Assembly: GCA_012031965.1 (NCBI GenBank)
Contig: JAAUSC010000043.1
Location: forward strand, 1-41,473
Origin: Scytonema sp. RU_4_4
GTDB lineage: Bacteria > Cyanobacteriota > Cyanobacteriia > Cyanobacteriales > Nostocaceae
DNA: 41,473 bases
Direction: 5' to 3'
The translations under genes and the position numbers were made by a program. The notes under the pieces were generated by a model. It made no database searches. It was not told the origin of the DNA and saw nothing but the letters and a program-made list of their open reading frames with translations. Shown one piece after another: positions 1-41,473 of this stretch. How positions within the stretch are numbered: the first letter of the stretch is position 1; each line of letters begins with the position of its first letter.

Positions 1-2
1 TC

Positions 3-1669
3 CCTTTCTCTCCGGCGTGGGCGCAGTCTATTAATCCCGTGACTCCATCTCCCCCAGAGCAACCTCAGCCTACTCCACTACCCCCTGTAGAAAACCTCTG
101 CAAGTTCCTCCAACAGGACCTCCACCCCCCGAACAAATCCGGGATATTTCTGGGACGATCATTGTTCAAAAGTTTGAGTTTGTTGGTAGCAGTGTGTTTA
201 GCCAAAAAGAGTTAAGTCAGGTGACTGCTGACTTTGTTGGGAAACCTATTACTTTTGCTCAGCTTCTACAATCCGCCAATAAAGTCACTGAGCTTTATCT
301 CAAAAAGGGCTACATCACTTCTGGCGCTTACATACCCAGTCAAGAAATCCAATCAGGGATTGTTAAAATTCAAGTTCTTGAAGGTAGCTTGGAAGAGATT
401 AAGGTCAACATTGTCAAGGGGCGACTGAATCCAGATTATGTACGCAGTCGCATCGCTTTGGCTATCTCAAAGCCCCTTAATCTCAATCGCCTACAACAGG
501 CGCTACAGTTGCTGCAACTTAACCCTCTGATTGAAAGCTTAGATGCTGAACTCACGGCTGGAGCAAAACCTGGTACTAATTCGTTACAGGTGAGAGTCAA
601 GGAAGCGCAAACTTTCAGCACCATATTGAACATCGATAATAACCGCAACCCCAGTGTCGGGAGTTTTGAACGCGGTATCGAGATATCAGAAGCCAATTCT
701 TTTGGACTAGGAGATAAGTTGCGTTTTGGCTACAGCAATACTGATGGTAGCAACAGGTTTGAAGGCAGTTACACTCTGCCAGTCAATTCCCGCAATGGCA
801 CTTTGAGTTTCAACTACCGAAGGACTGACAACAATATTGTGGAACGCCCTTTTCAGGATTTGGACATCCAAGTAGATTCTCGCGAGTATGAACTGACCTT
901 TCGTCAGCCAGTGATTCAAACAGCCACTCCAAAACGCAGCCAAGAACTTGCCTTCAGTCTCACAGCAGCTAGGCGGGAAAGTCATTCCTCCATTTTAGGA
1001 GTTAACTTTCCTGTGTTTCCGGGAGCAGATGCCAATGGAGAAACCCGCGTTTCTGAACTGAATTTTGCTCAAGAATGGTTGCACAGGAGTCGTCAAGATG
1101 TCTTAGCTGCTCGTTCTGAGTTTAGTTTTGGTATCGGTGCCTTTAATGCCACGATTAACAGCCAGGAACCAGATAGTCGATTTTTCCTTTGGCGTGGGCA
1201 ATTGCTGTATTTGCGCCGCTTGGGAGAAGCAACAGGCAACCCAACTGTCGGTCCTACCCTATTATTTCGTTCTAACGTCCAGTTCGCAAGCAATTCTCTG
1301 CTTTCTATAGAACAGTTTAGTTTGGGGGGTCAAGCAACTGTGCGGGGTTACCGCCAAGATGCCCTTTTGTCTGACAATGGTATTTCTGGTTCTGTAGAGG
1401 CAAGACTACCTATTGCCCGAGTACCACAGGTGCAAGGAACTTTACAAATCGCACCATTTATCGATTTTGGTATGGGTTGGAACACAAATGGAGACAGTTC
1501 AAACCCTAATACCTTAGTGGGTATGGGATTCGGTTTACTCTGGCAGATGGGTGACCAATTTAGCGCTCGTTTGGATTGGGGTATTCCTTTAGTGCATCTT
1601 GAAAAAGATAAGACATGGCAAGAAAATGGCGTGTATTTTCGATTAGAGTATAGACCATTTGATAAATAA
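3..1669 (+). pseudogene. Two-partner-secretion outer-membrane transporter (ShlB/FhaC/TpsB), 5' truncated, apparent frameshift
   Basis: TpsB proteins are outer-membrane barrels that export a partner TpsA exoprotein. The long open frame starts at a GTG at 194 (491 aa). It shows the POTRA-like start (IVQKFEFVGSSVFSQ), a repetitive beta-barrel region and the family VRGY motif (about residues 383-386), and it ends in a barrel-type aromatic strand. Family members are usually 550-600 aa with a signal peptide and a proline-rich linker. Those pieces are present just upstream in another frame: positions 3-95 read PFSPAWAQ then a proline-rich stretch, which continues in the 194 frame from about 95. One missing base near 93-98 explains the break. 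The true start lies outside the window. It is followed after 2 bases by the CHAT protease. No TpsA substrate is in view. Family call is secure; whether it is broken in the cell is not. Confidence 0.85.
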
Positions 1670-1767
1670 TAATGTCAAATATATGTCAAATATATTTCAT
1701 AGCTAAGTGTGAGTTTTACGTACATTTTTGCATCGGTCCTAGTAATAAGCATTTAACCAAAATTGAT

Positions 1768-4527
1768 ATGATTGCCAGCAAGCAGTGTCGTCGTATAGTT
1801 GTTTTCATTCTTTCAGTCTTGTTTGGACTCTTGTCCTCACTGAGTCTTCCAGCTTTGTCTCATACAAGCGGTGTAGGAGTGAAGGGTCAGAATCTAGAAT
1901 ATGCCCGTAGTGTACGCTACGCTAACAAACTTCAGAATTCTTCTATTCGTGCGCTACAACTGGCACAGGAAGGACAACAACGTTACAATGCTGGGAAATT
2001 TGACGAAGCTGCAAAGCTTTGGCAAGAAGCAGCTGAGGTTTATAAGCGTGTAGGCGATCGCGAAGGGATGACCAAAAGCCTCATCAACCAATCCCAAGCT
2101 TTGCAAGATTTAGGGTTGTATCCCAAAGCTTGCAAGACCTTACTCCAAGCTTTTGCCATTGACAACCCAATCTGTAACCAACAAGAGGTTGATAATTTTC
2201 TTAGTACTCTTTCTCAAAAACGAGATTCTGTTTCGTTGACTCAAGCGATTGGTTGGCATAGTCTCGGTGAAGTCCTGCGAAGACAGGGATTGTTGGTACA
2301 GTCCAAAAAAGTCTTGCAGTTGAGTTCATCAGTGCTAGAGAAATCACCACAGTTCAGTGCTGTTTTGCTGAGTTTAGGAAACACCGAACGCGCTTTAGGA
2401 AACCAAATAAGAGACCGTTGGGACTATGAGGTGGTCACTGCAATGATAGAGCGCAAATCTGTGGAAGCAGCTAGAGCCCCTTATCAAGAAGCTTTCAATA
2501 ACTATATTAAAGCGGCAGCGGTGACATCAGCTCCATCAATTCCTAAAATTCAAGCACAACTCAATCACTTCAAACTATTACTAGAGATTCAAAAATGGTG
2601 GGAGGAACAGACAAATCGACGTATTGCTTCTTGGTCTAGGTTTGGTGAAGATGAATTGCTCCAACGGGCAAAGGATTTTTTGTCCCAGTTAGAGTTAAAG
2701 CTGAACAAAGATGCACAAGCTTTGCAAAGTCAAATTGAATCTAACTTTGCGACTCTTTCCCCCAGTCGCGCAGCAATCTACGCCCAAGTTCACTTTGCTC
2801 AAAGTTTAATGCACAGCAAACAGACAAACAAGGTTGAATCTCATTTGAACGCAGCGCTGCAACAGGCTCAGAGCTTAAAAGACAAGCGAGCAGAAACCTA
2901 CGCTCTGGGTTATCTTGGCAAACTGTACCAGCAACAGGGACACCTGAATCGAGCAATTGAACTGACTCGGCAAGCTCTGTTGTTAGCTCAAGAACAAAAT
3001 ATTACTAGAGATGGACGTGAAATTACTTATCTGTGGCAATCTCAGTTAGGGGGTTTACTCAGAGAACAGGGAGATCAAAAAGGAGCGATCGCAGCTTATA
3101 GCGCTGCATATAATACTCTTCAGTCTCTCCGTAGTGATTTAAATGCGAACAATCGAGATGTCCAGTTTGACTTTCTCCAAGAGGTCAAACCTGTCTATCT
3201 AGAATTAGTGGACTTACTTTTAAAATCAAATTTGAGTGTCGATGAACTCAATTCTCTCGTCATATTGAATCCTGGCATGACTCAGGAAAAAGTTGAAGCG
3301 AACAAGCCTAAAAACCGTTTAGAATTTGCTCGAAGAGTCCTAGAGTCTCTGCAGCTAGCAGAACTAGATAACTTTTTTCGAGACCCCTGCTCACAGGAAA
3401 TGAATGCCACAATGCAGATTGATGATATCGACCCTCAAGCAGCCGTTATCTATCCCATTATTTTGAAAGACCGCTTAGCAGTTATCCTTTCCTTATCTGG
3501 AAAACCTCTCCAAGAAATACAAATTCCCACCAGTGAGGAGAAAGTTAATAATATTCTAGAGCAGCTTTATGACCGCTTAGATAATGTCACTGTAAGTAAC
3601 TCAGCTCGCAATATCATATCCACTTTTAATCCAAATCCACAAGAATTAAAAGAAAATATCCAGACGCTTTTACCGATTTTAAGACAGCTTTATAACTGGT
3701 TAATTCAACCTTTTGAAACAGAATTAGAGAACAACAAAATTAGAAATTTAGTCTTTGTGCTTAATGGTCGATTGCAAAGAGTACCGATGGCTGCCCTTTA
3801 TAATGGTCAACAATATCTGATTGAGAAATATGGCGTTGCTCTGGTTCCCAGTCTACAACTTATAGACCCTAAACTATTGAAGCGGCAAAACCTGAAAATT
3901 TTAGCTGCTGGAGTGAGTGAGCAAATAAAAGTACAAGAAGAAATTTTTCCTGCACTAGCTAACGTACCCAAGGAATTAGACGAAATCCAAAAAGCCTTCC
4001 CTGCTTCTCAAAAGCTCCTCAATCAGGAATTTACCGCAAAAACGATCCAAAATCAGCTCAAGTCCAATTTCCCTATTGTCCACTTAGCAACTCATGGATT
4101 GTTCAGTTCTAATCCGCAAAAGAATTTTATTATTACTGGAGATGGTAAAAGTATCACTATTAATGAGTTGAGTACTTTATTGAGAGAAGCACCAAAAAGC
4201 TTGGAACTCCTCGTGCTAAGTGCTTGTGAAACCGCTACTGGTGATGAACGTGCTGTTTTAGGTTTGGCGGGAACAGCTTTGCGTTCTGGCGCACGTAGTA
4301 CCCTTGCCACTCTCTGGCCCGTGGGAGATGCTTCCACGGCTGAAGTGATGGGTAGATTCTACCAAGAGTTAAAAAAACCAGGAAAGAAAAAGTTAGATGC
4401 TCTGCGAACTTCTCAACTGTCACTGATAGAATCTCTTAAGAGCAAACCAATCTTCAATGAACTTAGAGGTTTGCCTCCTCATCCTTATTACTGGGCGTCT
4501 TACGTTTTGGTAGGAAATTGGCAGTAG
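1768..4527 (+). CDS. Secreted TPR-CHAT domain protease-like protein
   Basis: The open frame extends back to 1672, but the ATG at 1768 is preferred because it begins a typical signal peptide: positively charged MIASKQCRR, then a hydrophobic stretch and an AlaLeuSer region. Residues of about 50-450 are helical and TPR-like (NAGKFDEAAKLWQEAAEVY, then further repeats). The C-terminal 300 residues are a CHAT domain, a caspase/separase-type cysteine protease fold. Its predicted catalytic His is in the ATHG motif (codon 4093) and its Cys in SACETA (codon 4225). CHAT proteins of this shape often sit beside TpsB/TpsA genes in cyanobacteria, so a role in processing or regulating the exported partner is plausible but inferred. 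It lies immediately downstream of the TpsB gene, probably in one transcript. About 919 aa from this start. Confidence 0.85.
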   Translation: MIASKQCRRIVVFILSVLFGLLSSLSLPALSHTSGVGVKGQNLEYARSVRYANKLQNSSIRALQLAQEGQQRYNAGKFDEAAKLWQEAAEVYKRVGDREGMTKSLINQSQALQDLGLYPKACKTLLQAFAIDNPICNQQEVDNFLSTLSQKRDSVSLTQAIGWHSLGEVLRRQGLLVQSKKVLQLSSSVLEKSPQFSAVLLSLGNTERALGNQIRDRWDYEVVTAMIERKSVEAARAPYQEAFNNYIKAAAVTSAPSIPKIQAQLNHFKLLLEIQKWWEEQTNRRIASWSRFGEDELLQRAKDFLSQLELKLNKDAQALQSQIESNFATLSPSRAAIYAQVHFAQSLMHSKQTNKVESHLNAALQQAQSLKDKRAETYALGYLGKLYQQQGHLNRAIELTRQALLLAQEQNITRDGREITYLWQSQLGGLLREQGDQKGAIAAYSAAYNTLQSLRSDLNANNRDVQFDFLQEVKPVYLELVDLLLKSNLSVDELNSLVILNPGMTQEKVEANKPKNRLEFARRVLESLQLAELDNFFRDPCSQEMNATMQIDDIDPQAAVIYPIILKDRLAVILSLSGKPLQEIQIPTSEEKVNNILEQLYDRLDNVTVSNSARNIISTFNPNPQELKENIQTLLPILRQLYNWLIQPFETELENNKIRNLVFVLNGRLQRVPMAALYNGQQYLIEKYGVALVPSLQLIDPKLLKRQNLKILAAGVSEQIKVQEEIFPALANVPKELDEIQKAFPASQKLLNQEFTAKTIQNQLKSNFPIVHLATHGLFSSNPQKNFIITGDGKSITINELSTLLREAPKSLELLVLSACETATGDERAVLGLAGTALRSGARSTLATLWPVGDASTAEVMGRFYQELKKPGKKKLDALRTSQLSLIESLKSKPIFNELRGLPPHPYYWASYVLVGNWQ

Positions 4528-5272
4528 TATGAAGTTAGCTTTCAAGAGGCTACGACTATGACTCTGGCATCCAATGAACAAGCTGCTATTAGGGACTTCC
4601 AATGTACTACACAGACCCCTAAGCCTTGACACACAATTTACACCGGAAATCCCGTACCCATGTAAAGTCTGCATTCAAGAGCACATCCAATCGTGACAAG
4701 TTAAGATGATATTGCTTTTGTCAATTAGAAATTATGCTTGAATTTAAAGAAAAAAAGTATCAAACTAAGCTTTGTGCTGAAGTTTGAACACACAAGTGAA
4801 TAATGAGTGCAAACATGTTAGCGATGGCCCGTATGTGCCCAAAGGGTTTTCCTTGAGAAAACCCTTCCCAAATCGGAGATTTGGGGCACTCTGCGGAGCA
4901 GAGTGGGGCACAGGGCGCGCTATGCGATCGCTAACCTAAAAACGATGTTTTTCTCACGGTTTTAGGCATTATTTTCAGCCCCTAGATATATTGACAAATG
5001 CATCATAATCTTAAATTGTCCCCATTGGAGCACATCTGTAGTAGACTAAAAAAATGGAGGTCAACGCCTCAAATTCGCTGAGTCGCTTTGCGACACGCTG
5101 CGCGAACGCAAGACCCTTTGACAATTTGTAAGGGCGTAACAGCGATTCAAAAAACCTTGAAAGTCGCTTTGGTTAAGAGTTAGCTCTTTTTGATAGGGGG
5201 GAAGTTCAGCTTAAACAAAAAGTGGCCTTGAATGCACATAGTCAGTTTCGTGTCAATGTGTAAGTGTAAGTT
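4528..5272. other. Intergenic region with repeats, no gene recognised
   Basis: No convincing coding frame on either strand. It contains the multi-hairpin repeat at 4817-4935 and a smaller repeat around 5085-5122 made of hairpins such as GTCGCTTTGCGAC. The rest is AT-rich and unremarkable. Confidence 0.6.
4817..4935. repeat. Multi-hairpin palindromic element with terminal inverted repeats
   Basis: The ends are inverted: GTTAGCGAT at the left and ATCGCTAAC at the right. Between them are three consecutive hairpins, with arms AAGGGTTTTC/GAAAACCCTT, CCAAATC/GATTTGG and CACTCTGC/GCAGAGTG. The layout suggests a folded interspersed repeat or a structured RNA. I saw no clear target duplication and no second full copy here. 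Confidence 0.6.
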
Positions 5273-5408
5273 CCAGCCCTTTCAAGGTGGTGAAAATTTG
5301 AACGAAGATTGGTCATTTCAACATTCAAAAAGCCCAAAATCTGAGCGGAGGATTCAAGATGGTAGCACTGAAACAACGTATCTTCGTTGGTCACCTTGAA
5401 AGGGCTGG
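5273..5408. mobile_element. 136-bp MITE with 17-bp terminal inverted repeats and 8-bp target duplication
   Basis: The left end CCAGCCCTTTCAAGGTG is exactly complementary to the right end. A second inverted block, AACGAAGAT/ATCTTCGTT, lies just inside with slightly different spacing. The element is flanked on both sides by TGTAAGTT (5265-5272 and 5409-5416). It is too short to encode a transposase and would be mobilised in trans. The right end is 24 bp upstream of the ATG of the trypsin-like gene, so it must influence that gene's leader or promoter. Confidence 0.88.
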
Positions 5409-5432
5409 TGTAAGTTCTAAAGGTGCTGAATA

Positions 5433-6494
5433 ATGGTCAATTTAGATTCAGAGGATTTGAGCCAATTAATTACTCTCCTAAAAGATCTACCAGAGTTAAG
5501 GAATGAACGTTTACGTTTACAATTTCTTGAGTTAGCTGGGTTAAACTCAATTTCATCTCGGATAGATCTTTCAGGCGCAACTCAAACAACAATCTATGAG
5601 ATTATCAGCTTCTTATCAAGATATGGGCGTTGGACTTATGATAACGAGGCATTGGGGCTATTTTTGAACACGGTGAAAGGGTATGTGGGAGTTCAGCAGC
5701 AGGAATTTTTGGATCTCCTCCTGAAAAAGTACTCAATGATGACACCTATTGCGGCAGCTCCAGACATTGATCAATGGAAAGGAAACGAAATTACAGGAAA
5801 TGTTTTAGAGAAAATTATTGGGGAGAATACTTTACGCCCAGTTGCATTTCTAAAAAAGGGATTAGAAGTAGCACAGGCAGTTTCTTACGTCAGAGTTCGG
5901 ACTACTCAAAAATGGTGGTCAGGCACAGGTTTTCTAGTAGCCCATGACCTACTACTTACAAACAACCACGTTTTGCCCGACCCAGATTTACTAGAAGATA
6001 CTATATTTTGCTTTAACTACGAGGAAGATTTTCAAGGTCAAGCTCAAACAATAGAAGAGTACCATGCAAAGTTTAAAGGTATTTTTTATACTAATCCACA
6101 TTTAGATTATACGTTAATCCAGTTAGAAGGAGCACCTGGGCGAACATGGGGATACATATCGCTGCAACCTAAAAGTGTAAATAATGGTGATCGAGTTAAT
6201 ATTATTCAACATCCATTAGGTCAACCAAAGCAAGTATCTCTTCAGAACAATTTTGTACAATACGTAAATAGCGATATCGTGCAATACATAACTTCGACTT
6301 TGGAAGGTTCTTCTGGTTCTCCAGTTTTAAATGACGATTGGGAAGCAATAGCTTTACATCGTGCGGGTGGTGACATTCCTGAACCTGACACGCAGCGACA
6401 TTATTTTAGAAATGAAGGTGTATTGATTAATAGAATACTTGCTGATTTACCACCACATTTTAGAGATTTAGTCGATTCGACGGTTAATCGTTAG
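5433..6494 (+). CDS. EAD-like domain plus trypsin-like serine protease
   Basis: 353 aa, no signal peptide, so probably cytoplasmic. Residues about 1-95 form a small all-helical domain resembling the effector-associated domains (EADs), which act as adaptors in bacterial conflict systems. Residues about 145-340 are a trypsin-like protease with a readable triad: His179 (TNNHV), Asp225 (LDYT) and Ser296 (GSSGSP). An AAAGGTG ribosome-binding site lies 8 bases before the ATG. The next gene starts 39 bp downstream and has a similar N-terminal domain, so the two probably act together. In known EAD systems such proteases are effectors recruited through like-to-like EAD contacts; that role is inferred. 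EAD assignment is by overall pattern, not profile search. Confidence 0.82.
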   Translation: MVNLDSEDLSQLITLLKDLPELRNERLRLQFLELAGLNSISSRIDLSGATQTTIYEIISFLSRYGRWTYDNEALGLFLNTVKGYVGVQQQEFLDLLLKKYSMMTPIAAAPDIDQWKGNEITGNVLEKIIGENTLRPVAFLKKGLEVAQAVSYVRVRTTQKWWSGTGFLVAHDLLLTNNHVLPDPDLLEDTIFCFNYEEDFQGQAQTIEEYHAKFKGIFYTNPHLDYTLIQLEGAPGRTWGYISLQPKSVNNGDRVNIIQHPLGQPKQVSLQNNFVQYVNSDIVQYITSTLEGSSGSPVLNDDWEAIALHRAGGDIPEPDTQRHYFRNEGVLINRILADLPPHFRDLVDSTVNR

Positions 6495-6533
6495 CTTGAG
6501 ATATAATCAGGCTTCCAAGTGAGGTAAACATTT

Positions 6534-7849
6534 ATGCTTATTGAGGATAGATTGGTACAATTTTGTTGCAAAATTCCACATATCCCAACAGTTCGAGATA
6601 GATTAATTCTAGGGTATTCAGAGCCTGAACTTGTTAATCTAATTAATTGGGAAGGAAGTAATCTCGCAGTTTTCAGAGAATTGATAACTTATTTGGCTTC
6701 TAAAGGATCTTCAAATCTAATTTCATTTCTTCAACGTTTAGAGGGCACTGAGATGCTTGGACTGGAAGATAAAATCTTCCTTAGGGAAATTATTGCAAAT
6801 GTTAAATCCTTGCCCAAAAAACATTGGAACAGAGAATTTCCAAATGCATCAGCTTCAACGGCATCCTCACTTCTAACCCGAAGAGAAATACTTTCAAGTC
6901 TTCTTGTAGGTCTTGGCATTGGTGCAATGGAACAAGTTTTCAGCCTATTTTCTCCAAGTAAACGAGAGAATTTCTTACTGCGATGGAATCAGTTTATTGA
7001 TCCTGAACCTGCTGAGTATTTCAATGCCGATAACTTGATGCTACTTTTTGGATCTGAACCCTCAAAATGCGGAATAATTCCTGGAATAGTAATAAGCATT
7101 TAGTTGCTCAAGGTAAGTTTCGCGCAAGCAAATATGTTCAGCTTTCTTTTGATAATTCTTGCGCTGCATTGAAAGGGCTTTTAGGAGTCAGTCATACTGA
7201 ACCAGTAGTCCCAACAGATGCAAGATTAGAAGCCCATAAATTTCAAAACTTGCTAATTCTTGGTGGTCCAGTAGCAAGCCCTGAAACAAGGCTACTTTGT
7301 GGTTATCATGAGATTTCTACATTAACAAGCCCGGATAAACTTCTTCCTGAAAAAGAGAAATCTTCGATATTGCCTTATCATTTCTACTGTGGCAATCAAA
7401 ATGGTTGGGGTTACTGGGATACAGAAGAGCGCAAGGCTAGACGATGGCTGGATGATGGTACTGAAAAAATGTTGCCTTTATATGGAATTGTCGATTCCAC
7501 TAAATCTACTATTTTGGAGCCTCCAATCAACGGTGAACATCTTGCAGGCGACATGCTTATAGTCACACGTGTACCCAATCTTGAAGATGATGATGGCTCA
7601 TCCACAATAGTTGGTGGAATGCATGGATATTCTATTGAGGTCTTTTTCAAAGACTTAAATCAAAATCTAAGAACTTTTAACGAAGTGTTTCGAGCTAAAA
7701 ATTTTGATTATTTTCAGGCAATTCTACCAGTTAAGATTTCAGAAAATCATGAGGTAACTATCGATTGGTTAGGGCAAGGTAATTGGGAGCCAAATATCGT
7801 TAAAATTGACCGTGAGGCATATCTCGCTTCGTTGGCTCAACGTGTATGA
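6534..7849 (+). pseudogene. EAD-like protein with a GGPVAS/HGYS-type C-terminal domain, split by an apparent frameshift
   Basis: Two open frames form one gene. The first, 6534-7103, gives 189 aa: an EAD-like helical domain (residues 1-90), then an Arg-Arg plus hydrophobic segment (TRREILSSLLVGLGIGAM), which could be a membrane helix or Tat-like linker. The second frame carries the rest to 7849. Adding one A to the A-run at 7064-7067 joins them without a gap (about 438 aa). The C-terminal half has the conserved-looking blocks LLILGGPVASPETR, DMLIVTRVPN and TIVGGMHGYSIE. I recognise these as belonging to a recurrent but poorly characterised domain found behind adaptor domains; I cannot name its activity. 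Operonic with the EAD-trypsin gene. Either a decaying gene or a base-calling error. Confidence 0.65.
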
Positions 7850-8310
7850 GTGTAATGCTTTTTTCACACGACATTTGAAGATCTAAGTCACATTTGAGGA
7901 AGTAGAGTTACCAATTGATAGCAATGGCCGAGTAGTTTGGCGATTTGCTCAATCAAATCAGATGAATAGATATCTTGCAAAAATCCGATTTTAGGGTATT
8001 TGGAACCGCAGATGGACGAGGCAGTGCGTTGGGGAGCCAGTACTGCAGGAGGGTTTCCCTCCGTAGGTATCTGGCGTCCGGGTTCCCCGACTTGAAGCAC
8101 CTGCCGTGCAGATGGACAAGAGACAAACACAGATAATTGATCTGTTTTCAGATTCAAAAAATTGACTTTTGCAAGAGACTCCATGAGCTACGCTCACAAG
8201 GAACAATGAAAATGATGCTGGAACGATTTTGCGTGGTTTCAGCCTCTATTTTCAAGATAGGTCTATTCTACGAACCGCCAACCAACTACCAACGCGCATC
8301 AATTTCAGCT
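7850..8310. other. Intergenic region with a palindromic insertion, no clear gene
   Basis: Holds the 8018-8107 element. A short plus-strand frame at about 7892-7996 (ELPIDSNGRVVWRFAQSNQ) looks protein-like and may be a gene remnant, but I cannot assign it. Confidence 0.5.
8018..8107. mobile_element. 90-bp palindromic element flanked by a 10-bp direct repeat
   Basis: GCAGATGGAC occurs directly on both sides (8008-8017 and 8108-8117). The element folds on itself: GGCAG/CTGCC at the ends, then GGGGA/TCCCC, GCCAG/CTGGC and a central GGAGGGTTTCCCTCC hairpin. A related core (GGAGGGTTTCCCTCCGCAGG) recurs near 40680-40700. Confidence 0.7.
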
Positions 8311-8595
8311 TCAATAAACCTCATCATGAGTACCAATATCAATCAGCAAAATCTCCTCTTCCCCAGATTCTGGATTGCCAACAAAGTTGAACACAATGCG
8401 ACAGTCATATTCGACAGAACATGCCCACGATCCAGCCAACTTACCTTTTAACTTGTGGGTTTGCAATAGCGGATCAAATGGATCAGCTGCTAGAAGCCTC
8501 AAACGCCCTTCAATCAGTTCTTGGAGCTCTGGCTGTCGCCGTACCAGTTTCTTGAACGCCCGTTTGAACGATGAGGCTAAAACTAATGTTCTCAT
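8311..8595 (-). CDS. RelE/YafQ-type mRNA interferase toxin
   Basis: 94 aa, matching the size and pattern of RelE/StbE-family toxins: MRTLVLASSFKRAFKKLVRR at the start, then LKGKLAGSWACSVEYDCRIVF, the conserved beta-strand and arginine region. These toxins cut mRNA, often on the ribosome, when released from their antitoxin. The start overlaps the antitoxin stop by 4 bases (ATGA), the standard arrangement for coupled translation. The pair probably autoregulates; no operator was identified. Confidence 0.85.
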   Translation of the reverse strand: MRTLVLASSFKRAFKKLVRRQPELQELIEGRLRLLAADPFDPLLQTHKLKGKLAGSWACSVEYDCRIVFNFVGNPESGEEEILLIDIGTHDEVY

Positions 8596-8807
8596 TGCCT
8601 TAGCTCGGCAATCACTTCCTCAACTGTTCCTCGAAACACCTCCCCTGATTGATACTCTACCTGCGCCTGAGCAATATTTGCGGCAATTTCTTCCCGTCGC
8701 CGCTCTGCCAATCGCCGTTGCACCAACTCAATGAGTGCTTCCTGCTCATCTGGAGACAACGCCTCTACGCTCTCTAAAACCTTTGCAAAATTGGAGATTT
8801 TTGTCAT
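8592..8807 (-). CDS. Antitoxin partner of the RelE-type toxin
   Basis: 71 aa, acidic and helical (LSPDEQEALIELVQRRLAER), with a C-terminal tail (GTVEEVIAELRQ) of the kind that wraps the toxin. It lies directly upstream of the RelE-type toxin with a 4-base overlap, which supports the call more than the sequence alone. The type resembles many cyanobacterial antitoxins that have no well-defined DNA-binding motif. Confidence 0.78.
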   Translation of the reverse strand: MTKISNFAKVLESVEALSPDEQEALIELVQRRLAERRREEIAANIAQAQVEYQSGEVFRGTVEEVIAELRQ

Positions 8808-8835
8808 GCTTCCTTATGCTTTAGTAATTGATGAT

Positions 8836-9196
8836 TCAAGATATGGCGAAGCCTGTATGTTGCCGTAAATTCTCTGGATGAAAACCCAAAACAATGTCTT
8901 CACGAGGGATACCAGCTTCCATGAGTGCTTCTGCGACTGGGTAAGAACTACCGTCATACTGTATCCAAACTTTATCACCAATAATGTCGATATGCACTGT
9001 ACAACCATGTACACGACGGATTCCATCCCAACCTACCTGTAGGACTTGGTAACGATAGCTTCGCTGCTGCCTTCGGCAGATCGCGTTCGGAATCTATAAT
9101 AGCTCCAACATCAATTTGACCGTGATAAGGCTTGTGGGTGGTATATTCGGAGATAACTTTTCGCACAATTTCACGATACTTTGCTAGTTTATCCAT
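8836..9196 (-). pseudogene. xisI: XisI (fdxN element excision controlling factor), interrupted by a 31-bp repeat
   Basis: The N-terminus MDKLAKYREIVRKVISEY and the C-terminal part (VGWDGIRRVHGC, then DKVWIQYDGS, GIPREDIVLGF) are unmistakably XisI but lie in different minus-strand frames. The bases at 9053-9083 between them are a foreign folded repeat. Removing those 31 bases restores one frame of 109 aa ending at 8836. The unbroken product would pair with XisH. These proteins were first linked to excision of the nifD/fdxN elements in Anabaena, but xisH/xisI pairs are widespread and their general function is unclear. As it stands the protein ends after about 73 aa with a nonsense tail. Confidence 0.9.
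9053..9083. repeat. 31-bp mini-cloverleaf repeat inserted in xisI
   Basis: CGAT at the left pairs with ATCG at the right. Inside are two hairpins, AGC-TTC-GCT and CTGCC-TTC-GGCAG. The XisI reading frame is exactly restored when it is removed. With its neighbour bases the ends look like the two halves of the HIP1 octamer. Same architecture as the 35-bp repeats at 27803 and 31178. Confidence 0.8.
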
Positions 9197-9742
9197 TGCA
9201 CAATCCTCGCTTGTTCCTCATCAAAAACAATTAAGCAGATTTGTATCCGATTGAGGATTAATATCATGTCCGCTTAAATGCTTGTCATTGCGAACGTAGC
9301 GATAGCGGAGTGAAGCAATCTCCAACCCTTGCGATTGCTTCGCTACACTTCGTTGCGCTCGCAATGACATATCACAAGTAATTTGCCGGACATGATATAA
9401 CTGACCAAAGCGTTCTGAAAATAAACTTTCATAAACTCGCTGGGGAATTGCCAGATAAAGTAAGCGTTCTGATTCTAATTCTAAAAGTACAGTGCGATAG
9501 ATATCATATTGTCCCACTGCCTCCTGAAGGTCACGTATCGGCGAAAGGCTGAGAAAACTCTTAATTTCAACTGCAATTTTTTGAGAATCTTTTTCAGCGG
9601 CTATCGTATCACGTTCTGCACCGAGATCCACATACAGATTTCGACCCCCGTAAGCTAAATATAAAGGGTCATCAGTAATTGTCCAGCCATCCGCTATCAG
9701 TGCTTGCACAACTACATCATGATATACATCCCTCGCAGGCAT
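9184..9742 (-). pseudogene. xisH: XisH (fdxN element excision controlling factor), disrupted near its 3' end by a MITE
   Basis: XisH proteins have a PD-(D/E)xK nuclease-like core and are about 138 aa. Here residues 1-115 are intact (MPARDVYHDVVVQALI, DLGAER, KIAVEIKSFL), then the frame enters the MITE at 9262-9397 and picks up a nonsense tail. The original end is still present beyond the element: removing 139 bases (136-bp element plus one TAA copy) gives FGQLILNRIQICLIVF and then DEEQARIVQWIN, the expected XisH C-terminus, for a 139-aa product. Its restored stop overlaps the xisI start (ATGGATAAACTAG). Both members of this pair have thus been hit independently. Confidence 0.9.
9262..9397. 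mobile_element. 136-bp MITE (copy A of a TAA-targeting family) inside xisH
   Basis: The ends are TATCATGTCCG and CGGACATGATA, 11 bp perfectly inverted. TAA is duplicated on both sides (9259-9261 and 9398-9400). The interior carries the GTCATTGCGA...GAAGCAATC hairpin common in cyanobacterial intergenic repeats. The insertion is datable relative to xisH because the interrupted gene can be rebuilt exactly. Copy B lies at 32457-32605. Confidence 0.9.
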
Positions 9743-9853
9743 TCGTTTGTGAAGGTTCTTAAGTTTCTAGAATACAACTTGAATGTAGCTAATATCACGG
9801 AATATGCAGGATGTGAATCAAGCAATACGCCCAACACACCCCGCTACTAAATC

Positions 9854-12523
9854 TCACACCTCTTGCGATGCTTCAAGAACGTAGGTCTTATTCTGCACTG
9901 CTGGTACCTTCACCACCATTTTCTTACTAAAAGTCAAGCCATGATCCCCTTTGTCAATCACAATCGTGTCACCAGGGACAAAAGTATTCTCCAATAACTT
10001 AGTCGCGACGGGGTTTTCCACTTCTCGCTGCAGTGCTCGTTTGATGGGACGTGCGCCGTATACTGGGTCATAACCCACTTCCACAAGGTAATCACATGCT
10101 GCTGAAGATATATCCAAGGAAATCTTTTGCTCTTGTAGCAGACTTTCCACCCGTTTGAGTTGGATGCGGATGATTTGCCGCATTTCGCTGCGATTCAGGG
10201 TATGGAAGAGAATAATATCATCAACGCGGTTGAGGAACTCAGGACGGAAGCGCGATCGCAAAGCATCCATCACTCGGTTCCGCATTTGTTCGTAATTGGC
10301 GTCATCACCAGATATGTCCAGTATGTATTCGCTACCAATGTTACTGGTCATGACTATGACAGTGTTACGGAAATCTACCGTTCGTCCCTGTGAGTCAGTA
10401 ATTCTCCCGTCATCTAAGACCTGCAATAAAATATTAAACACATCGGGATGAGCTTTTTCCACTTCATCTAAGAGCACGACTGAGTACGGACGGCGACGAA
10501 TGCTTTCTGAAAGTTGACCACCTTCTTCGTAACCCACGTATCCCGGAGGCGCACCGACCAAGCGGGAGACTGAGTGCTTTTCCATATACTCGGACATATC
10601 CAGACGTACTAAAGCGTCATCGGAATCAAAAAGAAACTGTGCTAAAACACGAGCGAGTTCAGTTTTACCAACTCCCGTTGGTCCCATGAACAAAAATGAA
10701 CCAATTGGGCGACTGGGGTCTTTCATTCCCGCACGGGCGCGACGAATTGCTGCTGCGACAGCAGAAACGGCTTCTTGTTGTCCAATAACTCTCTGGTGGA
10801 GGTGATTTTCAAGTTGCAGTAACTTTTGCCGTTCAGATTCCAACAAGCGATTGACAGGAATTCCCGTCCATTTCGCGACGATTTCAGCAATATCAGCTTC
10901 CGTCACTTGTTCCCGTAGCAGAGTTGCACCTGTACTTTGGATTTCTAGTAGCTGCGCTTCTTTGGATTCGCGATCGCGCTGCACTCCCTCCAACTTACCA
11001 TACTTCAACTGTGCGGCTTTGTTCAAATCGTAAGCGCGTTCTGCTTGCTCAATTTGTACCCGCAGCTTTTCTTCTTCCTGCTTTAAGGCACTAATTGCTT
11101 CCAGTAGCTGTTTTTCACCTTGCCACTGTCCATTCAATTCTTGCTGTTTTTCTGTCAAATGGGTAATTTCTTGCTCAATTCGAGCCAAACGCTCTTTTGT
11201 CTGAATCGTAGCTTTCTCTTCCCCTGCCAGCGACAGCTTTTCCATTTCTAGCTGCATCAACCGTCGGTCAATATTTTCCAATTCCGTTGGTTTGGAGGTA
11301 ATCTCCATTTTTAACTGTGCTGCTGCTTCATCCACCAAGTCAATTGCTTTATCTGGCAAAAAGCGGTCAGAAATGTAACGCGCAGACAGCGTTGCTGCGG
11401 CTACCAGCGCTGAATCAGAAATCTTAACATTGTGATGGACTTCGTAGCGCTCTTTAAGTCCTCGCAGAATAGAAATTGTATTTTCCACACTGGGCTGATC
11501 GACAAAGACTTGTTGAAAACGTCGTTCTAAAGCTGCGTCTTTTTCAATATATTTGCGGTACTCATCCAAAGTTGTTGCGCCAATACAGCGCAGTTCTCCC
11601 CGCGCCAGCATGGGTTTGAGCAAATTCCCTGCATCCATCGCCCCTTGTTGAGTGGAACCAGTCCCAACGACGGTGTGCAGTTCGTCAATAAACAGCACAA
11701 TTTGACCGTTGGATTCTATGACTTCCTTGAGAACAGCTTTCAAACGGTCTTCAAATTCACCGCGATACTTTGCTCCAGCAATCAAGCTACCAATATCTAA
11801 AGCAATGAGTTGGCGGTTTTTCAAAGATTCAGGAACATCACCATTAATAATACGCTGTGCTAACGCTTCTGCGATCGCCGTCTTTCCTACCCCTGGTTCA
11901 CCAATCAGTACAGGGTTATTCTTACTCCGGCGAGACAATACCTGTATCACTCGACGGATTTCATCATCCCGACCAATAACGGGGTCTAACTTACCACTTT
12001 TTGCTTGTTCTGTCAAGTCTCTGCCGAACTTTTGCAGAGCTTCATAACGAGACTCTGGGTTTTGGTCGCTCACCTTTTGGCTACCACGAACGGTTTTGAT
12101 AGTCGTCTCTAGCTTGGCTGTGTCTAAGTTAAAGCTTTTGAATATCCGTCTTCCGATGCGTTCATCCTCTGCAAAAGCTAAAAGCAAGTGTTCAATAGAG
12201 ATGTAGGTATCTTTCATCCTAGCTCTTGCTTCTTCAGCTCGATCTAGCAATGTATCTAAATTACGACTGAGGTAGAGCTGATCAGCTTTACCCACTTTCG
12301 GTTGACGTTGGGTAAATGCTTCTATTTGCTGTTGCAAGCGCAAGGCGTCAATCTCGCAACGACCGAGGATACGTGTTGCTAGCCCAGTAGGTTCTTGTAA
12401 TAAAGCAATAAGTAAATGTTCGACATCAAGTTGCTGTTGTTGATAGGCTCGGACAATATCTTGTGATTTGACAATCGCTTCCCAGGCTTTATCAGTAAAT
12501 TTATTCGGATCTGTAGGCTGCAT
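9854..12523 (-). CDS. clpB: ClpB disaggregase (Hsp100 AAA+ chaperone)
   Basis: 889 aa, full length. ClpB pulls polypeptides out of aggregates together with the DnaK system. An N-terminal Clp repeat domain (residues 1-145) is followed by AAA-1 with Walker A GEPGVGKT (208-215). Then comes the long coiled-coil middle domain (about 410-525, rich in [14 protein letters not shown]-type heptads) and AAA-2 with Walker A GPTGVGKT (about 610), ending in the D2 small domain. The ATG at 12523 gives [20 protein letters not shown], the usual cyanobacterial start. The upstream region is filled by a GATTTTA/GATTTTG heptamer array (12532-12599), so the promoter must lie within or beyond it. No CIRCE-like operator was seen. 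Confidence 0.97.
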
Positions 12524-12531
12524 CTTTACAA

Positions 12532-12599
12532 TTTTAGATTTTAGATTTTGGATTTTAGATTTTGGATTTTAGATTTTGGATTTTAGATTTTGGATTTTA
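12532..12599. repeat. Short tandemly repeated heptamers upstream of clpB
   Basis: About nine alternating GATTTTA and GATTTTG units in the clpB leader. Short tandemly repeated repetitive sequences of this kind are common between genes in heterocystous cyanobacteria. Confidence 0.85.
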
Positions 12600-12807
12600 A
12601 ACTATGGATGTAGGTATTTGTTTGAACGCACTCCAACTCAATCAAGGATGATATTTGTTCAAATTAATATCCAACCATTTCTGGGGTGTGTCTGCTTGTA
12701 TCTGCGGTTGCAATTTAACGATAGTTAGTAGTAGGCGCTTACTTTCCAGGTATGCCTATGTCCTCCAGACATAGGGCTTACAGTCCTGGTCTGACTACTA
12801 ACTGACT

Positions 12808-14673
12808 CTAAAAGGAAATCACCGTTCTCAAGGTACCTTGCCAGATTGTGTCATTGGAGCTATCGTTATTTGCGTTTGTGACTACTGAAAATATGGGTGT
12901 AATACTAACATTATCGCTTAGCTCCAGATTATAAAATGCCTCAATGTTTATCTGGGTGACATTTCCCAAACCATCGGTGACGAAAGGTTGACCAACGGCG
13001 ATACCCCCAACAGTACCGGGAATCAAGAGGTTACGAAGACCAAAGCCTACCGTCCAACTAAAAGGCTGTAAATCTAAATCTTGGTTAATGGCGGTGTTAA
13101 ACCCTTGATAACTCCCAAATCCCAGACGAGTAAAAATTCCTATATTTCGGTTGAAGGCATACTCGGCATTAACTCCAAAGGCGTTGATATCGGTGTTGTT
13201 GATTTGCGCTCTAGTATATTGTAGTCTTAATGCAAATTGCTTGTTGAGTGAGTATTCTAGTTCTGCACTCGCTTGATATCTATCCCCAAATAAACCATCA
13301 CTGGCATCTGAGTTGACAAGATTTGCATCAGCGGCGATGTAGAGAGAACGCAAAGTTAATGAACTACCACCTGGATTCCAGGCTACCACTATTCCTGCAC
13401 CCCCATCTCGGTCAATTTGATTTTGAACAATCAAAGGATTATTCAGAAAAAAACTGGAACTAAAATCAACCGCCTCGTTATTAGCATATCTGTTACGGTC
13501 AATGAAATCCCGTGGAGACATTTTTGCTCCAACTGTTACAGATAAATCTGATACGGGACGAAAAGAGTAGTACAAGCGTCTGAGCCTAAGATCAGAGTCA
13601 ACATCTACATAATCAAGTCCGCCACCATTGGCGATAAAACCAGTCGTTCCTAAGAGATTCAGGTTTTCCCTCTTATGTACCCGACCAATAGCATCATCGC
13701 CATTGTTACCAACTTCTAGTTGAGTCAGGAGTAAATCTTTACTGTTGAAGCTAGTTAACAAATTTAACCGCTCGCGAGAAACTACGGAGGCGTTGGCATG
13801 ATTACCTTGTGTAAAAGCAATAATAGCTTGACCTTGGAGTTTAGTGGTCGCGGAAAATCGATTTTCTTCTAATCGCGTCACGCGATCGCCAATTTTGTTG
13901 AGTCTGTGCTGCAAGTCATCCAAAATTGAACGATATTCTTTTTGTAACCGTCGTAAGACTATCAAGTCTTCCTGAATGAACTGATCCCCAATACCACTCG
14001 CAATTAAGCTATCGACTTTCTCTAGGGTAGCCGCCAAACCCGTAGCAAATTCATAACGAGATATAGGACGGTTTCCACGAAACGTGTTATCCGGATAACC
14101 AGAGAGGATACCATAACGTTCCATGAGCGATCGCAATGCCTGATATGCCCAATCTGTCGGTTGAACATCAGACAATTGCGAAACCGAAGGCTGCTGAGGT
14201 GATGTCTCAGTGTTGGTGTTAGGTTTACCAGGTTCGTTTACCGAAGGCTCTTGAGGTAAGATCTGAGCATTCGTATTAAGATTACCAGACTTGTTTACAG
14301 ACGGGGACTCTGTATCGGAGGACATCACAAATGGTTTATCTGTTACTTCCACAGATAAACTATCTATTTTATCTGTTTCATCTGTCATTTCATCTTGTGC
14401 GACATCCGTTCCTACAGATGCTTCTGGAAATTCTGCTCGTCCTGCGGAGCTAGTAGACCATTCAAATTTATCTGGTATCTTGACATCATGGAGGTCATCC
14501 TCTCCATAAGAAATGGAAATAGCAGTCTTTTGCTGCTTTGGAGAAGGCAAAGAATTCGCCGCTTTTGGAAAGCACAAAATTTGGCTAAGAATTCCGCAAA
14601 TGAGTAAACCCCAAGCCAATAATTTTCGAGAACGAACTCTTTGCCGTGGGTATTGCTTTACGCTCAACTCCAT
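12808..14673 (-). CDS. Iron-uptake/carbohydrate-type outer-membrane porin with SLH domain
   Basis: About 621 aa. The N-terminus is a signal peptide (RKLLAWGLLICGILSQILCF). A Ser/Thr/Pro-rich spacer follows, then one S-layer homology domain (about 170-230: DVQPTDWAYQALRSLMERYG, then GYPDNTFRGNRPISRYEFA) and a coiled-coil segment (RRLQKEYRSILDDLQHRLNKIG). The rest is an OprB-type barrel ending in a terminal Phe. This is the standard plan of cyanobacterial major porins (SomA/SomB-like), several of which are annotated as iron-uptake porins. The SLH domain is thought to bind peptidoglycan or its attached polymer. Start: ATG at 14673; a GTG at 14676 is equally close. Transport substrate is not determined by the sequence. 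Confidence 0.9.
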   Translation of the reverse strand: MELSVKQYPRQRVRSRKLLAWGLLICGILSQILCFPKAANSLPSPKQQKTAISISYGEDDLHDVKIPDKFEWSTSSAGRAEFPEASVGTDVAQDEMTDETDKIDSLSVEVTDKPFVMSSDTESPSVNKSGNLNTNAQILPQEPSVNEPGKPNTNTETSPQQPSVSQLSDVQPTDWAYQALRSLMERYGILSGYPDNTFRGNRPISRYEFATGLAATLEKVDSLIASGIGDQFIQEDLIVLRRLQKEYRSILDDLQHRLNKIGDRVTRLEENRFSATTKLQGQAIIAFTQGNHANASVVSRERLNLLTSFNSKDLLLTQLEVGNNGDDAIGRVHKRENLNLLGTTGFIANGGGLDYVDVDSDLRLRRLYYSFRPVSDLSVTVGAKMSPRDFIDRNRYANNEAVDFSSSFFLNNPLIVQNQIDRDGGAGIVVAWNPGGSSLTLRSLYIAADANLVNSDASDGLFGDRYQASAELEYSLNKQFALRLQYTRAQINNTDINAFGVNAEYAFNRNIGIFTRLGFGSYQGFNTAINQDLDLQPFSWTVGFGLRNLLIPGTVGGIAVGQPFVTDGLGNVTQINIEAFYNLELSDNVSITPIFSVVTNANNDSSNDTIWQGTLRTVISF

Positions 14674-14708
14674 CACACCTGTATTTTTGGTTATATTTTT
14701 GGTTATAT

Positions 14709-15143
14709 TTACTGAGTTATCATTTGCTGTTCTGTTTCTTGTTTAACAGCATCTTCCTGAGGTTTCGTCTGAATAAGTTCTACTTTATACCCATTTGGGT
14801 CTTCCACAAAAGCAATCACTGTAGAATCGTGTTTCATTGGTCCTGGTTCGCGTACAACTTTACCACCAAGCTTTTTGATTTCCTCACAAGTGGTGTAAAT
14901 ATCATCAACTCCAATGGCAATATGACCGTAAGCATTTCCTATATCGTACTTTTCTACACCCCAATTATAAGTAAGTTCTAGTACTGTTTTTTCACTTTCG
15001 TCGCCGTAGCCAACAAAAGCCAGAGTAAACTCTCCTCCAGGATAATCTTTTTGCCGCAATAGCTTCATTCCCAGGACATCACAGTAGAACCTCAGGGATT
15101 CCTCAAGGTTACCTACCCGTAGCATTGTGTGCAGGAGTCGCAT
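14709..15143 (-). CDS. gloA: Lactoylglutathione lyase (glyoxalase I)
   Basis: 144 aa, one vicinal-oxygen-chelate fold made of two beta-alpha-beta-beta-beta modules. It converts the hemithioacetal of methylglyoxal and glutathione to S-lactoylglutathione, the first step of methylglyoxal detoxification. The four metal ligands are in the expected places: His5, Glu56, His74 and Glu122. The start [20 protein letters not shown] is canonical. The C-terminal tail (KQETEQQM) is dispensable-looking. It lies between the porin and a radical-SAM gene on the same strand, with short gaps, but no functional link is evident. Confidence 0.95.
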
Positions 15144-15209
15144 ATTTTTCCCCTTTTGCTTTGATGTTTTGTGGTTCCGCTGAATATTGTAATCTGGTAA
15201 CCGTCCTCA

Positions 15210-15335
15210 TACTGGGGGACAAGGGGACAAGGGGACAAGGGGGAGAAAATACTTCCTCCGCTTCCCCATCTTCCCCCACTTCTCCATCTCCCTCATCCCC
15301 CTCATCTCCCCCTGCTCCCCTGCTCCCCTGTTCTC
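15210..15335. repeat. Low-complexity G/C-strand minisatellite
   Basis: Tandem GGGGACAA units on the plus strand, then a C-rich stretch of CCCCATCTTCCC-like units. The open frames across it are compositional and not coding. Confidence 0.7.
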
Positions 15336-15344
15336 TCATCTCCC

Positions 15345-15974
15345 TTATTCCTCGGATAACTCCAATCGTCCTCGGTAGCCAGTGATTAGACGGCTACCAT
15401 CTTTAAAAATATGAACCTCTATTTGGTCACTTGCCCAGGTCATCTTATCTTTTAAAGCCGGATTAAAGACGTGAACGCGTTGATTGCTGGAAGAAACAGG
15501 AGAATCAGGTGAATTTATGGCTAGCGACTGGATATATGGACCATCTATCAAGATATCCAACTGCTTGAGCAGATCTTGAGCGCCAGCTGGGGCATATTGA
15601 GATTGTAACTGCTCTAGGGTAAACCCAGAAAAAGACATGACATTCAGTCCAGCCGCTTTTATCTTGGAAGCAAGAACAGCCAGTGCTGGGGCTTGCCAGA
15701 AGGGTTCTCCTCCAGAAAATGTCACTCCTTGATTGCGAGGATTGCTCAAAATTTTCTCGGCAAGGCTGTCAATGGATATAAGTTGATTTATTTCAAATGA
15801 CCAGGACTCAAGATTAAAACAACCTGGGCACTCCCGTAAACACCCCTGCACCCAAACAACAGCACGACACCCAGGACCATTCACCTCTGATTCATCGATA
15901 TAGCCCATAATGTTGAGATATCCGGCAGGAATTTCGATTAAAGCTGGGTAAGGGTTAGTTTTCTTTTGGGTCAT
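15345..15974 (-). CDS. NrdG-like radical-SAM 4Fe-4S activating enzyme
   Basis: 209 aa. Cys45, Cys49 and Cys52 (GCLRECPGC) form the CxxxCxxC radical-SAM cluster motif. GVTFSGGEPFWQ matches the GGE region that contacts S-adenosylmethionine, and LDILIDGPY is a typical NrdG-family block. Members of this 4Fe-4S single-cluster family activate glycyl-radical enzymes such as anaerobic ribonucleotide reductase. No glycyl-radical partner is in the window, and in cyanobacteria these stand-alone copies have uncertain targets. The start MTQKKTNPYPALIEIPAGYL fits homologues. Confidence 0.85.
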   Translation of the reverse strand: MTQKKTNPYPALIEIPAGYLNIMGYIDESEVNGPGCRAVVWVQGCLRECPGCFNLESWSFEINQLISIDSLAEKILSNPRNQGVTFSGGEPFWQAPALAVLASKIKAAGLNVMSFSGFTLEQLQSQYAPAGAQDLLKQLDILIDGPYIQSLAINSPDSPVSSSNQRVHVFNPALKDKMTWASDQIEVHIFKDGSRLITGYRGRLELSEE

Positions 15975-16215
15975 TGTCTTTTCCTCTTGTTAGGGGATAC
16001 ATACATTTGCAGGGTAGATGCAAAATTTGAGGAACTTTTGAGGGGGAGTAGAAGGGGACAAGTTAACAATTCAAAATTCACTCATTCGCTGATTCGCTGC
16101 CTGCGGCACGCTGCTAACACATTCAAAATTACCATCCTCCTCATCCTGATCCCCTCCATCGCCGGAAATTTTCGTTAAACAAGAGCGCATAGAGTCCCAC
16201 AAACGCATATGCTAA

Positions 16216-17577
<1,362 letters not shown>

Positions 17578-17835
17578 GAGCCAGGGGAGCAGAGGAGCAG
17601 GGGGAGATGAGGGGGCAAAACTTCTCCCATGCGTGTCAACTTAAGGTGAAACCCTTGTCATTACGTCATATCATGCCTTATTGTACTCGTCGGTAATTGT
17701 CGCATAACCCCACCTCGGTTTTGTCTTACGCCAAAACCTCCCTGCCCCTAATCCCCAAAGGGGACCCCGAGTTCCCCGAACTCGCGGGGAGGGAACTATC
17801 GAATCGCTGAGTCTTATGATACACAGAAGACTGAG

Positions 17836-17856
17836 GGGAGCATCCCAAATGTGTAA
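17836..17856. mobile_element. Solitary terminus of the 36252-type MITE
   Basis: Begins GGGAGCATCCCAAATG and matches the reverse complement of the right end of the 36252-36351 element over 21 bases, then diverges. No partner terminus is visible nearby, so it is probably a remnant. Confidence 0.6.
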
Positions 17857-18104
17857 ATTTATTGTCATGCTGAATGGAGCGTGCCTCCTGCGGAGGAGCT
17901 TGGCTACGTTAGCACTTTACGAGTTGACTTTTGGCAAGTTGACATGATATCGTATAGATGATGGAAAAGGTGTGCGCAGGCGAACCCACCTCTTCAATAG
18001 TATTACCACAGTAGAAACAAACAAACAATGAACTCAGAAATGAGCACTGCCCCTTGGGCGATCGCACAAGGGGCACAAGTATTGCCAATCGTAGCTCCAC
18101 AACA

Positions 18105-18275
18105 ACTTGTCGTAACATCACTTGGGAGTCGTCGTTAGGAATGCACAAGTTGTTGTTAGATCACAACGAGTTGTCGTTAGGAATGCACAAGTTGTTGTTA
18201 GATCACAACGAGTTGTCGTGACATCACTTGGGAGTTGTCGTTAGGAATGTACAAATTGTTGTTAGATCACAACAA
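18105..18275. repeat. Tandem array of 42-bp and 22-bp units
   Basis: Three 42-bp units start at 18128, 18170 and 18234 (GTTGTCGTTAGGAATGCACA, then AGTTGTTGTTAGATCACAAC). The first two are contiguous and nearly identical. The third is preceded by a 22-bp unit (GTTGTCGTGACATCACTTGG) at 18212-18233, a variant of which (ACTTGTCGTAACATCACTTG) ends at 18127. The order is 22-42-42-22-42. Each 42-mer contains the inverted pair GTTGT...ACAAC. Confidence 0.85.
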
Positions 18276-18354
18276 GCTTCAAGTACATTACTAGTACGTC
18301 GCGGCGGAAATAAAGCTACCATTCAAAAGCAACGAAAAGCCCACAGAATAAGCC

Positions 18355-18382
18355 TTTTGACTTTTGACTTTTGACTTTTGAC
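18355..18382. repeat. TTTTGAC heptamer array
   Basis: Four tandem TTTTGAC units, a typical cyanobacterial short tandem repeat. Confidence 0.85.
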
Positions 18383-18653
18383 GAACGCCAGCGGCACTAG
18401 GGAGTTGTCGTTTGCACCAGCATTTCCTCAAAAGGAGAGGGAAAGATTTTTGCGCAGCCAAAAGCGAGGGTGAGGTTTTGAGCGAAATGACTCAAAATTC
18501 CTTCTGTGGGAGACGCACTCGCGTTCGGAACCTCACCTTGCCCTGTCGGGCATCCCTCTCCGCGAGTTCGGAGAGGGAAGATTACCGCAGGGTAAAGCGA
18601 GGGTGAGTGAAAAGCGATCTGGTGTGTACACTGTAGCTTGTCCTCATCCTCAT

Positions 18654-19712
18654 CTATGGATAAAACCCTAACTTCGGCAACCCCAGTGTCTCATCCCAAC
18701 CCATCATAATGTTGAGACACTGAATAGCCTGACCCGCCTGTCCTTTGATGAGGTTATCAATTGCTGACATCACGATCACGCGACCAGTACGTGGGTCAAC
18801 TTCTATGCCTATGTAACATAGGTTACTGCCGCAAGCCCATTTGGTTTGGGGATAAACGCCTGGTTCACAGACTTTCACCCAAAGAGAGTTACGGTAGAAG
18901 GCTTTGTAAATTGTGATTAAATCCTCTCGCACTAAACCTGGGTCTCGTAGCCTGGCATACACCGTTGCTAGGATGCCGCGCACCATAGGCACTAGGTGTG
19001 GTGTAAATTGGATGGTAACTTCGTGTCCTGCTAAATCACTACAAATCTGCTCGATTTCTGGGGTGTGGCGGTGACGGACGACGTTGTAAGCTGCAAAAGA
19101 GTTATCTGCCTCGGCAAGCAACATATTAACTTTCGGTTGACGCCCACCGCCAGAAGTGCCTGACTTGGCATCAATAATGGCTGTTTCTGGTACAATTAGC
19201 CCTTGCTTCAAAAGTGGTGAGAGTGCCAAGAGGCTAGCGGTGGGATAGCAGCCAGGACAGCCAATCAGTTGCGCTTCTGCAATGCGATCGCGATACAGTT
19301 CTGGTAATCCATAAACTGCTGTCGCGGCTGTTGCAAGATCCGTCCTCTGAGCACCATACCAATTTGTATAAGTTGTCAAATTACTAAAGCGATAGTCTGC
19401 ACTCAGATCCAGCACTTTACATCCTTTGTCCAACAATTGCGGAGCGATTTTGTAAGCCAAACCATTTGGCAAAGAGAGAAAAACGACCTCACAACGGTGA
19501 GCAATGGTTTGTGGTTCTACAGCCTCAATTGGTTGGTTAACTATGTGAGCTAGATGCGGATAGAGATCCGCAAACGGTTTTCCTGCGCTACTCTCCCCAC
19601 CTAAGTAAACAAGTTCGACTTCTGGATGATCCATTAGTAGTCGCACTAACTGCACTCCGCCATAACCTGACGCGCCAACAATCCCAACTCTTACGCGTCC
19701 AAATTTTCCCAT
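18654..19712 (-). CDS. argC: N-acetyl-gamma-glutamyl-phosphate reductase
   Basis: 352 aa, full length. ArgC reduces N-acetylglutamyl phosphate to the semialdehyde with NADPH, third step of arginine synthesis. The N-terminus has a Rossmann glycine motif ([17 protein letters not shown]). The catalytic Cys lies in [15 protein letters not shown], followed by the substrate-binding KSGTSGGGR segment and [10 protein letters not shown]. The start is ATG at 19712 ([10 protein letters not shown]). It is divergent from ribBA, with about 240 bp between the two starts to hold both promoters. I saw no arginine box in that gap. Confidence 0.97.
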
Positions 19713-19952
19713 AACTACTAAATCCTTATTTGAAGATGAAAACCCGTCCTTACCAGAATTCTCCTACTAAAGACCGATTGCTGTTTGGTTGTTGCTGCAC
19801 TTAGTTATCATAAAATCCAACTATGGCTGCAGGTATTTATCGGTATGTTATCGAATCTTGGCTATGAAATGCTTCTGAAGTATCTAGAAGAGCTACAATC
19901 AAAGACAAGCATTTGTTAAAAAAAATTTACGTTTGGTAGCTGGAATTCGTCT

Positions 19953-21635
19953 GTGTCGAAGCTTAACACGACTTTAAACCAAAGCTTTGAGTTTGATTCA
20001 ATTGATGCCGCCTTGGCTGACTTGAAAGCTGGTCGCCAGATTGTGGTGGTAGATGACGAAAATCGAGAAAATGAAGGCGATTTGATTTGTGCTGCACAAT
20101 TTGCGACTCCTGACATCATTAATTTTATGGCGGTGGAAGCCCGGGGGCTTATTTGTCTGGCAATGACTGGCGATCGCCTAGATGAATTAGATTTACCTTT
20201 GATGGTCACTAACATCACTGACACCAACCAAACAGCTTTCACAGTAAGCATTGACGCCGGACCTCACTTAGGGGTTAGCACTGGAATTTCAGCAGAAGAC
20301 CGCGCCCGCACAATCCAAGTTGCTATTAACCCAGGAACAAAACCTGTAGATTTACGCCGTCCTGGTCATATTTTCCCTATTCGTGCAAAGGTTGGAGGCG
20401 TACTCAAACGGGCAGGACATACCGAAGCTGCTGTTGATTTAGCTCGATTAGCTGGACTATACCCTGCTGGCGTCATTTGTGAAATTCAAAACCCCGACGG
20501 TTCAATGGCGCGGCTATCCCAGTTAACTGAGTATGCCAAGCATCACAATCTAAAAATTATTAGCATCGCGGACTTAATCAGTTACCGCCTCCAGCACGAC
20601 CGCCTCATCAAGCGCGAAACCGTTGCTGATTTACCCACACAGTTTGGTCATTTCCAAATTTACGCTTACCGTCATACTCTAGACAATACAGAACACGTCG
20701 CCATTGTCAAGGGTAATCCTGCTGAATTTGGAGATAACCCAGTTATGGTGCGGATGCATTCAGAATGCTTGACAGGAGATGCATTGGGTTCTTTACGCTG
20801 CGACTGTCGGATGCAATTGCAAGCAGCACTGAAAATGATTGAAAATGCGGAGCAAGGTGTCGTTGTTTACTTGCGACAAGAAGGACGCGGAATTGGGCTG
20901 GTGAATAAATTGAAAGCTTACTCGTTGCAAGATATGGGACTAGATACCGTAGAGGCGAATGAGCGCTTGGGATTCCCCGCCGATTTGCGAGACTACGGTA
21001 TGGGAGCACAGATGCTCATGGATTTGGGAGTACATAAGATTCGCCTGATTACCAATAATCCCCGTAAAATTGCAGGGTTAAAAGGTTATAAGTTGGAAGT
21101 TGTGGATCGTGTGCCATTGTTGATTGAGTCAAACGACTACAATTCCCATTACCTTAAGACCAAGGCGAAAAAGCTGGGTCATATGCTGTTACAGACTTTT
21201 CTGGTGACAGTGGCGATAAACTGGCAAGATGAGCCGCAAGGAGTGACACAACGCTACGAACGCTTAGAGAAACTACGGCATTTAACGAAAACCCATGACT
21301 TATTGTTACAGGAAGAAGCACGTCCATTGGCGATCGCCCTGTTTGATAAGCCATCCTTAATTGTACATATAGGTTTTGACCAGCCGAACGTTGCAACACA
21401 TGATTGGTATACGCACAAAGGTCATCCTTACGCACAAGCGATTAGCCAAATTTTGGATGAACTCGTGAGTCTACCTTATATTCAAAAGCTAGAATTTTTG
21501 ATTTCTCCTGGTATTGACCCTCTGAGTAACCTGCAAATACAGTTGGATCGGCAGATTTTCCCAGCAGGAACATTGCCTTCGTCTGTTTGTTGTGAGCAGT
21601 TAGGGACGCAAAAGATTTATAGTTTTGGGAAATAG
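19953..21635 (+). CDS. ribBA: Bifunctional 3,4-dihydroxy-2-butanone-4-phosphate synthase / GTP cyclohydrolase II
   Basis: 560 aa. Catalyses the two entry reactions of riboflavin synthesis. RibB domain, residues about 15-215: VVVDDENRENEGDLICAAQ carries the acidic metal ligands, and the active-site GHTEAAVDLARLAG follows. RibA domain, about 216-390: the zinc cysteines are in HSECLTGDALGSLRCDCR, with RQEGRGIGLVNKLKAY and GYGMGAQ-like RDYGMGAQML downstream. A further 170 residues (about 390-560) have no standard enzyme motif; such extensions are usual in cyanobacterial RibBA. Start is a GTG at 19953, giving MSKLNTTLNQSFEFDSIDAA. No FMN riboswitch was recognised in the 240-bp upstream gap. Confidence 0.96.
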   Translation: MSKLNTTLNQSFEFDSIDAALADLKAGRQIVVVDDENRENEGDLICAAQFATPDIINFMAVEARGLICLAMTGDRLDELDLPLMVTNITDTNQTAFTVSIDAGPHLGVSTGISAEDRARTIQVAINPGTKPVDLRRPGHIFPIRAKVGGVLKRAGHTEAAVDLARLAGLYPAGVICEIQNPDGSMARLSQLTEYAKHHNLKIISIADLISYRLQHDRLIKRETVADLPTQFGHFQIYAYRHTLDNTEHVAIVKGNPAEFGDNPVMVRMHSECLTGDALGSLRCDCRMQLQAALKMIENAEQGVVVYLRQEGRGIGLVNKLKAYSLQDMGLDTVEANERLGFPADLRDYGMGAQMLMDLGVHKIRLITNNPRKIAGLKGYKLEVVDRVPLLIESNDYNSHYLKTKAKKLGHMLLQTFLVTVAINWQDEPQGVTQRYERLEKLRHLTKTHDLLLQEEARPLAIALFDKPSLIVHIGFDQPNVATHDWYTHKGHPYAQAISQILDELVSLPYIQKLEFLISPGIDPLSNLQIQLDRQIFPAGTLPSSVCCEQLGTQKIYSFGK

Positions 21636-21689
21636 GTATTGTATCCATTTAACGCAAGTCATCTGAAAATATCACTTCCCAAATATCTT

Positions 21690-22313
21690 CTAACTTGATG
21701 GCGATCGCCTAGCATTCAAATTGATAATTTGCTCCAAGCGAGATAACGCACTCACCGCCGACTCCCGTACATAAGAATCAGCAGACTCATCAGTCGTCAA
21801 CGCTTTGAGGACTTCTGTTGCTCGTTCATCTCCCGATGAAGCGAGAGCGTTGACGACTGACACCGCCACTGCTACGTTATCTGTCGTTTTCAGCGCCTGC
21901 GCCAAGATATCAAAAGCTGGCGAACCAACCTCACCTAATGCCATTACAGCAGCAATATGAACCACCGGATTGGAGTCATTAATGGCAGTTTGCAATCCCT
22001 GTAAGCCTTCAGTTGGAAAGGGAACGTCTGGATAATTAACCGCAATTTGTGCCAACGCCTTTGCACAGCTACCCCGGACAGTCACATTGTCGCTGTTGAG
22101 TAACGATTCTACCAAATATGGTACGCTATCTACACCAATGACACCTAAAGTCTTGACTGCTGATCGACGAAGGGTGACATCTTCATCATTGAGAACACTC
22201 ATCAGACGAGGAATCGTATTTTCATCACGATTTTCAACCAACTCGAACATCGCCCGTTCTCGCAGGTGGGGGTTGGGGTGTTTCAGTTGTTCAAATAGCG
22301 AATCTACTGTCAT
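21690..22313 (-). CDS. cpeZ: Phycoerythrobilin lyase subunit / chaperone CpeZ (HEAT-repeat)
   Basis: 207 aa from the ATG at 22313; the frame is open to 22385, but the extra N-terminus is hydrophobic nonsense. The protein is built from HEAT/PBS-lyase repeats (HLRERAMFELVENRDENTIP, then DEDVTLRRSAVKTLGVIG, DNVTVRGSCAKALAQIA, NPVVHIAAVMALGEVG). CpeZ works with CpeY and other lyases to attach phycoerythrobilin to phycoerythrin, partly as a chaperone for the subunits. In related chromatically acclimating species cpeY and cpeZ follow cpeBA closely. Here cpeZ is separated from cpeY by about 720 bp carrying unrelated antitoxin and toxin-remnant DNA. Confidence 0.88.
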   Translation of the reverse strand: MTVDSLFEQLKHPNPHLRERAMFELVENRDENTIPRLMSVLNDEDVTLRRSAVKTLGVIGVDSVPYLVESLLNSDNVTVRGSCAKALAQIAVNYPDVPFPTEGLQGLQTAINDSNPVVHIAAVMALGEVGSPAFDILAQALKTTDNVAVAVSVVNALASSGDERATEVLKALTTDESADSYVRESAVSALSRLEQIINLNARRSPSS

Positions 22314-22475
22314 CAGAATTTTGGATTTTAGATTGGGACTTATACAACAATATATAAAAATGAAGCACAAAAGATACAGAATCAAGCACTCTAACTCTGC
22401 ATCAAAGCTCTCTTGAATATTTACATTTAGTGTCGTTTATTCCAGCTACGATCAAAAACGGTTCATTTACACTCC

Positions 22476-22700
22476 TCATTTTGCTAATTCGTGTAATGCA
22501 TTCCTATACTTGGAACTTACTTTCTTGTATGCTTCCATTGCTTTTTCAAAATCAGGATTAGAAGCGGTGAGGTAAACACCATCAGCAGTTTCAGTTACGA
22601 ATATGGTGTCACCTTCATCAACTCTCAGCTTTTGCAAAATTTCTTTAGGTAAGGTAGTTCCTAAAGAATTTCCAACTCTACGAACCTTTAACGTATACAT
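22476..22700 (-). CDS. AbrB/MazE-type antitoxin (orphan)
   Basis: 74 aa with a swapped-hairpin AbrB/MazE DNA-binding domain: LKVRRVGNSLGTTLPKEILQ, then DEGDTIFVTETADGVYLTAS. This subclass is normally encoded directly before a Doc/Fic-type toxin. Here the downstream 90 bp hold no toxin frame, so it is an orphan or a remnant. It sits on the same strand as the cpe genes, between cpeY and cpeZ, and could bind DNA there, but nothing in the sequence links it to pigment control. Confidence 0.85.
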   Translation of the reverse strand: MYTLKVRRVGNSLGTTLPKEILQKLRVDEGDTIFVTETADGVYLTASNPDFEKAMEAYKKVSSKYRNALHELAK

Positions 22701-22851
22701 AGTTATTTGTCTGTTGGAGATAGTAATACTATTGTAATAACAAAAATTCCACTTCCATTACTTACGCTCAATTTTTTGCTGTGTTTGCGGTGTGGTACTT
22801 TTCTGCGATAAAAAAAGGTTATTTGGGGGCTGACATGTTCTAGAACCTGGT

Positions 22852-22995
22852 CGCGCACTGCACCGCCTGCATGTCGTCTTGAAGCTACGCAAAATAGGAC
22901 GAGCCGATTTATTGATTGCTAGTATTGCTTTAGCAAATCGAGCCACTTTGGTGACACGAAACATTCGCCATTTTAAACAGATTCCTGGTGTATGA
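22852..22995 (+). pseudogene. C-terminal remnant of a VapC-like PIN-domain toxin
   Basis: The plus-strand frame reads KLRKIGRADLLIASIALANR, then ATLVTRNIRHFKQIPGV and a stop. This is the C-terminal signature of VapC ribonucleases: the acidic DLLIA residue and the VTRN..HF..IPG block. No start codon and no N-terminal half are present, and no VapB antitoxin is adjacent on this strand. Confidence 0.85.
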
Positions 22996-23035
22996 GTTGT
23001 GAATTGGGTGGACTGATGAAAGCTACTTTAGCTTA

Positions 23036-24310
23036 TCAGGATGCAGGAGTGTGAGTTGCTTTGGCTCGAATCAACCAGTTGTTGTCATTTATCGCAATTG
23101 CGTGAGCACTGGTATCGCCGAGTTTCTCCAGAGCCATCAATGCAGCATACTTCAAATCCCAGATTTTACTTTCCAGAACGGCTTTCAAAAGGGGGATAGC
23201 ACTAGTATCGCCGAATTCGCCCAGAGCGATCGCCGCTCCCGCCCGAGATTTTTGAAACTGGGGTTCGCGATTGTGCAATGCTTCAACAAGCAAATCGTAG
23301 CCCGGAGCATACTTCAGCCACCCCAAGAGTTTCATCACATGGTAGTGCGCCCCATAGTCATTGTGAGCGTGAGCAGTATAAGTTGCCATAAGAGCTTCAC
23401 CAGCACTCTCAGGGTATGCTTCTAATAACGTTTGAGTTGCCAGATAGCAACGCCCAAAATCGGTGTCATACAATTCCCTAACTAGGAATTCTATTGTTGG
23501 AGTCTCGTCGTAGGCGTGTACTAAGCTCAATGATTTTGGATGGTCAAAAATCACCTGTTCTAGTGACGGTTGAATATCTGTAAAGGTTATCGCTCCCGTC
23601 GGGATACCAGCTTCTGCCAATAGACGAATCCCGCGCAGGCGAAAGACGAGTGATACCGGACATTGAGCAATTTGAGGAATCGCATCGTAATACCGAGCAT
23701 CCACCAAATCTTGGATGCACAACCGACGCGCATAAACATTCGGATGTTGGAGTAGCGCAGTCACCTTATCGATAGTGGTGTAGTCACCAGTGAAGCGACA
23801 AACGGCAGAAATTGCTGCACTTGCTGTGGGTTTGTCACTGCTATCTACAAATTTGCGGATACGCTCCAGTGCAGGCTGATAATCTAATTTTGCCAGGGTA
23901 TGAATAATCACTCTATATGTTTGCTCTGGCTTGTCAAACAATTGAGCAATTTCTTCAAGTATGTCTGAGTCTTGGGTACCAATTTCACCTATTGCCCATA
24001 CCGTATTTTCCACGAGATAGCAGTCTTCATCTGCCAGACAAGTACGGATGACGCTCAGGGCTTGCTTCGCCTGTAACTTCCCCAGCGACTCAACCGACTT
24101 CCGTCGCACGATGCGGTTATCTAGGGAGGGGTCGGTGTTCTGTACCGCCCTCATCAGCGCGTTGATAGAGTTCTCTGTTGCAAAGTTAACCAACTCAGAA
24201 GCAGCCACGTACCGAGAGTCATCCTCCGCCAACTGGTCTAAAGGCGTATCCAAGAGCGCAATAGCTTCTTCTTCGGTGAATCCAAAAAGATTGGAAAATC
24301 GCTTATCCAT
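23036..24310 (-). CDS. cpeY: Phycoerythrobilin lyase CpeY (HEAT-repeat)
   Basis: 424 aa of HEAT/PBS-lyase repeats (VRRKSVESLGKLQAKQALSV, then DEDCYLVENTVWAIGEIG, KSRAGAAIALGEFGDTSAIP, LKYAALMALEKLGDTSAHAI), the expected CpeY length. In Fremyella-type species CpeY attaches phycoerythrobilin to Cys82 of the phycoerythrin alpha subunit, helped by CpeZ. The start MDKRFSNLFGFTEEEAIALL is at 24310. Between it and cpeA are about 330 bp with a stem-loop (24535-24597) and tandem repeats, so its expression may depend on read-through from cpeBA. Confidence 0.92.
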   Translation of the reverse strand: MDKRFSNLFGFTEEEAIALLDTPLDQLAEDDSRYVAASELVNFATENSINALMRAVQNTDPSLDNRIVRRKSVESLGKLQAKQALSVIRTCLADEDCYLVENTVWAIGEIGTQDSDILEEIAQLFDKPEQTYRVIIHTLAKLDYQPALERIRKFVDSSDKPTASAAISAVCRFTGDYTTIDKVTALLQHPNVYARRLCIQDLVDARYYDAIPQIAQCPVSLVFRLRGIRLLAEAGIPTGAITFTDIQPSLEQVIFDHPKSLSLVHAYDETPTIEFLVRELYDTDFGRCYLATQTLLEAYPESAGEALMATYTAHAHNDYGAHYHVMKLLGWLKYAPGYDLLVEALHNREPQFQKSRAGAAIALGEFGDTSAIPLLKAVLESKIWDLKYAALMALEKLGDTSAHAIAINDNNWLIRAKATHTPAS

Positions 24311-24311
24311 A

Positions 24312-24523
24312 AGTTAACAGTTACCAGTTACCAGTTAACAGTTACCAGTTATGAGTTATCGTTGACCTCTCCCCGGTCTAAAGACGCGGGGATTCTAAAC
24401 TGTCCCGGTCTAAAGCACGGAATACGGCACTACGTGCCTGTTCCTCCGGGGCTTTCAGACTCCCGTTAAGTTATCGGTAAGCTTGTTCACTGATAACTGA
24501 TGACTGATAACTGATAACTGATG
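24312..24523. repeat. Repeat-rich spacer between cpeA and cpeY
   Basis: Two short tandem arrays (AGTTACC/AGTTAAC units at 24312-24359 and ACTGATA/ACTGATG units at about 24488-24523) flank two copies of a CCCGGTCTAAAG-type palindromic motif near 24372 and 24403. Confidence 0.7.
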
Positions 24524-24534
24524 AAAAACATAAA

Positions 24535-24597
24535 CCTGGGGATTCTCAAACCAATACTTAACCCTATCGGCAAAGCACTAGATTAAGAATCCCCAGG
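24535..24597 (-). terminator. Stem-loop after cpeBA, probable attenuating terminator
   Basis: A perfect 12-bp stem: CCTGGGGATTCT at 24535-24546 pairs with AGAATCCCCAGG at 24586-24597, with a 39-base loop. On the minus strand it follows the cpeA stop by 47 bases and is followed by a T-rich tract (TTTATGTTTTT). It is placed to end most cpeBA transcripts while allowing some read-through to cpeYZ. Confidence 0.6.
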
Positions 24598-24643
24598 ACT
24601 GACGAACCTATGTCCAATCAGCAATTAGAGATTATGAACCCAC

Positions 24644-25177
<534 letters not shown>

Positions 25178-25211
25178 TCAATTCAAGAGCGCTAATTGCT
25201 TTGGCTATTGC

Positions 25212-25814
<603 letters not shown>

Positions 25815-25897
25815 CTATGGACAAGACATTTATGAAGATAAGAGAAGATGTATACAACCGTCTCAGTTATGAGAAACAAAGCAACAATCTGTAATAT

Positions 25898-25939
25898 TTT
25901 AAAGCCCCTAGCTTTACAAAGTTAGCGAGGGGCTTTAAA
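25898..25939 (-). terminator. Intrinsic terminator between nblA and cpeB
   Basis: TTTAAAGCCCCT (25898-25909) and AGGGGCTTTAAA (25928-25939) form a perfect 12-bp stem with an 18-base loop, running into AATATT on the minus strand. It lies 59 bp after the nblA stop and insulates cpeB from nblA transcription. Confidence 0.75.
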
Positions 25940-25997
25940 TCTGGAGAGTTTTGGCGGATCGAATTTGTCTGTTGAAAGACCGACTCCATCTGGGTAA

Positions 25998-26174
25998 TTA
26001 CGACTCTATCTGGGCGATTAGGTGTTTAATCACATTCTCTTTGATCATTAATTGCCGCAGGACTTCCAACAGGAGACCTTGAGCCTGATCCTGATTCAGT
26101 CCTTTGACCTGTTGCTCATATGTTTTCAGGCTAAATTCTTGCTCCAAGCTAAGCCCTAAAGGAATTTCCATCAT
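25998..26174 (-). CDS. nblA: NblA phycobilisome degradation adaptor
   Basis: 58 aa from the ATG at 26174 (or 57 aa from the next ATG); the frame is open to 26216 but the preceding residues are not NblA-like. NblA proteins are two-helix adaptors that bind phycobilisomes and deliver them to Clp protease during nutrient stress. LSLEQEFSLKTYEQQVKGLN, then DQAQGLLLEVLRQLMIKENV, matches the family pattern. The gene lies directly upstream of cpeBA on the same strand; I recall a comparable placement of an nblA gene in Tolypothrix PCC 7601. A phycobilisome builder and a phycobilisome destroyer are thus neighbours, separated by a terminator. Confidence 0.85.
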   Translation of the reverse strand: MMEIPLGLSLEQEFSLKTYEQQVKGLNQDQAQGLLLEVLRQLMIKENVIKHLIAQIES

Positions 26175-26216
26175 AAAATGTGCCTTAAATCGACAAATGA
26201 CATACGAAAGAGCCAA

Positions 26217-26599
26217 TAAAGTTCAAGCTTGAATTGCCATTGTGTTGAATGACACTTTTGGTAGTGATCTGCTCTAAATATTTAGATTTTTGTACTGCTG
26301 TTACTTAATATAACAAAATATTGACAAAGCATCTACTTTATAGAAATTTCTCAGGTCGGCAATAAACATCATCTAATGCAGTGGAAGCTTTATCGTGCAT
26401 TCTTTTAAGGCACTTAAGCGTAATAAAATATCCCACCGTCGCCCAGCTCTCTGGGCTGGGCACCTACACTATAGCGGTTATTAGTTGGGTGCAATACATC
26501 AAAAAATAAAGGAACCGCACCCTCGACGCAGATAAAAATGTACGGCTGCGGCGCGTACTATAAGTTATAATATTTCTAAAGCACGTAATTTTATCAGTC
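26217..26599. other. Intergenic region between divergent nblA and a toxin-antitoxin pair
   Basis: AT-rich. It holds a small hairpin (GCCCAGCTCTCTGGGCTGGGC, about 26440-26460) and presumably both promoters. No coding frame recognised. Confidence 0.5.
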
Positions 26600-26923
26600 A
26601 TGAGTAGGGAACTAAGTACAGGCTCAACCAGAGCTCATAAAATTCGGAAAAATGCTCGGTTAGAGGCTCGCGTGACAGAAGAGCAAAAGCAACTGATGGA
26701 GAGGGCTGCCTATTTGCGTGGACAGAACTTGACTGAGTTCATGGTGGCAGTTCTGGCTGAAACGGCTATACAAATCATCAAGGATCATGAATTTCTGGAA
26801 TTAACCGAGCGCGATCGCGTCACCTTTGCCGAGGCTTTGTTAAATCCCCCCGCTCCCTCTGAGCAGGCTTATGCTGATGCCCAATGGTACAAGCAAATCA
26901 TGAAGAAATCGTTTAAAAATTAG
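26600..26923 (+). CDS. DUF1778 (TacA-type) antitoxin
   Basis: 107 aa. N-terminal ribbon-helix-helix DNA-binding domain (ARLEARVTEEQKQLMERAAY, then LRGQNLTEFMVAVLAETA) and a C-terminal tail with the family block ERDRVTFAEALLNPPAPSEQ that neutralises the toxin. It overlaps the acetyltransferase gene by one base (TAGTG). Pairs of this kind repress their own promoter; the likely operator is in the 50 bp before 26600. Confidence 0.92.
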   Translation: MSRELSTGSTRAHKIRKNARLEARVTEEQKQLMERAAYLRGQNLTEFMVAVLAETAIQIIKDHEFLELTERDRVTFAEALLNPPAPSEQAYADAQWYKQIMKKSFKN

Positions 26924-27459
26924 TGTTAACCCCAGAATCCGTTGATTTTTGGATAGAACCCCTCGAAAGCCATCACAATCGAGCGGCTTTTAGCTGCGGG
27001 AACGAACAACTGGATCGATACTTGCACGACCTAGCCACCCAAGATAAGAAGAGAAATATCGCCATTCCCTACGTTATCTTTGACCGAGAGCGCCAAAAAA
27101 TCATTGGCTACTATACCCTATCCATGAGTGGCATCAATCTCGAATCACTACCCCAAAGTATCGCTAAAAAGCTGCCTAAATATCCGCTTGTTGGGGTGAC
27201 TTTAATTGGGAGATTGGCGGTAGCTCTTGATTACAGGGGGTATGGTTGGGGGAAGTTGTTGATTATGGATGCTTTATATAGAAGTCTCGGAGTCAGTAAA
27301 ACCACTGGTTGCTTTGCAGTGGTAGTAGAAGCGATCGACGATGAGGCGGTGAGGTTTTACCAAAGGTTTGAGTTTCAAACTTTTCTTGACCAACCCTATA
27401 AACTATTTCGTACTATGAAAAACATTGCTCAAACTTTTGGAGCAGTTGAGAAAAATTAA
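26923..27459 (+). CDS. GNAT acetyltransferase toxin (TacT/AtaT-like)
   Basis: 178 aa. Toxins of this group block translation by acetylating aminoacyl-tRNA. Family signatures are present: FSCGNEQLDRYLHDLATQD at the N-terminus, GYYTLSM, and the acetyl-CoA loop LIGRLAVALDYRGYGWGKLL. GTG start at 26923, translationally coupled to the antitoxin. The target tRNA cannot be read from sequence. Confidence 0.92.
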   Translation: MLTPESVDFWIEPLESHHNRAAFSCGNEQLDRYLHDLATQDKKRNIAIPYVIFDRERQKIIGYYTLSMSGINLESLPQSIAKKLPKYPLVGVTLIGRLAVALDYRGYGWGKLLIMDALYRSLGVSKTTGCFAVVVEAIDDEAVRFYQRFEFQTFLDQPYKLFRTMKNIAQTFGAVEKN

Positions 27460-27542
27460 GTCTAGATTAACGGTTAGATCCCTACGTCTACACGTAGTCT
27501 CAGTTTGAGTTTGGGTTTAAATCCCCAATTCAAACTGTCTTT

Positions 27543-27600
27543 AATGTTAGCGTAGCGTGCCGCAGGCAGCGAATGTTAGCGCAGCGTGTCGCAGGCAGCG
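27543..27600. repeat. Two tandem 29-bp palindromic units
   Basis: Two contiguous copies of a 29-mer beginning AATGTTAGCG and containing TGCCGCAGGCA or its variant TGTCGCAGGCA. The same hairpin type appears near 16100 and inside the MITE at 32457. The remaining 27460-27767 sequence has no gene. Confidence 0.75.
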
Positions 27601-27767
27601 AATTGTTAACGACCCTGCCTTCTGACGAAGCCAAAACAGAGCTTTTCGTTTAATCTCCATTCGGCAGAGATTGCTCTTGGCAATTTATCTAAACTTTAGT
27701 TAAGTTTTTCAAAATTAATCTAATGAAACTTGATTTTTTAATACATTGAGATTAGCAACGACTCACG

Positions 27768-29980
27768 TTGGTCATGGGATTTGCACGTTCAAACAAATCG
27801 CAGCGATACGCTCTGCGTCAAGCCTCCGGCTTATCGCCCAAAGCGCAGCTCCCCACAGGAGCATCGCCAAAGGCTCCAAAACCATTGGAAAAAAAACTGC
27901 TTCAGTCAATCTTTGAGCAGGCTGTTGATGCTATGGTCGTGATTGACAATGATAACTGTCTTGTCGCAGTCAATTCAGCAGCTTGCCAATTATTTGGCTT
28001 CCCTCGTCAATCCTTACTGGGGCGTCCGATTGCAGAATTGACTGAACTCGGTTTTGACCTTGCCCAGACTTCTGTGACAGGATTGACGGGTAAATTCAAT
28101 TCTGGGGAATTGTGCATCGTCCGTCCCGATGGTGGGCGACGTAACACAGAATATACCCTCACTCTCAATATCCAGCCCCAGCGTCATTTATTCATTCTGC
28201 GAGACATTACCGAACGCAAAAATGCTACCGAAGACGAATTACGACGGCAACATCAACGGGCTGAGTTATTTTCGGAAGTCACACTCAAAATTCGTCAATC
28301 GCTTCAGCTCAAAGAGATTTTGAGTACAACAGTCACGGAGGTGCGGCGGATTTTACAAGCAGATCGGGTGCTGATTTACCAGGTTTTACCCAATGGCACC
28401 GGCAAAACCATTAGTGAAGCCGTTCTGCCAGACTTTCAAGCCATCTTGGGGATGGAATTTCCAGAGGAAGTGTTTCCCCCAGAATATCAGGAACTCTATG
28501 CCCAAGGACGAGTGCAGGCGATCGCCGATGTCCATGCACCGGAAGCTGGGTTAGCGCCATGTTTGGTGGAGTTTATTGACCAGTTTGATATCAAGGCAAA
28601 ACTGATTGTGCCAATCGTGCTCAATCTCAACTCCCCTCAACAGGAGGTTACCACACCGGACCATTCACTCTGTAATCAGCTTTGGGGATTATTGATTGCT
28701 CATCAATGCCGTGCCCCTCGGGAGTGGGTAGACTTTGAGTTGGAACTGATGCAACAACTTGCCGACCAAATTGGGATTGCGATCGCCCAAAGCCAACTCC
28801 TCGGACATTTGGAGGAAATCGTCACAACCCGCACAGCAGAACTCCGACAAGTCAACCTCAACCTACAGCAGGAAATCAATGACCGAATGCAGGCGGAAGA
28901 TGCTCTGCGCCGCAACGAGGAACAACTACGCCTGATTACCAATGCACTACCCGTGCTGATTGCTTATGTGGATGCCAAACAACGCTACTGTTTTAATAAC
29001 CAAGCCTATAAGGACTGGTTGGGCTGCTCTCCGGAAAACATTTACGGGCAACATCTCAAGCAAGTGTGGGGGAAAGAGTGCTATGAGCGGATGCGATCAT
29101 GGGTGAAGGCAGCTCTTTCTGGACAAGCAGTCACCTACGAAAATGAAATCTGTCTTGTGGACGGTAGTATCCGCTCGGTAAGTGTAACTTATATTCCTCA
29201 CCGAGATAACAAACGAGGGAAAATCAAAGGATTTTTTGCTCTAACGAGTGATATTAGCGATCGCAAAGCCATTGAGCGGATGAAGGATGAGTTTATCTCC
29301 GTCGTCAGTCACGAACTGCGAACGCCTTTGACATCAATTCACAGCGCCCTGAAAATTCTTGCCACTGGACGACTAGGCACTTTATCCCCCGATGGGCAGC
29401 AAATGTTGGAAATTGCCGATGAAAATACTGATCGCCTCGTGCGCCTAGTCAACAACGTGCTGGATTTACAGCGAATTGAATCCGGCGAAGTCAAAATGGA
29501 CAAGCAAGCCTGTAATGCTGCTGACCTCATGATCAAAGCAACAGAAGCAATGCAAGCGATGGCGCAACAGCATAACGTCACCCTCTCAACTGAGCCAATT
29601 TCCATTCCCCTGTGGGTTGATCCAGATTATATTGTCCAAGCACTGACCAATCTCCTGAGTAATGCCATTAAGTTTTCAGCACCAGGAGAAACGGTATGGT
29701 TGAGTGTAGAACAGGGTCAGGAGATTCGATTTCAGGTACACGACCAAGGACAAGGCATCCCCACCGACAAACTGGAAAGCATCTTCGAGCGGTTCCATCA
29801 AGTTGACTCCTCCGATTCCCGTAAAAAAGGTGGAACAGGCTTGGGTCTAACCATCTGTCGCAAAATCATTGAACAGCATGACGGCAAGATTTGGGCAGAG
29901 AGTGTCTGGGTGAGGGCAGTACGTTTATCTTCACTTTACCGGCATCTGAGCAGGGGGACCAAATTAGTCATGAGCATTAA
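27768..29980 (+). pseudogene. PAS-GAF-PAS histidine kinase with apparent frameshift at its last 25 codons
   Basis: Domains: PAS (residues about 45-145), phytochrome-like GAF (165-350), PAS (385-505), HisKA with phospho-acceptor in VVSHELRTPL (about residue 515), and a HATPase with N box ALTNLLSNAIKFSA, G1 DQGQGIP and G2 GGTGLGL. The GAF has a Cys at the usual bilin position (LAPCLVEF) but the following His is Leu. At 29904-29906 the frame breaks. Reading on one base earlier gives LGEGSTFIFTLPASEQ and a stop at 29980, the expected kinase end. As written, the frame instead runs into the next response regulator to give an 858-aa apparent fusion. The N-terminal 20 codons include a cloverleaf repeat (27803-27837). 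The cluster partners are the two regulators downstream. Confidence 0.82.
27803..27837. repeat. 35-bp mini-cloverleaf repeat inside kinase N-terminus
   Basis: Ends GCGATA and TATCGC pair. Two inner hairpins, ACGC/GCGT and AAGCC/GGCTT, lie between them. It is the reverse complement of the 31178 copy except for one three-base hairpin loop. Confidence 0.8.
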
Positions 29981-30344
29981 GCGGGTGTTGATTATTGACG
30001 ACGAAGAGGCGATTCAAAAAGTCGTGCAGTTTGGCTTGCAGATGGCGGCGAATTGGGAAGTCCTTACTGCTAGTTCAGGACCTGAGGGGATTGTGAAAGC
30101 GCAAAGTTCGCAACTGGATGCGATTTTGCTGGATGTGATGATGCCTGAAATGGATGGTTTGGCAACCTTTCGGGAACTCCAACTCCATCCCGACACTCAG
30201 TCTATCCCCGTGATTTTTTTAACCGCAAAAGCGCAGGCGGCGGAGAAACGTCTGTTTAATGACGTGGGTGTAAATGGTGTCATTACCAAACCCTTTAATT
30301 CCTTGGATTTACCCGAACAAATCGTTAAAATTCTCAATTGGTAG
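29970..30344 (+). CDS. CheY-like single-domain response regulator
   Basis: 124 aa. VLIIDDEEAIQKVV supplies the acidic pocket, AILLDVMMPEMDGL the phospho-acceptor Asp, VIFLTAK the Thr/Lys region and GVITKPFN the conserved Lys-Pro. The ATG at 29970 overlaps the repaired end of the histidine kinase by 11 bases, so the two were translationally coupled. No output domain: it probably passes phosphate on or acts by protein contact, most simply within this cluster. Confidence 0.85.
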   Translation: MSIKRVLIIDDEEAIQKVVQFGLQMAANWEVLTASSGPEGIVKAQSSQLDAILLDVMMPEMDGLATFRELQLHPDTQSIPVIFLTAKAQAAEKRLFNDVGVNGVITKPFNSLDLPEQIVKILNW

Positions 30345-30352
30345 GATTGACA

Positions 30353-32236
30353 ATGAGAATTTTGCTAGTAGAAGATGACGAAGCTTTAATCAAAGTGTTA
30401 ACCAGACGTTTGGTCGAACATCATTATGCGGTTGATGCTGTCACCGATGGTGTCGCCGCCTGGGAATATGCCTCAACCTACGAGTATGAATTGCTGGTGT
30501 TGGATGTGGTGTTGCCCAAATTGGATGGTATTAGTTTGTGTCAGCGATTGCGAGCAGCAGAATGTACGACACCAATTTTACTGCTCACCGGTCAGGATAC
30601 CAGCGTCGCAAAAATTATGGGGCTGGACGCCGGAGCCGATGACTATGTGGTGAAGCCATTTGATGAGGCGGAATTAATCGCACGGATTCGGGCATTGCTG
30701 CGGCGCAGTAGTACCAATCCCTTACCAGTGTTGACTTGGGGTGAACTGTGGCTCAATCCCAGCACCTGTGAAGTCACCTACGCAGACGAACCATTGACCT
30801 TAACTGCAAAAGAATACGCTTTGCTAGAACTGCTCTTGCGGGAGAGTCAGCATGTCTTCAGCAACGAGGAAATTCTAGAGAGTTTATGGTCATCAGAAGA
30901 ATTTCCCGTGGATGCGACAGTTCGCTCTCACATTCGCCGCTTACGTCACAAACTGACTGCTGTTGGTGCGCCACCTGACTTGATTGCTACAGCCCACGGA
31001 CGCGGGTATTATTTGAAACCTCTCTTCCCAGAAGTTTCTTCCCAGGGCGATCGCCCTTTGGGCGGCTCAGATCTGGAGCATCGCCAACATCAACAAACCC
31101 AGTACCTAGAGTTTCTCAACCAGACTTGGGTAACGACCAAAGAGAAATACCTCCAGCAACTGCGCGAGCTACAAGAGGCGATAAGCCGGAGGCTTGACGC
31201 TACGCGTATCGCATCTGTGGGAAACGCTTGCTTCAACCCCCAACAGCAAGATGCAGCTTACAGAATTGCTCATACCTTGGCTGGGACACTGGGCACCTTC
31301 GGACTGAGCGAAGCTATGCGTTTGTGCCGGGAATTAGAGCAATGGCTACACCCCGATGTTTCTTTGCTCCCCCAGCATGTACCACATCTAGAAGATAAAG
31401 TCAATGCATTACAACGCCAAATTGAATTAACATCTACGATTCAACTACCTGAGCAGCCTTCTACCACCGCGCCCCGGCTTTTGGTTGTAGACTGCGATCA
31501 AGCCTTTGCCAATGCTCTAAAAGTCATAGCTTCCCAACAGAGTTTTTATGCAGAGATATTTCCGACAATTTCCAATGCTCAAGACTGGCTGGATAATTGC
31601 CCTCAGCCTCCCGTTGGATTGATTCTTCGCCTTCTTGACACTGTGTCTACTGCAGCTTTGCAATTCCTCCAACAATTCCACCAAGATTATCCCACTTTAC
31701 CAACAGCGATCATTTCAAGCCAAGATGATTTGTCCGAACGGCTCGAAGTCGTCCGTCGCGGAGGAACATGCTTTTTGCCAAAAGCTCTTACTCCTGAGCA
31801 AGTGATGAGGGCGATCGCTCAACAGATCCAAGAAACATCTGGACAACAGCAGAGAACTCGTGTCATGCTCGTTGATGACGATCCAATCTTATTAAGGATA
31901 CTCCCAACCCAGTTGGAATCTTGGGGATTTGAAGTATTAACCCTCAACGATCCGCTACAATTCTGGAACGTCCTAGAGGCAATTCACCCTGATGTGTTGG
32001 TGTTGGATGTGCAAATGCCACAGGTGAATGGTTTAGAACTCTGTCAAGTATTACGGAGCGACCCTCATTGGCAACAATTACCCGTGCTGTTTTTAAGTAT
32101 ATTTGCTGATGCCCGTACCCAGAATCAAGCCTTTGCTGTAGGAGCCGATGACTACTTGTGTAAGCCGATTGCAGGTATCGATTTAGCGAACCGCATACGC
32201 GATCGCTTGCAACGAGTGCGAGTGTGGACAAGATGA
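30353..32236 (+). CDS. Multidomain response regulator: REC, OmpR-type wHTH, Hpt, degenerate REC, REC
   Basis: 627 aa from the ATG at 30353, 8 bp after the CheY-like gene. REC1 has its phospho-acceptor at Asp51 (LLVLDVVLP) and KPFDEAEL. A winged-helix OmpR/PhoB domain follows (about 125-225: SHIRRLRHKLTAVG). An Hpt domain has its His near 307 (RIAHTLAGTLGTFG). A second REC (about 376-490) lacks the acceptor Asp (VGLILRLLD). A third REC is complete (VMLVDDDPILL, VLVLDVQMP, DYLCKPIAG). This REC-wHTH-Hpt-REC-REC order is often followed in cyanobacteria by a GGDEF domain; here it stops soon after, so it may be truncated. An in-frame 35-bp repeat (31178-31212) lengthens the Hpt domain. Confidence 0.85.
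   Translation: MRILLVEDDEALIKVLTRRLVEHHYAVDAVTDGVAAWEYASTYEYELLVLDVVLPKLDGISLCQRLRAAECTTPILLLTGQDTSVAKIMGLDAGADDYVVKPFDEAELIARIRALLRRSSTNPLPVLTWGELWLNPSTCEVTYADEPLTLTAKEYALLELLLRESQHVFSNEEILESLWSSEEFPVDATVRSHIRRLRHKLTAVGAPPDLIATAHGRGYYLKPLFPEVSSQGDRPLGGSDLEHRQHQQTQYLEFLNQTWVTTKEKYLQQLRELQEAISRRLDATRIASVGNACFNPQQQDAAYRIAHTLAGTLGTFGLSEAMRLCRELEQWLHPDVSLLPQHVPHLEDKVNALQRQIELTSTIQLPEQPSTTAPRLLVVDCDQAFANALKVIASQQSFYAEIFPTISNAQDWLDNCPQPPVGLILRLLDTVSTAALQFLQQFHQDYPTLPTAIISSQDDLSERLEVVRRGGTCFLPKALTPEQVMRAIAQQIQETSGQQQRTRVMLVDDDPILLRILPTQLESWGFEVLTLNDPLQFWNVLEAIHPDVLVLDVQMPQVNGLELCQVLRSDPHWQQLPVLFLSIFADARTQNQAFAVGADDYLCKPIAGIDLANRIRDRLQRVRVWTR
31178..31212. repeat. 35-bp mini-cloverleaf repeat inside the Hpt domain
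   Basis: Ends GCGATA and TATCGC, inner hairpins AAGCC-GGA-GGCTT and ACGC-TAC-GCGT. It encodes ISRRLDATRIAS in a place where Hpt domains normally have a short linker. Confidence 0.8.
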
Positions 32237-32701
32237 CCCTCGCTTCCCTTGGGTCATGAAGGTTTGCGATTATGGGCGTTAGTGAATATTGCTAATATCA
32301 ATCTGGGATCGTGTTCTGTACATTTGTAGTTTTGTATAGACCTATTTATAAAAGTAACGTAACGGCCTGCTATGCACATTATAATAGCGGTTCTCATCCA
32401 GATGAAGTACATATTCATCTGCGTTTATCTGCGTGCATCTGCGGTTCCTTATATAATATCATGTCCGTTCAAATAACCGTCATTGCGACCGTTCGCGCAG
32501 CGTGCCGTTAGGCATAGGGAAGCAATCCCAAAAACCTTGCGATTGCGTCGTTTCACTTCGTTCCACTCGCAATGACATATTAAGGGTGATTTGCCGAACA
32601 TCATATAAAAAAATGACAGAAAGGATATGGATAAACTGTACTAATATCTCCAAAATGACATCCAAAATAAATTTCACCTTACTTATTAAATTGAAACTGT
32701 C
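32237..32701. other. Intergenic region upstream of the conflict-like cluster
   Basis: Contains MITE copy B (32457-32605) and otherwise AT-rich DNA. The cluster promoter should lie between the MITE and 32702, or upstream of the MITE. No coding frame recognised. Confidence 0.5.
32457..32605. mobile_element. 149-bp MITE (copy B of the TAA-targeting family)
   Basis: Starts TATCATGTCCG and ends with the slightly decayed complement CGAACATCATA. It is flanked by TAA at 32454-32456 and 32606-32608. The interior shares the GTCATTGCGA and GCGATTGCGTCG hairpin segments with copy A. It sits 96 bp before the first gene of the conflict-like cluster. Confidence 0.85.
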
Positions 32702-33586
32702 ATGAAAGTTGTTGGAATTCACGGAATCCTACATGATTATTTAACTGCGCCACAGATAGAACATGAGTGGCTACTGGCTCTACAAGGGGGACTAGAGTTA
32801 GCTGGTAAACCAAGAATAGAACGCAAAGATTTTACGTGCGTTGCGTATGGTGATTTTTTTCGCCGCAGTGGAACAAGAACTGGATATGTTCCACCATTAA
32901 ATGCAGAAGATATTACAACAGATTGGGAACAAGAATTGCTTTTGAAATGGTGGGAAGAAGCAGCTGCTCTATCAGCAGCAAATCGAAGTGGGGAAGATGA
33001 GCTTGGAGAAGATAGGACAATTCAAGCTCCTGATTTTCAAGGACGGGGACGTACACCTGAGCTTGTACAACGCGCTCTGAAACAGCTGTCAAAATCAAAG
33101 TATTTTAAAGCTTGGGGTCCGGAAAAAGTTTTAATCTTTGGCTTGAAGCAAGTACGAGAATACTTACACAACCAAGAGTTAAAACAAAAGATTCTGCAAC
33201 GTGTGACTGATAAAGTGTCTCAAGATACTCAGGTTATAGTTGCTCATTCTCTTGGGTCTGTAGTTGCTTATGAGGCTTTGTGTGCCAACCCTCAATGGAA
33301 TGTACATACACTAGTAACATTAGGATCTCCACTTGGTATACAAAACCTAATCTTTAATAAACTAACACCAAGTCCAGAGAATGGAAAAGGGGTATGCCCT
33401 AACGTCAAGCAGTGGTTTAATATTGCAGATAAAGGCGATATTGTGGCGCTGGAAAATAAACTTGCTAATTACTTCGATTTGGTAATTGATCAGTGTGTGT
33501 ATAACGGCTGGGAATCTCATGATGTGAAGAGATATTTAACAGCTAAAGAAACTGGACTTGCCGTTGTCACAGGTCTTTGTGAATAA
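32702..33586 (+). CDS. Alpha/beta hydrolase (lipase-like) of the conflict cluster
   Basis: 294 aa, no signal peptide. It begins with the strand and oxyanion-type block VVGIHGILHD. The nucleophile is Ser183 in VAHSLGSVVAYEAL (GxSxG variant AHSLG), followed by TLVTLGSPLGI. A plausible late His is in NGWESHDVKRYL. Substrate unknown. Hydrolases of this type are recurrent effectors beside caspase and trypsin modules in EAD/MoxR conflict systems, which is the basis for the proposed role here. It is 3 bases upstream of the caspase gene and clearly operonic with it. Confidence 0.8.
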   Translation: MKVVGIHGILHDYLTAPQIEHEWLLALQGGLELAGKPRIERKDFTCVAYGDFFRRSGTRTGYVPPLNAEDITTDWEQELLLKWWEEAAALSAANRSGEDELGEDRTIQAPDFQGRGRTPELVQRALKQLSKSKYFKAWGPEKVLIFGLKQVREYLHNQELKQKILQRVTDKVSQDTQVIVAHSLGSVVAYEALCANPQWNVHTLVTLGSPLGIQNLIFNKLTPSPENGKGVCPNVKQWFNIADKGDIVALENKLANYFDLVIDQCVYNGWESHDVKRYLTAKETGLAVVTGLCE

Positions 33587-33589
33587 CGA

Positions 33590-35200
33590 ATGCTTATGAA
33601 TGTCTCCTCAACAAAGAAGCAACGTAAATATTTGATTGCTATTGGATCACCTAGTTGCACAGAAATGCGTCTACCTAGATTAGATCGTGTTGAAACTGAT
33701 ATTCAACGAGTTGAAAACTTATTAATTGACGACAAACAGGGCTACGAAAGGGTGTTGGCAGACCAGATATATATCGGTGCAACATCTAACAAAATTAAAG
33801 ATGCATTAACATCTTGGTTTACTAGTTCAGAACGTCGTAATTCTGACTGCGTAATTATCTATTATGCAGGACATGGAGGTGAAAACAAAGAGCAGAACTC
33901 TCATTACCTATATACTGTTGAATCAACTGAATCAAATTTCTCAAATACGACGATTAAGACTAGCGATTTGGTTCAATGTTTATTTCCAGGGAATAACAAT
34001 TCGCCTGAAAATATCTTACTGATACTTGATGTATGTTATGCCGGTGAAGGAGCAAAAAATGCTTTAGTTTCCAGTTTCAATGAATTCAGAAATGCTACCG
34101 AAAACAAATGTTTTTACGTTATTGCTTCGGCTGACTCCAAGACAGAGGCTGGAGATGGTGATTTTGTAGATGCGCTTGAAAAAGTGATGAAACATTCCGA
34201 GTGGATGTCCACATTCAACGGTGAATTTTTGAACCCAGGTGACTTGGTAATACGTATCAACAAATGTTTAGAGGTCAAGGTAAGTCAAAAAGCAGAATGG
34301 TCTTGTTTCGGAAATTCAAAAGAGATAACTTTCTTCCGTAATCCTCATTTTTTAAGTCAAAATAATTTGGAAATTGATGAACATAACCTGAAGAAAGACC
34401 TCACGAAAACAAAGTCTACTCATCAAACAGTAGCAGACCTTTTATGGTTATTGGATTACAGCGAACAAGAACAAGTCTTTAAAAAAGTGATGCAAGATGG
34501 TAAAGAAAGAGCTTTTTTAGTTCAGACAAACGTAGAGAAAATTCAAAATTGGTTGGTGCGACGTTTGGCAGGATGTGTACCGGATTTTGAGCAGGCGAAA
34601 AAATTTACAATTCGGATTAGTTATTCTATACGAAGTGATTTTAATAATTTTTGGCAAGCATTTAAGCAGAAAAGAGAAGATAATCTCAAACAAGAAACGT
34701 TAATTCAAGATTTGGCTAAGTTGTGTCAAACAAAATCTGTAATTATTGCGATTTATGGTCTTAGCTCTTTAGATCAGGCGAAAGTGAAGGAGTTTTATGA
34801 TTTCTGGTCAAATTTAGTAACCGAGGTTCAATCAGCTACACCACGTTCTTTTCGCTCGCGCCTTGTTCTACTTTTAGCGGAAAAAAATAGTAGCACTGTG
34901 TTGGATAAATTGGATGTATTTAAGTTTATACAACCACCTGAAATTAATGAAACTCAATATTCTATTTCACTGACACCTTTAGACAGGATTTCACAGGATG
35001 ATGTCAAAAATTGGTTGGCTCAAGACAATGTATATTCCTTGCTTGAGCAGACAGAAAATGAAATACAATCAATTGTTGATAATGATATTCCCACTTGGAA
35101 AGAAGAACCTTTAGATGTACTGGAAGAAATTTGTTATACATTTTTTCAATTAGAAAAGGGTATTGCAGCAATCGAACCTTATTGGAATTTAGCAGGATGA
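33590..35200 (+). CDS. Caspase-family protease fused to an iSTAND-like domain
   Basis: 536 aa. Residues 1-260 are a caspase/metacaspase p20-like domain with catalytic His95 (IIYYAGHGG) and Cys149 (LILDVCYAGEG). Residues about 280-535 resemble the inactive STAND (iSTAND) domain: LLWLLDYSEQEQVFKKVM, then AFLVQTNVEKIQNWLVRRLA in place of a real Walker A loop, and FTIRISYSIRSDFNNFW. This was recognised by pattern, not a search. The architecture suggests a caspase activated through assembly of its inactive NTPase-like domain, with nearby MoxR and vWA proteins as the switch. The stop overlaps the MoxR start by 4 bases (ATGA). Likely outcome of activation: cell suicide or dormancy. That is inference. 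Confidence 0.82.
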   Translation: MLMNVSSTKKQRKYLIAIGSPSCTEMRLPRLDRVETDIQRVENLLIDDKQGYERVLADQIYIGATSNKIKDALTSWFTSSERRNSDCVIIYYAGHGGENKEQNSHYLYTVESTESNFSNTTIKTSDLVQCLFPGNNNSPENILLILDVCYAGEGAKNALVSSFNEFRNATENKCFYVIASADSKTEAGDGDFVDALEKVMKHSEWMSTFNGEFLNPGDLVIRINKCLEVKVSQKAEWSCFGNSKEITFFRNPHFLSQNNLEIDEHNLKKDLTKTKSTHQTVADLLWLLDYSEQEQVFKKVMQDGKERAFLVQTNVEKIQNWLVRRLAGCVPDFEQAKKFTIRISYSIRSDFNNFWQAFKQKREDNLKQETLIQDLAKLCQTKSVIIAIYGLSSLDQAKVKEFYDFWSNLVTEVQSATPRSFRSRLVLLLAEKNSSTVLDKLDVFKFIQPPEINETQYSISLTPLDRISQDDVKNWLAQDNVYSLLEQTENEIQSIVDNDIPTWKEEPLDVLEEICYTFFQLEKGIAAIEPYWNLAG

Positions 35201-36246
35201 GTAAAGAACAAGCGCCAACCCAGAAATTACTGCAATATACGGGAGAGTTTCAACCTCCGCAAGCAGGAGTTAAGGACTTGAACCAGCGAGTGTATTATCC
35301 ATATATATCGAGTGAAGATTTAAAAGAGGCAGTTAATTTAGCCATTGCACTAGAGCGACCATTACTTTTAGAAGGCGAACCTGGCTGTGGTAAAACTCGC
35401 CTAGCTGGAGCAGTTGCCTATGAGTTTACGCAAAAGTATCTGCAAGACCAGAATAATAAAGAAGAACAAAAGTGGTGGGATTATTATATTTGGAATATTA
35501 AATCGACAACTCGCGCCCGTGATGGACTTTACAGCTATGATGTTGTTGCGAGATTACGGGATGCTCAATTAATGGGATCGGGTCCGCAACAATTAAAAGA
35601 GTTTTTGGAAGACAGAGAGATTCAAGACTTAAAAAATCGGTTGAAAGAGAAGAAAAATTATCGAGATTTTGGAGCTTTAGGTAAGGCATTACAAGAACAT
35701 CCTCACCGTCCCATTTTGTTGATTGATGAAATTGACAAAGCTGATGGCGATTTCGCTAATGATTTACTGCTTGAGTTAGAAGAACTGTGTTTTGAAGTGC
35801 CGGAAACTGGAGAGTCATTTCCTACACCTGAGCATAAGCCGATTATTTTTATTACCAGTAATCGTGAAAAACCTTTACCAGAACCTTTCCTTCGTCGCTG
35901 TCTTTACTTCTTTGTAGATTTCCCTAATAAAGAGCAATTGCGGAAAATTATCAATCAACGCTTTAGTGAAAGGGTGAGAGATAAACAAGAACTAGTTGAA
36001 AAAGCTATAGAACGTTTTGATGAGATTCGCAAGCGGCTAGAAAATGTCCCAGGAAGTAGACCACCGGGAACGAGTGAATTTATAGAATTTCTTACTGCCC
36101 TCTTAAATAAACAAGATGTTAAAAAAGCATTAGAAGATTTAGAAAAGTTATCCGATAAATTGCCCTTACTAGGAACCCTCCTCAAGACAAAACAGGATCA
36201 GGAGTTGTATGTGAAAAGTCAGACAAAAAAGTCAGATAAAGCTTAG
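35197..36246 (+). CDS. MoxR-family AAA+ ATPase
   Basis: 349 aa from the ATG at 35197; an earlier start is open but lies inside the caspase gene. Walker A is GEPGCGKT (residues 60-67), Walker B ILLIDEIDKAD (about 172-182), sensor-1 IIFITSNREKPLPEPFLRRC. MoxR ATPases remodel partners that carry vWA domains. The next gene encodes such a partner. The stop codon TAG (36244-36246) forms the first three bases of the target duplication of the MITE that follows. Before that insertion the next ATG was 11 bases away, a tight operon. Confidence 0.9.
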   Translation: MSKEQAPTQKLLQYTGEFQPPQAGVKDLNQRVYYPYISSEDLKEAVNLAIALERPLLLEGEPGCGKTRLAGAVAYEFTQKYLQDQNNKEEQKWWDYYIWNIKSTTRARDGLYSYDVVARLRDAQLMGSGPQQLKEFLEDREIQDLKNRLKEKKNYRDFGALGKALQEHPHRPILLIDEIDKADGDFANDLLLELEELCFEVPETGESFPTPEHKPIIFITSNREKPLPEPFLRRCLYFFVDFPNKEQLRKIINQRFSERVRDKQELVEKAIERFDEIRKRLENVPGSRPPGTSEFIEFLTALLNKQDVKKALEDLEKLSDKLPLLGTLLKTKQDQELYVKSQTKKSDKA

Positions 36247-36251
36247 ACTTG

Positions 36252-36351
36252 GGGAGCATCCCAATTTTGCAAAAACATGTTTGTCATTGCGCTAACGCAA
36301 TGACAATTAATCATCTGAGTTTGATATAACTTACACATTTGGGATGCTCCC
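36252..36351. mobile_element. 100-bp MITE with 8-bp target duplication between the MoxR and vWA genes
   Basis: Ends GGGAGCATCCCAA and TTGGGATGCTCCC. TAGACTTG is duplicated at 36244-36251 and 36352-36359. The interior has a GTCATTGCG/CGCAATGAC hairpin. The insertion left the MoxR stop codon intact and placed a TTG in frame with the next gene; that TTG is not a credible start. Confidence 0.9.
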
Positions 36352-36365
36352 TAGACTTGAGCGTT

Positions 36366-37495
36366 ATGAACAGTTCTCAGTCCGTCTTACTCGATTCGTT
36401 ATTACTAGATTTGTTCCAAGAGTTGCGAAAAGCTGGAATGGCTTTAACACTGGAACAGTATGATTTATTACGGCAAGCAATTGCTCAAGGGTACGGATTA
36501 GGCGGATGGCAAGATATCAAGCGAGTCTGTCGGTTATTGTGGGTCAAATCCCGCGCTGACTACGATGGCAATATTTTTGACCGCACTTTTGAGCGCTATA
36601 TCCAACAGCATCGGGATAAAATGCCTGTGGAACCTGATGAACCAGTTCCAGAACCAGCACCAAAAACTCCACCGCCAAAACCACCATCAAATCTCCCCCA
36701 AATTCCACCCAGAAAAAGAAGTCCTTCAACTCAGAAACCGGGTGAAGTACAAGTTCCGGTTGCTGTTCAAAGTAAACAAGTCTCTACAAGATTTGAGGAT
36801 GCCAAGAATAAATTTCGTGTCCCTCCTACTGATTTTCCCATTCAATTGTCAGATGTTCAGGTGAGTTGGCGCTTACTGCGACAAGCAAAGCAGGTTGGGT
36901 GGGACTATGAATTAGATATCGAAGCCACCCTTTACCAGATTGAACGCGAAGGTATTTTTACTGATGTGGTCATGCGTCCGGTACGGGTGCGACGGACTGA
37001 ACTTTTATTATTAATAGATGATAGTCCGGCTATGATCCCATTTTTCCTGCTCTTGCGCCTTTTATCCAAGCAGTTGAAGAAGCTCGCATTACCCCCGCCC
37101 GGATATATCGATTTACCAGCTATCCCGACGAATATCTTTATCATTGGAATCGTCCGGCTCTTGCACAACCCCTAACTGACATCTTGCCAAAATTGCATCG
37201 TCAGCGCACAGTTGTCTTAATTTTGAGTGATGCTGGAGCTGCAACAGCCACTTACAGCCAAGAGCGAATTGAGGGAATATCCAAATTTTTGACAGCATTA
37301 TCACCTTGTATTCGCCAATTAATCTGGCTTAATCCTCTACCGCCTCAACGCTGGGAGCAAACTTCAGCCTGGACAATTGACGCGGTACTCAATGGCAAAA
37401 TGTTAACTTATGAACCTGCGAGTCTACAAACAGCAGCACGGGCAATTCCCCAGGAGAATATGATTAAGACATGGCAAATGTATTCCCACCTGTAA
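36366..37495 (+). pseudogene. SAV_2336-type vWA-like protein, apparent frameshift
   Basis: Begins at ATG 36366 (MNSSQSVLLDSLLLDLFQEL). Helical N-terminal SAV_2336-like region (1-90), a Pro-rich linker (PPPKPPSNLPQIPPRKRSPS), then FRVPPTDFPIQLSDVQVSWR and a vWA-like core opening with ELLLLIDDSPAM, a partly degenerate MIDAS (DxSxA). The frame breaks at the T-run 37041-37045. Adding one T continues smoothly: PALAPFIQAVEEARITPARI, then PDEYLYHWN, TVVLILSDAGAATATYSQER and LIWLNPLPPQRWEQTSAWTI, to a stop at 37495. The next gene starts inside its last 25 bases. It should be the MoxR partner, transmitting a signal from the FGE-like protein to the effectors. Confidence 0.75.
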
Positions 37496-39099
37496 CCCAG
37501 CCTAACAATAAAGAGAATTTGAAAGACGATTTGACAACTCGCCGCATTCGGGTTTTTGAAGGACGCTACGGAACGAATGCGCTCTTATTGGCTTACCATG
37601 CTGCTTTTCCCCTTACCCTCACCTCAGATTTACTCTACTGTTTGCGGGAGAATTTTGTACCTGATGTCCCTTGGTATGCTGTTGCTGATGTATTGCTATC
37701 AGGATTATGCCAACCCGCAGGCTATGACTTGTATGAAATGGAAGCTAAAACCAGAGATGGCTTGCTGCGTCGTTTGTGTAAGCAGTTTGGGGAACAGCGA
37801 CTCAAGCAACTGGCGAATTTTATGTGTGAGTATATTCGCAATCGCTTGCAGGTTGAGAAGAATGACCGTGCTTTGGTCTTTGGACAACGCCCAGACTGGA
37901 CAGCATTAGCATACTTGAGTTCAGATCAACAAGAACTAATTAACGCTATCAAACAAGAGTTGCAGCAAGTACTAGCCTCCACAGATGCTAAAGAACGTAT
38001 CAGATGGGCAGTTTTAGTAGAAAGTTATGCTGATCTGTTATCGGAAAAAGGTTTTGAGCCATTATTGTTGCAATGGTCACAGCAGATAATTGATGGCGAA
38101 CCCATACAGGATGAAGAGGAGAAAGAAATTGCCGCAACGATGGGAGTTTCTTTGCAAACTTTTGAGTTTGACGTGGCAGCTATTATCCCAGACGATGAAG
38201 CTGGAGAACAGTTGCAAACTTTTGAGTTTGACACAGTAACAGTTAATGCTCGTGGAAAAGTCATTCATAAAGAACGAAACCAAGCATTTTATTTTCCAGA
38301 GTTTCTCGGTGAAGCCGTAGGAAAACCATCAGCACTGCAAATAGAGATGGTAGCTATAAGAGGAGGAACTTTTGAAATGGGATCGCCACCAGATGAGCCA
38401 CAACGTTATGACGATGAGAGTCCCCAGCATACAGTAACCGTGCAGCCGTTTTTCTTGGCTAAGTATCCAGTCACTCAAGCGCAGTGGCGATTTGTGGCGC
38501 AGTTACCCCAGGTGAACCAGGAACTCGATCCCGATCCGTCTAGATTTAAAGGAGATGATCGCCCTGTCGAAAGAGTTTCTTGGTACGATGCAGTTGAATT
38601 TTGCTTGCGCCTATCTCAATATACAGGCAGACCCTACAGCCTCCCTAGTGAAGCGGAATGGGAATATGCAGCTCGTGCTGGAACAACAACACCATTTCAT
38701 TTTGGCAAAACAATTACGTCGGAATTAGCCAATTATGATGCTGGCTATACTTATGGTCGGGGACCAAAAGGAATTTATCGAGAGGAAACAACAGAAGTAG
38801 GAAGCTTTGAAATAGCTAATGCTTTTGGGTTATATGATATGCACGGAAACGTAGACGAATGGTGTCTGGATGATTGGCACGATAACTATGAAGATGCGCC
38901 AACAGATGGCAGTCTTTGGTTTGATAATAATGATAATCTTTCCCAAAAACAAGGAGTTGCCGTACTGCGGGGCGGTTCCTGGATCAGCGATCCTATAGGC
39001 TGCCGTTCCGCGTCTCGCAACTTCAACCCTTGGCGCGACGACATCAACGGCTGTTTTGGTTTTCGTGTCGCCTGTGGGGTTGGGAGAACTCTTAAGTAG
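37471..39099 (+). CDS. FGE-fold (C-type-lectin-like) protein with helical N-terminal region; candidate DGR variable protein 1
   Basis: 542 aa. Residues 1-205 are a helical region (RYGTNALLLAYHAAFPLTLT, then DLLYCLRENFVPDVPWYAVA) that often travels with vWA/SAV_2336 proteins. Two copies of LQTFEFD follow around 230-255. Residues about 285-542 are an FGE-sulfatase fold: FEMGSPPDEPQ, FLAKYPVTQAQWR, VSWYDAVEFC, LPSEAEWEYAARAG, LYDMHGNVDEWC, VLRGGSWISD, FGFRVAC. Only the second of the two catalytic cysteines of true formylglycine-generating enzymes remains (WISDPIGC), so it is probably a binding domain. Overlaps the vWA gene by 25 bases; an added A at 37476-37478 would fuse the two. The C-terminal 46 codons look like a DGR variable region. 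Confidence 0.85.
   Translation: MANVFPPVTQPNNKENLKDDLTTRRIRVFEGRYGTNALLLAYHAAFPLTLTSDLLYCLRENFVPDVPWYAVADVLLSGLCQPAGYDLYEMEAKTRDGLLRRLCKQFGEQRLKQLANFMCEYIRNRLQVEKNDRALVFGQRPDWTALAYLSSDQQELINAIKQELQQVLASTDAKERIRWAVLVESYADLLSEKGFEPLLLQWSQQIIDGEPIQDEEEKEIAATMGVSLQTFEFDVAAIIPDDEAGEQLQTFEFDTVTVNARGKVIHKERNQAFYFPEFLGEAVGKPSALQIEMVAIRGGTFEMGSPPDEPQRYDDESPQHTVTVQPFFLAKYPVTQAQWRFVAQLPQVNQELDPDPSRFKGDDRPVERVSWYDAVEFCLRLSQYTGRPYSLPSEAEWEYAARAGTTTPFHFGKTITSELANYDAGYTYGRGPKGIYREETTEVGSFEIANAFGLYDMHGNVDEWCLDDWHDNYEDAPTDGSLWFDNNDNLSQKQGVAVLRGGSWISDPIGCRSASRNFNPWRDDINGCFGFRVACGVGRTLK
38962..39099 (+). other. Candidate DGR variable region VR1
   Basis: Begins in the invariant block CTGCGGGGCGGTTCCTGG and runs to the stop. 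Compared codon by codon with 40059-40202, 27 bases differ; 20 of these have A in one copy and only 4 are third positions. Invariant blocks TGCCGTTCCGCG, GGTTTTCGTGT and GCCTGTGGGGTT interrupt the variable codons. The variable codons are mostly NNC or NNT, as expected from AAC/AAT codons in a template. Confidence 0.7.
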
Positions 39100-39368
39100 C
39101 CCTTTATACTTTAACTCTTTTGCCCTTTACTCTTGTTTTTTACCCTTTGTTAGCGTATGAAAGCGGAGCGTTATAAAATTTTTTTTTCAAATCAAGTCTG
39201 GAAACAGAATAAACATTAATTGAGCGAGAAAGTTAATACCAAGTTGCAGTCAAACATGGTATTCCGTCATTGCGACTGGAACGGAGTGGAAGGAAGCAAT
39301 CTCATCAACCCTGAACTACTACAACAGAACGCAAATTGGTATAAGCAAAAGGAATCAAATACAAATAA
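39100..39368. other. Intergenic gap between the two FGE-like genes
   Basis: Begins with CCCTTTATACTTTA, which also follows the stop of the second FGE-like gene. It then contains the MITE at 39237-39341. No gene. Confidence 0.6.
39237..39341. mobile_element. 105-bp MITE (copy C, related TAA-targeting element)
   Basis: Ends TACCAAGTTGC and GCAAATTGGTA (one mismatch when paired), flanked by TAA at 39234-39236 and 39342-39344. The core GTCATTGCGACTGG...GAAGCAATC resembles copies A and B although the terminal repeats differ. Confidence 0.8.
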
Positions 39369-40202
39369 ATGGTAAAAATACTTACTAAGCGACAGACAGC
39401 GCAATGTTTTATCGAAGACTTGGGCAATGGAATGACCCTAGAGATGGTGCTGCTGCGGCGTGGCAGTTTTATCATGGGCGCTCCAGAAACAGAAGAAGGT
39501 CGCAGCGACAGGGAACGCCCCCAACACGAAGTAACAATCCCTACTTTTTTTCTGAGTAAGTATCCGATTACTCAAGCACAGTGGAGGGCAGTAGCAGCAC
39601 TACCCCAAGTCAATAGAGAGCTAAACCCTGATTCATCGTACTTTAAAGGAGACAACCGTCCTGTAGAGTACGTTTCTTGGTACGATGCCGTGGGGTTTTG
39701 CCAGCGCCTCACCTCCCATACAAAAAGACAGTATCGCCTCCCCAGTGAAGCAGAATGGGAATATGCTTGTCGTGCCGGAACAACAACACCATTTCATTTT
39801 GGCGAAACAATTACGTCGGAATTAGCCAATTATAATGGAAACTACACTTATGGTGCTGGTATCAAAGGAACGTATCGAGAACAAACAACAGAAGTAGGAA
39901 GCTTTGGCGTAGCTAACGCCTTTGGGTTATACGATATGCATGGGAACGTTTGGGAGTGGTGTCTGGATGATTGGCACGATAACTATGAAGGAGCACCAAC
40001 AGATGGTAGTCCTTGGTTTGATGATAATGATAATTTTTATAAAAAACAAAGAAGAGGCTTACTGCGGGGCGGTTCCTGGCTCAGCCGTCCTAAGTACTGC
40101 CGTTCCGCGTCCCGCTACTACAACGATAGGGCGGAGCGCGGCATCATCGACGACCTTATTGGTTTTCGTGTAGCCTGTGGGGTTGAGAGGTCTCTTCAGT
40201 AG
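39369..40202 (+). CDS. Stand-alone FGE-fold (C-type-lectin-like) protein; candidate DGR variable protein 2
   Basis: 277 aa, a single FGE-sulfatase domain without the helical region of its neighbour. Motifs: MEMVLLRRG-type start (LEMVLLRRGSFIMGAPETEE), FFLSKYPITQAQWR, VSWYDAVGFC, LPSEAEWEYACRAG, LYDMHGNVWEWC, LLRGGSWLSR, IGFRVAC. The first catalytic Cys of formylglycine-generating enzymes is Ser (WLSRPKYC), so oxidation of sulfatases is unlikely. It is closely related to the preceding gene at DNA level, except for the C-terminal segment, where change is concentrated at non-silent positions. It probably arose by duplication and may supply a second, separately diversified ligand-binding surface. 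Confidence 0.87.
   Translation: MVKILTKRQTAQCFIEDLGNGMTLEMVLLRRGSFIMGAPETEEGRSDRERPQHEVTIPTFFLSKYPITQAQWRAVAALPQVNRELNPDSSYFKGDNRPVEYVSWYDAVGFCQRLTSHTKRQYRLPSEAEWEYACRAGTTTPFHFGETITSELANYNGNYTYGAGIKGTYREQTTEVGSFGVANAFGLYDMHGNVWEWCLDDWHDNYEGAPTDGSPWFDDNDNFYKKQRRGLLRGGSWLSRPKYCRSASRYYNDRAERGIIDDLIGFRVACGVERSLQ
40059..40202 (+). other. Candidate DGR variable region VR2
   Basis: Counterpart of VR1, with two extra codons (GCG GAG at about 40130-40135). Starts TTACTGCGGGGCGGTTCC and keeps the same invariant blocks; ends GTTGAGAGG...CAGTAG. See the VR1 entry for the substitution pattern. Confidence 0.7.
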
Positions 40203-40262
40203 CCCTTTATACTTTAGCTTTTTTGTCCTTTATTCTTTTTCTTTTTTCCTTTTTTTCCACCG

Positions 40263-40499
40263 TCAGGCGGCTCGATTTTTTAGCCAAATATGAAGATTTA
40301 TAATGACTTGTTCCAATTCTTCATTCAACGATCCAAACCGGATGCGCAACAAGTTTTCTACCACTTGGCGCTGCCCTTGTTGGACTCCTTCTTGTAGTGT
40401 AGCTTCCCGCCATTCTAAATAAGCTTGTGATAAGTTCATAATTACCTCTTGGTCATCTTCGGTAAGATTTTCCTGTTCTATTACCGTCAATTCGTGTGG
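40263..40499 (-). pseudogene. C-terminal remnant of a DUF4351/Rpn-type nuclease-transposase protein
   Basis: The minus-strand frame (open from 40553) encodes NLSQAYLEWREATLQEGVQQ, then GQRQVVENLLRIRFGSLNEE, the characteristic DUF4351 tail of cyanobacterial Rpn/PD-(D/E)xK proteins. The nuclease domain that should precede it is missing. Its first codons come from the adjacent repeat at 40524-40635. Confidence 0.78.
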
Positions 40500-40523
40500 A
40501 GTGCTACCCCTACCCCTGATAAG

Positions 40524-40635
40524 CTCGTTTCCAGCCTGAGGCTGGAAATGCAAGCAACGAGAGGCTCTGCCTCAACTCAAATACCGGAGGCGGAGCCTCT
40601 TAGTAGTGCATTCCCTGGCTCAGCCAGGGAACGAG
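40524..40635. repeat. 112-bp four-hairpin palindromic element
   Basis: Ends CTCGTTTCC and GGGAACGAG. Inner hairpins: CCAGCCTGAGGCTGG, GAGGCTCTGCCTC, a GGCGGAGCC-centred arm and CCCTGGCTCAGCCAGGG. It adjoins the DUF4351 remnant. A further palindrome (GGAGGGTTTCCCTCC, about 40682-40696) follows. Confidence 0.75.
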
Positions 40636-40984
40636 AAAAGAGTCCAGCCTGTTCCTGTGATGCTGGTGAGTCAGCGCTGCGGGAGGGTTTCCCTCCGCAG
40701 GCGACTGCGAACCCGAAGGGTGACAGTATCCGAAAATCAACTGAGTTGGGTAGCTTGGTAGGTATCAAAACCGAACAGTTGCTCAACTCTATAAACAAAT
40801 TGTAGGCGATCGCCCGTATAGCCCCAAGGAATTTCCCTTCTGGAAACCCCTTCACCCGTGCGATCGCAATCTGCACCTGATCGAAACCGATTTTAATTGT
40901 TGTGACGAGTACACGCATTGATTTGCACATATTTTGCACAGCAAATCAGCGAATCTAGGGTATACATCACTTACCCATAAAGCT

Positions 40985-41473
40985 ATGCTCCACAACGTTC
41001 AATCATCTCTCCGGAAACGGCAGCATTCTCTTATTCGTAGACTCGCAGATACTATTGAGGCAATTTGGCAAATATATTTGGACTTATCACCCTACAACAT
41101 ACCAGAAGATTTGGGCTATATCGAAAACCATCTGGAAGGCGAAAGGCTGGTTATTGAAAATTACTGCTATCAGGCTCCTCAATTTCGCAAGCTCCATCTA
41201 GAACTAGCTCAGGTAGGCAACGGTTTGGATATTCTCCACTGTGTGATGTTTCCCCGCACAGAGTATGCTTTGCCGATGTTTGGTACTGATCTTGTGGGGA
41301 GTCGGGGGCAAATCGGTGCGGCGATCGCCGACTTATCTCCTATAAATCCAGATAGAACACTCCCAGCCACCTATCAAGCCGCCCTCTGTGCTCTTCCAGT
41401 TGTGTCAGTTTTCCCAATTGCGCGACGTTGACCCCTGTCGGGGGAGCATTTTTCGTCTGGAGTTTTGCATGTT
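40985..41473 (+). pseudogene. pcyA: Phycocyanobilin:ferredoxin oxidoreductase PcyA, 5' part, apparent frameshift, cut by window end
   Basis: From ATG 40985 the frame encodes the PcyA N-terminal half: [20 protein letters not shown], then [40 protein letters not shown] and [20 protein letters not shown]. PcyA reduces biliverdin IXalpha to phycocyanobilin for phycobiliproteins. After the codons for LPVV the frame becomes nonsense and stops at 41431. Reading from 41406 in the next frame gives [10 protein letters not shown] and an IF-containing stretch like the PcyA continuation, so one extra base near 41402-41405 explains the break. Even then the PWGEIFSEFC region is altered (PCRGSIFRLEFC). A functional copy would be expected elsewhere if this one is broken. 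Confidence 0.8.

What the first reader, a model, noticed from the sequence alone, without database searches (positions are those of the whole stretch)
38962..40202. Two FGE-fold proteins end in DGR-like hypervariable segments, with no DGR in the window
Aligned codon by codon, VR1 (38962-39099) and VR2 (40059-40202) differ at 27 bases. Twenty have adenine in one copy, and 23 are at first or second codon positions. The changes lie between exactly conserved blocks (CTGCGGGGCGGTTCCTGG, TGCCGTTCCGCG, GGTTTTCGTGT). Upstream, about 98 bases of the same domains (from 38641 and 39739) have only about eight differences, half of them silent. All sites fit a template with A at the variable positions (for example AAC giving ATC/CTC, AAT giving GAT/CGT). 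FGE-fold C-type-lectin domains are established DGR targets. If right, an off-site reverse transcriptase and template diversify both.
Basis: partly seen in the sequence, partly recalled or inferred. Interest (0 to 1): 0.9.

Follow-up and report, generated by a model that had tools for sequence, protein, structure and literature searches.

The report
Decayed hypermutation locus with frozen variants
Two neighbouring genes in a filamentous cyanobacterium carry the marks of a known system that scrambles a short stretch of a protein on purpose, but the copying machinery and its template are missing here and a broken piece of the system's RNA remains as a scar, while relatives still have the intact version.

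Summary
In detail: VR1 and VR2 are DGR variable regions. Against a template repeat (TR) in another genome of the family (G135), VR2 differs at 15 of 31 adenines and 0 of 76 other sites; VR1 at 16 of 30 and 1 of 71, with a 6-nt gap. The off-site reading is only partly right. The draft genome (96.6% complete) has one DGR-type reverse transcriptase, on another contig, but neither TR found in this genome fits (12-17 non-A mismatches plus gaps), and the first invariant block occurs nowhere else. Instead, window 40638-40669 and 40719-40802 match the structured RNA that follows the TR in relatives' DGRs. Best reading: a decayed DGR beside a caspase/AAA/vWA conflict-type locus, its variable regions frozen. 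Degenerate DGR loci are already published. Less expected: 27 of 86 RT-less RNA tails examined sit behind a target gene and a TR with no RT fragment in the fetched stretch (one has an RT 603 nt downstream), and 15 of 25 comparable ones show at most one non-adenine mismatch. That suggests RT acting in trans, or recent RT loss.

The parts
33590..35200 (+). caspase-like peptidase with inactive STAND domain (probable effector of the neighbouring conflict locus)
   Evidence: Pfam iSTAND 72 bits, Peptidase_C14 41 bits, both over cut-off
35095..36246 (+). AAA ATPase, MoxR-like by position (the name MoxR is inferred)
   Evidence: Pfam AAA_5 37.6 bits over cut-off
36339..37495 (+). vWA-type gene read in two frames (36339-37175 and a second frame ending at 37495): frameshift or draft error
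   Evidence: six-frame reading; Pfam VWA_CoxE 25.0-25.5 bits, just under its cut-off of 26.4
37471..39099 (+). DGR target gene 1: N-terminal region of unknown function plus C-terminal FGE/C-type-lectin domain
   Evidence: FGE-sulfatase E 3.3e-52
38965..39065 (+). VR1 core
   Evidence: 16/30 A and 1/71 non-A differences from the G135 TR with a 6-nt gap; 18/31 and 3/70 from the G173 TR without gap (coordinates)
39369..40202 (+). DGR target gene 2: FGE/C-type-lectin domain only
   Evidence: FGE-sulfatase E 7.3e-54
40062..40168 (+). VR2 core
   Evidence: 15/31 A and 0/76 non-A differences from the G135 TR (coordinates)
40266..40553 (-). DUF4351-like fragment lying where avd, RT and TR are expected
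   Evidence: Pfam DUF4351 20.3 bits, under its cut-off of 25
40524..40635 (+). 112-nt dispersed repeat directly 5' of the RNA remnant
   Evidence: 26 matches in the own genome at E <= 1e-10, self included
40638..40802 (+). remnant of the RNA that follows the TR in relatives' DGRs, first part missing and split by an insertion at about 40670-40718
   Evidence: blastn pieces 40638-40669 and 40719-40802; covariance model built without the window: 88.1 bits at 40595-40794, 75.0 bits at 40630-40794 with filters off

Best explanation
The locus is a degenerate cyanobacterial DGR. Shown: VR1 and VR2 differ from a TR type that exists today in relatives almost only at its adenines, and part of the structured RNA that follows the TR in those DGRs survives, broken, 435 bp behind the second target gene. 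Inferred: an error-prone RT once copied a local TR RNA, and the cDNA replaced the 3' ends of two C-type-lectin target genes. Avd, RT and TR were later lost, with a dispersed repeat and a DUF4351-like fragment now in their place, so both VRs are frozen. The targets are probably the ligand-sensing part of a caspase / AAA / vWA conflict locus. The 6-nt length difference means that the two VRs were last written from two versions of the TR, or that one changed length later.
For: Adenine-only pattern against foreign TRs. The pattern of the VR blocks hits 57 of 217 family genomes, including TRs behind DGR RTs. RNA remnant in the right place and orientation, and the tail is tied to DGRs: 63 of 74 RT hits have it directly downstream. 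Intact order target-target-avd-RT-TR-tail in Nostoc sp. UHCC 0926 plasmid pn2. No RT or Avd remnant in the window and no fitting TR in the assembly. A copy of the same repeat lies beside the broken avd of the C182 DGR.
Against: The deletion itself is not seen: no sister strain with the intact locus at this site was found. The tail remnant could in principle have arrived apart from a full DGR. Both window VRs share a 3' block (GCCTGTGGGGTTG) that no TR held here has, so the true template is not known. The TR that fits VR2 best lies at a locus without RT in the fetched 8 kb. The genome is a 96.6% complete draft of 400 contigs.
Confidence: 0.8

Rival explanations
1. The VRs are still diversified by an off-site DGR whose template lies in an unassembled part of the genome, perhaps on a plasmid.
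For: Draft of 400 contigs, 96.6% complete. DGR RTs of this clade occur on plasmids: 6 of the 15 plasmid records with a match are cyanobacterial. VR2 shows no non-A mismatch to a foreign TR.
Against: No further copy of the first invariant block, one DGR RT only with a different TR and only a fragment of Avd. A local scar is present.
Confidence: 0.15
2. The DGR at C182, or the TR at C190, wrote VR1 and VR2.
For: RT and TRs are present in the same genome, and their own VRs fit them (14/30 A, 0/68 others; 13/26, 0/72; over a longer stretch C190 has 1 of 91 non-A mismatches).
Against: 12-17 non-A mismatches and 3-15 gap positions for VR1/VR2.
Confidence: 0.02
3. Ordinary paralogue divergence or positive selection in a ligand-binding loop, without retrohoming.
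For: The two copies diverge elsewhere too (177 differences in 212 codons before the VR).
Against: Change is confined to template adenines (VR2 0/76 at other sites), third positions are spared in the VR only, and DGRs with the same blocks exist in relatives.
Confidence: 0.01
4. The two target genes were moved here already written, together with a piece of DGR tail, so no complete DGR ever stood at this site.
For: Closest matches among plasmids show that such targets travel on plasmids, and dispersal of targets is described for cyanobacteria.
Against: Order and orientation of target, target and tail are those of intact loci.
Confidence: 0.12

Closest known systems
Cyanobacterial DGRs with C-type-lectin (FGE-like) targets, Vallota-Eastman et al. 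2020 (PMC7517822; Results parts 1 and 2 read); intact example here: Nostoc sp. UHCC 0926 plasmid pn2, NZ_CP117770.1
   Same: FGE/C-type-lectin targets with 3' VR, two targets in a row, same VR/TR blocks, same RNA tail. The paper also reports remote targets and one paralogue with remnant TR-VR homology and no RT nearby.
   Different: RT, avd and TR are absent in the window; the tail is broken.
Degenerate DGR loci of Thiohalocapsa PB-PSB1, Dore et al. 2024 (PMC10907252; Results parts 1 and 2 and the ternary-system section read)
   Same: Targets kept while RT or TR is replaced by repeat arrays; MoxR/vWA conflict neighbourhood.
   Different: There some degenerate loci match a TR elsewhere in the genome and still vary; here no fitting TR was found and no population data exist.
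Nostoc punctiforme DGR, Npun_F4885-F4892 (PMC12691664; section 10 read)
   Same: CHAT, MoxR, vWA, target 1, target 2 in the same order (from the text, not aligned here).
   Different: RT, Avd and TR are present, and low adenine mutation was detected by resequencing.

Membership tests
Diversity-generating retroelement (DGR) | VR differs from its TR at template adenines only | tested here: met
   Against foreign TRs: VR2 15/31 A, 0/76 others; VR1 16/30, 1/71 with gap
Diversity-generating retroelement (DGR) | Template repeat in the same genome | tested here: not met
   Two TRs found, neither fits; block search finds only the VRs; draft genome
Diversity-generating retroelement (DGR) | DGR-type reverse transcriptase at the locus | tested here: not met
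   None in the window; one on another contig, C182
Diversity-generating retroelement (DGR) | Accessory protein Avd | tested here: not met
   Not in the window; fragment only at C182
Diversity-generating retroelement (DGR) | C-type-lectin-fold target with VR at its 3' end | tested here: met
   FGE-sulfatase domain in both targets; that this family has the lectin fold is recalled and from PMC7517822
Diversity-generating retroelement (DGR) | Conserved RNA behind the TR (feature of the relatives' DGRs, defined here) | tested here: inconclusive
   Broken remnant, 88.1 bits, first part missing
Diversity-generating retroelement (DGR) | Variation of the VR among cells or strains | not testable with these tools
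   No reads and no second strain
MoxR-vWA(-VMAP) ternary conflict system | MoxR-like AAA, vWA protein and effector protein in a row | tested here: inconclusive
   Caspase-iSTAND and AAA_5 over cut-off, vWA just under cut-off and frameshifted; VMAP domain not tested

The most novel reading that the evidence does not exclude
The window is a decayed case within a large set of loci in this cyanobacterial family that keep target, TR and TR RNA but no RT. Compact target-TR-RNA cassettes without an RT are a recurrent form that is rewritten in trans by an RT that comes and goes, perhaps on plasmids. In three such cassettes from two genera the TR is 117/117 identical while the VRs differ from each other at 17-21 of 30 adenine sites and at 0 of 87 others, and two of the three genomes have no DGR-type RT.
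Probability: 0.45. Interest if true: 0.68.

Novelty: new member of a known kind. Interest (0 to 1): 0.48.

Why it matters
It shows how a hypermutation system can be lost from a bacterial sensor locus while its last variants stay behind. It also gives a handle: the RNA behind the template marks DGRs and DGR scars even where the RT is gone. Among 150 listed matches of that RNA in one family, 87 have no RT within 3 kb upstream, which makes it directly testable whether one RT serves many templates in trans.

Tried and rejected
Own-genome templates C182 and C190 were rejected for VR1 and VR2. Rfam on 37000-41473 gave one chance match below its threshold. That the tail might be an unrelated common RNA was tested by co-location (63 of 74 RTs) and rejected. 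A first tree of 114 tails split RT-bearing from RT-less loci sharply; adding 27 RT-bearing tails blurred this, and what remains is a 50-tail clade with SH-aLRT only 81 that holds 2 RT-bearing tails and 1 with an RT downstream, so no single origin is claimed. The first motif search of RT-less loci was too strict and was replaced. Same-genus genomes: most matches to target 2 end before the VR, so no orthologous VR was compared; the same-genus stretches L220-L223 were fetched but not analysed. A tblastn of two DGR RTs on the window gave two short hits (E 0.02 and 0.3) to residues upstream of the RT's methionine, taken as dispersed repeat and not RT. The literature search returned no relevant paper.

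Full report
What is there. The window is a whole contig (C202) of a 7.33 Mb draft in 400 contigs, 96.6% complete. A genome of the same genus group (G025) has a contig of 914,713 bases, the length of a contig of Scytonema tolypothrichoides VB-61278, so the host is probably a Scytonema-like filamentous cyanobacterium; the strain itself is unnamed. ORFs 37471-39099 and 39369-40202 end in FGE-sulfatase domains.

Templates. A pattern from the VR blocks hits 57 of 217 family genomes, own included, and in several fetched loci there is an adenine-rich copy directly behind a DGR RT. From the loci held I collected 59 distinct adenine-rich TR-like cores. The best for VR2 is the TR at G135:C106: 15 of 31 adenine sites differ, 0 of 76 others. 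For VR1 the same TR gives 16 of 30 and 1 of 71 with a 6-nt gap, and the TR of G173 gives 18 of 31 and 3 of 70 without a gap. The genome's own TRs fail: C182 has 14 (VR1) and 13 (VR2) non-A mismatches of 68, C190 has 17 of 72 and 12 of 69, all with gaps. As a positive control, the C182 and C190 VRs fit their neighbouring TRs at 14/30 and 13/26 adenine sites with 0/68 and 0/72 others (over a longer stretch C190 has 1 of 91). Against a neat story: the G135 TR has no RT in the fetched 8 kb, and both window VRs share a 3' block that no TR held here has.

Machinery in this genome. Of 8 RVT_1 hits, seven have a QGxxxSP-type motif and one, at C182, has VGNLTSQ with YVDD; reading this as DGR-type is recalled knowledge, backed by its TR and VR neighbours. 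A clade RT used as query finds this one only, at E <= 1e-40. Its avd is a fragment, and one of the 26 copies of the dispersed repeat lies beside it. C190 has a VR gene, a TR and the RNA tail but no RT in the fetched stretch. C257 and C11 hold further VR-like ends whose best templates are foreign, with 2 and 3 non-A mismatches and a gap each.

The scar. Behind the TR of relatives lies a conserved RNA of about 150 nt with 44 predicted pairs, 9 of them with a change on both sides among 8 sequences. BLAST places two pieces of it in the window, 40638-40669 and 40719-40802. A covariance model built without the window scores it at 88.1 bits over 40595-40794 and 75.0 bits over 40630-40794 with filters off; the first part of the model is not matched, and a 55-nt stretch splits a hairpin. 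In an intact plasmid locus the order is target, target, avd, RT, TR, tail, so the lost parts lay between 40202 and 40638, where a weak DUF4351-like fragment and the repeat now lie. Dore et al. describe the same kind of decay in Thiohalocapsa, where MITE-like arrays replaced an RT or a TR.

Neighbourhood. Upstream lie a caspase-like peptidase with an inactive STAND domain, an AAA ATPase and a vWA-type gene that needs two frames. Dore et al. propose that such targets are antigen sensors of MoxR-vWA conflict systems, and the N. punctiforme DGR has CHAT, MoxR, vWA and two targets, with adenine mutation detected. The sensor role is their hypothesis and is untested here.

RT-less remains are common. 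The tail model hits 119 of 217 family genomes, the RT query 56. Of the 150 tail matches listed (more were not), 63 have a DGR RT within 3 kb upstream on the same strand and 87 do not, 33 of these in genomes with an RT elsewhere and 54 in genomes with none at E <= 1e-40. I classified 86 of the 87 by script (the other is the window): 27 have a TR and a VR gene without RT fragment, 1 the same with RT fragments, 16 have a VR gene running straight into the tail, 5 a VR further upstream only, 10 a TR without VR found, 5 the same with RT fragments, 22 neither (the six RT-bearing control loci in that table are left out). The stretches reached at most 3.5 kb upstream and mostly 150 bp downstream, some ended at contig ends, and the motif search is crude, so 'not found' is not always 'absent'. 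In 12 loci that I read several kb further downstream there was no RT, but one of the 27 (G047, L191) has an RT 603 nt downstream of its tail. Of the 27, 25 could be compared base by base: 336 of 644 adenine sites and 88 of 2281 others differ. 15 of 25 have at most one non-A mismatch, among them 6 of the 14 in genomes without a detected DGR RT; the other 10 have 2 to 15, which speaks for decay in those. In six RT-negative genomes I listed all RVT_1 hits: G001 has none; G155, G167, G048 and G128 show none with the DGR motif; G003 has its DGR RT only as fragments beside its TR, plus one very long RT-like ORF with a GIGISQ motif that I take for another class. G128 is a VR-abuts-tail locus; the other five have TR and VR.

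Three cassettes (L188 in G047, L196 in G048, L185 in G167; two genus codes) share a TR identical at 117/117 bases, while the 600 nt before the VR differ at 4-15% and the VRs differ from each other at 17-21 of 30 adenine sites and 0 of 87 others; each VR has 1 non-A mismatch to its TR. So these VRs were rewritten after the genes had diverged, in cassettes that carry no RT. Either an RT worked in trans and was lost from two of the genomes, or it comes from something not in the assembly. DGR RTs of this clade do occur on plasmids: 15 plasmid records match, 6 of them cyanobacterial.

Literature. Searches, and passages of PMC8144416 and PMC3240598, showed no description of RT-less target-TR-RNA cassettes as a class. 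They did show remote cyanobacterial targets and degenerate loci with trans activity. Only open-licence papers are searchable, mostly seen as listings, so this is weak evidence of novelty.

Verdict. A decayed DGR: real variable regions, lost machinery, a recognisable scar; a new member of a known kind. The RT-less cassettes met on the way are the part worth pursuing.

Noticed in passing
L135 (G000:C190): VR from 3135, TR from 3518, tail 3638-3793 (script coordinates): In the same genome a target gene, a TR and the RNA tail stand together without an RT in the fetched stretch; VR and TR differ at 13 of 26 adenine sites and 0 of 72 others in the core (1 of 91 over a longer stretch).
   Followed up: partly
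L188 (G047), L196 (G048), L185 (G167): Three RT-less cassettes from two genera with an identical TR (117/117) and VRs that differ only at adenine sites (17-21 of 30, 0 of 87 others).
   Followed up: partly
L191 (G047:C1:4960656-4964457): A cassette with a DGR RT 603 nt downstream of the RNA tail, the reverse of the usual order here.
   Followed up: no
L360 (Aulosira laxa NIES-50 plasmid4), target CDS 5970-6842, tail 6800-6953; 16 loci: A target gene runs straight into the RNA tail, as if VR and TR had recombined and deleted the RT between them.
   Followed up: partly
L015 (G000:C182), about 9732-9826: The avd of the only RT-bearing DGR found in this genome is reduced to a fragment, with a copy of the same dispersed repeat nearby as in the window.
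   Followed up: partly
L016 (G000:C257) from 8207 and L224 (G000:C11): Two more VR-like gene ends whose best-fitting TRs are in other genomes (2 and 3 non-A mismatches plus a gap).
   Followed up: partly
L362 (Nostoc sp. UHCC 0926 plasmid pn2) 9372-9650: The TR and its RNA tail are annotated as a protein-coding gene (PQG02_RS36790, hypothetical protein).
   Followed up: no
36339-37495: The vWA-type gene upstream of target 1 is read in two frames: a real frameshift or a draft error.
   Followed up: no
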